Shown piece by piece: positions 1 through 64,000 of a DNA stretch of 64,000 nt. Numbering within the stretch: the stretch's first letter is position 1; each line of letters opens with the position of its first letter. A program made the translations under genes and the position numbers. This DNA is from Leucosporidium creatinivorum (taxonomy: Eukaryota; Basidiomycota; Microbotryomycetes; Leucosporidiales; Leucosporidiaceae), in the NCBI GenBank assembly GCA_001600635.1, contig BCKL01000014.1:262202-326201 (forward strand), read 5' to 3'. The notes under the pieces are model-generated. The model saw only the letters and a program-made list of their open reading frames with translations, searched no databases and was not told where the DNA came from.

Positions 1-686
1 TCCCGGCTCGCCCGCCTACTGCTCGTAGATGCTCGGCGCTCGTCTCTCTCGTTTTTACGCCGCATTCCCCTCGTTTGATACAGGGTTCTCTCGTCGGAGT
101 ATTCACCCCCCTTTCTGAGTAGATTTGCTATCAACTCGATTCGTCATCGTCGGCAGCTGAAGCCCCGAGAGGACAGAGAGCGAGAAGGTCGATGAGGTCG
201 ACCCCGAGCCGAGTTCGCCGATCTCGTTCTGTAACGCCTCGAATCTCCTTTAGCGAACAAAGAAAGTGTTCTCGAATTCTTCAGCATGGAAGCCTATATA
301 CACGAGGGCCGACCCTCCTACTCCTTCGGCTCGTGGAAGCGAGAGCGCGAGTCTCGATGCTCCGCCTCAGACGGGCGCCCTCCTTGATTCGTACTCGCCT
401 ACAGAGAGCTGCAGCCTCAGTCAAGTCCCATCTGTACATTGATGCGAGAGCCTGCGAGCATCTCGCGATTTGCAGCCCTGCCAGAGACAGCTCGGCGCTC
501 GCTCATCCAGTTCTCTGACTGCGCCGGGGGTTTCCTGAGACCATGTACAATGTTGCAACAGATACCACGAGTAGCGTGGCGCGTTTTGAATACCTCTAAC
601 TCCTTCTCAGCCGCCTCACATCGTTCTACGGCCCTCCAAACCTCCGCCGAGTCTCCCTCGGTGCCGAATCGCCTCGTACGGCGTTT
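1..686. other. Gene-free left end of window
   Basis: No reading frame here looks like a real gene: the longest runs are low-complexity Ser/Arg-rich shadows typical of GC-rich DNA, with no domain and no convincing splice pattern. The right part is the 3' flank of the aconitase gene that ends at 687. Two copies of the word TCGGCGCT occur, near 32 and 491, a word that recurs in non-coding DNA throughout the window. A gene lying mostly to the left of the window could reach in, but nothing supports one. Confidence 0.5.
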
Positions 687-3600
687 CTAAGCGCTCGCAG
701 CCTTTGAATCGGCCTTGATCATGTTTAGGGCTGAGCCGAACTCAAGCCACTTGGCCTGGTCCCGACTGAGACCATGATGAGTAGGGATCTCGACCTTGTC
801 GCCGTTGGGCTTCTCGACGACGACCGAGATGACGGCGTTGAGGTCGCCGCGAAGGAGCTCGTTGAAGCCCTTGGTCGAGACCTTATCTCCAGCGTCGATC
901 AGCGAGTAGTCGGCCTCATTGACGAGGGTGAGGGGGAGGACTCCCTGCTTGGTGAGGTTCATGCGGTGGATGCGGGCGAAGGAGCGGCTGTGGAGGGTCG
1001 AGGGGGTCAGCAGAGAGCTCAAGACAGAGAAAGCAGCAGTCGCATAGACTACTGAGGTGTATATTCCGACTGATACTCACGCGAGGATGACCTTGGCGCC
1101 GAGGAAACGGGGCTGGAGACTGGCGTGCTCGCGAGCAGATCCCTCTCCGTAGTTGTGCTGTTCAAAGGGAGCAGATCAGCACGTCACATCTCCAAAAAAT
1201 CATGTAGTAAACACTCACATCAGTGACAATCATCCACGGCTGTCCACGGGCCTTGAAGCGCTTGGCGACTTCAGGGATGGTTCCCTCGCCCTCGCCCTCG
1301 AGGTAGTCGATAGCCGAGTTGATCTTGCCGTTCTGGTCGTTGGTAGCTCCGATCAGGGTGTTCTCACTGGTGGTGGAGGGGAGAAGGTCAGCCTGGGATG
1401 TCAAACGGGAGAGCTCGCTCGGCGCACCTAAGATTGGTGAGGTGACCCTTGTACTTGAGCCAAGCTCCAGCAGCCGAGATCTCATCGGTAGTGCACTTGC
1501 CGCGAATACGGATCAAGCAGCGAAGGTCCTCGAACTCGAGAGCCTTGTTGGGGTCGGCGAACTCCTCGGCGGTGAAGTGAGGGTCGAAGGGAGCCAGAAG
1601 CTCAAGACGAGTCGAGGTGGGAGAGATGGCGAGCTCGGTCTCGGGGACGGGAGTGGGAAGAGGAGTGGGGAGGTAGGACGTGTCGCCTACAGAGGGAGAG
1701 CGGGTCAGCTTCAGTCGAGTGAGAAGTCGCGCCGAGAGGACACTCACCAGCAGTGAAGCCAGTAGAGGGGAGCTCGTCTCCAGTGGGAGGCTCGAAGCGG
1801 AAGGGCTTGCCATCAGCACCGATGAGCTCGTCCTTGGTGGGGTCGAAGCTGAGCTTGCCCGAGAAGGCCTGAGGAGACGACGAATCAGCGCGCCGAGCGT
1901 AGGGAGAGCAGCTGGAGCTCGACATACCATAGCAGTGACGATATCGGGGGAGGCGAGGAAGTTCATGGTCTGACGGTTGCCATCGTTGCGAGCCTTGAAG
2001 TTGCGGTTGAACGAGGTGAGGATGGCTGAGTGTAGGCAGGGGAGCGAGTCAGCGTGACGACGAGGAAGCGAGCCAACATCGCAACTCACCATTCTCCTCT
2101 CCTTTGCACTCCTCACGATCCCATTGTCCGATGCAGGGTCCGCAAGCGTTAGAAAGAACGACTCCGCCGACGGCCTCGAGGTCGCCCTTGAGTCCATCGC
2201 GCTCGATAGTAGCGTTGATGAGCTCGGATCTGAGCGTAAAAGGTGATCAGCAATGACTCTACAGACGAGATAGAGTGCATCGCTCACCCAGGAGTGATCA
2301 TGAAGCTGGTAGCAGTCTTGAGTCCCTTAGCCTTGGCCTGCCTGGCGATGGAAGCGACGCGGCTCATGTCGTGGTAACTCGAGTTGGTGCACGAGCCGAT
2401 GAGACTGGCCGAGATCTCATCCTTCCATCCCTTCTCCCTGACGAGGTCGCCAAACTTGCTGAGAGGGGTGGAGAAGTCGGGAGTGAAGGGGCCGTTGAAG
2501 CGAGGCTCGAGGGTCGAGAGGTCGATGACGATGTACTGGTCGTACTCGGCGCCCTTGTCGGCGTGGAGGAAGCCGGAAGCTTGCGCCTTGTCGGCGGCAT
2601 CTGCGACGGGGCCACGGTTGGTGGCGTGAAGGTAGGAGCGCATCGCGGCGGTGTAAGGGAAGGTGGTGGTGGTGGCTCCCATCTCGGCTCCCATCTGCAG
2701 TGAGAACAGAGTCAGCGTCTTGAAAGCTGTGAGAGTCTACCAAGCGAGCCTACGTTGGCGATGGTAGCCCTGCGAAAGCGAGAGAAAGGTCAGCGCCCAT
2801 CTCGGCCGAACTGCGAAACTCTTCCCACTCACAATCCGGTGGCCGACTGAGTCTCGACACCCTCTCCAAAGTACTCGATAACATGTCCAGTTCCTCCACG
2901 AACGGTAAGGCGACCGACGACCTCGAGGACGACATCCTTGGCCGACACCCATCCGCTGAGCTTTCCCTTGAGCTCGACTCCGATCATCTTGGGAGCCGTA
3001 AGTTCCCAAGGGGTGTGGGTCATGGCGTCGACAGCATCGGCTCCTCCGACTCCGATGGCGATGGCTCCGAGTCCTCCAGCGTTGGGAGTGTGCGAGTCGG
3101 TTCCGAGCATGAGAAGTCCGGGCGCCGAGTAGTCTGCGAAAGATAGGGCAGCGTCAGCTTGCTGTAGGGTACAACGCGGGCGGCAGAAACGTACTCTCGA
3201 GCACAATCTGGTGGATGATACCGGATCCAGGTCCCCAGAACTCGATACCGTACTTCTTGGCCGCCGACTCGAGGAAGTCGAACACCTCCTTGTTGCTGAC
3301 GATAGCGCGCTGTAGAAAGGCCGGAGGGGTCAGCGGGAGCAGGAGCATAGATCAGAGGGTATCTAGACACCTTCAAGTCAGCCTCAGCTCCAGAGTAAGC
3401 GCTGATAAGGTGGTCGCAGTGGATAGAGGTGGGGACCGCGGTCGTCGGGCGGTCGCAAGTGGAGAACTGCAGAAGAGCCATCTGCGCCGACGCATCTGGA
3501 GAGCGTACATAAATTCCTCCGATTAGCTCTGGTTGCTTCACGATGGCTCCCAGTCTCGGCGGAGCTCACCTTGCATAGCGACTCGATCCGGCCTCAGCTT

Positions 3601-3873
3601 GAGGTGCTTCGCTCCTCGTACAGGGTCTCCACCAGCCAATCCTTCCTCGACATTATCGAGATGCGAATAGATGATCTTCTCGGCGAGCGTAAGAGGGCGG
3701 TTGAGGATCGAACGGGTGAGCTCGAGCTGCTTGAGGAGGTGCTCGTAAGGAGGGGTGATTGAAGGGTAGTTCTTGGCCGGTACGGGGCGGGCGTGAGTCG
3801 CGAGGGAGCGAAGAGGTGCAGCCGAACGGCCGACGTGAGCCCTTGGTGGCAGCGAGCGAGCGAGGAGCGACAT
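687..3873 (-). CDS. ACO1: Aconitate hydratase, mitochondrial
   Basis: Converts citrate to isocitrate through cis-aconitate in the TCA cycle of the mitochondrial matrix, using a [4Fe-4S] cluster. The first exon reads [16 protein letters not shown] and continues with a basic, acid-free stretch, as expected for a mitochondrial presequence. Family motifs follow in order across about twelve introns: [11 protein letters not shown], the cluster cysteine motifs LIGSCTNSS and [14 protein letters not shown], then [15 protein letters not shown] and [18 protein letters not shown] near the end. The last exon ends at a TAG at 687-689. The ATG at 3871-3873 is chosen because it opens the presequence. One internal exon (2754-2769) is only 16 nt and codes for the end of Leu plus Ala-Thr-Ile-Ala-Asn. 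Identity is secure; single splice sites were read by eye. Confidence 0.95.
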
Positions 3874-4252
3874 GGTTGAGGTTCAAGCGGGAGTTGGCCT
3901 GTTTTCGAAAGCTCGCCTTCGCTGCGCGCCTGATTGGATTTCGTCGGCCAATCTCGGCAGCTGTAGTCTCGTGTACAGTGATAATTGCTCGAGACTACTG
4001 ATGCCAATCTAAGCTTTGCTTGGCGAGGCAGAGAGCAATGTTGAGCGCCGACAGCAGCTCAAACCTCAAGTCCGAGCCGACCGAGTCAAGCCCATCGCGT
4101 GAGCTCGTTCGCAGGATGTAGGTCACTGGTCGCCTTCATACACCTCTCCTTGCTTCAATGAAGTGATCTGAATACACGCTTCCGCGTTTTTAGCTAATTG
4201 CACACGGCTTCCACCTCTCGGCGCCCTCCTCCCGGCTCGCCTCAGCTCCTCC
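3874..4252. promoter_or_regulatory. Intergenic: ACO1 5' flank and SNU114 3' flank
   Basis: This gap of about 380 bp separates two head-to-tail minus-strand genes. The right part is the 3' untranslated end of SNU114 and the left part must hold the aconitase promoter. I see no TATA box or other named site that I would defend. Confidence 0.5.
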
Positions 4253-7200
4253 CTAACCCAACAGATCCAAGCTGCCGGAAGCGGACAGGGCGACGACAAA
4301 CTCGCTCTCAAAGTACTTGACAGGCGACACGGCGTCGGCCAATCCCTTGCGCCGCCTCGTCTTGAGGACAAAGTCGCGGGCGAGGTGCTGAGCTGGCGCG
4401 GGCTCGAGAGGGCGGAGGACGATCGACTTGTCGAGGGGGTCGCCTGTTGGATCGCAGAGGGAAGGTCAGCGATACGAACGAAGAAGGGCGAGAGGCAGGA
4501 GCGAGGCTCACCAGGGCAGATGGACCAATGGTCGAAAGTCTGGAGGCAGAAGGCCTGACCCTGAGTGTGGGTGCGAAGGTCCGTCTCGAAGCCGTTGGCG
4601 TCGACGACGGGGATGTAGGCCTGGACGGTGTAGAGGGGCGATCCGGGCTTGGGGATGTCCTTGGTAACGTGGCCACGACGCCGAGCGAGCACCTCGTAGA
4701 TGGCCGGTACGCAGTCTTGTGGTGCTTGGATCTCGACAAAGTAGACGGGCTGTGGTTGAGTAGAGAGTACGTCAGCGAAAGACGAGCAGAGGAGGGAAGG
4801 AAGAGAGAAGCGGACCTCTTGCAGACGGGGAGTAGCCATGAGGAAGGAGGAGTAGCAGACACGACGAGCAGAGGGGATGATCTGTCCTCCTCCGCGGTAG
4901 ATGGGCTCCGCTGCGAGGTCGGCGCCGAGCAGTCGGAATTTGACATTCCGTATTGCTGTTGAGGAGGCGACACGAAGGTCAGCTCGGCGCTCGGTAAAGG
5001 CGAGGCGAGAACGACAACTCACGCTCATCGCACAGAGGTCCTTCCCTGCAACCCCACTGGAATCCTTGCTTGATCGACTCCTTGACCGAGTACAGCAGCT
5101 TCTTGTCGACCTGTTCAGCGCGCGCAGAAGGGTCAGCTTCCCGCACCTCACTCCTCCCACCCCAGCGAGCACTACAACTCACATCCGAAGGCAACGTATC
5201 GTCCATCAAGATATTCGGTCCCTGCTCGTCGGGTCCGAACGCCCAGATGGAGCGCGAGGCGAGCAGATCCCATCCGTACTTGTTCTGGAAGTGGCCGCCG
5301 AGCTGCTTGGGCGGCATGCGGATGTTGACCCTACCCGACTCGATGTCCTCGGCGATACCCTTCTCCAGTGGCTCGGCAATCATGGTGATCTTGTTCCTGT
5401 TGGACGAGGAGGGAGAGAAGGAGAGGTTAGCTCGGCGCTGGGCGGAGAGTGAGGTCGAGGCGAAGAGAAAGAGGCGAGGCGAAAGAAGAGAGGGAGGGAG
5501 AGTACGAAGGGAGGCCCGAACTCACTTCTTGTTGGGCGTATCGGCGTAGCACTTGAGCGCACTCGTCTCGACGACCGTCTCACAAAACTTGACCACCGGG
5601 TCCGACACCTTGATATCAATCTCTGCGAACATCCTCCTCAAATCATGCATCACGCAATCGAGGTACAACTCGCCCGTTCCGAGGAGGACATGTTCTCCCG
5701 ATTCCTCGACGCGCGTCTCGACGAGCGGGTACGTCTTGTTGATCTTGCGCAACCCGTCGAGCATCTTGGGCAGCTCCGAGGGGGCCATGGGCTCGACGGC
5801 GACCTTGAGGACTGCTTGCGTGAGATGCTTGATCGGTCGGAAGATGCGGATCGAGTCGTCCGTCGAGTCGGCGGCGACGAGAGTGGCCGTCTTGGTGATG
5901 GAGTTGTCGACGCCCGAGAGCATGACAAAATTGCCGGCGGGCATGCCGTCGACTTCAATGTCGTACCTGTTTCCATCGTAAAGCGAGTGCAGCGCAAGGG
6001 TCAGCTTTCTCAGCTCCTCTCTCGGCCGAAGCGACAGCAAACTCACCTCGACTCGGAAATCAAGACGCTCTCGACCCTCTGAACGACCATATCCTCCTCA
6101 TCCTCGGGCGAGTATCCCTCTCCCAGCACCTTGACGTCCATGCCCGCAGTAACCGTCCCGGAGAGGACCCTTCCAAAGGCGCGGAACTCGGAGGCGTCGG
6201 GCGTAGGGTAGAGCTTGACGATCTGGATGGCGAGCGGTCCTTTAGGGTCGCAGGCGAGCATCGCCTCAGCGAGAGGAGAGTTGAGGGGACCGGTGTAGGT
6301 CGTCTCGACCTGTTCAAAGTCGAAAGCGGGGATCAGCGACGGCTCGACGAGGGAGAAGAAGGAGGGAAAACGGACCTTGTTCTTGGCACCCTCGACGGGA
6401 CTGGGAACATGGTCGGCGAGCATGTCGACGAATCCGGTAGCCGATCCGAAGAATTGGTTGAGGACCAAGCGAAGGAGGGGCCTCACGTCCATCTTGTACG
6501 CCGAGTTCTTGAGCACGATGCCCAACCCCCCGAGCGTCTCCTTGAGCGTCTCGGTATCCTCTCCCAGCACCTGCGAGTAGAGCTTATAAAGCGGCTCCAG
6601 CACAAAGTGCTCGAACCCCCTCTTGGCACCGGGCGCCGAGGTTTTCGAGAACTTGCGCGACTCGGGATGGAAGTAAATGTTGCCCCACAGGCGCACGGCG
6701 AATTGGTCCAGGTCCATCGGGCCGTACGTGTCGGCGTACATTTTGGCGAAGGATTTGAGCGTGAAGCACCAGCCCATTTGAGTCGAAGCGAACGAGACGT
6801 TGCCCTTCTCGGGCGAGACGCGGAGGGAGGGGTCGGGGTTGATCTCGCTGTTGTGGTGTAGTGGTCAGGTCAGCGAGAGAGGGTCGAGATCAAGGAGAGA
6901 GAGAGAACGAACGAGATGTAGGTGTTGACCTCCTCGATGGTCTGCTTGAGCTTGAAGTAGGCGTCCTGAGGGGGGAGACGAAGCTCGAGGATGAGGCGGT
7001 CGACCTTGTTGACGACGAGGCTGCGAATCCACAAGATCAATCAGCTTCACTCTTGCACACTCTCTCGACCTAAGCTCACACGATAGGAATCCCACTAGCC
7101 ACGAGATGCTGAATCGCCGTCTGGGCCGTAAGCATGACGCCCTCGACCGCGTCCACTACCACAACAGCACCATCAGCGACCCGGATCCCACTCGCAACCT

Positions 7201-8712
7201 CGTCGATAAAGTTGATGTGACCGGGCGTGTCGATCAGGTTGACGAGGTAGCTCTTGCCCTTGGTGGTGGGGAGAACGAGGCTCATGGGAGTCGACTTGAT
7301 GGAGAGGAGACGCGATTGGGAGAGCGAGTGGGTGTCGGTGTAGCGGAGCTATTTGTCGTCAAGCGATTGGGGGAGAGGGTCAGCGAGAGCGCCGAGAGGG
7401 AGAAAGAAGGGAGAGAAAACGAACAGGTCGGTCCGTGTCGAGGTCGATCTTGTGAGTCTCGTGCACGAGCATGTCGACCAGGCTCGTCTTGCCGTGGTGG
7501 AGATGTCCGACAATGACGACGTTGCGAACCATCTCGGGGTTGGCGGCCAAGCCGAGCATGAAGCTGCGAGGGAGCGAGAGGGCGATCGGTCAGCTCTCTC
7601 CTTGCTCCTCCCGCTTACCTCCTCTCAGGCAGCAACGTTGGAAACTCACTCATCATCCCACCTCTTCTCGGGACCATCACTAGCTCCAGCGCGGAACTTG
7701 CGAATCTTGATCGGCTCGACGATGGGCTGGGTCAAAGGCTGAGCATCCTCCTCCTGGACCATCGTCTCGACATCGGCACCGTAGACGGCTTGAGCCGAAG
7801 GGTAGTAGGTCTTGTCGTCGTGGAGGATGACGGCGTTGGAGGAAGGGGCAGCTGTAGAGGAAAGACGGGAGGTCAGTTGTTTGTGCGTGAGAGCGAGAGC
7901 TGGGTGATGGGAGAGGCGCGGGGAGGTGTTGCCGAAGTGCAATGATATGTAGGTGAGCCTTTCCACTTCCAAGAGGCACACGCCGGCCCATCGTCTACGA
8001 GAGAACGAGGCCTCACTGAGCGCGCCGCGATGCAGCTCAGCAAGTCGGTCAACCGCGACCTGGAGCGATAAGCCACGGAGACTGCTTCTTTTACACTCCA
8101 ATATACCGTGTAGCACCCCTGCTGCCCAGCACAAGAGAATGGAGAAGCGCCCATCCCTTGCGCGCCGCGTCTGCACCTGCTCGTCGTGAGCTAAGCGTTA
8201 CAGCATCGACAACTCAGCAGCGCCTCCCGCTCTGTACCACAGAGCAAGATAACTCTGCGCTGTCGGTACTGCCCCACTCAGCATCGGCCAGCTCTCGCGC
8301 GACCTGCGCCTGTCCTCCAGCTGCTCCCTCCAATGCCCCCTGCTTCCGTCAGCCAGCTACACCCGTGTATCGCCAACTCACCATCGACCTCCATTCCCTC
8401 CAAGGGCTCCTGCTCCATCTCGTGATCCTCGTCATAAGCCCTCAACGGCGCATCCTCCTGCTCCTGCTCCTCCAAAGGCGCTTGTCCAGCGTCTGATCCT
8501 GACTCTGAGCCCGAGTCGAGGTCGCCACCGAGGTAGTTGCCAAAGGCGTCGTAGAGGTCTGCGTCGTCCCTGTTTTTGTGTGTGTAGAGGAGAGGGGAGC
8601 AGGCAGGGCAGGGGAGCAGGGAGGGAGCACAAACATGCGTGGGAAGAGGGAGGGAGAGAGTTAGCGGGTGTGATGAGGTACAGGGGGAAGCTGTAGGACG
8701 TTAGACGTACAT
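4253..8712 (-). CDS. SNU114: U5 snRNP GTPase Snu114 / EFTUD2-type
   Basis: An EF-G-like GTPase of the U5 snRNP that controls Brr2 and the unwinding of spliceosomal RNAs. The protein opens with [16 protein letters not shown], matching the conserved start of human EFTUD2, followed by an acidic region and the [10 protein letters not shown]...[12 protein letters not shown] block. G-domain motifs are visible: [12 protein letters not shown] (G1), DTPGHINF (G3) and a NKVDR-type G4. The block [11 protein letters not shown] and domain IV/V sequences follow, ending ...[10 protein letters not shown]. The start codon is split: AT at 8712-8711, an intron at 8570-8710, then G at 8569. This is the only ATG that restores the conserved N-terminus. 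A second intron (7852-8381) is 530 nt, far longer than its neighbours. About nine introns in all. Confidence 0.95.
7852..8381 (-). other. Exceptionally long (530 nt) intron of SNU114
   Basis: The donor is GATG|GTGAGT at 8381 and the acceptor CTACAG|CTGCC at 7852. Exons on both sides code for adjacent parts of the conserved N-terminal region, so no exon is missing. Most introns in the window are 45-70 nt. I looked for box C/D, box H/ACA and tRNA-like elements in it and saw none that were convincing. Confidence 0.8.
8570..8710 (-). other. Intron splitting the SNU114 start codon
   Basis: On the minus strand the sequence reads AT|GTACGT, and the intron ends ...AACAG|GGACGACG. Removing it joins AT to G and gives ATG GAC GAC GCA, the conserved N-terminus. 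Unspliced, the ATG reads Met-Tyr-Val-stop. Donor and acceptor both match the gene's other introns, and no other ATG lies in frame upstream of the conserved block. Confidence 0.8.
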
Positions 8713-9267
8713 GATAGTCGCTTAGCGGGAGAAGAAGAGAGGGAGGACGAGCGCAGGTCGAGTCGAGGAGAGTCGAGAGAGAGGCGGGTGGAGAGAAGAG
8801 CGTCGAGTGGGCGATTTGCTACTGTAGGTGAGTGATAGCTGTGCTAGTGCGGCAGTCGAGTCAATCTCTCGTGATGAGATGACTGATAAGACGAGGAGAG
8901 GTGGGAGCCAACAGAGCAGCTCGCCGTTCGACCAAGTCGAGCCTCCGCCAGCACGAATCGGCGTAAACTTACAGACAGCTATTGAGCTACACAGAAGGCT
9001 GGTATTGCTCTGAGACAGTCTTTGAAGCGCCACAACAGGTCAATCAAATGTAAACCGCCGTAGTAGACTCACGCGGCGCTCGCCGGCATCCCCTTCGCCG
9101 AGCAGCTCCACGCTACAACTCAACAGGCATTCTTGGTTTCAAAGGTGGAGACAATTACTACGACTTGATGTAAGATGATATAGACGATGAATGTGGGGTT
9201 ATATACGGAGACAGAACAGAGCACAGAAGCACAAACCCGACCGAACCGAAGCCAACCTCTCCAAGCT
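8713..9267. promoter_or_regulatory. Intergenic: SNU114 promoter region
   Basis: A gap of about 555 bp between the SNU114 start and the stop of the next minus-strand gene. It is purine-rich near the SNU114 end (repeated gagagagag-type stretches) and contains one copy of CGGCGCTCG near 9065. No gene is visible. Confidence 0.5.
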
Positions 9268-10019
9268 CTAAGACCTCCCAACAATACTCGCCCAACTCTT
9301 CGCCTGGGGCTTGACCTCCTTCCGCACTGCTCCCTCCCCCTCCTCATCCTCCTCCAACCCTAAAAGCTCCCACTCATCCTCCTCGCCGCCGTTCGAACTG
9401 CCCAGCTCGCGATCGGCGCCGAACTCCCCCTCCTCCTCATCGTTGAGGACGATCACTCCCTTGACTTGACGGATAAGCTCAAAGTCGCCCGAGATGTCTG
9501 TGCAGCGAGAGGGAGAGTCAGCCTCGGAATCGCCTTGAAGCGACACCTCTATCGCGCGCGCCGAGCCCTCCGAGCCTCAGAGACTTAAGAGAGCGCAAGC
9601 AAGCAAAACTCACGTCTCCCCCTCGCCGGCCTCATCAACTCCTCCAGCGCAACCTCGACTGCTCCCCCCATACCCTGCTTTTCTCCCTCTCTCTCGTGCT
9701 CCTCCTCCGAAACCCCTCCCTCCAGCTCCAGCTTCGTCTCGGACCTCACCTCCTCCCTGGCCAGCCCCCGTCCTTCCAGCACCTCCGCCGCCATCTCTTT
9801 CTTCCCAGCAGCACTCTGCACACCCCTCCATACTCCCTGTCCTGCTCCCTGTCCTTGTGCTCTCTCCCTCTTGCTCCCCACCCCCGAGTTGGTGGTCGCG
9901 CTCGCGCTCCGAGCGCCGGCGGAGGAGGAGAGGTGTTGCCTCTGCTGAGCATTCAATCCGAGCGTACGAGCGCGTTGCGCGTCGCGGAGGGTCTTGAGGG
10001 ATGATTGACCGGGGAGCAT
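9268..10019 (-). CDS. Hypothetical acidic protein, about 210 residues
   Basis: I do not recognise this protein. Two exons are seen: 10019 to about 9615, then about 9498 to the TAG at 9268. The N-terminal half is rich in Gln, Arg and Glu (starting MLPGQSSLKTLRDAQRARTL) with a probable short coiled stretch. The second exon carries ISGDFELIRQVKGVIVLND, then a strongly acidic run and the end KSWASIVGRS. No signal peptide or membrane segment is present. An in-frame upstream exon is possible: a good acceptor (CTCTCAG) lies about 25 nt before the ATG, so either there is an intron in the 5' leader or the protein starts further up. The intron joining the two exons has standard signals, which supports a real gene. 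Confidence 0.6.
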
Positions 10020-10617
10020 TGCTTTGTACCTTGTCGTTGGAGCTGAGAGGATGAGGGTGAGGGAGTCAGCGCTGGACCGGCCGTGTTGTGATGATGCTGA
10101 TAAGGAGGAGCTTGGGGTGGCGGAGTGCGGCGAGAGGGCTTACGAGGATGTAGGGGAGTGCGGTTTGTGGGGCGGGAGAGGGTCGCTGGTGGTGGTCTCG
10201 CTGATGCGGAGGAGGGAGAGAGAGAGACGTGACGACCGCCGAGCTTGGGCTGGTACTCCCAACGGGGACAATCGCGGCTGTTTTTCTTGGTTATAGAGCG
10301 GTACAGGGATGCAAAGACACGCAGAGTGAATCGAAGAGCGCTTCCTTCCGTGCTCTGCTCAGCCGAAGCAGGGCGAGCCTCCTTTTCGGCGCAGGGGCCA
10401 TGACTCGGCGAAGGCTTCTGCTCTTGTTCGTTTCTGAAGAGGTGCAAGAATGCACGAAACAGCAGTTCGAGCTGGCATCTACTGCACCTCAGCTCACCAG
10501 CTATCAGCTCTTCCTAAGAGGCGACCTCCCGCCATCGCCGAAGCCATTCGGTGCACGTTCATCTCTTGATGCAATAGCGTCTACTTCAGCCTTCTCTATG
10601 ACCGCCCCATTACACCA
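10020..10617. other. Intergenic with probable 5' leader intron of the hypothetical gene
   Basis: About 600 bp between the start of the acidic hypothetical gene and the NRK1 stop. On the minus strand a likely leader intron runs from a GTAAGC donor near 10146 to a CTCTCAG acceptor near 10040. A 164-codon open frame crosses this area, but it reads low-complexity Pro/Ser/Arg sequence and is probably not translated in full. Confidence 0.4.
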
Positions 10618-11871
10618 TCAAGGCTTCTCCCATCTTTCCGCCGTCTTCCCCTCCTCGATAAACCCATAGATCGTTTGACACGACTTCTCGAGCATGGCCT
10701 CCATGCCCAACTCTCTTGCCTCGAGCAGCTCGACGCCCGAGATAGCAGAGGGGTCGATCTGACCCTTCTCGACGTCACCGTTGAGGAAGAGGGGGCGGTG
10801 CGCTTTGAGGTAGGCGGGCCAGACGATGTTGTCCTGTTGTGGAGGGAGGGGAGGAGAGGGGAGGAGGGGGAAAGGGCGTGGGGTAGAGAGGTCAGCGCCT
10901 GCAACTCGATGAAGGTCATCTCTAGCTCAGGAGCATACCCAGTATTCTGGTGGATCCTGGAAGGGGTCACAAGAAGCATCAGCATAGCTGTCGAAGCAAG
11001 GGCGAGGAGACCGAGCAGCTCACCCGCCATAACGCTCCCTCTGGATCAGATTGAACTAGCGTCAGCGACGTATAAAGCGGTCAGGATTCGTTCTACTTCC
11101 ATGTTAAAAGACAGTGAAGACCGACTCACCTGCAGTATGCTGCGAGAAAGCGAAAGAACGGAGGATCAGCCCTCGGCCGGCGCTCTCAACCAGCCAGACG
11201 ACTCACATAACCATGCCTCTCCTCCCTCCTCCTCTTCAGCTCAGCGTACTCCTCCCTGACGAACAGCCTCACATCAAACATCCTCACGCTCTCCGGATCC
11301 ACGAGCATAAGAAAGCCATCGGCGATGATGATCTGCAGCTCCTCCTCTCCCTCTGCCTGCGCTTTAGCCTTCTCCTTCGCCAGCAAGGCAGCAAATTTGT
11401 CCTTCCATTCTTGCTGTAGTGCATCGGCGATGGGGACGGGGATCTGGGCGTTCAGATGGTCGTGAGAGTAGTGGGCGGAGGGGAAGTCGCCGTGCTCCTT
11501 CAGATAGTGGAGAGTCTCGCGTTGCCGGTCCCATTCGATGCTGTAGGTTCATAGGTCAGTTCTGCGCTCTTCCCCAGCCCTCAAGCTCTCCTCCCCAATC
11601 CTCAAACTCACGCGCCATCCGGATCATCCCAATCCTGCACCTGATGAACCGGGTGCATCGGCACCTTCTCCTGTGGTGGAGCGAAATCATCCTGGAACAA
11701 GCAGCGAGCGCCGGGAATGACCTTCGAAAGAGCCTTGGCGAGGGTCGTCTTGCCTGCAGACGACAAGGCGACTTTGTTCAGCGAGGGCGCGTGGGCGAGA
11801 TGAGATGGACAGTCGAGCGCACCAGAGCAGGTAGGGCCTCCTATCGCAACGATTACTATCCGCGGCGCCAT
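10618..11871 (-). CDS. NRK1: Nicotinamide riboside kinase
   Basis: Phosphorylates nicotinamide riboside to NMN in the salvage route to NAD+. The start MAPRIVIVAIGGPTCSG joins across an intron to KTTLAKALSKV, giving a complete Walker A motif (GPTCSGKTT). CLFQDDFAPP matches the family's QDDFF-type substrate motif, IIIADGFLMLVD is the Walker B-like strand, and ELKRRREERHGY is the lid with the arginines expected. The end, IYGFIEEGKTAERWEKP, stops at a TGA at 10618-10620. The first intron (11754-11822) is 69 nt, a multiple of three with no stop in frame, and it lies inside the P-loop. Retaining it would insert 23 residues into the nucleotide site. About six introns. Confidence 0.9.
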
Positions 11872-12390
11872 GGCTGGAGAGCTCGTGCAGCTGGAGAAGA
11901 GCGAGACGAGGAGCGAGCGGGCGGGAAGGAGGGTCGCAGCTTTGAGTTAGCTGGCGAAGGGCTAGCTGTAGGAGAGTGAGTGAGCCATGAATCTAGCTTC
12001 TGTAACCTGTGCGTCGCTCACTTTTGTGGTGACGAAAGCGAGGAGAAAGCTGAAGTCGAAAGGCAAGAAGCGAGCACGGCGGATCGCGGAGATGGGATTC
12101 GAGCGATGCGGGGGCGAAAGCAGAGCGGGGCTGTAGCGGTTCAGAGCGACTCAGTAGGCTCAGTTAGCCTGCTGGTGATCACACTCGACCGCCAAGTTGC
12201 TCAGCTTATTCGGAAAGCTCGCTCAGGCGAACGCCGAACCTCGATCCTCTCGCTGCTCGCTGATAGCGCTGCTTCTGAAGCTCATGTTGTACAACCAATC
12301 GTATCCTTTCATCAATCACTTCAGCAATCCCATCATCATTGAACATCTCATCAATCAAGCGCGGCGCCTCAGCAGCCCATCCACCTCCGC
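11872..12390. promoter_or_regulatory. Intergenic: NRK1 promoter and RPB1 3' flank
   Basis: About 520 bp between two minus-strand genes. The right part is the 3' untranslated end of RPB1, just after its TGA at 12391. No further gene, repeat or named motif is visible. Confidence 0.5.
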
Positions 12391-15300
12391 TCAACGGTTC
12401 CAGCTCGCATTGCTCTTGTAGCCCGACTTGGCGCCCGAGCCACCCGGTGCCGGCTCTCGTGGAGACGCTGGCGAGAACGAGGGACTCGCTGGCCTGCGCG
12501 TGCGAAGGAGGAGAAGGAAGTAAAAGGATCAGCTGTCGGCTCGAAGAGCGACGGGAAGCAACGGTAGCGCACGAGTACGACGGCGAGCCGGTGCCACTCG
12601 AAGCGGCTCGAGGGGATGCCGGTGACATCGAAGGCGAGGTCGGACTGTAGCGAGGTGAGGTCTGTAGAGAGCACGGTTAGCTGGAGGTCGAGACTCTGCT
12701 CGAGATGGTCACGAACAGGTGAGTAGCGAGGGGAGGTTGGTGAGAAGCTTGGCGATGTAGGAGAGTATCGCGGCGAGGTAGGAGAGAAGTTGGGGGAGGT
12801 GGGAGAGTAGCGAGGCGAGCTCGGGGAGAAGCTCGGCGAGGCTGGACTGAAGCGAGGGCTCGATGGCGAGAAGCTGGGGGAGGAGGGAGAGAAGCTGGGA
12901 GAGGCCTGTGGGAAGAGAATGGTCAGACTATAACCCAGCGCAAGCGGAAGTGAGGAGACGAACCGGGCTGAAGCGAGGCGACGAGGGAGAGAAGTTGATC
13001 ATGGGCGAGGTTGGCGAGTACGATGGCGATGCACTGCCTCCCGCGAGACGATCGACCCACTGCGATAAAAGTTCAGTAAGCTGCTTCCGAACCGAATCGT
13101 CGAAGAACGAAGCTCACAGGACTCTGAGGAGCGTAGCCACCAGGCGAACGAGCCAGTCCTCCAGGGGAGGTAGGGTTGTAGCCAGGCGAGACGGGCGAGT
13201 AGCCGAAGGGGGAGGATCTGCGAATAGGAAGGGAGAGGTCAGCTCAAGAACGAGGCGAGGAAGCTGAGCGAAACTCACGGCGAGTAACCTGGGCTCTGAC
13301 CACCAGCGAAGGGGCTTGCGCCTCCATACGCCGGCGACGCACCACCGTAGATGGGCGTCATACCTCCTCCGGGCTCGTACATGCCATCTCCACCCTCGCG
13401 CAGAGGCGAGAAGGCTCCCTGAGCGAACGATCCACCGTAAGCGGGCGTCGCTCCCATGTCGGCGTAGGGCGTGTATCCTCCTCCTGGCGTCTGCGATCCA
13501 TCGGCCGCGGCGGTGGGCATCATCGAGTGCGAAGGGAGACGATGGTCGATCACGACGTCCTTGAGCATCTCGAGGTCGAGCGAGAGCTCGAACGCTCCCG
13601 TGCCCATCGGGGCGACCTGACCGAGGAGGACGTTCTCGGCGACTCCGGTACAGTAGTCGACCTCTCCAATCGCGGCGGCCTCCATGAGAATCTCGACCGT
13701 CTCCTCGAAGGAACAGCGCATGAGCGCGCCCGTGTCGGAGCGGTTGATGCCGTGGCGAGTGATGGCCATGAGGGATCCTCGGTTGGTCATGATGTCGGTG
13801 AGCATCGACAGATGGCGGTAGTTGACCTTGGATCCATCGAACTCGATGACGTTCCTCAGCTCGCGCAGAACGGAAGCCCTGGCGGCCTCGATTCCGAGCA
13901 CCTGGAGGATCTCGACGCAGGAGTTGGAGGTGGTGCGGCGAGCGTCGACTCCCTCGACGCAGAGGACCTTGCGAAGGTTGATGCCGTCCGTCTCGAGGAC
14001 CCACTCGGTAGGGTTGTCGTACTCTCCCGTCTCGGTAATGACGTTGCGCTTGTGCTGGAGCATGAAGACGCGCTCGATGCCCTCGACTCCACGAAGCGAG
14101 ATGGTCGAGAGCATAGACGTCTCGAGCTGCTTGAGGAAGATGTCCTCCTCCTCTCCCTCGCCCTCCTCGCCGTCCTCCTTGTCCTGTCCCGCCTCGTTCA
14201 ACGCACGGCAGCGAATGACGAGCTTCTCGGCGTTGTCCTCGGACCAGATGACGAAGAGGTCCTGCTCAAACACCTCGGCAATCTTGCCCGCGACGAACTG
14301 CATCTCGAGCTTCTTGTCGAGCATCTTGGCGCGGTCGAGCTCGAAGCGGAGGAGCCATGGCGATTGGCGAGTGAGGTTGTTCTCGACGTCCTCGTCGGGG
14401 ATGGCGAAGAAGGCCTCGACGAAATCGCGGTCGTCCTCGATGACGGTCGCCGAAGGGTCGGGGTCGTAGAAGATCTCGGTCGAGGCGGTGACGGTCTTGA
14501 GGGTGGTGTAGGAGAGGAGGGTCTGCACCTCCTTGGCGCGGGCGATCTCGCGCGCATACTCGGGCTCGAGGTAGACGGTCATGGACGGCGTCTTGAGGTT
14601 GACGGCGACGTTGATGATCTCCTTGAGACGGGGTACTCCGAGCGTGACGTTCTTGGACGACACTCCGGCGTAATGGAACGTGTTGAGCGTCATCTGCGTC
14701 GCCGGCTCTCCAATCGACTGAGCGGCGAGTGTTCCGCACATCTCTCCCGGCGCCGCGAGCGACGACTTGAACTTTGCCTCGACCTCTCCGATGACCCACT
14801 CGAACGCCTCCTCGTTGAGGTGGTGCTCCTCGATGACCCTCTTGACGGCAAAGTTGGACCGAATAAAGATGTGGAAGAGGAGGGTCGCGTTGGCCTGCGC
14901 CTCGCGCGTGAGGCGGTCGTCGCCGCGCACGACGATAAGGCGCGCGAGGAGCGACTCGACGTCGGCGAGGATCTTGCCCGGGTGGAGGTCGGACGGTTTG
15001 CGGAAGTCGATGTGGAAGATTTGTTGGGCGTTTTGGATCGTGCGGCGAATGTTGACGGGGAGGGAGACGGAGGCGTCGCCGTTGGGGAAGATGAAGGTGC
15101 GCAGGAGCTTGCGGTCGGCCTCGAGCATCTTCCACTCCTCGTCGAGCATCTGCTGCACCTCGGGCACGTTGTCCGGGTCGATGAGGCCGACCTGGAGGGC
15201 GCCGCGCTTGAAGTCCCACTGCGGGTCCATCAAGTCGACGCGGTACCTCGACTCGAACCTCGCGTTGGAGAGGCGAATCGGATCGACGACCTGCTCCTCG

Positions 15301-18300
15301 ATGAAGGCTCCATCCATGCCGTCCTCGCCGTAGACGAATTGAACGACGTCGCCGAGCGAGTTGCGAACGGTGCCATCGTAGGCGACCATGACGTCCTCGA
15401 GCGCCTTGACGAGACGACGTTGGATGTACCCCGTCTCGGCGGTCTTGACGGCGGTATCGATGAGTCCTTCTCGTCCGGCCATGGCGTGGAAGAAGAACTC
15501 TTGGGGCGTGAGGCCTCGGAGGTACGAGTTCTCGACGAAGCCTCGCGCTTCGGGCGAGTAGTCGTCCTTGGTGAAGTGGGGGAGGGTGCGGAACTTGAAG
15601 CCGAACGGCACGCGCTTGCCTTCGACGATCTGCTGTCCGACACAGGCCGACATCTGCGAGATGTTGATGAAGGAGCCCTTGGACCCGGCGACGACCATCT
15701 GCTTGACGTTGTTGTCCCCCTTGAGCGACTTCTCGGCCGACCGTCCCGACTTGTCACGCGCAGAGTTGAGCGCCTTGTTGACCTTGGACTCGAACGACTC
15801 GCGAATCGACATTCCGGGCTCGGGCTCGAGCTTGTCCTCCTGCGCGGCGAGGATGACCTCGGCGACCGTATTCTTGGCCTCCTCGATGAAGCCCGTGATG
15901 GCCTCCATCGTCCCCTTATCGGGCACGGTATCTCCAATCCCGATCGAGAAGCCGTTGTGGAGGAGCCAAAAGTTGACGACCTTCTGCACGCCCGAGAAGA
16001 AGTCGCGCGTGACGGTGGGGCCCTTCTCGCGGAAGATGATGTGGATGATTCCTCCCTGCGACGCGCCGACCGTCTTCTTGTCGACGATGCCGTACATGAT
16101 CTCGCCGTCCTCGATCCACATGCCGTTGTCCTCGAGCGGGTTGGGCGAAGGCGGGTCGGGCGCGCGAGTGAGGTTGATGCCCTTGGGGATGCACATCGAG
16201 AGGACTTGCTTGCCGGTCCAGAGCTGCTTGGGCTTGAGGATGGCGGGAGGGGGGATGATGCCGTCCCATTCGGGGACCCAGAGGAGGATGTTCTGGATAA
16301 AGTCGCGGTCCATGAAGCAGTCGCGAAGGGTGAACTTGCGGACGCCACAGAGGGTGTCCTGGACGATGCCCATGACGGGCTTGTTGGACTGGGGCGAGAT
16401 GATTTGGCGAGGGACGGCGCAGATCATCATGAGCTCGGCGCGGGTCTCCTCCGATTGGGGGACGTGGAGGTTCATCTCGTCGCCGTCGAAGCTGTGCGAG
16501 GAGGGAGAAGAAGCAAGGTCAGTACGCTGCTATATCGAAGGCTCGAAAGCTCGTCGGTAGCGTACTCGGCGTTGTAGGGCGACTGTTGGGAGCGAGGCGA
16601 AGAGCGGTCAGCTTTGCTCGTTCTAGGAGACGACGAGAGGTCAACACTCACAGTAACGGAGAGGTTGAGACGGAAGGTCGAGTAGGGCATGAGCTTGACG
16701 CGGTGGGCCACTGTGAGCGAGAGACAAGAGGTCAGCTTCGGCTCTCACTCGACTCGGCTTCGGGTCAACTCCAAACTCACTCATAGACATCTTATGCAGA
16801 CTCGGCTGCCGATTGAAGAGGACGAGATCTCCGTCCTTGAGATGACGCTCGACGATCCATCCATACTGCAAGAACGTATCGGCGCGCTTATTGTAGCGGA
16901 GGTCGATCCTATCTCCCGTATCGCGGACGACATAACGAGCTCCAGGGTACTCGTTGGGACCATTCCGGACGAGGTCTTGGAGGTACGAGATGTTGTAGGG
17001 AGTGACACGCTCGGGGTAGGTGAGGTTGCGAGCGATCGAGTAGGGGACGCCGACTTCATCGAGAGCGAGGTTGGGGTCGCCGGTGATGACGGTGCGGGCT
17101 GAGAAGTCGACTCGCTTGCCCATGAGGTTACCGCGGAGTCGGCCTTCCTTGCCCTTGAGGCGGGCGCGAATCGACTTGACGGGACGGCCGGACTTTTGGA
17201 GAGCTTGAGGCTGACCGGCGAGGTCGTTGTCCATGTAGGTCGCGATGTGCCACTGTGGTAGATCAGGAAGGTCAGCGAGCGCTCCTCTTCCATCTCCTCA
17301 AAAGTCTACACACCTGCAGCAGCGTCTCAAACTCGGCAACAACGTGATTCGGCGCTCCCTCCTCCTCAAACTTCCTCAAGCTCATATTGGCCCGAATAAT
17401 CTCGGCGAGCTTGTAGGTCAAATCGTCCTCTCCGCGCATGGCACCTCCGTCGACGGCGATGGAAGGGCGAACTGGTGGTGGAGGGACGGGGAGGCAGGTG
17501 AGGATCATCCAAGCGGGGTGGGCTTCGAGCTCCGAGAGACCGAGGATCTTGAGGTCCTCGGACGACATCTTGCGGAAGAGGGTGTGGACCATGGTGGCGG
17601 TGAGGACTTTGCGGTCGGGCTGCATCACGTTGCCGTCCTGTGAACGCGCGAGAGAGACGCGTCAGCTTGCTCTCCTTCTTCGAGCGCCGAAGGACCTCCG
17701 AACTCACCTCGTCCTTGCCCTTGCCGTACACCATCCAAAGCTTCAACCCCTCCTTCCTAATCTGCGGCTGGGTATGCCCACACCCACCATGCCCCTTGGG
17801 CGGCTCCTCGCCCTCTGGCACCTGCTGCTCCTCATCGACGACATCCATCTCGCACTGGTTCTTGGTCTTGACGAGCGCATGGACGACCGCGAGTCGCTTC
17901 TTGGGGTCGCGGATGAAGCGCACGGCGTCGGCGAGGCGCGAGTCGAGGTGAGGCGAGCCTTTGAGCTTGCCACAGAGGACGCAGATGGACTCGCAGATCT
18001 TCTTGACCTTGGTGAGGAAACCTGTCGGATTCGACGAGAGGTTAGTGGGGCTCAGGAGGGATGGAATGAGCTACAGCCCGAGCGTACCAATGTGGAAGAC
18101 GGCACGAGAGAGCTCAATGTGGCCGAAATGGCCGGGGCACTCTGCCATGCCCTCGCCACAGGTCGCGCACTTGAAGTTGCGGTCGATGGTTCCCAAGCGA
18201 GGGTCCGAAAGTCCTCCAGGTTTCTGTTTGTAGTAGAGTAGAGATGGGCGCGCTATTCTGAGCTGCTAGCCTAGCCCAGCGTCCCACCGCGCGGAGCTGA

Positions 18301-18601
18301 CTAGGCGAGCGAGAGAGCGTCCAACTCACAGGTCGTTGCGAGCCCTCCTCGTACGTCTCTGGGTACTCTACTTTGCATACCGAGATGGCCTTGATCTCTT
18401 CGGGGGAGAGGACACCAAACTGGATCGTCCGTGGCCGCTTGACGGGCCTGTAGACGAGCAAACAAGCGAGAGAGTTAGCTGGCTGCTCCCACCCTTGTCC
18501 CGCTGCCCTTCGCTCGGCTAGAGGGGTACAGCTAGTACTGTAGTACTAGAGAGAGAAGGAGGAACTCACGCCGACGAGTGAGTGAACTGGTGGCCGAGCA
18601 T
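12391..18601 (-). CDS. RPB1: RNA polymerase II largest subunit Rpb1
   Basis: Catalytic subunit of RNA polymerase II. It starts [22 protein letters not shown], then shows the clamp zinc site ([21 protein letters not shown]), the CxxC of [11 protein letters not shown], the lid/rudder region ([18 protein letters not shown]), the active-site loop [12 protein letters not shown] with its three aspartates, and later trigger-loop and foot regions in one exon of more than 3 kb (13275-16475 frame). A 17-nt exon (16566-16582) codes for SPYNA just before the catalytic loop. The C-terminal domain lies across several introns at 12391-13310 and has about 20 heptads, of which about nine begin with Phe in place of Tyr; many have Arg at position 7. 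It ends [14 protein letters not shown]. About a dozen introns. Confidence 0.97.
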
Positions 18602-19385
18602 CTCGAACGAGACGACGAGTTGAGGTGGTGGTGGAAGCTAGGCGGGTGGCGAGGCTGCTCCTCCGCTTAAGCGAGTAGGTAGGAGATGTAGTCGAGTCGA
18701 GTGAAGAGTGTCTAGTAGGTGGCAGAAGAGGGTACAGAAGAGGCGGAGAAGAGGCGAGACTGGGAGACGGAGAGAGGGTGCGCCTGGTGGAGAGAGGCTT
18801 TTGGAGTCGACCCGGGCGACGAGAGATCAGTCAGAGGGAGGACTGCTGGATCTGTAGGACGGTAGGACGGTAGGACTGCTGTGCTGTGGCTGACTGAGAG
18901 GTGACCAACTCAGCGCCTGGGAGGGGTGAGAGAACAACCAACTCAACGCCCAAGTCAAGGCGAGGCCTCGAGGCCTTTCGAATCGCTCAGCGGGCAGCGT
19001 GACTTGGACTCTGGCCACATCCTCTGCTTCTGAAAGCTGACTCGCTACAGCTCATTTCTTGCATTTCAATCCTGCTTGCCTACAGCCCTCTGCTCGCTCG
19101 ACAACTCGCCTACACCTCAGCCTCATCGCTCGCTCAGAATCCAGCCGCCTCTCTTCTTCCACCTCGGCGCTCTTCACTCTGCCTAGGGCCACCTCCACTC
19201 TATGCTCTACGGCAGTTGCTCGCTGCCCTTGGTGCGCATCTCCGGAGCGATCGACGGCCCTCCACTTGTAATCTCACCGGAGCACGCCCTGCACCTCCAC
19301 TTCCCGGCTGGGCGAGCGCTCCAACAGGGCCCGCCCGCCCTGCTCTTTCCTTCCTACTCTTCACTCGTCTCAGCTCTGCTAAATC
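18602..19385. promoter_or_regulatory. Divergent promoter region between RPB1 and the dehydrogenase gene
   Basis: About 780 bp between two divergently transcribed genes, so it must hold both promoters and the transcribed leader of the dehydrogenase mRNA. A short imperfect repeat of ggtaggac(t/g) occurs near 18850-18880. One TCGGCGCT word lies near 19163. No coding potential. Confidence 0.6.
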
Positions 19386-20535
19386 AGTACGTCCACCCTC
19401 CTGCTGCTCTACCGTCCTCCCAACCTAACTCCCCTCCCGTTCCCAGTGACCACCTCGGCCTCCTCCCCCTCCCCCACCACCTGGTTCATCACGGGCTGTT
19501 CCTCCGGCTTTGGCCATTCACTGGTCCTCGCCCTCCTCGCTCGCAACATCAACGTAGTAGCCACCGCTCGTACTCTCTCCAGCATCAAGGATCTGGAGGA
19601 CAAGGGCGCCGTCATTGCGCAATGGGACGTGACGGATGAGCTCGAGGTTCTGCAGGGGAAGGCGAGGGAGATTGATGAGATGGTGGGTGGGGGAGGGGGA
19701 GTGGCGGTGGTGGTGAATAATGCGGGGTTCTTTGTGGGAGGGACTTTGGAGGAGACGAGGTGAGCCGCTTTTGCTAGCTTCTCGGCGCTGGCCTCGTTTC
19801 GTTGATGCTTCTTTTCTCCTCCAGCCCCGCCGATGATCGTCGCCAATTCGACACCAACGTCTTTGGTTCGTCTTCTACCATCCTTCTCATCCATCTCAGC
19901 AGCTCACATAATCCTCCACAGGCCTCCTCAACACCACCCGCGCCTTCCTTCCCCTCCTCCGCTCCCGCAAGACCGGCACCTTTGTCAACATCTCCTCGCT
20001 CGCAGGGATCCAAAGCTACGGCGCCTCAGGCCTCTACTGCGCCTCCAAGTTCGCTGTCGAGGGTTCGTCTCATCCATCCATCATCTTCATCTTCCTCCTC
20101 GTCTCTCGCTCTCTCGCTAACCCTCCCTCGGCGTCGTGACGTGAAGGCATCACCGAATCCCTTTCAGCCGAAATCACCCCGCTAGGCCTCCGCGCCATCT
20201 CGATCGAACCAGGCTACTTTCGGACCAACTTCCTCTCCCCCTCCCCTTCCTCCTCCTCCATCATCGGTCCAATCTCCGACTACTCACCCCTCACCACCTC
20301 GGTTCAATCGACCCTAATCGCCTACAACGGTCAACAACCTGGAGATTCAGCCAAAGGAGCGAAGGTCATTATTGATGTGGTGCTGGGTGAGGGAAAGGAG
20401 TGGCCGAGCAGGTTGCCGCTGGGAAGGGATGCGGTGGGCGTGTTGGAGAGTAAGGGGAGGGAGTTCTTGAGGATTGTAGAAGAGTGGAGGGAGGTCGGGG
20501 AGAGCACTGATTATGATGATGAGGTGGCGGAGTGA
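19386..20535 (+). CDS. Short-chain dehydrogenase/reductase
   Basis: An NAD(P)-dependent oxidoreductase of the classical SDR family; substrate not predictable. After splicing the protein starts MTTSASSPSPTTWFITGCSSGFG, with the cofactor motif TGCSSGFG, then VVVNNAGFF (NNAG), VNISSLAG (catalytic Ser region), YCASKFAVEG (catalytic YxxxK) and EPGYFRTNF. About 285 residues, normal for the family. The start codon is split: A at 19386, an intron at 19387-19446, then TG at 19447. Three more introns follow; two use GTTCGT donors and one ends AAG rather than YAG. The stop is a TGA at 20533-20535. There is no signal peptide, so it is probably cytosolic. Confidence 0.88.
19387..19446 (+). other. Intron splitting the start codon of the dehydrogenase gene
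   Basis: The exon ends AAATCA, followed by donor GTACGT, a perfect CTAACT branch site and a CCCAG acceptor, then TGACCACCTCG. Joining gives ATG ACC ACC TCG in frame with the cofactor motif. No complete ATG lies in frame upstream of TGCSSGFG in the genomic sequence, which supports the split start. Confidence 0.78.
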
Positions 20536-23191
20536 GGAGGGGTAGAGAGCGGGAAGGAGCGGGAGGAAACGCAGCGAGATTTGGAACCGAGGCTAGCTGT
20601 TCTTGAGTCGAGTCGAGTCGGAGCTGGAGGCGTGTAGCAAGAGCAGGAAGAGGGTATGAAGATGCGAGTTCGGCTCACCGATTACTGCTCTGCTGGCGCT
20701 CGAGTTGATTGAAGAAGCAAGGCGTCAGCAACCCTTGACGACGAGCATTCGGATCCGGCTTCGGCGCTCCAGAACGAGACCAAAGTACCGGCCGACGAGG
20801 GTTAGCATGGATGGCGAGGTGTACGATAGAGCTCCTGCTCTGCTGTACTCCCTCTTCGGTCGAGTGAGACGCTGCTTATGTTGTCAGGTGAAGGGGAGCG
20901 GCGTAGCCTGAGCTTGCTTTCGGCGCTGGCTGGGGTGCCACGTGCTGTAGCCAGACCGAGCTATACGCCTGCTGTAGCAGACCCATCGGCTTAGCTGCTG
21001 CTCTGCTGCACCCTTTCCTGGATGCTAGATGAGCGCGTTTGGCACCTCACCCGCCAAAGCGCCATCCGAATCGATGCTTCGGCGTTCGCAAATTGACGAA
21101 GGTAGCGACCCAAAGGACGTGGAATGGGTGACAATATCGCTCTAAATATCATGCTCTACTGTCCTCCAGCGTTGTAGAGGAGCAACGTCGCTGTCACTCT
21201 TTGGTAACGAGAGAGTTCGAGCTTGCCCTCAGCGCCGGCGTTCGCTACTCAGGCAAGGGTTGGGAGGCAAGCCGCACAATATGCACCTGTTGTAGCTGAC
21301 CAATAGATCTGTTCCTTGCTCTGCTGCACCCCTGCGTCAACGATGGACCAACGCAATTGGCAGCTCGCGCGTCAAGGCGCCAACATCATCGACGCTTCGG
21401 CGCTCGCTCTGCACAAGAGGACGGATATAGCGGAGGTCTGTGAGCAATGACTACAGCATTCAGGGACTACTAGCTACTCTCCTGCTCTGTCTACACGCCT
21501 CGCGAACGAGCGCAAGCCCATCGACGGTGGCACGCAAGCGAAGATTGCCGCTTCGGCGCTCGGGGAGGTGGGAGACCAATTTGGTACACCAGCGGTGGCG
21601 TAGAGCCTAAGTGTAGGCCATCGTATCGCCACAGATGTGGTGCAGCCTCTCTCGAGCTTCCGAAGACCAGAGGACGCCATGTTCGAGCTTCAGCTAGCAA
21701 ACATGCTGGGATTCGGCGCTCGCTACGGCGTCGAGAAGGAGGTGAAGGGAGATTACAGAAGGTGGGAAAGACTCGCCCTAGGCAAGAACTACATCCCTGC
21801 TGCAGCCTCAACGCTCAGACTCGGGAAGAGCACGCACCTGAGCTCGCTCACAGTGCCTCGCGAAGGGAGCGGGGCTCGTGACTGGTTCGGCGTCGCTTGA
21901 AGGGTGACTTTGCAATACACCGAGGTCGTCCAGCAGCCTGGTGTATGGTCTTCGATGTTAGTGGTGCTGCTTTGACCTCGTTGGATGTCAAGATGCCGCC
22001 AGACTGGACGCAGACCTGAGCCGACAGACACCGAGCCTGAATTCGGCGAGCGTTCTCTGTTCGATGCTGGGGACTCCCATGGTCAGCGAGACATCGAGTA
22101 CACGTTGGTAGTAGTCTGTGACAATCCTTCTGCTGCCTACATGAGAAGCGGGCGCCAGACGGCTGGTGAGCAGTCAACACAATCCCGAATTGAGTTGAGG
22201 CGGGGCACTCATACGGCGCTGGCTGAGCCCTCGACGTGCGAAAGGCAAGGCGGGGTTCATTGCTGTGCTTCTGCTGGATGGTAGACTGCACTCCTTCGTG
22301 ACTGGCTACAGCTCGTCCTCTCGCGCAGGACCACCTCGAAGCTCGGCGCTGCCGATTTCGCGGTCGGGCTCTCGCTCGCTCGCGCCTTACGTTTCGAAAT
22401 TGTGGGAGGGGCGGATAGATCGGACCAGGTCGACCTTCCGCGGCAGCCTCGTAAGTCCCCAGCAAACATGGACTGCAGCAGCTGATGTCGCCGCCGCTTT
22501 CCCACGTTGACCGAGACAAAGTCAACCCCCGCTGCCGAAGCCGGATGCCGAGCAGGGAAAGGGTCGATCAGATCAAAGCTGCTCTCGGCGGTTCTGGTCG
22601 AGTCGTTGTCTTCCGCGGCAAGAGAGAGGCGGAGGAACATCTTTAACGCCAAGGCTGCTCCGCTGACCCGCTCAGAATGTTCAATTTGGGGCTGAGGAGG
22701 AGGGCAAGCCCCCTTCGCGCTTCTCGGCGTTGTCCTGCCTTCCCGTCGCCCGCGAGGTATCTCTGGAGGCCGAACACTTACGGCACTGCACTACCATTGT
22801 GCACCAGCGGCCCGTCTCCATCGCATCGGATCCAGCGAGTACCGCTCCCAGCCGCCCGCACTCGCGACCAACCTCGATTCGGCCTTTGCAGAACCTCGGC
22901 CTTCGAGCTCTCGAAGATTCGCTGTGGTACTATTCTGTTGGTAGATAAGCTCGAGACACCAGTGGATTTCAGACAACCCTTTTAGACAACGACTAGGAGG
23001 TACAGAACGAGCTGCAGCGCAAGTGTATGGTGCGGCGAGCGAGGAGAAGCAACACGGGAGGCTGATAGGGACATGCGAAGACGAATGGAGAGTGGGAGTG
23101 AGAGGTGAAGTGTACAGATAGATAGGGAGAGTAGAATGGAGAGGGTATACATGCTATAGGGAAGGAAGAGGGATGGAAGGAAAGAGGCGAC
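20536..23191. other. 2.65 kb gene-free tract between dehydrogenase and HMG-box genes
   Basis: No open frame here has a domain or believable splice pattern. Both flanking genes end into it, so it holds two 3' ends. The left two thirds is the periodic array described separately. The right part (22600-23191) holds weaker copies of the same word and the 3' flank of the HMG-box gene. No transposon ends, terminal repeats or transposase coding were seen. Confidence 0.6.
20620..22360. repeat. Degenerate array of about 160-bp period with two phased words
   Basis: The word TTCGGCGCT or a close variant starts near 20759, 20918, 21076, 21234, 21394, 21551, 21714, 21885, 22041, 22212 and 22342; the first nine steps are 156-171 bp. 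A second word, CTGCTCTGCTGYA or a variant, lies about 73-86 bp after each one: near 20832, 20994, 21149, 21314, 21480, 21633, 21793, 21961 and 22126, with one more near 20684. Between the words the units are poorly conserved; units from 20918 and 21234 align best. This could be a very decayed satellite, or a sequence phase related to nucleosome spacing. The positions were read by eye. Confidence 0.7.
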
Positions 23192-25606
23192 CTAGTGCGC
23201 CGAGGGGAAAGAATACTCCTGCATCACCGGCTGAGTGTAGTAGCCCGTCTGCGCTCCGACCTGAGGGGACATCCACTGCGCCGAGAACCTCCTCTTGTAC
23301 TCGGCCTCGCCGTTGACGTCTCCACAAGCTCCCTCGGCGCCCTCCCACTGCATCTCCATCGGCGCCGGAAGCCACTGCTCGTAAGGGTAGCGAGCGTCGG
23401 TAGGCGAGGCGAGCGAGGACTCGGTAGTCGTAGGAGAGGTCATGTCGAGCCCGGTGTGGTCCACGGTCGACATGGAGAAGCTCGCCGAGGTGCTGGCGCT
23501 GCCGATGGGCTCGAAGCTCGCGTAGGAGCGAGAGGCGTGGGGCGAGTGGGTAGGAGGAGGAGCGAAGATGGAGGGTACAGGTCCAAAGTTGAAGGTCGAG
23601 AAGGCGGCGGGAGCGGACATGGGAGCCTGAGGCAGGTGGTCGAGATGGTTATGCTCGGGGTAGTAGTGGGGCGGAGTCGCCTCGAAGGTAGTCCAGGCAG
23701 CGTAGGCAGCGGGATCGCCGCACGAGTTGCTGTTGTAGCCGATGTCGAGGGCTGTGGTAGCGGCGAGATGGGCGGGGAAGGAGGCGATGGAGGGCGAGGC
23801 TGACATGGGGAAAGTGTCCACGGGGGAGTGGTTGAAGGAGGAGAAAAGCGCATCCATACCGCACTCGAGAGCGAAATCGGACTGGTAGGAGCCCGCTGAA
23901 TGAGGAGTGAAGGACTGGGTGTCGTTGCGAGGGTGATTCGAAAGGCCAAAGTCGAGACCGAGAACGGAGGGCGGCATGTGGACGGTGACGTTCTGGGAGG
24001 TGTAGTCGGTGTCGCTAGTGTCCCGTCGCTTCCGAGGAGAGTAGGGAGAGGTGCGCGAGCTAGGCGCAGTAGCTCGACGAGGGAGAGAGGGGCGGGCGAC
24101 TGAGCTGTTAGGCTCGGCGGCGGGCGTTGATGCTCGAGTGCTGCTGGTCGACGCGACGCCGCCGGCTTTGGGCTTTCGTACGGGGCAGAAGGTGTAGTCT
24201 GAAGGGAATTAAGAAGGTCAGCGGATGCCTCGCTGTGGTGCAGACCGTCCGAATGCTCACCGGGGTAGCGACGGATGTGTTCGGCCTTCTTGAGCCCGGC
24301 CTGCTCCTCGTAGTACTTCCTGACTTGGGGGGCCTCGTCTCGCCACATGTATCCGATGAGCTTGGCTGTGGATGGGAGAACGAGCAAGGTCAGCAAAGCG
24401 CAGCGAAAGGAGACGGAAGAGTCGCCGAAACTCACAGATGTCGGACTGGGGCTTCTTGGAAATCTCCTCGTCAGCTTTGAGGATCTGAATCTGCGCCGAG
24501 CGGTACAGGATCCATGCGTTGGGAGGTCGAGGTGTATGTCCCTCCGGCCTGACTTTGGGCTTCCTCGGTCGAGGTGCGGGAGCAGAGGCCACGGCGGGAG
24601 CAATGTCGTCGACCGACTCGACCGAGGCTTTCCTGGGAACGGCCTTGAGGACGACGGGAGATGCTGGCGCCAGCGCAGGTGGGATGAAGGTGTACTCCTC
24701 CTTGTTCTCGACTTTGATCTGCCTGACGACGTCGTCGTGGTAGGCGAGGCGGCGGGAGAAGGTGGTCGTTGTCGGCGGCGCCGAGTGAGGCATGCTGGCA
24801 TGCGGCGATCCGTTGGAGCGGATATGCGAGCCTTGAGCTGCTTCTCCCGAGTACGGTGAGGCGGCCTCGGCGCCGTTCGAATCTTCGGCGCCGGACTTGG
24901 ACTTGCGAGCCTTCCGGGGCTTCGGCTTGGAGGTGGTGACGGGGCCGGGGCTGCGACGAGGCATGATGGAGGAGTAGCCGCCGCTGAGGAGGACGGAGGG
25001 AACTGAAGGATGAGGGGAAGCTCGAGGAGTGGTGGCGGTGTTGGCGGGAGCGGCTTGGAGGACCGAGGGGACTGGCGAGGCGAGCGAGTCGATGGCGGAC
25101 ATGGGGCTGGCGGCGACCGATGTAGGTGCCGTGGACGCTACAGAGTGGGAAGGAAGGGATTCGACGTCGCGGATGGAGGAGGCGATGGACGACGCCGACG
25201 CGAGAGAAGCGCGAGCGAGCTGGTGGGGGTACATCGGCGACGAAACGATAGGTGCTGCGGCGTGCAGCCTCCTTCCTCCTCCGAAAGCGAACTCGCCAGG
25301 GAAGATAGTCGTCCAAGGTGCGCCTTGCTCGTCGACAGCCGCCTCGGTTCCCTCCTCGCTAGCCCTGGCGCCCTCCGAACTCTGCTGCTCCTCCTCGGTT
25401 CGGTCGGTCGACAACCGGCGGTCGACGCTGAAGAACTCGCGCCAATCGTCTGAAGGGCGCCGTGGAAGCTCGTAGGATGGTTCTGGTGCAACGTGCATGT
25501 CGAAGGGCAGGGCAGAGAAGGATTCGGAGGAGAGCGAGGAGGAATCGAAAGGGAGAGAGGGTTGCGAAGGGATGTCGACGGTTGGGGACAGTGCGTGGTG
25601 GGGCAT
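23192..25606 (-). CDS. HMG-box (MATA-type) transcription factor
   Basis: A sequence-specific DNA-binding protein of the fungal HMG-box class that includes mating and nutrient regulators such as Ste11, Prf1 and Rop1. The box begins TPRPPNAWILYRSAQIQI at about residue 358 and runs through KLIGYMWRDEAPQVRKYY, QAGLKKAEHIRRYPG and YTFCPVRKPK, interrupted by two short introns at conserved-looking points. The N-terminus is long, disordered, rich in Ser, Pro and Ala, with basic patches (KPKPRKARKSKSG). The C-terminus is rich in Ser, Pro, Tyr and Gly and ends MQEYSFPSAH. About 650 residues. ATG at 25604-25606; a CACCAG acceptor 10 nt upstream hints at a leader intron. Which regulator it is cannot be told from sequence alone. 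Confidence 0.88.
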
Positions 25607-27488
25607 GCGAGTAGACCTGGTGATGGGAAAGTCACATGTACTGAATTAGCATCGCCTTCGCAAAAGATCTCCCAGAGCGAGTCAGCTTAGGCGCACCTGT
25701 TGTTGGCCGCCGAGGTGGAGGGGCGAGCCGCTGCTGCTTCAATTTGAGCTGAGCCTCGTCGGGTGAGCACCATGGCGGTAGAGAGGATGTTTCAGGATTG
25801 GTAGCAGGAAGAAGTCGAAAGAAGGGGGGAGGGAAAGATGGCCGGCGAGATAATCCTTTGTCCTGAGAGCTTGAGCGTTCGCTGGCGGGGCAACCGGAAG
25901 CTTGGGGAGCGTACGGGAGGTTCTGGGTCGACGTCGAGGTTACCGGTCGAAAGCTGGCGGTGGTGCAGGCGCTCCGAGTGCTGGTAGAGGAGGAGAAGAA
26001 CGAGCGAGAGGCAGGCGCAGGAATGGGGAGGAAACAGAGGCAAGCTTGATGAAAGAGGGTAAGCCGCTGCAAGATAGTCTGCGACCATGCTTTCAGCCCC
26101 AGCCGGAGGGCAAGGTGCTTCGGGAAGCGGAAGCGATCGAAGCGGAGGAAAGGTACTGCTCGACAAAGGGAGGGAGCCCGATGGGCCGAAAGCCGTTTGA
26201 AGCAGAGTAATCTAGCTGTTTCTATCCATGAATCCGCGACCTGCCTCGTTTCCCTCAGCGGAGCGCGACGCCCTGCGCCGAAACCCCCGTCGCCGAAGAA
26301 TTCGTCCCGCCTCGCTTTCTTTGTCCAGGCGATCCTCTCGCGTCGGTTTAGAGCCAAAAGATCATTAAGGATAGTCTGGGATTATCCTCGCATGCTGTAT
26401 GAAGGTCTCATGCTCGGTAAGCGGCTATCTCGGCGCAAGACTCAGGCTGCCTGCAACTCCCTTCTTCCCTTCTCGCGATTGCCCGCTCGCCTGAGTTGCA
26501 GGACGGAATCAGCGCTTCATCAGCTTGAGCAGCCGCTTACTCGGGTAACCCAGTAGCAGGGCTGGCGACTTGCCCGTCGCTCTTCTCGGCGCGGGAGAGC
26601 GAAGTGTCTTGGTCGCTCGCGAGGTGCCGGTGGGAGCTTGTTAACCTGCAAGCTGTACCTTGGCAAGCCCCAGCATTTCTGGAGAGAATCAAAACGGAGA
26701 GCTGAGGCGGAGGTGGGCGGGTCGATTTCACTTCTCTGCAGAGAGGAAGGGGGCCCCGAGAGGAGCTGAAGGCGGTCGCTGCGCCCGCCTCCTCAAGTTT
26801 AATCTACTTTTCATCTTGACATCCTGACATCTTTCGCAGAACAGTAGATACGTCCATGTAGTCCGGTCGATATCTGGCAGTGAGAAGCAAGCACAAACGG
26901 CTTCATACGATGCCGAGCGCCGAGCACCGAGCCGGCGGATTGTCGAGCGTGGACTCATCCTGCTTCGGTTGCACATGGGTTCCGAACCTCTCGACGCTGG
27001 TGGGCGAATCTAGCAGAAGTACGCAGAAGGTGCTGTATCGAACTCGCCCGTCAGCCCTGCAGCTCGGGCTCCGTAGAATCGGCGAGGCAGCCGAAGTGGG
27101 AGAGGCGAAAGTGCAGCCTGTTTCCAGCGAGCCGCTTCAAAGATATCCATGATGATGAAGCACTTGTCATCTCGAAGGGTGCAGTAGCCGCCGGCGCTAG
27201 AAGAGACAGCGCACAGCGCACAGCGAGAGAAAGCGCCGAGACGGAGGGAGGCGCCGAGGCGCCGAGCAGCGACTGGTGTACTTGAGCGTGTTGCTGGAGC
27301 TTAGAGAGACCTACAGAACAGACTAGAGCTGGACTGAGATGGCTTCGCCGTTCTGATGCTATGTTGAAAGGTGAGAGAAGAGCGCGAGAGACGAGCCTCC
27401 CCAGCTCTTCCTCCCCCACATCTCGTCTTGGCAGCAGAACAAGCACCAGCACCAGCACCAGCTGACGGATCGCTTCTAACACTCAAGG
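25607..27488. promoter_or_regulatory. 1.9 kb divergent region between HMG-box and ZIP4-like genes
   Basis: Holds the promoters and probably long leaders of two divergent genes. A 241-codon minus-strand open frame (25632-26357) shows no domain and is read as leader sequence. The word TCGGCG or its complement occurs near 26276, 26430, 26586, 26917, 27079 and 27233, mostly 154-162 bp apart with one double step. At the right end a likely leader intron (donor near 27370, CTAAC branch, AAG end) stops one base before the ZIP4-like ATG. Confidence 0.55.
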
Positions 27489-30400
27489 ATGGCCCTTACA
27501 CCCGCTTCTACACCTCGCAAGCGAGCCAAACTCGAGACCTTCACCAACTCCCTCGACGAGCTCATCTCTCACCTCCAAACGACCAACAGCTCGCTCGCCT
27601 CCGACTCGCCTCCATCGAGCTCCTCGCTCCTCAAGAGTTTGGCCAGCCTCGCTCAAAAACGAGAGGCGTTCGAAGGCAGCTTACGCCGCGTCAAGAAGCA
27701 GCTCGAGGGAGTCGACCAGGCGAAGGACTGGCGAGAGGAGCTCGATCGCGATGGAGTTGAGCTGTGGAACAGGTCTACGGTACTCAAGGACAGTCTGGAG
27801 GGATTTGGAGAGTCGATAGATCAAGACACGGGCAGAGATGCGGTAGCGCAGAGTGAGCTTCTCTTCGCGGGCTGCTCGCTGGCTACTGGCTCGCTCGCTC
27901 GTGGGAGGGGAGGTAGCTGACGGTCTGCTTGGGGTCTCAGTGCGGTTTAACGCCTTCAAAATCATCTCTCTGGGGGCTCCCGAGGCGCTGGAGGAGAAGG
28001 GTGCGTGCTTGCGAGCAGCTCATAGTCGACGCTCAGCGAGCTGACTATCCTACTCGTCTGCAGACCACGTCGCGCTCCTCAGCCTTTCCACGAAGACCTA
28101 CAACGCTCTCTGTTCCTCTAACAACCTCTCAGTCGCCGACGAGATCCTCAGCGCGGGAGCAGAGCACTGCGCCGCCATTTCCCTCCGCTCACCGGTCGGC
28201 GGCTCGGGAGGCGCTTGCGCTTCCACACCCATCTCCAGCGTCCGGACTGTACTCGCGCACTACGCCACTCGCATCACTCTCAGCGTCAAGAGCGGCAAGA
28301 TGGGAGTCGCCGAATGGATCAAGAGCAAGATCAAGGACGAGCTTCTCGGCCAACTGAAGGAGCGCGAGGTGCGCCGAGTGCGATCTAACGTGTTCGGGCA
28401 CTGACTCCTACTCTTGACTACAGATCTGCAAGCTCGCGAGTACCTCTTGCGAAGCAGGACGATGGCTGCTCGCTCCGAAAGCGCAGAAGGAGGCCAAGTG
28501 GGCGGTGGTGGACGAGGGAGATTCGGCGAAGGCGCTGCCTTGGCTACTGTGGGCGTTGGAGCTGCTGGAAGGTGCAGGAGGAGGAGATTCGAAATCCATG
28601 CAGGTGCGTGCTGCGACAGCGGGTCTGCGATACCAGCTGATTCGCACCGCTTCCCAGATCAACGTCCTCGCCGTGCTCGCCGAAGCGTATCTCGACCCGT
28701 CGGCGGGACCATCTCGTCTGGAGAAAGCCGAGGAGACCATTGTGCAGTTAATTGTGAGCTTTTAGAGCGCCCTCAACTTCTGCTCTTCGACCCTGACTGT
28801 CCGCTGCAGCGCCTTCAACCAACCGGCGCTCTTTGGCGGAGCCGCATCAAGCTTCTCATTGGGCGTAGTGCAGGCGACGGCGAGATCACCAGAGGTACAC
28901 CGCACATCATACCTATTCGCATGCCACTGACCCGCCTCGACTCTAGCTTTCGTTGAGGCTTCGACCGTTTCGCCTTGGACCGAGGATCAAGGTGCTCGGT
29001 GAGCTTATTCTGAGGGCTACTCGAGCTTCCCTCGATCTACGCATGTGCCCACGCTGACTGGAGCGTATCGCTTGCGCACGTTAAGGCTACTCCATCAGCT
29101 CCACAAGCTTCCAGACAATCGGTAGAAGTGCTCATTGTTCTCTTCCCCCGAGCCACCGCCCTGACTCGCCTCGATCCCACCCTTCCCCCCATTCAGACGG
29201 TCGCTCAAGTCCGGCATTTGTGAAGCCCTCGTCGACGTCGCTATCCAGATGCAGCAACGGGAGCCTTCTACTCCAGCTTCAATGAGCGAGAGCTCGGCCG
29301 GCGCCTCAGCGCCTGCATCGACTTTCCTGGCTCAAGTGGTCATGTCGGCGGTTCTCATCATCAAAAGCGGATTGCTACTGTCCAATCTGTTTTGTCGTAT
29401 CTCCGAAGGTGTGCTTCTCTCCTCTTGGCAGCTCAGAGCACCCGCTGATCTCGCTCGCCTCTCCACAGCTGCGCCGAGCTTTCAGCTCGACCTCCAATCG
29501 ACCTTCCTCTGCATCACCTACATCTGGCGTTCAGCGGATAAGGCGCATGCTGAGGGGAAGACCGAGGAGGCTGCTGAGCTCTACATGGCTTGCACGAGCC
29601 CGATGCTTCGAGCGTTGACGCTGAGCAAGTCGTTCAGGTGAGTTTTTTCCTTGGGTTGTCGCTCGAAGCCGAGCCTTACATTGGCTTTGTATGTCTCTGC
29701 AGGAAAGCGGCGCTCTGTTATGGCGAGCTCAAGAAGTACGACGAAGCCGAGAAGATCATCGCTCACGACCCGAGTGCGAGAGGCCGCTTCGTCCGCATCT
29801 ACAACCTCCTCGGTGCCGGCAAGCATGATGACGGTTAGCGTTCGCTCTGATTAGTGCTCTCGACATCGCGCTGACCGTCTGTTCCCGACAGCGGCCGCCC
29901 TCGTCGACTCGATGATCCACGCCGAAGGTTTCTGTCTCCAGCTCCTCCTCTGGACGGCCAAGGCGGCAGCAGAGGCAGGCTCGGACGCGCTCATCTGCAA
30001 GTTGTACGAGTTATTGGGCTCCTACTGCCTTCGGGAGGACGAGGCGGCGATTGGCGTTGACTGCATGGTCGTCTTTCGATGAGTGGAGCGCGGCGCATGC
30101 TCTTTGCCGGAGAAGCTGACTTGTACATGGTCTCGCAGACAACTCATCCGAGCTCTTATGAATCGACTTGCCGAAGGAGGAGCGAACGAGTGCGTGACTG
30201 CTTCAACGATCAAGCTCGGACCAAGCTGACTTTTCAAGCAGCGCCGAGCTGCTTCCTTTGCTTCGTGGTCATTTTGCGGCTGGTGAGCGTCTCGAAATCT
30301 TTTCAATCGTATTGTCTCGATCTCAGGCTCACTGTGAGGTTCTGTTGCAGCCCTCAAACTCGCTACAAGTCTCGCCGAGAAATCGCCCATTCCCGAGAAG

Positions 30401-31840
30401 CTCGCGCAGAACGTCGCGTGGCTCTATCGAACAGGTGAGACTTGCAAGGGTCATCTTGAAAGCTCAAGAATGCCGATTCTTCACCTTGTCAACAGGCTAC
30501 AACCTCTGCACTCGCTACGCCGACAACCCGTCGCTCGGCTTCAGCTCCTTCTTCGACATCATCGCCGGCCTCATGCAGCTGGAGTCTTCCCTCTCCACCA
30601 GCACCAGCTTCGAGACTTGGGGATCTCTCGCACAGTGTCGGCTGGCAGCTCTCACCGAGCAGCTCAGCACGGCCAGAGCGACTTCGACCAGGACGCCCGA
30701 AGAAGTGAGAGCTTCGTTGGCCGCGCTGAGCACGATGCTGACGAGTCCTACTTGCCGCAGGTCGACGCTTACAAGTCATTGCTCGCGCACCTCGACAAGC
30801 TGGAGGCCGACATTGCAGAGCTCTCGACCGGCAAGCCCCGCAACGATCAAGTCGAGCGCACCCTCGAAACGCTCGGCGCACTCCAGCTCGAAGCATGGTC
30901 CGCTTTAGGAGAGTGGGAGCGTGCGCTCGAGCTAGCTGAGGTGAGCTACCAATGAGGTCTACTGGTCAGCTGAGCTGATCTCACTGTCGTGCAGAACGCC
31001 GACTCGAGCAAGCGCACCGAGAAGTCGATCAAGCTCCTCGCCGAGAAGGCGGTCGACGACGATAGTTGTCCGCCTGCCGTCCTCCTCCAGATCCTCAAGG
31101 CAACGCTCAAGAACCTCTTCGGGCGCGGTGACCTCGATACGTGAGCTTTGGCGTTCCACTCGTCTTCGCAGCGACTGACTCGGATTTCGATCACAGGTCG
31201 GCTGTCGCATCCTGGTGAGGCGAGCTACCTCTTGTCACTCAGAGAAGCTAATCCTGGCTCTTTGTATGCAGGATCCGCCTCATGGTTGGCGTGCTCATCG
31301 AGGACAGGCCGCAAGAGGCCTTCGAGTACTTTTCCATCGCCGCCTCGTTCATCGCCTCGCTCGTGCGGTCTGCCCCTCGTTGCATTCTCTGCGACTCGAA
31401 CTGATCTTGGAGTGGTGCTTTGTAGAGCTTGTACCCGATCGAGGAGCAGTCCTGGTGAGTTTCCTCGAGAGGGAGTTGACTCCCAGCCTCCCGCACCGAG
31501 CTGATCATGCTCTCCTGCTCAGGTTGACGATCACGGCATGGGACAAGGGTGAGAGTTCGAGCAGTCTCCTCATATCATCGTGTCTGACCTTTGACCCTCG
31601 ACCACAGGCATCGACGCTTTCGGTGGTCAACACCCTTCGGCGGGCCATCAATGGTGCTCTCTCGCTCTCGGCCTCGCTCGTTCCAGCCAGACTCTCATCC
31701 TCGCGAAGGTGAGATGAGGACTCCTTATACTCAGAAGCCGAAGCTGACCTCGTATCGCACAGATGGAGGCCGACTACGAAGCCTTGTGCGAGACGTTCCC
31801 CGAGGAGGGCGAGGGCGAGATGGAGCTGGCGGGGGGATGA
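27489..31840 (+). CDS. SPO22: Meiosis protein Spo22/Zip4/TEX11-like
   Basis: A TPR-type scaffold of the synapsis and crossover (ZMM) machinery in meiosis. It is assembled from many small exons (about sixteen introns). The first reads MALTPASTPRKRAKLETFTN. Then come KIISLGAPEALEE, VALLSLSTKTYNALCSSNN, VAEWIKSKI, ALPWLLWALELLEG, RLQPTGALWRSRIKLLI, and near the end LTITAWDKGIDAFGGQHPS and GHQWCSLALGLARSS, the pattern of helix pairs and the WNKG-like motif seen in the Spo22 family. The stop is a TGA at 31838-31840 after EGEMELAGG. The assignment rests on the repeat pattern and the C-terminal motif rather than a strong signature. Exact exon ends are uncertain in 29000-31500. Confidence 0.72.
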
Positions 31841-32056
31841 GAGCTGTTCGCGTTGATGATGATCGTGCTTGTTGTGTGTCAGAGACGTCTGACATCGACC
31901 CTTGCTCTCGGCGTGCTCATTTCGGTGAGGAGGCTTCGTTACCGAGAGAGCAGAGATCGGCGCAGCGGCGCTCTCGAGGCTGCTCTCAATGAGCACAACA
32001 TGACGACCGTGGACTCTGATGGTACTGCAGGGGTTACTAAACTCTTTCCGTCTCTT

Positions 32057-32285
32057 TCAATCAGTGTAAGCTCCGAGATGGGCGCTCTTGACGTCCTGCG
32101 AAGCGAAGACCGAGGGAGCGCCGAGATGATCAGCTCGGCTCCTCGACAACTCCTTCGACAGCCTGAGAACTCACCCTGGTGTAACGATAGAGGACTCCAC
32201 GGGTGTAGAGAGGCTTTGGAGCCGTCCACTTGGCCTTGCGAGCCGCCATTGTCGTGGCAGGGGAAGCGTCGCCGACGGCGGGCAT
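32057..32285 (-). CDS. Small unknown ORF, two exons
   Basis: Starts MPAVGDASPATTMAARKAKW, continues TAPKPLYTRGVLYRYTR and, after an intron with a normal GTGAGT donor and CGCAG acceptor, ends DVKSAHLGAYTD at a TGA (32057-32059). About 50 residues, basic, with no signal peptide or membrane segment. I do not recognise it. It lies just downstream of the truncated ILV3-like exons on the same strand, and a splice from those exons into this frame is possible (TCGG to CTACGCGG), so it may be the tail of a chimeric transcript instead of a separate gene. Confidence 0.35.
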
Positions 32286-32399
32286 GGTGGTGGACTGCAA
32301 GGTCCTTTTCACTTCACTGCTGAGCTCCAACCCACTCCGCGTAGCTTGAGCACTCACATTCGAGGAAGTGTCAGTCGCCGTTCAAGAGAAAAGGGAAGC

Positions 32400-32942
32400 G
32401 AAAGCCGAACCCGAAACGCCGACGGTCGCGTGTTGCAAACCAACGAGACCCTCGAGCTCGCAGCCCTCCTTGACCTTCTGAGCAAGTGCGTCGAGGTGGT
32501 TGTTGCACTGCCAGGCCATGTAGAGGTCAGCTCGACGTGTTCGGCGCTCATTTCAGCGAAGAGAGACTTACGGGATTTCCTTCCCACCACACGGCGCTGA
32601 TCCCAATCTGAGGCTTGGACATGTCTTCGTGTTTCATTCCGCTGGCGTAGAGCATGGCTCGAGCTCCACCTGGACACAGGGACGGCGACGACGACGAGAG
32701 GAAGTGGGAGAGGTGGGGAGAGTATCGGCAAGGTCAGCGGAGCTCAGCGACGACACGGGGGAGCACGGACATACCCATGGCTACATTCTGAGTGAGCAGG
32801 CGCGAGTACTTGTTCAATACGGGGCCCTCGCCAGTGGAGGAGGAGCGGGGAACGGGGTGACTTTGGAGGGGCGAAAGGGAGATCAGCGAGCTGTACAAGA
32901 GCAGGGGCGCAGATTCGAAGAGCCTACATATCGACAGACATG
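32400..32942 (-). pseudogene. Truncated 5' copy of an ILV3/IlvD-type dehydratase
   Basis: Four exons code for the first part of a dihydroxy-acid dehydratase: MSVDIHPVPRSSSTGEG, then VLNKYSRLLTQNVAMG, GARAMLYASGMKHEDMSKPQ, IGISAVWWEGNP, CNNHLDALAQKVKEGCELEG and LVGLQHATVGVS. These match the conserved N-terminus of the family (LNKYSR, GISSVWWEGNPCN, GVSDGIS). The three introns have normal signals, so this is a genomic copy and not a processed one. The match stops where GVSDGISMGT is expected; an in-frame stop follows within about 12 codons, and no later ILV3 block exists on this strand. About 95 of some 600 residues are present. No complete ILV3 lies in the window. Confidence 0.75.
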
Positions 32943-34152
32943 ATCTTGTGTGCTCTGGCTACTAGGGTGAAGTGGGAGAGCAAGAGAGGCGCCTGAAGCC
33001 GTTTTAGCGGCTCCCCCCACTCCTTGACCGGGTGAGCGCCGCCGGCTCGGCTGAGGAGGGTTGGAAAGGGCGTAACCTACGAGCAGCTATTGGTCGAGCA
33101 AGGCTACGCGAGAACTGAGTCGTTTGATGCAGCTGTTCAAGAGCAGGAGCGAGAACGAGATGAGGATCTCAAATCGACTCGCTCCCTTCTCTCCTCGGTG
33201 CTCGCTCCTCTCCCTCACCGCTCCTTGCGAGTTGCATTGGAGGCTGAAGGCGAGGCGTGGCGAGGTGACACAGTTTCTGTAGCTGAGTGAAGCAAGAGGG
33301 CTCGATCGCTCGGCTGTCGCTGTACCCCTCGACGTCGCCTCGAGGCGCTGCGAGAGTTCGGCGCTGGCGATGCGCCTCAGTCCTAGCAACGCTGTTGAAT
33401 CGGGTCTACGGGAAGTGGGGCTTCCTGACACCTAAATCATACGCGCGCAGACACTTCCGCAGAGGTCTGCCTCGCGTCAAACCACCTTGAAAAGCTCATC
33501 CGCCGTCATCGCCGAACTCAGCATGTACAGCGAAGGTGAGCCCAGAATCACGGCTGATCAAGCCAAGATGTATTACTGGCACTGTAAGGAAGCCTCGGCT
33601 GTTTTTGATGCTCTTTCAATCCTTCAGTGCACCTATTCAAGATCGAACCTCGAGCGCCGAGCCGAATCCGCCTTCGCTCGCTCTGCTGTCGGTCACGGTC
33701 ACCCCACTCTCTTGATGAGAGCAGTGAATCTGGACAAGCTGTTGCTGAAGCTCCGTCTCGCAGAATGAGCTGCAGAAACAGCTGCCGACTCGCCCTTTCG
33801 CGAGCGCCGTAAAAGGGTCTATCGCTCGCCGAAAAGCTACAGATCTGAAATGAACCGAGCTATTATGTGCTTAGGATGATTTGTATAGAGCCCGATACCA
33901 CCCTACACAAGAGGCCCCTGCTCACTGCCCCCTTCGACGGCGCGCTCGAGCGCTCGCTCTCCTCCTTTACCTTTCTCCCCATTCTCCTCGCTTCTCATCT
34001 CGCCGTCTTTCGACCAGAGGCCAGCACACCGTACATAAGGACCCGCTTCGACCCACAGCCCTACGCATACCCACCTACAGCAGGAGGACTTCAACACACC
34101 CTAGCGCGCTCGACCTTCTTCTCTCTCCCTCGCCAACAGCACACTTTAAAGG
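32943..34152. other. 1.2 kb region with possible exon-like frames but no secure gene
   Basis: Separates the ILV3 fragment from the chitin deacetylase gene. On the plus strand a frame near 33064-33270 reads VTYEQLLVEQGYARTESFD followed by a charged helical stretch, and a second near 33450-33760 reads NHLEKLIRRHRRTQHVQR. Codon choice looks coding in both, but I found no in-frame ATG or acceptable splicing to join them, so they may be remains of a gene. The word TCGGCG or its complement recurs near 33036, 33194, 33358, 33510, 33654 and 33804. The right part is the deacetylase promoter. Confidence 0.35.
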
Positions 34153-36225
34153 ATGCTCGCCAAGTCGCTCTTGGTCGCTACGGCGGCTCTTACGCTGTCA
34201 TCAACGGCTGTAGCTCACATGCAGCCCGTCCCTACCGCTCACCTTGTCGCCCGTCAAGCCGTTACGAGCGTGACCTCTTCCACTCGTCGCGCTGCTTCCA
34301 AGGCATCGTCCGCTGCCACCTCGGCTGCTGCTGCTGCTACTACTCCCGCTGCCGTCTCTGGCAAGCTCACTCAATCCCCTGTGGCCTCGCTGTACGTCTC
34401 TCACCTGGTGGCGACTTTGTTTGCCTGTGTCAGGGCCCTCTGCGAGGAGACGCGTGCGTCGGTCGATGTGTGCGTGAGCTCACCACCCTTTTTCTCGTTC
34501 GTTTCATGCAGGAGCAAGATTGGCACGGCTACCACCGCTGAGCCTACTCAACCTCTGCCTACCACCTTCGCCGCTGGAGCCACCCCTCCCGTCTCGGGCG
34601 CCCCTGCTCTCCCTGCCAGTGAGTTCACCGCTCGGTCGCGCTTTTCGAGAACTGCGCGGGGCAACCCTCGCGCCAGAAGCTACTTAGAAGCCAACAGCTA
34701 GCTGACCATCTTCCTTCTTGTTCTGCACAACCACAGTCAACACCCTCAACCCCGCCTTGTACCCTGCGCTCGATGTTGTTCCTCCCATCGACTCGGACCT
34801 CATGAAGGAGTGGATCGCCGAGGCCAAGCTCGACACTGTGCCCGACATCCCTATTAACGGAGAGAACGGATGCTCCAACACCACGGCCAACGCCAAGGCT
34901 GTTACTGATGGTACTTCGGACGGCAACTGTGAGTTTCGTTTCCCCTTGGTCGTCGCGCGCCGAGCCGAAGCGGACAGGCCGTTTGATTCGAGAAAGGCGA
35001 CCTGTGCTGATTCTCTTGGCTTGCCTTGCGTAGGCTGGTGGACCTGCGGAGGATGGTGAGTACGAATGAACCGCACTGCTGTAGTGCGATGGCTGACCTC
35101 TTCTCACCCAGCACTCGCGCGACTGATATCTCGTTCTGCCCTACCAAGGCCGACTTTGGTCTTTCCTTCGGTGCGCTACGCCCCTCGCTCGCTATCACCT
35201 ACATAGCTGACCCGCTCAACTCCTACAGACGATGGACCTTCCCCCTACACTCCTCGCCTTCTCAACCTCCTCGCCGCTCAGGACATCCAGGCCACCTTCT
35301 TCATCGTCGGATCGCGCGCCATCTCGCGCCCCGAGATGGTCCAGACCGAGTACATGCTTGGACACCAGCTTTCGGTCCACACCTGGGCTCACAGCCCTCT
35401 CACCACCCTCTCGAACGAGGAGATTGTCGCCGAGCTCGCCTGGACTCGCAAGGTCCTGAAGGACATCACCGGTGTCACTCCCAACGTGAGCTGAGCTTGC
35501 GACGGGTAGCTCGGGAAGCGCTCGCTGACCTCGCATGCCTTGCAGACCATGCGCCCCCCTTACGGAGATATCGATGACCGAGTTCGCGCCATCTCGCTCA
35601 ACCTTGGCCTTCGCCCCGTCATCTGGACCACCTACAACGAGCAGGAGTTCGACACCGAGGACTGGAAGCTCGGCGCCGGCACGGTCAACGCTACCACCGC
35701 CTACAACAACATTGAGCGATTCATGAACCTCGGCGCCACCGAGATGTCGACTGGTTTCATCGTCCTCGAGCACGACCTCTACCAGCAGTCGGTCGACCTC
35801 GCCGTCAGCTACATCCTCCCCCAGGCCATCAACGACGGCAAGCTCAAGCTCCTCCCCGTGAACGAGTGCCTCGGCGAGTCCAAGGCCAACGCCTGTAAGT
35901 TGACTTAGCGTCTTGAGCTCGACAGAAACCTCCTGACCCTCGTTTGCTACCTATAGACATCGAGACGAGCGACAACAAGACCGCCGTCACTCAGACCACC
36001 GCTACCGTCCCCGGAGCTTCGGGCACTGGCTTCGTCCCCTTCGCCGCCTCCACCGGAGGTGCCAGCTCCGATAACTCGGGCAGTGGATCCTCCAACGGCG
36101 GATCGTCCAGCTCCGGCTCCAAGGGAGCCTCCTCGACCAGCGCACCCTCCTCGAACGCCGAGAGGCTCGTCGTCGGCTGTCTCGCCGCTGCGCTCATCGG
36201 TGGAGCTGCCCTCGTCTTGGCGTAA
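34153..36225 (+). CDS. Chitin deacetylase, GPI-anchored
   Basis: Removes acetyl groups from chitin to make chitosan in the cell wall; metal-dependent polysaccharide deacetylase (NodB-type). The N-terminus MLAKSLLVATAALTLSSTAVA is a clear signal peptide, followed by a Ser/Thr/Ala-rich region. The catalytic domain has SFDDGPSPYT (motif 1 with the metal Asp), HTWAHSPLTTLS (metal His pair) and MRPPYGDIDDR (motif 3). A Gly/Ser-rich linker follows, and the hydrophobic tail LVVGCLAAALIGGAALVLA fits a GPI-anchor signal. Exons join so that NCWWTCGGCTRATD is coded partly by a 22-nt exon (35034-35055). About seven introns; one donor is GTGCGC. The stop is a TAA at 36223-36225. Confidence 0.93.
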
Positions 36226-36687
36226 TCATGGCTTCGATTAGCCCCCGCTGATTTATCTAGCTGCACCCCCACGCCGCGCTTGCATATAGAGGAGAGAGTT
36301 GTTGAGGAGAGGGAGTTCGGCGGTAGCAGGAGAGGAGGAGGAGGAATTGACACTTTTATTGCTTGGAGATGGATCAGAGATCCTCCGTCCGTTCGTTTCT
36401 CTCCATCGTCTGTAGCGAAGCGAACTTCCTAACGAGAAACACAAGAAATGAGGGATGTCCCCCGCTTGTCGTTCGCGCAGGCTTGGTCTCCAACGCTCGT
36501 CTTCTCGTCTCGCTTCTTGCACCGCCCAGTTCCTTACAGCTCCCGGAGAGCTCAACTGCAACCCTCTTCTACCAGCTACAACTTCCCACCTGCCTTCCAT
36601 CGCCCTGCGGCTGCCAGCGCAGCTTGTCCGTCCCTCCAGCGTCTCCGAGCAGGCTCGAGCTAGCCCATATAGGCGAGGGAAGCAGAG
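36226..36687. promoter_or_regulatory. Intergenic before the Sel1-repeat gene
   Basis: About 460 bp between two plus-strand genes. It holds the 3' flank of the deacetylase gene and the promoter and leader of the next. No further features were seen. Confidence 0.5.
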
Positions 36688-39600
36688 ATGAGCACGTACG
36701 CTGCACCAACACCACGGCCACCACGTCAATTCCCAGCAGGATCCAACAGCTCGTCCTATGCACAACTCTCTCCCCTCGACGCACTACTCGCCCAGGCGCC
36801 CTCATTCGAGCAGCCTTCCACCAGCAACCGGACCGACCGAGGACAGCGGGATAAGGAGAACGAGGACAATTGGATCGACTTTAGGCGGAGCGAGGAGCAG
36901 GAAAGGCCTGCAGCGAGTGCAGAGGCGCGACCTTTAGCTGGCGACGCGAAGAAGGCGCGTGCGCTGCTTCGTCAGCCAGATGCAGAATGGCAGACTCAAG
37001 CGTGGGGAGACGGTCGAATGGGATCGTACGAGGATATACCTGCCGTTGCAGCTCGCGGTGGAGTACCAGGAGGCCCAGCAAGAGGACCTTCGGCGGCGGG
37101 GACTCACGCATCCCAAGGCTCGTCGTCGACCTTCGACACCACTACCTCAAGAGCTGCAGAAGGGTGGACGACCGAGGATGGAGATGCGAGTCCCGTGCTA
37201 CCCTCTTTCCCCGCCAATCGCTCGGGCTCGGCCCAATCTCAGAACCCCTCGCTCACCGCCGTCGCTGGAGCTGGAGGGAATGGAGGAGGACTGGAACGGT
37301 GGAACTCGACGCGGCGGTATATGGCGCAGCTGGACCCAGATGACGAGACGGAGTCGCTTGCGGATGGAGGAGATCGAGCGACTTGGGCATCAGACCCGAG
37401 AGACTCGGTCGTTTCGGCGCAGTCGAGGCCGGGGACAGCAGGGCGCGAGGGAGTACCTACGCAGAATACTATGAGCTCTATGACGGTGGAGAGTGCAAAT
37501 GGGGATCCTTTCCACTACTCGGCGAGTTCTCTGCAGGCTTCATTTCGGCGCTGAGCTGACCCGAGCCTTCCCTTCAGGCCTACGAGGGACTTCCGTCGCC
37601 ATCAAACGAAGGCTTCCGACCAGACTCGACTGCCTCCCTTCCTCGTCGACCACCCACCATCAGTCCTCCCCTCCCCTCCGTCTCCCAAGCGCCCTCGTCG
37701 TCCGTCTCCTCCAACCCCGTCGTTCGCATCGGCCCTCCTTCCCCGACGACCGAAGAGTTCCTGTCCAACCCCCACGACTCTCAACACTGGCACGACCAAG
37801 TCGCATCTCCTCCCCCGACCTCCCAAACCTTCGCTCCTCGACACTCCCCAGCACCCGCCTCCCCACCGCCGAATCCACCGCCAGCGGTGGCTACAGTTCC
37901 CGCTGGTCGAGTCCCCTCGCAAGTGGCGCCCAAGAACTTTTCTCGGCCCTTCATGGCGCCTCGGGAGCCTTCGGCGCGCAACGCACGCTCCGATTCGGTC
38001 GACTCGCTCGAGGGGCGGACCCAGCAGAGCAGCCTCGGGCACGGCAGCAGCTTGGGTCACTCGAGCAGCATCGGTCATTCGAGCAGCGTCGGCCACTCGA
38101 GTCAAGGTGGTCACTCGATGTCGAGCTCGTGGGAGGAGAGGCAGCAGTTTGGATGGAGGCGGCAGGAAGCTGAACGGCAGAGGGCTACCGCCGCAGTCTC
38201 GGCTAGTAGAAGCGGTCAGATGGAGGAGCTGAGGGAGGAGCGCGAGTACGATCGTGCGGAGGAGCGACCAGTCGGCCGAGTCATGACCTCGCCGGCGCCT
38301 TTCGCCAACTACGCTCCACTCCCGAGATCGCCTCCAGTCCAGGAAACGGCCATCTACCCCTCGCCCAATCCTCCTCCACCATCCCCTCCTCATCCTGACG
38401 AAGCTACCAGCGCTTCCCGGAAACCTCCACCTCTCGAAAGAGCCACCTCCGGCTATGGTCCTCCTCAACGCGTCTCGACACCACCCCTCGAATCGCGTCT
38501 ATCCAACCCTCGCGCTCCTCCTCCAACACCGCCCGTCTCCTCCTTTTCCGCGACTGCCCGCGACTTCCCTCTCGACGAGCGACGGCAACACACCAGCGAT
38601 GGACCGGAGGTCAGCCCTCGCCAGCGCAACGTCCTTCGAAAGCCTCGGCCCGAGCATCGCCAAGCTCCTCCTACACCACCTGCGATATCTCCCAGCGCCT
38701 TCTCCGCCTCTCCACCCTCCGAGCACCTCGGTCCATGGTCTCGCTTCCGCTCCAAGTCGAAGAGCTCGGGCAGCAAGACCCCTCGAGGTTTCGACGACTC
38801 GGCCGACCAGCGCTTCTCTGGCGCCACCGCAACTACCACCTACTCGCAAGACTCCTCCACTCCGACAATCACATTCCAGCCTCCTGTCCGCCCCGTCGGA
38901 GACCTCAACGAGCTCGCTGAGCGCGCACGGGAGCTCGGCGAGCAGCGGCGCCGCTGGGATCAAATGAATCTCAAGCCTTCGGTCGCTAAGAGCGCACAGG
39001 CGGGATTCGTTCACGCAGGCGAGTCCAATGTCGAGCCGGGCTGGCTTGCCGCTCAGGCGCAGGCGGAAGGCGACTTGGAGATGCTCGGCGCGCCGTCGAC
39101 GATGCCGCTACCGATGCGGAGGACGGTCTCGGATCAAGGTCCTCAACGCTTCGAGGAGGAGGGGGACGGTCAGGGATCTCGTGCTCCCTCGCTCTACAGC
39201 AAGTACTCCTTCTACTCCCTCCCCGCCTCCAATCCCGCCTCGAGGCAAGTCTCGCCGGCGCCGAGCCCTGGCATTGCCGACAACAATCGCTTCGCCTATC
39301 AGCAGTCGAAATCGATGGGATCAATCAGTAGCTCGCAGTCGACGGGTACGCTGCAGAAAGCCAAGGCGGGCCTTAAGACGCCTCCTCAGCGGACGCCTTC
39401 AGGCAAGCGACCCGAACCCGAGTCGCCCGAGGATTTCCTTCGTGAGTCGCTATAGGGTCTCGAGCGCTCTGTACAAATTCCTGACCCTCTCCGTGATCCC
39501 GCAGAACTCGGCATCGAATACCACGAGAACGGCGAGCTGCAACGAGCGGCGTACTGCTTCGAACGGAGCGCGAGGATGAACGGCGGCTGTGGAGCAGGCA

Positions 39601-40288
39601 TGCTGATGTATGGGTGAATGATGTCTATCGCTCACTTCCCTCTCCCTATTACTGATGCAATGCCTCCTCAGCTTGACGCTTCAACACGGCTGGGTTGGTT
39701 CTCGCTCGCCTCTCGATCCCGCCGAGCGTCGCTAACATCCCCTTTCGCTCACAGGGCTGCCAAACTAACGCTCCTCTCGGATTCCGCTACCTCCAAAGCG
39801 CCGCCGAGTCTGTCGTGGAGGACCTAGACCGAGTCGTAGCAGGCGGTCGGGAGCTCTCAAACGACGAGCGGAGCACCAAGGCCGCGCAGAACGAGCTGGT
39901 CCTCGCGCTGCACGAGATTGGGCAGTCCTTCCGACTGGGCTTTGGAGTCCAGAAGGACAAGAAGATGGTGAGTCGTGTCTTCGACGGGGATCCGAGGTCC
40001 TGCTCGGCGCTGACTTCTCTACTCGCAGGCCGTCGCCTATTTCACCCTCAGCGCGGATCTCGGAGATGTTGACGCCCAAACCGACCTCGCTTTCTGCTAC
40101 GCCAACGGCAAAGGCTGCAAGAAGGACCTTAAGCTGTCAGCAAAGGCGAGTTGCCTTCCTGTGCGCCGAGCCTCTCTTCCACGCTTCGAGCTTACCTCGA
40201 TCTCTTTTCGCAGTACTATCGTATGGCTATGGCGCAGGGATCCAATAGCTTCGGTCTCTCTTGGGTGTACAAGGACAAGTACATGTGA
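36688..40288 (+). CDS. Sel1-repeat protein, Dsf2/Nif1-like
   Basis: A long protein with a disordered N-terminal 800-900 residues and C-terminal Sel1-like helical repeats. The start is MSTYAAPTPRPPRQFPAG. The disordered part is rich in Ser, Pro, Arg and Gln. It contains a small internal repeat of GHSSSx units (38038-38118) and many SP and PxxP sites. After an intron near 39450 come LGIEYHENGELQRAAYCFERSA, then GCQTNAPLGFRYLQSAAES, GQSFRLGFGVQKDKKMAVAYF and ADLGDVDAQTDLAFCYANGKG, which are Sel1 units. It ends SFGLSWVYKDKYM with a TGA at 40286-40288. The architecture fits budding-yeast Dsf2 and fission-yeast Nif1, a Nim1-kinase partner; the function here is inferred from that only. About five introns, all but one in the repeat part. 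Confidence 0.8.
38038..38118 (+). repeat. In-frame 18-bp repeats coding GHSSSx units
   Basis: Four to five imperfect copies of an 18-bp unit code for GHGSSL, GHSSSI, GHSSSV, GHSSQG and GHS inside the disordered part of the Sel1-repeat protein. This is local slippage-type expansion in a coding exon. Confidence 0.7.
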
Positions 40289-40729
40289 TAGGTCGGACGA
40301 GGGAGTGCGCTTTTGAGGTTGTCGTTGGCAGGCTTGAAAGTTGGAGGGCGTTCGAAGCCGTCGTTCGAAAGACTTGTTTGTTCGTATCTCATTTGCAGTT
40401 CGCTGATGATCTGCAAGATGCTCGTACTCGAACCGTCGTAGAGCTTTGGGCGAAGGAGGAGAGCTCGAGAGCTGGCGCCGAGACCGAGCGCAGCGTTAAG
40501 TGAAGTGCACTCGGGTCGAGACGAGTAGTCCATTCTATCGCGCTGCATTGGACGCCTTGAAAGAGCATCTCGACTCGCTTTCGGACTTCGACTCTCGGCG
40601 CGAAGTCGCAGGGGGCCTCCAGAAGTAGAGATAAAGAACGGTGGAGAGAGTTACATAAGACAAACGGGAGCAGCGGATCGCCCCACCAGACGACCTGCGT
40701 CCCTTTACTACGAAACAAACTTGCAACAT
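40289..40729. other. Convergent intergenic between Sel1-repeat gene and IMPDH fragment
   Basis: About 440 bp holding the 3' end of the Sel1-repeat gene and the 3' flank of the IMP dehydrogenase fragment. No frame of interest was seen. Confidence 0.5.
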
Positions 40730-41165
40730 CTAAGAGAACAGGCGCTTCTCGAACCTGAGGGAGGAAGAGGGAGCGAGTCAGCTTCTGAGGCTCTCGAGGG
40801 CTCGGCTGCAGTCGAATGATAAAACGTACGAGTGGAGACCGTGGACTCCTCCCTCAATCTGTGCGCTGGCGGTACGGAGCTCGAACCGGAGCTCGCCCGA
40901 GTAGGCCCAGTCCTGCATCTCGGCGATGGAGCGGTTCCCATATCTTGGAGCGAGTGCTGTGGGAGCGGGATCGGAAGGTCAGCGATCAGAAGTGAGAGTA
41001 CGAGACCCAAGCGAGAAGACGAACCTGGAGTCCAGCGTAAAGGTAGGGGATGAACTTGCGGAGGGATCCCTTGTCGGGGACGGCTCCAGCGACGCCCTGA
41101 GCGACACGGACGGCGTCACCCTCGGAGAAGTACCTCGAGGTGGCGGCGTTGTCGACATCGTCGGC
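40730..41165 (-). pseudogene. 3' fragment of IMP dehydrogenase, frameshifted
   Basis: Reads [20 protein letters not shown], then [15 protein letters not shown] and IPYLYAGLQ, an intron, HSLQDMG, and at the end FEKRLFS followed by TAG (40730-40732). This is the last ~100 residues of the adjacent IMP dehydrogenase. In the exon after GLQ one base is missing relative to the intact gene (ATGGGAACCGCTCC against ATGGGTGTTCGCTCC), which shifts the frame. The copy also has an intron between HS and FEKRLFS that the intact gene lacks. Coding parts stay similar while intron sequences have diverged, so the copy is not recent. Homology ends near 41165; no upstream part is present. Confidence 0.8.
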
Positions 41166-41368
41166 GGTCGGAAAACGCACAAGAACTCGGTCACATGGGA
41201 TTACACCTCCTCGGAGGGAGAGGAGGAGCACAGTGAGGGGTGATTCGGAGTTGGCTGATTCGGAGTTGACTTCGCTCTTGCTTAGGCGTAGGAGAGAAAG
41301 ATAGGAAGAAATGTGACATGTAAAGTAGCGATGATACTGAGATAGTTACACAACACTAGGTGGCGCCC

Positions 41369-43633
41369 CTACGAGAACAGCCTCTTCTCGAAAGAATGTA
41401 AATTATGGACTCCACCTTCCAACTGAGCTGAAGCCGTCCTCAACTCGAAGCGCAACTCGCCCGAGAACGCACGCTCTTGCATCTCGGCGACGGAGCGAAC
41501 ACCCATATCTTGCAGAGAGTGCTGTGAACGGGAAACGTCAGCCACTGAGCGAAGAAGAAGACGGGGCAGCGACGACTGACTTGAAGGCCGGCAACTAGGT
41601 AAGGGACGAATTTCTTGAGGCTGCCCTTGTCTTGCACCGAGCCCGTAACGCCTTGAGCAACCCGAACGACGTCGCCTTCCGAGAAATATCTGGAAGTAGC
41701 GGCATTGTCGACCTCCTCCACCGAGGCGGGACCGTCGGAAACGGTGCCAGCTGCCATAGCATCGATCGAGCCCATACCGCGGTACTTCTTGAGCCTCTTG
41801 CCCTCGTTGTAGAAGAACTCTCCGGGCGACTCGGTGGTACCAGCGAGAAGACCTCCCATCATGACGGCCGAAGCGCCGAGGGCGAGGGCCTTGGCGATGT
41901 GACCAATGTTGGAGATTCCTCCGTCGGCGATGACGGGGACACCGAACTGGCGAGCGAACTCGGCGACAGCGAAGACGGCGGTTCCCTGGGGCCTTCCGAC
42001 GGCGGTGACCTCCTGGGTGATGCAGATGGAGCCGGAGCCCATGCCGACGCGAAGTCCATCGGCGCCAGCGACGATGAGAGCGGCGGCCTGCTCGCGGGTG
42101 ACGACGTTTCCAGCGATGACCTCGAGGTCGGGGAACTCGGACTTAATCCACTGGATCATCTCAATCTGGAAGGACGAGTTGCCCTGGGACGAATCGAGGA
42201 TAACGACGTCGAGGCCGGCCTCGACGAGGAGACGAAGACGGTCGCGGTCGGGGCCACGGGTTCCGATGGCGGCGGCGCAGACGAGCTGCTTCGAGTCGGC
42301 CTTCTTGGAAGCGAGGGGGTAGTCCTTGTTCTTGAGAAGGTCGGAGCGGGCGAGGAGAGCGACGAGGCGGCCCTCTCCGTCGATAATGGGGAGCTTGCCC
42401 TTCTTCGAGTCGCGGAGGATGGTGTTGGCCTGCTCGAGGGTAACGCCGAGGTTGGCGGTGACCACGTCGGTGGTCATGACGGTAGAGAGGGCGGCCGAGT
42501 TGGGGCGGAACTGAACGTCGCGGCCGGTGACAATACCGACGAGCTTCGAGTTGAGTTTGCCGTTCTCTATATGCCGTTTGCACGAGGGAGGAGAGCGAAG
42601 TCAGCACTTAATTCTGGCGAAAGCGAGGATTGCTCAAGGCGAGTTCGGCAGCTCCGAAGGAGATCATAGATGTCGTTAGACAGAGTTTTGTCCACATGGG
42701 GTAAATAAGTGATCAAACTAGATTCGGTAGAACGAAGGAAAATGTGTTGAATCATGTCGAAGGGGGCTGCCGAGCCGAGAGAAGGGGCGACGATGGACGC
42801 GAGGATTCGGCGAAGAGACTGACCGGTGATGGGGATACCGCAGAAGCCGAACTTGTCCTTGATGGCCCAGACATCAGCGACGGTGTTGGAGGGCGAGAGA
42901 ACCATAGGCTCGGTGATGAAGCCGTTCTCGAACCTGGACGGCGAGGGGAGGTGAGCAACGGCTTCGGAGATGAGTCGAGGGTGGGAAGGAAGCCTACTTC
43001 TTGACGGCGCGGACCATGGCAGCCTGCACAGCAGGGGGGAGGTTGTGGTGGATGACTCCCATACCTCCGTGAAGCTGCAGATTGGGTAAGATCGGCGCCG
43101 AGTCAGCATTAGGATTCGAGGCGAGCGGAGCTTGTCGACGGCCGTTCCAGCCTTTCGAATAGGGTTAACAAGCGCTGCTGAGGGAGAGAGAATCCACTAC
43201 AGATTCTATCCCTCTGCAGCGCGATACCACCCCCATTCCTCGCGCTTGTTTTCTCTCGCCCCCGCAAAAGAAAAAGCTTGAGACGCGCTGCGCAGATCCC
43301 CTGCTCCTCTACAGCACGTGCGCGAGCTCCGATGGACGCAGAAAAGAGTGTACTCACAGCCATGGCGATGGCCATCTCGGTCTCGGTGACGGTGTCCATG
43401 GGCGACGAGAGGAAGGGGGTCTTGAGCAACGTCTTCTTGGTTACGCGCGACTCGAGGGAGACCTCGTTGGCAGGGAAGTCGATGTGGCCAGGGAGGACGA
43501 GGAAGTCGTTGTAGGTCAATCCTCCGTGCTCCTGCGAGTCAACGAGGTTGCGAAGAGAAAGTCCATCGGCCTGCTTGTACGTCTTGAGGTGCTCCAAAGC
43601 CGAAGCGGCGGGGAGGAAGGAGGAGGTTGCCAT
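41369..43633 (-). CDS. IMD: Inosine-5'-monophosphate dehydrogenase
   Basis: Oxidises IMP to XMP, the rate-limiting step of guanine nucleotide synthesis, in the cytosol. It starts [20 protein letters not shown], then [16 protein letters not shown] and [15 protein letters not shown]-domain sequence follows ([40 protein letters not shown]), then the catalytic barrel: [31 protein letters not shown] with the catalytic Cys, [32 protein letters not shown], and the tail FEKRLFS. The ATG at 43631-43633 is chosen over one 75 nt upstream because it matches the family's short N-terminus. Five introns; the first (43075-43357) is 283 nt, long for this genome. A damaged copy of its 3' end lies directly downstream. 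Confidence 0.95.
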
Positions 43634-44369
43634 GGCAGGAAGGAAGAGAGAGTGTAGGCGAGTCGGAGAGGGGGAAGGGGAGGGGGTGGACGACTTGGGT
43701 GAGGACACCAGGAAGCCAAGGGTTGTCGAATCGTTTTCGCTCCAACTTGAGCGCGAGAAATCTCTGAGCCCCTTACTGCCAGTCGGCCATCACTCGTCTC
43801 CGGTCTTGCAGGCCTGCAGAGAGGTTTTGTACACTTTCAAAGCATTTTCCGTCTGTTCCGAAGCTTCAAAGCAACTGCAAAGCGAAGGAAGAAAAGTAGC
43901 TCGGCGCGGCTCACTCGCGAGATGTAGCGGTGCAGGGCAGCTCGAAGCGCTCGGGATATATTCTGGAACTGTTCGCTCGGCTTTGTGGGTATTGCTCTCT
44001 CTCAACAGACCCCTGCTGCCGCCTCACCTCAGCTGCTTCCCGGCGTTTCATCTCTTTCGCTTCTCCCGCTCACTGCTCGTCGGACAACTTCTCGCTTGGC
44101 AGCTCGGATCCTTCAGAACTCGATTCTCACGGCGCAGACGAGGGGCTACACTTCTCTGCTGGCCCTAGTCACGCTCAAATCGAGTCAGGCGACCCTGTCT
44201 GGCGGACGACGTCTCTCAAACTTCCCGGAGGTCTTGTCCTCGCCTGAGTGTTCGACGAGGTGAGTACTGAAGGCTTTCGCTGTCTTTGTGTAGACCTTAG
44301 CTGCCGTACTCTACCCTCCGGTCACGGCGAGCCAGCTCGCTTACGGCACTGACTCGACCTCTTCGCAGG
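43634..44369. promoter_or_regulatory. Divergent region between IMPDH and unknown plus-strand gene
   Basis: About 740 bp with two promoters. A spliced leader for the plus-strand gene is likely: donor GACGAG|GTGAGT near 44261 and acceptor CTTCGCAG ending at 44368, one base before the ATG. The leader exon upstream is open in the same frame and reads a basic, hydroxylated stretch (RRTTSRLAARILQNSILTAQ), but it has no ATG that I can see. Confidence 0.55.
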
Positions 44370-45757
44370 ATGAAGAACCCTTTCGCCTCCTCCAGCGCTC
44401 CGAAACAGTCATCACTCCTTCCCTCCCCCTCTTCGTCCTCCACCCGCCGCCTCACCAAGCTCCGTTCGGCGCCAGCAGGCTTCCCGTCCCTTCACCGACC
44501 CTCCGACAAGCTCGCAACCAGCTCAATCCCCGCCGGGAAGCACGACGATGCTCGCTACCATTTCTATCAGCTGAGAGATCAGTACCCCGGTCCCGTCGTC
44601 AGCAAAAGCGCCTTCGTTCCCTCGGCCTTAGTCGAGCACTTGATGCGAAAGAAGCGGAACAGCGCACTGGCGACCAAGTACCTCCCAGGACACGCTGTCA
44701 CCAACATGGAAGGTGCTATGCATACCTTTGTTACCCCACTCGTTCCCATCGAGATGGTTGGCGACTATGCCTATCGCAATCACCATTCGGTGCTCGTCTT
44801 TCCCTCCTCGACCGACGGCAGGCAGCGAGTTCGCCGCTGCGTACTCAGCGCTACGATTCATCCCGACTTTGAGGACTTTGACGTCGGGCACGCGCTGTAC
44901 GGAGTGGGCAAGCACGCCGTTGACGGTGTCGCCGTACTTCCCCCCAACTTCGCCATCCCCTCCCCCGAAGTCAAGAAGGACGACCAAGCTCGTCAAGCCT
45001 ACGACGATACGCTCAAACAGCTTCTCGTCTACCATCTCACGGCATCTCACTCCCTTCCTTCCTCCTCAAACCTCCCTGGCCGCCCATGGGCTCAAGATAC
45101 GACCGCCGACGTCCTGCGCGAAGATCTCGCGGGAGAGGGCGAGCCTGACCTCCTCGTAGGCCACACGGTGTCGGCTCGACCAGCTCCATTATCCCTGGAG
45201 ATGCTCCACAACACCTACATCTGTAGCCTCGTAAATGAGCTCTCGGCGCTCGAATCCCTCTGCCCCGAAGGTCAGCTTAATCGCGACCCATCTCTTGAGT
45301 ACCTCGCTGAACCTCTCTGCCCCTCACAGGGTACGCCTACACCTTCGATCCACCTTCCATCTTCGCTGCCACCTTCTCTGTCGAGCTCATGAACCTTCTC
45401 TACATCCACGCCCTTCGCACCGTGGCCTCCTCCAACGCTCTCCCCGCCCTCCGCATCTTCGCCTTCAACACCTACGCCGACCCCTCTCTCCTCCCTCTTC
45501 TCCGCCGCGCCCTCTCTTCACAACCCCACGTCCTCGTCCTCTCTCGCGCCGAGCTGTTTAGCAAAGGAGGACATCTCAACTCCGAACTCGAGGAGATGAA
45601 GGGGACGACGTTGGTGCTGCACAACAATAGCGACGGGTTTGGGCAGAATATTGAGACGGAGGGGTGTACGAGCTTGGATGGAGCGATTGGGGTGTATAGT
45701 AGTGCTGCAGCTGGCCTGTGCCGAGGGAGGAAGGATCTCCTCGACGCTGTCTTCTAG
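44370..45757 (+). CDS. Unknown conserved-looking protein, about 440 residues
   Basis: I do not recognise this protein securely. Two coding exons are joined by a short intron (donor after CCCCGAAG near 45271, acceptor CCTCACAG near 45330). It starts MKNPFASSSAPKQSSLLPS, a Ser-rich region, then a globular part with YHFYQLRDQYPGPVVSKSAF, NMEGAMHTFVTPLVPIEM and YRNHHSVLVFPSSTDG. The second exon has FDPPSIFAATFSVELMNLLY and ALRIFAFNTYADPSLLPLL, then TTLVLHNNSDGFGQNIE and SLDGAIGVYSSAAAGL. The last block, HNNSDGFGQNIE, looks like a conserved motif of a DUF4804-type family, which I offer only as a guess. An in-frame N-terminal extension through the upstream leader exon is possible and would look like a mitochondrial presequence. 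The stop is a TAG at 45755-45757. Confidence 0.75.
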
Positions 45758-45933
45758 CGCCAGTGAGGTGGAGATGGGAAGGGTGGTGAGTGGTTGTTGT
45801 AGTGGATCTTTTGAAAAGAGTGTCGTGTCAACTGTCGCCTCCTCAACCAAGCTGCGAGTTCGCGCCGAGAGTTGGGAGCTTGGAAGCCGCGACGTCTTTG
45901 CGAAGGCGTTAGATGCATTGCGATATAGACGAG

Positions 45934-48900
45934 CTACTCCTCACGACTCGAGTAGAAGCGGTTCGAGTCGACCCTGACGAGAAGCTCCTGCACGTAACTC
46001 GCGCCGCGTTCGAGTGGAATGTCGACCTCCTTGGGGACCGCTTTCGCGGCCTTCTTCTTGCTCGAAGTGGATCCCCGGTCGTCGAGAGCCTGCAACACCT
46101 TCGTCTGCGAGTTGTGGAGATAGGTCAGCGAAGTCCAGACGGCGATGGACGATGGGAGAAACTCACCAAGGTCGTCGCCGAGCTCTGCAGCTTGGCGTGC
46201 ATGCTCAGGATTTCCTTCTGGACAGCTCGCTCGTCCCATTTGTCTCCTCCCTCCTTCCGGCGCCACTCCTTGATCTTCCTCCCCAGCAGCAGCACGACAT
46301 CAAAGATCCCGCCCTCAACGACCTTGAGGAGCGCGGCCTGCGCCCGCTTGAGGAGCAGCGCCTGTTGCACGCGGTCGAGAAAGTGATGGTGGAGCGAGGC
46401 GAGCGAATCCAGGTTCCATGTCTCCTGCTCCTCGCCTTCCTCGTCGTCGTCGTCGTCGGGCTCGGCTCCCTCCCTCGACCTCGAACCCTTCTCGACTCGG
46501 TCGAGGGCTCGGCAAAACGCTTGGTAGTTCTCCTCGACGCCGGCATCGAAGGAGTAGCTGCAGAGGGTCGATACGAGACCCCGCGCCTCGAAAGCGAGAG
46601 CGAGGAGAGCGCGTCTCGTCGGTGGATCCGAGTCGAGGAGGAGGTTGGCCGAAGTCGAGTCGGCGTAGCGGCCAGTAGGCGTCGAGACGAGGTTGGGCTT
46701 GGCGATATCTCGCCAGATGCTACGAGCGACGGCTTCGATGCGGAAGAGGCGGAGGAGGTGGGTGAAGATGGAGTTGTACTTGGAGAGGATGGTCGGGGTG
46801 AGGACGAGGTGAAGGGGAGAGGGCGTGTCGTAGGAGAGGTATAGGAAGTCGAGGGCGGCCAAGGCTGTAGTTGGAAAGTCGGAGCATCAGCGAAGCTCAA
46901 GGCCAGAGAGCAGAAGCACCTGAGCCCACTCACAATGCGGATCGGCCCATTTCCTCTCCTCCTCCTCCTCGCCCTCCTTGTAAGCGAAACTTAGCCTCGT
47001 CTCCACCTCCCTCCAAGCCTCCAACTCTTTCTCGTCGTTCTTCTTCTCCATCCGCTCAAGCCTCTCCGTGATCGCGTCTCCCAACGCTGTCCTCAGCGTC
47101 AAGCTCAGCTCAGCGCCGCCCGGCGGCCAGGTCGTTCGGTCGTTGAGGTGGATGCCGATTCCGGTTCCCCACGTCTCCCTCTCGACTCCGAGCTCTCCCT
47201 CGTCGTCTCCATACAGCTTCTGATCCCGCCTGCGTCGCCGCCTTAGCGAAACGCCTTCCTTCTCCTCGGGAGGGGCGAAGAGCGATTCTCGCAGTCGCCG
47301 CGCGAAAGGCTCGTCGCCAAAGAGGAAGAAGGAGTGCAGGATGTGAAGGTGTGAGGCGAGAGAAAGGTCGGTAAAGAAGAGGCTGAGGAGCGAGGTCGAA
47401 GGAAGATGGGCGTAGCTTCGAAGCGGGTCGGAGAGGGAGGTTGAGAGGAGAATGGATAACGAGGGTGCTGATGGTGGTAGGATGGTCGAAACGTCTCGTG
47501 CCGAGAGTAGGGAGGAGATGAACTCGAGCATGGTCGTATGCTGACTTGCGCCTCGCCACTGGGAAGATGGGCTCGAAGACGAATCGGGTGGTTGGTCGAA
47601 GAGCCGGAAGAGAGGTGCAAGCTCTTTCGGGTACTTTGAGGTTGGGTGGGGCGCGGGGGGTGTCGATGGAGGTGGACCTAGGCGAGGAGCGAGTGGGAGT
47701 GGTGGACGAGTGCTGGGAGTAGCGCGCCACCTCGAGATTTGGCGACGAAGGGTTTGAGCCGTCGCGAGCACGCTTGCTCCGTAGCTGTTGAACCTTAGCG
47801 TCAGAGTTGAAGTAGAGCGCAAGAAGTGAGATCAACGTACGCTTGAGCCTCGCCCTCCCTCCACAGCAAACCTCCCCCGACGCCCTTGATGGCCTGCGGA
47901 GAGCATAGCGGATGACTCGGCTTTGCCCTCCTCAACAGCCGCAAAGCCCTCCCAGCCTCAAAAAGCTCGACGGCGACCGCTCGAGGGAAGAAGCCGGGGA
48001 GCTGAGAGGTATGGAGCTGCAAAGTAGGAGTCAGCAAGAGTTCGGCGAGAGGAATGCGAGGCCGTCATACGATGTACTCCGTCTCGCCCTCGTCGACCTG
48101 CTCGTCATCATCATCTAAGCTCCTTCCCGACTTCTTCTTGACTCTCCGCCTCGACTCGATCCCCAACATCGCCCAGTTCATCTCCTTCGCTTCCTCGCGA
48201 ACCCCAAGCCAATCCTCCCAGGTTCTCCACCAATCGCCGATCGCTCCATCAAAGAGCCATGCCGCAACGGCTTGGTCCAAAAGAGGAGGAGTGAGGGAGT
48301 ACTGGAGGCGGTGTTGGAGATGGTCGTGTAGTCGAGAGAGGAGGGTCGGAGTGGCGAGCGGAAGAGGTGGGTAGGGGAGCGACTGGACGGCGGATCGAGA
48401 GAAAAGGATAGTGAGAGAGGAGAGAGTCGTCCTGAGAGTCTCGAGACTGGCAGATAACGCGAGAAGTCCTGCGTCTCCCAGTCCCTCCGGCGAGGGAGCA
48501 GAGGGGTCGAATCGCCGAAGTCCCGCCAGCTCTTCGCGCACCCAGGCGAGGAAGGTCGAGAGGGAGGCCGCTACGGCGTGTGAGGTACTTGACGGTTCTT
48601 CTCGATGTCGTTGGTTCCGGTTCGACTTGGTCGTGGGGGTTGGGGAAGTCGTAAGGGCCTTGACGACGCTCTCGAGGCGAAGGAGAGCAGTGCCGATGGC
48701 GAGGAAAGGCTCGACGAGGCTGTATAGATGAGAAGTGAGCCTGGTATCACCACTCCCTACTGCGCAGAGCAACTGACCTAGCTGAAGCCTTTGCCGAAGC
48801 GCCCCAGAGCCGGCCGTCATCTCGGCGTTTCCCTTTCGGATCCTGGCGCCATACAAATTCGTCGGCGCTGGAGTCCCAGGCGAAGAGGACGGACTCGAGG

Positions 48901-49548
48901 CCGAGTGAGACGTTCAGAAGGTGGGAAGCGAGTGTCTCGTGGGTGTAGACGGGCGTGGAAGGTGAGGAAGGGGCGCTGGCGAGTCTGCAAGCGGCGAAAG
49001 GTCAGCGCCGAGGCGCCGGGAGCGAGATGAAGCTCACCGTTCTGCCTCCCAGACAGAAGTCGAAGCTTCGCTAAGTAGCGGAGAGTGGTATTGCTGATCA
49101 TCTGGGGCGCGAAGGGAGTCCCAAGAGAGGATGCGAGCCGTCTGGAGGGGGAGTACACGCTCAGCGAGCAGTCGGCCGATGGGAAAGGTGGGAGACCTAC
49201 AGGAGCTGGCCCAGGATTGAGTGCTTCCTTCCATACATCCCTAGCCGCCGTTACTACTCCAGCTTCTTCCGCTTCTGCTGCCTCTGGCGACGCGCCAAAC
49301 ACATCCCCTGCTTCTGCTGCTCTCGATGGCTTGGCGGCTTCTCCGAGCAGCGCCGTGCTTCTGAGTAGTGACTTGACGACTGGATCCACGAATGGGACGT
49401 CGTGGTCCGTGTCAGCGATGAGGGGCAGGCGGAAAGCTGAGCTGGGACCAAGCGCGAGAGGGAAACGCGTCGACTTGGTGGGATACAATGACGGTAGAGG
49501 TGATCCAGGGCCCACCAGGCCATCTTCGACTCGCCGGAGGTCGAACAT
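45934..49548 (-). CDS. Gamma-tubulin complex component, GCP5/GCP6-type
   Basis: A subunit of the gamma-tubulin ring complex that nucleates microtubules at spindle pole bodies. The C-terminal GCP domain is visible: LDFLYLSYDTPSPLHLVLTP, TILSKYNSIFTHLLRLFRIE and AVARSIWRD match the family's LxLxY...WPLxxIlt...YxxvFxfLLrlkr pattern. Later helices follow (HHHFLDRVQQALLLKRAQAA). The middle has LSLFFTDLSLASHLHILHSF and LFGDEPFARRLRESLF, like the GRIP-1 region. The N-terminus starts MFDLRRVEDGLVGPGS. Insertions rich in acidic residues (DDDDDEE near 46450) suggest a GCP5/6 rather than Spc97/98. About seven introns. It ends VDSNRFYSSREE at a TAG (45934-45936). Confidence 0.82.
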
Positions 49549-49879
49549 GAGGCGACAAAAGTCTCTGGCAGGCGCGAAGTAAATGGTTGAAGCGGAAGCT
49601 GGGGCGAAGCGAACGTCGCGACTTCTCTCTTCGCAGTTCGGTACACTTCAGGGTGTTGCACTACAGATGAACGATGGCTCCAAATCTGCTCTGCCTCCCA
49701 TATCGCTCCTCAGCGCGCTGGCAGAGAGTAAAGCGAATCGTTGCGAAGGGACATGGACTTGCGAAGTGCGATTTAACTGAGTAACGAAGCGAGAGGTATA
49801 CTACTGAACAAAAGGGTATTCATGCTCGACTGCTGCATACAGCTCCTCGGCGCTCAGCGTCGTCAAGCTCCCTCGGCGC
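49549..49879. promoter_or_regulatory. Intergenic: GCP gene promoter
   Basis: About 330 bp between two minus-strand genes, with two TCGGCGCT words near 49851 and 49874. No further features were seen. Confidence 0.5.
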
Positions 49880-51374
49880 TCACTCCTCCGGGGCGACGAC
49901 GAGCTCGGGAAAGAGCTTGCCGACGAGGAGGTCGACGAGGAGGACGAGAAGATGGACGTTGGCGACGTGGGAAGAAAGAGGGCGAAGCAGGTGTCGTGCG
50001 AGTGCCAATGGTCGGTCTGGGATGTGAGGAGGAAGGAGGAGCGTCGGCGCTCGGTCTGCGGGCGAGATGGATAAGTAGCAGCTAAATAAACGGAAAGCTA
50101 GGCAACTCACCAGGCAATGCCTTCGCCACCGCCGACTCGCATCGTCGCTTCCACTCCTTCTGCTCCTCGACATCGGGGTCCGGCTCTTTCGGCGCAGGGT
50201 GTCCGTTCGGGAAAAGGGCTCGAGTAGCTACTTCCAAGACGTTTTTGACGAGTTCAGCATTAAGAATCTTCTCGTTGACGAGGTAGAAGATGAGCGAAGT
50301 GATGAACGTCGACATGAGCGCCAGTGGGAGGGAGAGGTAGTGGACGAGCTGAGCGACGACGGGCGAGGGGGGGAGGAGGGCGATGAGGAAGGAAAGGATG
50401 GGAGTTGCGAGGGGTGGCTGTGCTCGATATTGCGGTGGTACGGGGGACGCGATGGCCGTGTGGTAGAGGGCGGAGAGGGAGGCGGTGATGGCGTGCAGGA
50501 GGCTGAGAGCGGAGGACAGAGCGACGAGCCCTCGATCGAGAACGGTGGTCGCTGCTGAAGGTGCCTTCTCCTCGCTCGCTTCCACCTCCTTACGCACTTT
50601 TGCTTCCGCTGCCGCTCTAGCCATTCCATCTCCTTCTTGCCGCCCTTCGAGGATCTTTGCAATCGCCGAGTGGAGGAACCACGGCTGGGCGACCCGGGTG
50701 AAGACGCTCCCGAGGATGGTGTTGACGATGATTTCGCGGACGATCGCTCGTTCTGTCTCTGCCCTGTAGTCCTCTGGCGGCAGTAGCAGTCGAAGGAGGT
50801 TGTCGACCAGAGCTCGGAGGTAAGTCTTGTCGGCCTTGGGTTCGAGGGGGGTTCCGGGGCTGGCTTGGCTGAGCGAGACGGCGATGTGAGGTTGGAGAAG
50901 GTGGAAGACGTTGTCTCGGTCGAAGTTGTGGGCATGCCCCGAATTGGCCTTCTCCGTCGCTTGATCCCAGTCCGCGACGTGCCGTTCGAGCAGGGTCGGC
51001 AGGTCGAGCACCAGCAGTCCGACGAGGTCGACATGAGCGAGGCGCACCTCGACGGCTTGAATGACGTGGATCAAGATCGAGGTGACTTGCTGGATGAAGG
51101 CGCGGTCGGGGTCTCGCGAGATGGACGAGTACCAGGTGAGGATGTGCTCGCGGCAGATGAGGGCGAGGAGGTCGAGAATGAGAGGATCGAGAGTGGAGTG
51201 CGCCGGCGAGTGAAGGATGCGAGGAGGTCGAGGGCCGGTCGGCGAGGGGTACAGGATTCGTTGATGGAGAGCCGGCTGTGGAGCGCGAGCAGCTCCGACC
51301 GAGCGAGGAGCTGTTGTCCGAGGGCGAAAAGCAGTCGATGTAGGGCTCACTGGCCGAGACATGTCTGTAGGCAT
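49880..51374 (-). CDS. PXA-domain protein
   Basis: Proteins with a PXA domain (as in Mdm1 and SNX13) act at endosome, vacuole or ER contact sites. The domain is seen early: LDPLILDLLALICREHILTW and YSSISRDPDRAFIQQ, followed by VEVRLAHVDLVGLLVLDLP and TLLERHVADWDQA, and later YLRALVDNLLRLLLPPEDY and EIIVNTILGSVFTRVAQPW. Then comes a hydrophobic region (LATPILSFLIALLPPSPVV, LALMSTFITSLIFYLVNE) that may be membrane-inserted. One intron lies at about 50046-50111. The final exon ends LVGKLFPELVVAPEE. No PX or RGS domain follows, so it is a short PXA-only form of about 475 residues. A CTACAG just before a second in-frame Met (51360-51362) may mark a leader intron, in which case that Met is the start. 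Confidence 0.78.
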
Positions 51375-51915
51375 TCCCGAGGGTTAGCCTCGCTGCGATT
51401 CTGCCGAGTCGTTCGGCGCCTTTGCAGGTCGATAAGGCGTAGCGGAGCAGCCCACGGCACTCTGAGCAGTCTCACTACATGTGAGTGAGCTGTCGACGAG
51501 CTGGCGGCTTTGTAGGTGCATCCTGCCGGCCTGCCTGAGCGCGGCCACCGCTTCAACACCCGCTGAGCACCTGTTGCGTCATCTAGCAGAGCACAGCAGG
51601 CAGAAGAGATCCAAAAACCTACTCACCGATGCCTCGCCTCTTCTCTCCGCCCTCACGACACCTTCAACAGCGCCTGAAGCCAAGTGCTGGTCTGTGCAGT
51701 CCTGTGCGTGATGCTCGGCACGGCTTGACCGAACGACTGAGCAGGGCAGGCTTGTCCTGAACGCTGTTTTAGTCCTACAGCGGAGAGCGAGGCGGGCGTG
51801 AAGCGAAGACGAAGTTGCGGAGGAAGCCAACCCTAGGCCCTGCCTCCTCGCTTCTCTTGCTCCTGCTTCTCGCTGCTTGTTCGTCGGCTTCTTGTCCAGG
51901 ACACTAGACTACACC
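51375..51915. promoter_or_regulatory. Divergent promoter region between PXA and HAD genes
   Basis: About 540 bp. It contains a direct run of ggcaggc-like sequence near 51745 and no coding potential that I would defend. Confidence 0.5.
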
Positions 51916-53061
51916 ATGCCTCATACTCCTGTTAGCGCTGTGCTCTTCGATATGGTGAGCTTCTCTCCGCTGAAGCATTCGGACCGCCCGCTGACCTATC
52001 GTTCTCGCAGGACGGCTTGATGATTGACTCGTAGGCCTGCCGTGGAGGCGTAGAATGACAACGTTGACCGAGCCTGCTACAGGGAGAAACTGTACACCAT
52101 CGTCACCAATCGCATCCTGGCGCCGTACGGCCGTGAGATGACCTGGGAGGTGAGCTTGTCGTCGCCGACCTCTCCTCCAACGTCGAGTGCTCGCTACAGA
52201 ACACTTTCGACTGACTGTTGCTGCCTACAGATTAAGGCCGGGCTCATGGGACGTCCAGCTGTCCGTCTCATCTCCCTTCCTTCTCGCGCTCGGCTCAACG
52301 GCTGAAACTCGGCTCCCCCCCTCAGCTCGACTCGGCCGCCTACTTGATTGCGGCGACACAGCTGCCTCTGACACCGCAAGAGCTACTCGACAAAATGGAT
52401 GGGGAGTTGCTGGAGGCTTTCAAGACGGTGGAGATCCTACCTGGAGTGCTCAAGCTCGTCCAGCATCTCAAGGCTCACAACGTCCCCATGGCCGTGAGTG
52501 GAGCTCGGCTATGATCAGGAAAGCGGCGGCTAACAGCTTTGACTACTTCAGATTGCTACTGGCTCCAAGGCGCGCAACTTTGCTGTCAAATCGGCGCACC
52601 TGCCTCACCTCTTCGAGCCCTTCGGCGAGCGTATTCTGTTCGTCTCCAACTTCTTCGTCTCGTCTCGCAAACTCGAACTAATACTTTACATTCAGATGCG
52701 GAGACGACCCTATCCTTGAAGGCAAGGGCAAGCCTGATCCCACCATCTTTATCGTCGCCGCCCGTCTTCATCTCGGCATCGAATCGGCCGAAGGTCGCTC
52801 GAAGGTGCTCGTATTCGAAGATGGAGCACCTGGAGTCCGAGCAGCTCGAGCAGCAGGGATGGAAGGTACGTTGTCGACGAGCTGCTTCCTGAGACTGCGC
52901 CGAGACGCTGAATCGCTTTCGTTTTCACAGTCGTTTGGATCCCTGACCCCGAGCTGCTCGCCACCATGGGCGACTCGCATGACCTTGATCCTTCCCACAC
53001 TCACTCGTCCATGGAGGATTTTGATCCGGCCGCTTGGGGTCTTCCCCCGTACTCGTCCTGA
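51916..53061 (+). CDS. HAD-superfamily phosphatase, pseudouridine-5'-phosphatase-like
   Basis: A Mg-dependent phosphatase of the HAD class; the closest group by eye is the HDHD1/pseudouridine-5'-phosphatase and sugar-phosphatase set. It starts MPHTPVSAVLFDMDGLMIDS with the nucleophile motif DMDG, then TQLPLTPQELLDKMDGELLE, TVEILPGVLKLVQHLKAHN, VPMAIATGSKARNF (motif 2, Thr-Gly-Ser), GKGKPDPTIFIVAARLHLGI (motif 3 Lys) and VLVFEDGAPGVRAARAAGM (motif 4 acidic pair). It ends WGLPPYSS, then TGA (53059-53061). The second exon (52011-52030) is 20 nt and codes for DGLMIDS, so the catalytic motif is split across an intron. About seven introns. The cytosolic metabolite it acts on is not predictable. Confidence 0.88.
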
Positions 53062-53908
53062 TTGCAACGAGCCCTCGTCGACGTCTCTACAGCTGGACGT
53101 AGCTCGCACACCCTACACTACTGCAGACGCGACATCGCCAGTACGGCCGTATCGATAACAAAGGAGACCTTCGCGCCAGCAAGCGACGAGGACAACTCGT
53201 GATCTCCTTTCGGGCGCCGAGGGCTGCCATCAGTGGCTTGCGAGTTCGAGAGAAATCTCTTTCCCTGGCTGCCAAGTGTCTCTTCAGCAGCCGAAACACA
53301 CGGAAATTGACTAGGCGACGCCTGAGAGGGTCACCTGTAGTGACACACGTCTTCGGCGCCGCATGGGGAGGGCTCTCTTCTGGCACTCGAGCCGTAACGA
53401 TGCAAGCTACTACTTGCGGCTTGCTATTGCGGTGTAACATGCCTTCCCTTTTAATCTACTTTAGGGAAAGAGCCGGAGCAGGCCCAACTTTACAGCAGTG
53501 TGCAAGAAGGTTCGCAGGTGGGCAATCACTCGGATCGCATGCTCGGCGGAGAGTGCCTGCCATCTCACCTTCCCCTCCTCACTGGCGCCCGGTTCGAATC
53601 GGGCCCGTACAACAAATCGCGCGGAGAGCACAATGTGTCGTACGACCACTTGATTCCTCTCACTAAACTTCAGCCCTCTCGTCATTCGCAACTCTCAAGC
53701 CGGTCACTCGCCGAAGGGTCAAGCTTGAAAGGGTTGTGTTGTTGAGAACGACGAGGGGAATGTTATTGCGATGCGTGCAGAGATGTCAGAAATGAGGTAT
53801 ATCGAGCTACAGGTATAGCGTGTATCAGGGGAATGGTAGGGGTAGCATCAAACAGCGAAACGCGCGACGAGGTCGCCGAGCAGCGACGAGCCCGAGGAGC
53901 ACCAGCAA
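53062..53908. other. Convergent intergenic between HAD and HSF genes
   Basis: About 850 bp between two converging genes. A tRNA-like B-box word (GGTTCGAATC near 53591) occurs without an A box or a cloverleaf. Words CGGCG/CGCCG occur near 53208, 53352 and 53544. No gene was seen. Confidence 0.5.
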
Positions 53909-56127
53909 CTACGCCCTCCGGGCCTTCTTCCTTGCCTCCTCCGAATCTTCTCCCTCCATAGTCATCGGTCGCCGTACCGAGAGACCTTCCCCTCCCCCAA
54001 AGAGCGCCGACAGCGGCGGAAGAGTGGTTGTCGAGCCCGACTCCGTCGGCCGTCCTCCTGAGCTTCCGATGCTGCCTTGCCAGCTCGGCCGAGGCGATGG
54101 GTAGCTGTGCGAGCCCGACATGAAGCCCGAGCTGAGTGGTCGAGTGGTGAACCCGTGTGAAGAGCCCGTTTCTCCTCCTCGCGAAGGATACGCCTCCGAC
54201 GAGCTGGGCGTAGGGAGCGGGTTGAAGCTGGAGGGGTAGGGTGATGCCGAGTCCTCGCGGCTGCCGCGTCTTGAAGGTCCTGCTCCACCGCGAGCGAAGC
54301 TTTCGGCCGCCGAGGGTCGCTGGTAGAAGAATTGCGAAGCGGCGCCGGCGGAGGAATGGGTAGGTCGAGGGGAACGAGTGGAGGTTGAGGCTGTGTTGCC
54401 GGCGTAGGGTTGCCAAGGAGCTGAAGAGGTGAAAGGGGAGAAGGCGAAGGGGCCGCTGGAAGAACCGGGAGGGCCAGTCGTAGGCGAGAGCTGAGGAGCG
54501 TTGAGTTGAGCGAGAGCGGCCTGGCATCGTTGCACTATTGACGGAAGGCGTCAAGTCAGTCCCCAAAGCTCACGAGAAGAGAGCGAATGATATCGACTAC
54601 TTACGATCCTCCTTGCGAGCGTCGCTGGGGTCCAGCCCCTCGACTACGCCGAGCAGCAAGCGCATGACCGAGTAGGTCGCCAGCCTCGAAGCGTGGTTCT
54701 CCTGCTGACTGTAGTGCAGTGCATCGCCAAGGCTTCGTACTTGCGCCTCGAGACCTGCGAGCTGGCGAGACAGGCCCTCCTCGGCGGTTTGGGGTCTCGG
54801 AGGGAAGGGTGCAGGGTAGGCAGTAGGGGGAAGAGGATAGGGAGCGTTGCGGGGCGAGACGTGAGGTTTGGGATGCGGGTAAGAGCTGATTGATGTAGGA
54901 AGAGCAGGTGGAGAGCGGCGGAGAGGCGAATCGGTGTCTGTGCAGGACGGGAAGTTAGTTTCGGCGAGGGAGACGGTCGGGAAAGGGCAAACAAGCTCAC
55001 CTCGCTCGATCTTGGCGCGGTGAAAAGTACCACTTGCTCGTCCAGCCGTTGGTGGTGGTCGTTCAAAGTAGCCACCTTCGGGTACGACGACGCCCGCCGC
55101 TCGTGGTGTAGGAACTGCTGGCTCGCCCGGCGCCGAGGGTGCTTCCTCCTTGGGCAGGATGGGAGCTGCTCGCTCCTTCGAGTTCGAGATGGAAGGTAGT
55201 CTTGATGAGCTGGATGATGAGGAAGTCTGGCCGGACTTGCGTCCCGACGTAGGGCCAGCAGAGGGAGAAGGAGGGTTGGTGGATGACGAGGCGTTCCCTT
55301 TGGACGACTTGCGCTTGATGCGAGCGAGCAGCTCGGGCCGATCGCGTTGGAACGAGGCGTGCTGGAACTCCCAAGCGATGACACCATCTTGACCAGCGAG
55401 TACCGTTCCGAGCATGTCGTTGACCCTGCGAACCGGGAGGATGGTCAGCTCGGCGCTGACAGATGATTCGAAACGAGCTGCCTACTTGTGGAAGCCATAC
55501 ATGTTGAGCTGCGAGGAGGGGTGCAGGGTAAGCTACATATCACAAGAATGACAGCGAGATGCCCTCACCTGGCGCACGAAGGACTGAAAGTTGTTGTGCT
55601 TGAAGAACATGGGCAAGACCGACTTGGAGAACTCGGTGGGGTTGAAGACGGAGAAGGAGAGGCCGTTGTGGGCCCAAGAGATGAGAGAGTGCAGAGAAGG
55701 GGTTTGTACCATGCTGTGGGCAGATTGTGGAGGATCAGCGGGGCCCGAGTTTCTAGCGCCGCTTTACTACGCGCCCGCCGACGAGCCTTGCGAAGCCCGG
55801 CAAGCGCCCTCCCCTCCCAACTTCGAACAGGCCAACTCACGCGAAGAGCTTGTGGACAAACTGAGCATTCTGACTCTTGGTGCCGGCAGCCTGTAACGCT
55901 ACAAGGGCTTCGACCGCCGGTGCAGGTGACGGTGCGCGAGCGCCGGAGTCCGCTTGCGACTTGACATCCTCCTCGAGCTGGTCGTGGTCTTCGGGCTCGT
56001 CGCTCGCCTCGCGCTTGACGGCGACGGGATCCCCAGGGGTAGAGGTGACCGATTGGTCGGCTTCGGATCCTGCTGCCTCACGAGGCGAACCGCCTGCAGA
56101 GCTCGGGTCTTCTGCTTCCTCTCGCAT
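53909..56127 (-). CDS. HSF-type transcription factor
   Basis: A DNA-binding regulator with a heat-shock-factor fold (Hsf1, Skn7, Sfl1 class). The N-terminus is acidic (MREEAEDPSSAGGSPREAAG). The domain begins AQFVHKLFA and continues MVQTPSLHSLISWAHNGLSF, SVFNPTEFSKSVLPMFFKHN, NFQSFVRQ, LNMYGFHK, VNDMLG, WEFQHASFQRDRPELL and ARIKRKSSKG, the full HSF pattern with the recognition helix. LNMYGFHK is coded by a 23-nt exon (55486-55508). After it come a Ser/Pro-rich region, a heptad-like stretch (LSRQLAGLEAQVRSLGDALH) and a long disordered tail ending EEARKKARRA at a TAG (53909-53911). About six introns. Without a receiver domain it is not Skn7; Sfl1-like is the best guess. Confidence 0.88.
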
Positions 56128-59100
56128 TCCGCTGAGCGTCCAAGAGCTGCCTCCCTTTCAAGTTTCGGAGGAGGAGAAAGAGGGCCGAAGTCGGGTTGGG
56201 GGCGGGTAGTCGAGCTGCTAGGGAGCACAGGAAGGAAGCGACGGTCGGTGTTGGGCAGCTGTGTGCAAAGAGCGAGCGAAACGAGTGGAAAGAAGCAAAG
56301 AGGCGGGGGAGAAGGACGAGGCGGCGAACGAATCCCAGATTCGATCCCTGGATCTTGCCGGTGCCGAAAGGTTAAGATATTCCTTCTCCCAGCGACGTCT
56401 GGCAAATGTTCTGTACCTCTTCAGGCTTCGAATGCTCCGTCGAGGAGCTCGGTACAGCGCCCGAGGGAAGTACTCGGCGTTCATACCTCGGTGCAGACCT
56501 CCAAAATGGACCCTTGACACTGCTTCCATGCAGTCCCATGAAAAGGAAAGTGGTGGTGGTGGTCGTCGGCTTCCTTCCAACCCACCTCCACGCTGCGTGG
56601 CCCCAGAGCAATCAAGCCCTTTCGGAAGTTCTCTCACGGCGTTACGGAGGACAGGAGGCCTCCTAGACACTTTAAATCTTCCCTAGCGCCGATGGTAAGG
56701 CGCAGGATCGACGCCTCGGCGGCTGCCTCCCCCTTCCTTCCTGGGCAGCGCCGACCATCACCGAGAATCTCTCCTCCCGACTCCAGCCTTCTCGCCTAGG
56801 ACGAGGCTGACGGTGCAGCCACCTTCCTTCTCCTTCCCTTCCTCCCCCTCCCCCTCAGAGGCGCTCATTGGCTGCGAGTAGGGCCTCCCTTCGGTTTTCT
56901 CGTCGGTGACAAGACGCCATCTTGCACCTTCTGCTTCTGTGCATCCCGAGGCCGCGACCTCCTTGGCTCCAAGAAGGGAGGAAGCGACGATCTCGCAGGC
57001 AGGGAATGCGGGAAGCCGGCCGGATCCGTATCGAGCGGCACTTGGGCGGCGATTGTACGGCGACCGGAACTTCGGTGCTGGCAGTTCAGGCTGCTGCAGC
57101 TTCTGTAGTGACTTTTGGCACATTCTGCACCTCTCCGGGGGATCTGCGACCAATTCTAGCTCACCTCCGAGCCCTCCTCAAGGACTTTGAGCGACACCGA
57201 ACCTCGACCTCCCCGATTCTAGACGAAATCGAGCCTCTTTATTGCCTTCTCCCCGCCAAGATCCGACATCTCCCCCCGTCTCTGGAGTTCTGCGAGGTCG
57301 AACAAAGGGAGCGATAGTACAGTCGCCTCACCGAGCTCGAGGGAAAAGCACCAGCGGAGTCCTTGGGCCAGCTCCTTCTTGACTGAACCGCTCTGCGCCG
57401 AGCAAGAGTCTCACCACCCTTCCGCTACTAGCGCTGTTTCTTCTCTGCAGTCGTTGAGAAGCACCCTTGTCTCATCGCCGGCGCCTAAGTCGTAACGCTC
57501 CCAAGCGACACAGCTCCAGCCCGTCCCAAGCTCGGCGAGCGCTGATCCTCTCCTCGTCGCCGAATTTGCTCAGGTTCCTCCTCTTCGCAAAGAGAGCGAG
57601 CGAGATGAGAAGGGGTTGGCCGATACAGAGCGGGCGAGAAACGACTCGAAGGGACGAGACTTTAATCAAAAGTGCGATCACGCCGGAGCAGAATCCGAAG
57701 TGCTCGGCCTGGCCCGTGATGATGAGTCGTGTGAAGGAGCCGGAGGGTCTCTGTGTAGGTGTATAGAGATCTAGTGGTCAAATGGCTTTCTTTGTAAGAG
57801 ACCTTGGCAGTAGTGATGCAAAGGTCTGCAGCTCGCCACCTTCACCTCGGCCATCGAGCTCCGATTCGCAAGAGAATGAGAAGCTGGGTCGTGCTCTCGG
57901 TACAGAAGGCGAACGGCGGCTCTGGTCTCAACACCTAGTTCTGAGTCTCCCTCTGTACAGCTGGGGTGTTTTGATGCTCGTCCATCGTAGCTCCTTGGGT
58001 CCGTGAATGGCAAAGCCGAGCTCAATCACTCCTCGGCTGAAGTTTGGGTGCGCTCGTGTTGGAAAGCTCACATGTCGAGCGAGATATTCACAGCACACAG
58101 CACACTTCAGAATATGGCTGTCTCTACCTATGACCTCAGACGGGGCTGAGAAAGCCGTCCTAAGCTCAACCTTCGTCAACGCCGAGCTTCGCGAAGGGTC
58201 GCTTCAAGCGATTCTCAGCCACAAGGCAAGAATTGCACCGGTTTCTAGAGCTTTTCGTGTCCGCTATTTGACGTTGTGACAAGCGAGAGCTTCGTGGCGA
58301 GGGGTGAGACGCCCAACTGTCTCGCATTCGGCTCGGCGGAAGGCTGGAGCGGCCACCTGCCAACGCGACATTGTGCTGAGCGTAGAGAGGCCTCGTCTGT
58401 ATCTGAGTATCCCGTAGCGGTGTGTCTTGCCTGTATGTGAGCAGCCATCGCGATGCTTCCCAGTCCTCTGCGGCGACAGGGACACAAGCCTCACTCTCAA
58501 TCGGGCAAGGCGAGAGCGCAAGCGGGAGCGGAGCGGTTCAAGAACGTCGACTCGTTTGTAGGAAGGCTCGGGCTCGGCTCGCGGGGGTGAGATGCAAGGT
58601 GGCAGTAGCGTGGTACGAAGGTATGAGTTTGGCATGTCGTTCACCTCGGCGAAGGACGTGCTCGGCGTTTGTCCTGCCTTTGTCGCTCCCTGAAGCGCTG
58701 ACGGGGAAGCTGACTTCGGGAGAAGGAGTGAAATGGTGTCAGATATCTTCAAAGCCGTTGGTAGACCGAAGCAAGGGCCCCCAGCAAGTGGTAAGACATG
58801 CAGGAGGCGCCGAGCTCGGCGAAGGAGAATCGCATCGCTAGCTTCGGGAAAGGGAGAGTTGAGCTGTACGAGGGCAAGGCATGCACAGAACTGGGTTTGG
58901 AGAACACCCATCCGTCGAGGCGCCACGCGTGAGCGAGCTTTGGCTGAGAGCAGGCAGAAGGGGTCGATCAACTGGAGTGCCTTCTTCATCTCCAGAAACC
59001 CACCGCTTCCTTTCTCCCTTCGTCCCGCTCGCTCGCTCGCTCTCCGTCTGTACAACAGCATCTTCGCTTCTTCGGCTCCTCGCCCCGCCAACAGGACATC

Positions 59101-59217
59101 CCCTACAGCTCCTGGACGTCTTCCTTTGCACCCGAAACACGACCCCGCTTTCTTCGCAAGACCAAGAGCGTGGCGGCTGGCGCAGCGGTCTTTCTCGCTC
59201 CCCGTCCAGGCTACAGG
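56128..59217. promoter_or_regulatory. 3.1 kb divergent region between HSF-type and cyclin genes
   Basis: The longest gene-free stretch in the window. It holds the promoters of two regulatory genes, and the cyclin leader must enter from the right end: a GGCTACAG acceptor ends one base before the ATG. Long open frames here (for instance 58264-59277 on the minus strand) are basic, Arg/Leu-rich and domain-free, and are read as chance frames. CGGCG/CGCCG words occur near 57395, 57532, 58180 and 58333 without a clear phase. A short run of gtggtggtggtgg lies near 56552. Confidence 0.5.
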
Positions 59218-61480
59218 ATGGCTCGGCAGCAGCAGCAGGTGTCTCCCTCCGACTCTGAGCACTCGTTCGACTGGCATCGCTCCTCGTTCTCCTCTTCGCG
59301 CTCGTCCTTCTCGACTCAGGCCAGCGCGCTGTCGCCGCCCAAGATGGATCCGGCAGGATTCCTCGCGACGCCTACCACGCCCTCGGCTTTCCCACAGCTA
59401 CCACGACATGTTCCCATACAGCCCATCGCTCCCGGCGCTGTTCCGCCCTCACCACCTCAATTACAGCCCATCTCGACGTTGGCTGCCTTCGCCGGCGAGC
59501 TCTTCGTTTGGCTCTGGTTCGCCCCTCCGAATAGCGCTGTACATGCTACAGCAGTCAAAGCTTCCAAGCAGCAGCTGCAGCCGTCGGAACGCTTCCTTCG
59601 CTTCATCCACGACCTGCTCAGCACCAGTGAGTCGCCCCGCGTCTTTGTCTCGTTCCGGGTCACCGCCCGAGTTGTACAGCGAGCTAACGATTTTGCTCGG
59701 TCTTGCTACAGCTCAAGTCTCACATTCGGTCGTCATCCTCGCCCTCCTCTTCATCTCGCGCCTCAAGAGCAAGAACGACATCAACGGAAGCCCTGGCTCC
59801 GAGTTTCGCAGCTCGGTGACGGCGCTAATGATGGCCAACAAGGTTCTGGACGACAACAGTGAGTTGCTCGTTGGGCTCCCGGATTGCAGCGTGTGCTAAT
59901 TCATTCGCGCGCAACAGCCTACACCGCCAAAACCTGGGCAGACGTCTCGGCGCTCGAGTTGGTAGGTCGAAGAAAGGGCTCCTCGGCGCTCGGTTCGCTG
60001 ACTCCTCCTCGTCTTCCCTTAGAAACCCCTCGTCGCAGGCGAAGCTGAATTCCTACGCGGTCTCGACTGGAACCTGCATGTGACGGAGCGCGACTTTGCT
60101 AGCTGGCTCAAGCTCCTGGAGGGTCTCGTCGCCGCGAGGAACTCGCAAGTCGGCAAGTCTTCTCGCAAGGTCGGCACCAAGCGTGGACGGAACCTCGCGG
60201 CGGGCAGTGGAGCGACGGAACTGCTGGGCTTGGGCTTGGGCGTTGGATTGTCGTTTGGCAGCCCCAGCGGCAGGTCGACGAAGAGGCCGAGGGAGGACGA
60301 TGGAGCCCAGGAGGATCGCCGAAGATCGTCGGCGGGAACCACGCTGCCAGGAGGATCCAACACCACTCACAACACACCTCAGCATCGTTTTGCCACCTTC
60401 TCCTTCCCTACCACCTTCTCCTCAGCACCGCACGCTGCCCCTTCGTCCGCGCCCCTTCACGCCGCTCCCTTCCAGTTCGGCTCCTCTGCCGCTACTCCTC
60501 TCGCCGTCTCTCCACTCTCCTCGCGCCATGGCGCAACCAACGCTCGTCGTCGACCTTCCCACGCCGGCCACGGTCACTCGCACTCGATCCCTCCGCCCAT
60601 CACCACCTCGGACGCTCTCCGCCCGAAGCGCCGCGCCGACGAGGCATTCGGAGACGCACAGGCTCCACCAGCAGCTTCGGCTCTGGAAGCGCCCGCCCCC
60701 AAGCGCTTGCAAGCAGCATGGCTATCACGGTCGTTCAGTGCTGGCTCGTCGCCCGCCCCTCAACGCTCGATCTACATTCACCCCAGCCACGCCTTCCCTG
60801 CTTCGCACCCGCAACCTCTTCCTCGCGCTCCTCAGCCCTACCAGCCTTCGCCTACCAACGAGCGCTTCACCCTCCCACCTCTCTCCGCCGGCTTCGCCCC
60901 CGAGATGGGTCGCCAGCTCAGCTCCGGTCGCCGTCGCGAAGGAGGAGCTCGGGAGACGCTCGCCGACGCCTTTTCGCCTCGCTACGATCCTCGTCAAGGC
61001 ATGAGGGCCGAGAACCTCGGCTTTTACTCCTTGGGCGCTAAGCACCAATACCAGCACCAGCAGCCGCCGCCGTTCGGCCTTCCTCTGTCGGCTTCTCGCC
61101 CTTCCTCCTCCGGCGCTGGCTACATCCCCGTCCACCCCTCCCACCTCTCCACCACCACCTCGCCCGCTCTCTCTCCTCTCGCACAATACCACAACTCGGC
61201 GGGAGCACCCTTCCAATCGCAAGCACACTCGCCTCCCGAAATGTTCTCGTTCACCGCCCCCAAATTGCTCGCCTACCCTCCTCAGCAGCCTCAGCAGACC
61301 TTCCGTCGTTCCTCGGCACCTCAATCGCTTCCTCTCCCTCTCCAACGCGCCCCCGTCCAATACTCGCAATACTCCAACGCTGGACTTCCCGGCGTCTACT
61401 GGCAGGGCGGGGGAGAAGCGGTGGGATGGCAACCCTCCTTCGGCGCAGGTCGCGCTTATGACCACGCTAGCTCGCCCTGA
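59218..61480 (+). CDS. Pcl/Pho80-type cyclin
   Basis: A cyclin of the class that partners Pho85-like kinases. The cyclin box is spread over three introns: ERFLRFIHDLLSTTQVSHSV, VILALLFISRLKSKNDIN, FRSSVTALMMANKVLDDNTY, TAKTWADVSALEL, AGEAEFLRGLDWNLHVTERD and FASWLKLLEGL, matching the Pcl1/Pcl2/Clg1 pattern (ALLYIxRL, ALxLAxKxLDD, NxEFLxxLxWxL). The start is MARQQQQVSPSDSEHSFDW. The remaining 400 residues are disordered, rich in Ser, Pro, Gln, His and Arg, with many SP sites and the basic patches KVGTKRGR and TKRPRED. The stop is a TGA at 61478-61480. The exact target is unknown. Confidence 0.85.
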
Positions 61481-61855
61481 TGCTTTCCTTCTACGACGAT
61501 GATGATGATGATGATCCCTCCCCGACTTCTTTAGCTGTGCCCTCTGTCTAGTTGTACCCAATTCGCTCATACATCTCCCTCGCCTGCTCTCTCTTCATCA
61601 TGCTTTCCTCCCCTCTCGCCGCTTGCAGTAACTACCCCCCTCATCTGTATACCCCTTCTCACTCACTCACATAGCCACCGTTCATGCACGAAATCCATGC
61701 TCGAGCTACTTTCGACATCCAAGCTCACGATTCGGCGAAAGGGATAGCGCGAGCGAGAGATCGGAGCAGCTGAATCGTCTCTCCAGGTCGAAGTGACAGC
61801 TTACAAGCTCGATCACGAGTTCGGATCCGAGATACTACAAACGATGTTCGTTGCA
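61481..61855. other. Convergent intergenic with short GAT repeat
   Basis: About 375 bp between two converging genes. A run of about six GAT units (61498-61515) lies just after the cyclin stop. The rest is pyrimidine-rich 3' flank. Confidence 0.6.
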
Positions 61856-63972
61856 TCATGCTGCAGGAGCGGGAGTAGCAGCAGCGGCGGGAGGAGTGAC
61901 GTTCTGCGCCTTCGACGTTGTAGGGTCGATGGCGCGGGTGGGGTCCATGAAACTCTTGACCGTCTCGTCGGTGACGGCTGCCTTGCGCTGTGGGTGTCGA
62001 AAAGGAGAGGTCAGCGAGTCGTTCCGAAGAGGGAGCGCCGAGGTCGAGGGGTCGAGGGACGGGGGAGAAGAGGAAGGGAGAGTACCTCCTGGAAAGCCTT
62101 GACGAAGTCCTGGATGAGGGTGATAGTCATCTTCTTGAGGTCGCCAGTGAGGAGGTCTCCCCTGCGGTAATCCTGCGAGCCGTCGAGAAAGAGAAGGTCA
62201 GCTCTGTTGAGTGAGAGAGGTGCATCGAACGTACAGCAGCAATCTTGGCGAGCTCCTCATCATCTTCGAGGAAGAAGGTCAAGTACTGGTACGAGACGTC
62301 GACGTCGGGATCTCCTCCCAATTCCCTATGCTCCTCCACTGTCGTTTGGCCTCCACTAAACGCATACTTGTTAATCTTGTCCTTGATCATCTTTGCCGTA
62401 TCCGTCATGAAGATGCTCGTCGAGTTGACCGAAGCAGACATCTTGGACTGGGCGCCGAGCAGCGAGGGGATGAACTTGGCGTGAATGAGGGCGGGCTTCT
62501 TGTACTTGAGGCGGGGGGCGACTTCTCGCGTAAGGCGGAAGTAGGGGTCTTGGTCGATGGCGCAGGGGATGAGGCAGGGGATGTCGGTCTTGGTGCCGAA
62601 GATTTGGGGGAACGAGTTGGAGAAGGAGGGGGCGGCTTGGATCGAGACGAAGTGCCACTTTCCGACGTTGTCTCTGCAGGACGAAGCAGGTCAGCGAGTG
62701 CGGCATAAGTTCAGAGCAGAGATACGCACTCGAGCTTGAAGCCGAACGTCTGTTGCGATTGCCTGGCGGTAATCAGGCGCGAGATGCGAACGACGTTGCG
62801 GTAGAAGGCTCCTCTGCGAATCAACGAGGCGTCAGTTCTGCACCTCAGCAAGAATCGCCGACGCTCAAGCTCACCCGACGTAGTCCAAATCAGAGAAGAT
62901 GAAGGTCTTCTCGGGCTTGAAGCCACAGGCGATGACATCCTTGGCGTTCTGGAAGGCGAAGCCGTTGCACTGCTCCAGCTTGAGCTCAGGCTTGAACAGG
63001 AACTTCTCGTCGTCTACGAGTTGGGGGAGAGTTAGCGACCAGCCGATTGTAGAGAGGGAAGCAGAGCGCACCGGTGAGCTGAACGACGAGAGGGCAATCG
63101 AAGACGTCCTGAAGCCATTGGGTGAAGACGAAGGGGATCATGTGGCCGAGATGCATGCTGTCGCTCGAAGGTCCACGTCCCGTGTAGAGGTAGAAGGGCT
63201 TGCCCTGCTCATAGCGGTCGAGGATGAGGTGCAGCTCGCTGCGAGAGTCGAACAATCAGTCCTCGGCGCTCGTCTCGCTCGCGCTCTCGAGCTCACCGGT
63301 GAGAGAAGAAGGTGCCGCGGCGGAGGAGCATGTGAGGTTTCCGTCCAGTGAGACGTTCGAAGCGGGCGAGCAGCTCCTCGTCAATCTTCTTGGTCCCGAA
63401 ATCGTTGATGAGATGATCATAGTCGATGGCGACCTAAGAAACGGGAGAAAGAAAGAGGTATGAACATCCACTGATGAAACTGCGTTACACGTATGTAGGC
63501 AAGAAAGCACGACGACGACGAAGAGAGAATGAGAGTGTCTGTAGGGGAATGCGAGGAGGGGGAGAGTCTAGTCCGAACGCACTTGCTTGCCATCAACGGT
63601 AGCTCCCTCTACATCCCAAGGAGTGACCTTCTGCGCCGATCCAGTAGCAGGCACCGCGGCGGCGGGCTCGGTAGGGGTGCCAGCGTTGGTAGGGAAGAAG
63701 GAGGAGGGCGAGTTGGGAGCTTCGACGGTGGGCGACTGAACCTCGATGGTGACGGCCTCGGTGCGCTCGCTGTGGGTGAGCAGAGAAGGTGTTAGCTTCC
63801 TGATACGGTACAAGAGCGACCAAGAAGCTACTTACACAGGAGTGGGAGTCTTGGCTCCATCGGCGCGAGCACTGGCGCGAGCGATTCGCTCTGGGATGCC
63901 CAACTCGAGCGACGACATGGCTTCGGTGACGGCGTCCTGGGTGAGCTCACTCTGCCTACGACGGTGAGCCAT
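61856..63972 (-). CDS. WRS1: Tryptophanyl-tRNA synthetase, cytoplasmic
   Basis: Charges tRNA-Trp in the cytosol; class I synthetase of the eukaryotic WARS1 type. It starts [20 protein letters not shown], with an N-terminal extension ([15 protein letters not shown]), then [17 protein letters not shown] and [15 protein letters not shown]. The HIGH-type motif is in [20 protein letters not shown], followed by [28 protein letters not shown] and [10 protein letters not shown]. Then comes [18 protein letters not shown], and the KMSKS-type motif is SKMSAS in [14 protein letters not shown]. The C-terminal part has [20 protein letters not shown] and [16 protein letters not shown]. It ends ATPAPAA, then TGA (61856-61858). 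About nine introns. Lacks a mitochondrial presequence. Confidence 0.95.
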
Positions 63973-64000
63973 GCTGAGGGCTGTAGAGAGGTGCAGAATA

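Follow-up and report, generated by a model that had tools for sequence, protein, structure and literature searches.

The window analysed here, a 64,000-nucleotide stretch of the Leucosporidium creatinivorum genome (G000:C14:262202-326201, in an assembly of 27.7 Mb and 63 contigs), contains an intergenic array of short recurring words flanked by a short-chain dehydrogenase gene on the + strand and by a - strand open reading frame ending at 23192. A dehydrogenase had been proposed as the neighbor of the array in an earlier note on this DNA, and two of the three exon pieces supplied match PF00106. No open reading frame runs across the whole array (the longest listed within the intergenic region encode 239 aa, 21848-22567, -, and 177 aa, 22257-22790, -), and a coding repeat was rejected. 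A structured RNA array was likewise rejected, as nothing in the window reached an Rfam gathering score and the three matches in the region, all far below gathering, are attributed to chance. ARAGORN found no tRNA genes in the window. Beside the array, a predicted protein on the - strand (24257-25606) includes a stretch that by eye resembles part of an HMG box; it has no Pfam match, perhaps because an intron splits it.

The phased words of the array

The first word, TTCGGCG, is present at eight of the ten places for which the earlier note had reported it, and the remaining two hold one-base variants of TCGGCG; the exact 9-mer TTCGGCGCT occurs at five of the ten. The reported coordinates proved accurate to within 2 bp. 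The regular spacing was borne out as well, with steps of 159, 159, 156, 162, 156, 160, 174, 156, and 170 bp measured from the first base of the 7-mer (156 to 174 bp overall). The places are as follows.

20760-20766, + strand: TTCGGCG, word 1; predicted nucleosome linker, from word position and genome-wide phasing
20919-20925, + strand: TTCGGCG, word 2; predicted linker
21078-21084, + strand: TTCGGCG, word 3; predicted linker
21235-21240, + strand: CCGGCG, one-base variant of TCGGCG in the place of word 4; predicted linker, from the sequence
21396-21402, + strand: TTCGGCG, word 5; predicted linker
21552-21558, + strand: TTCGGCG, word 6; predicted linker
21712-21718, + strand: TTCGGCG, word 7; predicted linker
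21886-21892, + strand: TTCGGCG, word 8; predicted linker
22042-22048, + strand: TTCGGCG, word 9; predicted linker
22212-22220, + strand: TACGGCGCT, variant in the place of word 10 (ACGGCG at 22213); predicted linker, from the sequence

Between 20600 and 22400, nine TCGGCG words lie on the + strand, with a longest chain of five and six pairs at 150 to 178 bp. The proposed comparison with dinucleotide shuffles favored a real array: among 2,000 shuffles the longest chain was two and the largest number of pairs was one, so none equaled it. When nine words were placed at random (5,000 draws), at least six pairs arose at a frequency of 0.0008.

A second word had been described as recurring half a step after the first in almost every unit. 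Searching with a loose pattern that admits variants, we found nine distinct places in 20600-22400, and the description holds for part of the array. The second word lies within 6 bp of six of the nine midpoints between first words (starts at 20838, 21001, 21154, 21319, 21796, and 22129, for midpoints at 20842, 21001, 21159, 21318, 21802, and 22129), but three midpoints are empty (21477, 21635, and 21967) and three of the nine places lie elsewhere (20688, which is about half a step ahead of the first word, 20968, and 22270). The midpoint places include the following.

20838-20847, + strand: CTCTGCTGTA, second word; predicted core centre, midpoint 20842
21001-21010, + strand: CTCTGCTGCA, second word; predicted core centre, midpoint 21001
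21154-21163, + strand: CTCTACTGTC, second-word variant; midpoint 21159
21319-21328, + strand: CTCTGCTGCA, second word; predicted core centre, midpoint 21318
21796-21805, + strand: CCTGCTGCAG, second-word variant; midpoint 21802

The DNA between the words had been called mostly unconserved, which is largely correct, but two segments one double step apart are alike. Base identity across the array region is highest at a lag of 318 bp, that is, 2 × 159, and the segments concerned are these.

20999-21089, + strand: first copy of a 318-bp (two-period) tandem duplication; 74% identity over 91 nt
21317-21407, + strand: second copy of the 318-bp tandem duplication; 74% identity over 91 nt

Among pairs of array units, U3-U5 scores 87, and the best of 2,972 TCGGCG-anchored null pairs scores 60; U1-U3, U2-U4, U5-U6, and U5-U7 have p values of 0.003 to 0.018 against the same null pairs. 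Self-alignment of the units, which had been proposed as a check, gave a divided answer: five of the 45 unit pairs fall at p < 0.02, where about one is expected by chance, and four of these five lie at a lag of 316 to 318 bp. We read part of the array (U1 to U7) as a possible old duplication of a two-nucleosome unit. Tandem Repeats Finder did not report the array, and a DNA search for copies elsewhere matched the array alone. Beyond its own units, a profile of U1 to U7 gave weak matches, with best E values of 0.0033 in the window and 0.0081 in 20 further loci (L010 to L029), and we read these matches outside the array as shared vocabulary.

TCGGCG is phased at about 155 bp across the genome

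A TCGGCG lattice of about 155 bp extends through the genome. Autocorrelation at 150 to 170 bp, set beforehand as the test of the periodicity, is strong outside the array, which supports, genome-wide and at the level of sequence, the idea of a DNA code at nucleosome spacing. Once the array is masked, the window and two 10-kb flanks (293 words) show peaks at about 155, 310, and 465 bp, whichever relative orientation is counted. Period strength in this set is 8.35 at a best period of 156 bp, compared with 1.29 ± 0.48 (maximum, 3.53) in 200 local dinucleotide shuffles, and TCGGCG is 3.3 times commoner than in shuffles (293 versus 89 ± 9). These results are independent of the selected loci L010 to L029, which form part of a larger sample of 872 words from 23 sequences (the window and 22 of 37 loci, namely, L010 to L029, L036, and L037; 264,020 bases, 30,201 of them masked). 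There, peaks lie near 150, 312, 465, 620, 760, 920, and 1090 bp, and the best of the periods tried (140 to 180) is 154 bp; because L010 to L029 had been picked for holding three phased TTCGGCG words, their centers were masked, and some bias may remain.

Counts of the longer word agree. Same-strand TTCGGCG pairs over the whole genome number 447 at lags of 150 to 168 bp and 326 at 307 to 325 bp, compared with 79 at 200 to 218 bp and 128 at 110 to 128 bp; the reversed word, used as a control, gives 9, 8, 8, and 7 pairs, respectively. Since duplicated sequences occur among the listed places, the TTCGGCG pairs are not all independent. Convergent pairs, counted at 150 to 168 bp alone, number 177. 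A genome search for three TTCGGCG words at steps of 147 to 175 bp found 35 places, 18 forward and 17 reverse, and 0 for the reversed-word control. Four of the 35 are the array itself, and the majority of the others look unrelated by eye.

Phased chains of at least four words number 32 in the 23 sequences, selected centers included; 200 random placements gave 3.9 on average and never more than 12. The longest chain has eight words (at a selected locus) and the longest random one has ten, so that chain length alone is weak evidence and pair counts are more telling. Among the 25 of 32 chains listed, further four-word chains in the window lie at 1419-1891, 28196-28678, 31957-32417, and 33358-33827.

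The lattice is not explained by tandem copying, since of 14 pairs of adjacent phased TTCGGCG words elsewhere none rose above the 95% homology threshold, and at lags of 141 to 160 bp there is no clear excess of exact 10-mers (27, versus 21 and 18 in the neighboring bins); exact 12-mers (7 versus 2 and 2) are too few to judge. This bears on whether the flagged array is merely a decayed tandem satellite. The U3-U5 match at 318 bp, which exceeds every null pair, speaks for a satellite, as does the occurrence in this genome of further tandem repeats whose units measure 156 and 154 bp, but the same word is phased genome-wide in non-homologous DNA. We consider the satellite very unlikely as the whole explanation, while it remains true of part of the locus. 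The old satellite of the earlier note accordingly survives for some homologous units, mainly at 316 to 318 bp, and leaves the genome-wide pattern unexplained. The array is likely to be one strong local example, a dense run, of the genome-wide lattice.

Other repeats in the genome have units near the same length. At L010:3677-4795 (G000:C27:193176-194294) lies a clean tandem array with a 156-bp unit and a 314-bp double unit, most units of which hold TTCGGCG or CTCGGCG by eye; diverged copies in opposite orientations are found at C27:256907-259545 and C27:270927-273460. It was rejected as a copy of the flagged array, from which it differs in sequence, and its reported matches are all on C27. Beside it, on the - strand at about 4830-4935 of L010, is what looks by eye like a tRNA-Leu gene, where ARAGORN reports none. 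Another tandem repeat, at L011:8259-8554 (G000:C5), has 1.9 copies of a 154-bp unit. In all three repeats (the flagged array and those on C27 and C5) the unit measures one or two lattice periods, suggesting that the duplications had been cut in linkers.

Word specificity and the composition wave

Among the 83 hexamers that reached 60 or more pairs at the compared lags (rarer ones were dropped), TCGGCG ranks first by its own autocorrelation, with a z score of 9.6 in the window set and 15.1 in the other loci; z scores have a spread of 1.84 across the 83 and hence are not standard normal. Ranks two to four go to CTCGGC and CGGCGC, which both overlap TCGGCG, and to CGAGCG. Measured from TCGGCG anchors, the word occurs 8.8 times as often as its composition predicts when in phase and 2.1 times as often when out of phase, and the in-phase ratios of related words are 0.7 for CCGGCG, 1.1 for GCGGCG, 1.3 for ACGGCG, 1.9 for TCGACG, and 2.8 for TCGTCG, in a comparison that favors TCGGCG because phase is defined from TCGGCG itself. 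TCGCCG reaches 4.2 in phase but overlaps TCGGCGA on the opposite strand. CCGGCG is not over-represented, yet its density in phase is 2.68 times that out of phase; for GCGGCG the figure is 1.85, and TCGACG and TCGTCG are barely phased. The extended consensus is approximately YTCGGCGMTGG, with base preferences over about 11 positions: C or T before the word, and A or C, then T, G, and G, after it (558 non-coding words).

A broader wave of composition accompanies the word. Around 675 anchors, CG, GC, and CC/GG run in phase with TCGGCG, and TA (modulation, -0.29) and AT (-0.15) run in antiphase. The modulation of the CG dinucleotide, 0.12, is far below the 0.65 of TCGGCG, which is the anchor word itself. 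GC content is 62.3% in phase and declines smoothly, reaching 54.8% at half a period, as TpA rises, and TA is densest midway between two words (228 candidate cores). The extreme antiphase hexamers include TCTGTA, CTGTAC, and CTACAC, which resemble the second word of the earlier note. No 10-bp TA periodicity was found around the midpoints, and a rotational 10-bp code was rejected on this ground.

In predicted non-coding runs of at least 1.5 kb (238 words), 58 pairs fall at lags of 141 to 160 bp, and the troughs at 61 to 120 and 201 to 260 bp hold 2 to 7 pairs per 20-bp bin. By a crude, self-trained coding prediction, the peak-to-trough ratio is 5.56 for noncoding-noncoding, 2.89 for coding-noncoding, and 1.46 for coding-coding pairs. 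TCGGCG and TA-rich words do occur inside stretches that look intron-like by eye, as they would if the period reflected regular exon and intron lengths; because the contrast peaks in the long non-coding runs and persists over several periods, such an origin is hardly credible.

The wave could also be a by-product. Remodelers would place stable nucleosomes, differences in mutation or repair between linker and core would print the composition, and TCGGCG would merely report it. A mutation gradient would give just such a smooth fall in GC and rise in TpA, and the mild phasing of other CG-rich words (CCGGCG and GCGGCG, above) fits as well; moreover, the available text of one study treats selection versus differential DNA stability as the source of such waves as an open debate (PMC4422121). 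We nevertheless regard a by-product as unlikely, given that the signal is strongest for TCGGCG, at 8.8 times expectation against 0.7 for CCGGCG, 1.1 for GCGGCG, and 1.9 for TCGACG, that the scan by own autocorrelation also ranks TCGGCG first, and that the base preferences span about 11 positions.

Nucleosome polarity and candidate readers

A lattice of about 155 bp that is genome-wide and blind to strand and homology is the imprint expected of nucleosomes, and no other structure of this period is known to us. Nucleosomes are the probable source, and the genome likely holds a nucleosome lattice written in its DNA, with a repeat of about 155 bp. The nucleosome code suggested in the earlier note thus gains support in the letters themselves, with the link to nucleosomes drawn from the period and from maps of another fungus.

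That fungus is the basidiomycete Mixia osmundae, for which the portion of the MNase study available to us reports an excess of CC, CG, GC, and GG and a deficit of AT and TA in linkers (defined as dinucleosome midpoints), and an enrichment of AT and TA in cores (PMC3376729). Its dinucleosome DNA peaks at 300 nt (PMC3376729), which by arithmetic (300 - 147) gives a repeat of 153 bp, near the period here. The same partial account notes a tendency for mononucleosome centers to be G/C-rich (PMC3376729), which opposes a word placed in the linker. Taken together, these maps, from another species, mostly support the word-in-linker polarity. The reverse arrangement, with TCGGCG at the nucleosome dyad and TA-rich DNA in the linker, would suit those G/C-rich centers and the many eukaryotes in which cores favor GC-rich and linkers AT-rich DNA; against it stand the Mixia dinucleotides, with CC, CG, GC, and GG in linkers and AT and TA in cores, and we judge it rather unlikely. 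The odds that we attach to these rival readings are not mutually exclusive.

With the word in the linker and a TA-rich core, TCGGCG would mark a short linker and the TA-rich stretch a core center, so that each histone octamer would be confined between two TCGGCG words. Most likely, octamers would be kept off TCGGCG either by a sequence-specific protein that is abundant and perhaps belongs to the Zn2Cys6 class or by a mark on the DNA, for instance CpG methylation by the Dnmt5 relative of this genome, and in both cases flexible TA-rich DNA would favor the core. Either the protein or the mark could be the reader. We propose tentatively, as a possibility on the doubtful side, that such a linker protein or mark recognizes TCGGCG genome-wide, no more than once in each nucleosome, so that nucleosome positions in much of the non-coding DNA are spelled out by a punctuated one-word code, and that the resulting order determines how large the units of new tandem duplications are.

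An exon-by-exon search of the genome, which may have missed others, gave a single PF00145 match at an E value of 0.001 or better, and all four tested segments of that gene region match PDB 7r76 best, which points to a Dnmt5 relative. The PDB label of 7r76 is Rad8; we take the entry to be Cryptococcus Dnmt5. In the excerpts at hand, the ATPase part of Dnmt5 is described as related to Rad8, with cryo-EM structures of the Cryptococcus enzyme (PMC13297926), and in algae a correlation is reported between Dnmt5 and linker methylation (PMC9998398). A linker-histone H1 domain (PF00538) is matched at 26.2 bits, above the cut-off, though partially (28-72 of 74). MT-A70 family matches (RNA or 6mA methyltransferases) lie at G000:C29:282940-283594 and C12:683011-683145. 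The CpG observed/expected ratio is 1.11 in phase versus 0.91, and with no in-phase CpG decay there is no sign of mutagenic linker methylation; this and the scant phasing of TCGACG and TCGTCG argue against a simple methylation story.

The comparison with known systems, made from partial texts of the sources, gives several likenesses. Dnmt5 linker CG methylation also involves CG-rich stretches at the nucleosome period and a Dnmt5 relative (PMC5728721, PMC12633428, PMC9998398), but here a single word is far stronger than CG generally, and the pattern is known from sequence alone. The linker-methylating species with Dnmt5 lack the canonical H1 winged helix in all but one case described (PMC5728721), whereas a partial H1 domain is found here. 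Mixia shares the linker and core dinucleotides and a repeat near 153 bp, and the consulted part of that study describes no phased hexamer (PMC3376729). In Schizosaccharomyces pombe, the Zn2Cys6 factor Mca1 has a TCGGCG element, the same hexamer, which in the text seen is a promoter element of one gene rather than a genome-wide lattice (PMC6080790).

A further likeness is to the nucleosomal signatures of fission and budding yeasts, in which composition follows nucleosomes and differs between species (PMC4422121). As far as that account was available, they are average profiles taken from mapped nucleosomes; here, one hexamer gives a several-fold contrast in raw sequence over about seven periods. 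The yeast signatures are present in genic and intergenic DNA (PMC4422121); the coding-coding ratio here is 1.46 under a crude coding prediction. A composition oscillation at the nucleosome repeat, as in a DNA-encoded nucleosomal signature, is present here in the genome-wide word pairs and in the loci. Our literature search, which covered titles and the openings of abstracts with partial coverage, found no report of TCGGCG as a linker word. The lattice is probably a variant of DNA-encoded nucleosome organization, unusual as a near-punctuated single-word code.

The share of sequence, as opposed to remodelers and barriers, in positioning nucleosomes in vivo has long been disputed, and the known sequence effects are mostly small averages. 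If the nucleosome reading is true, a lattice readable as a hexamer would offer a natural system in which the word could be changed and the nucleosome watched. Nucleosome maps would then be predictable from sequence alone, and the evolution of nucleosomes could be traced across related fungi. In this fungus, a plan of DNA packing seems to be written in the sequence itself.
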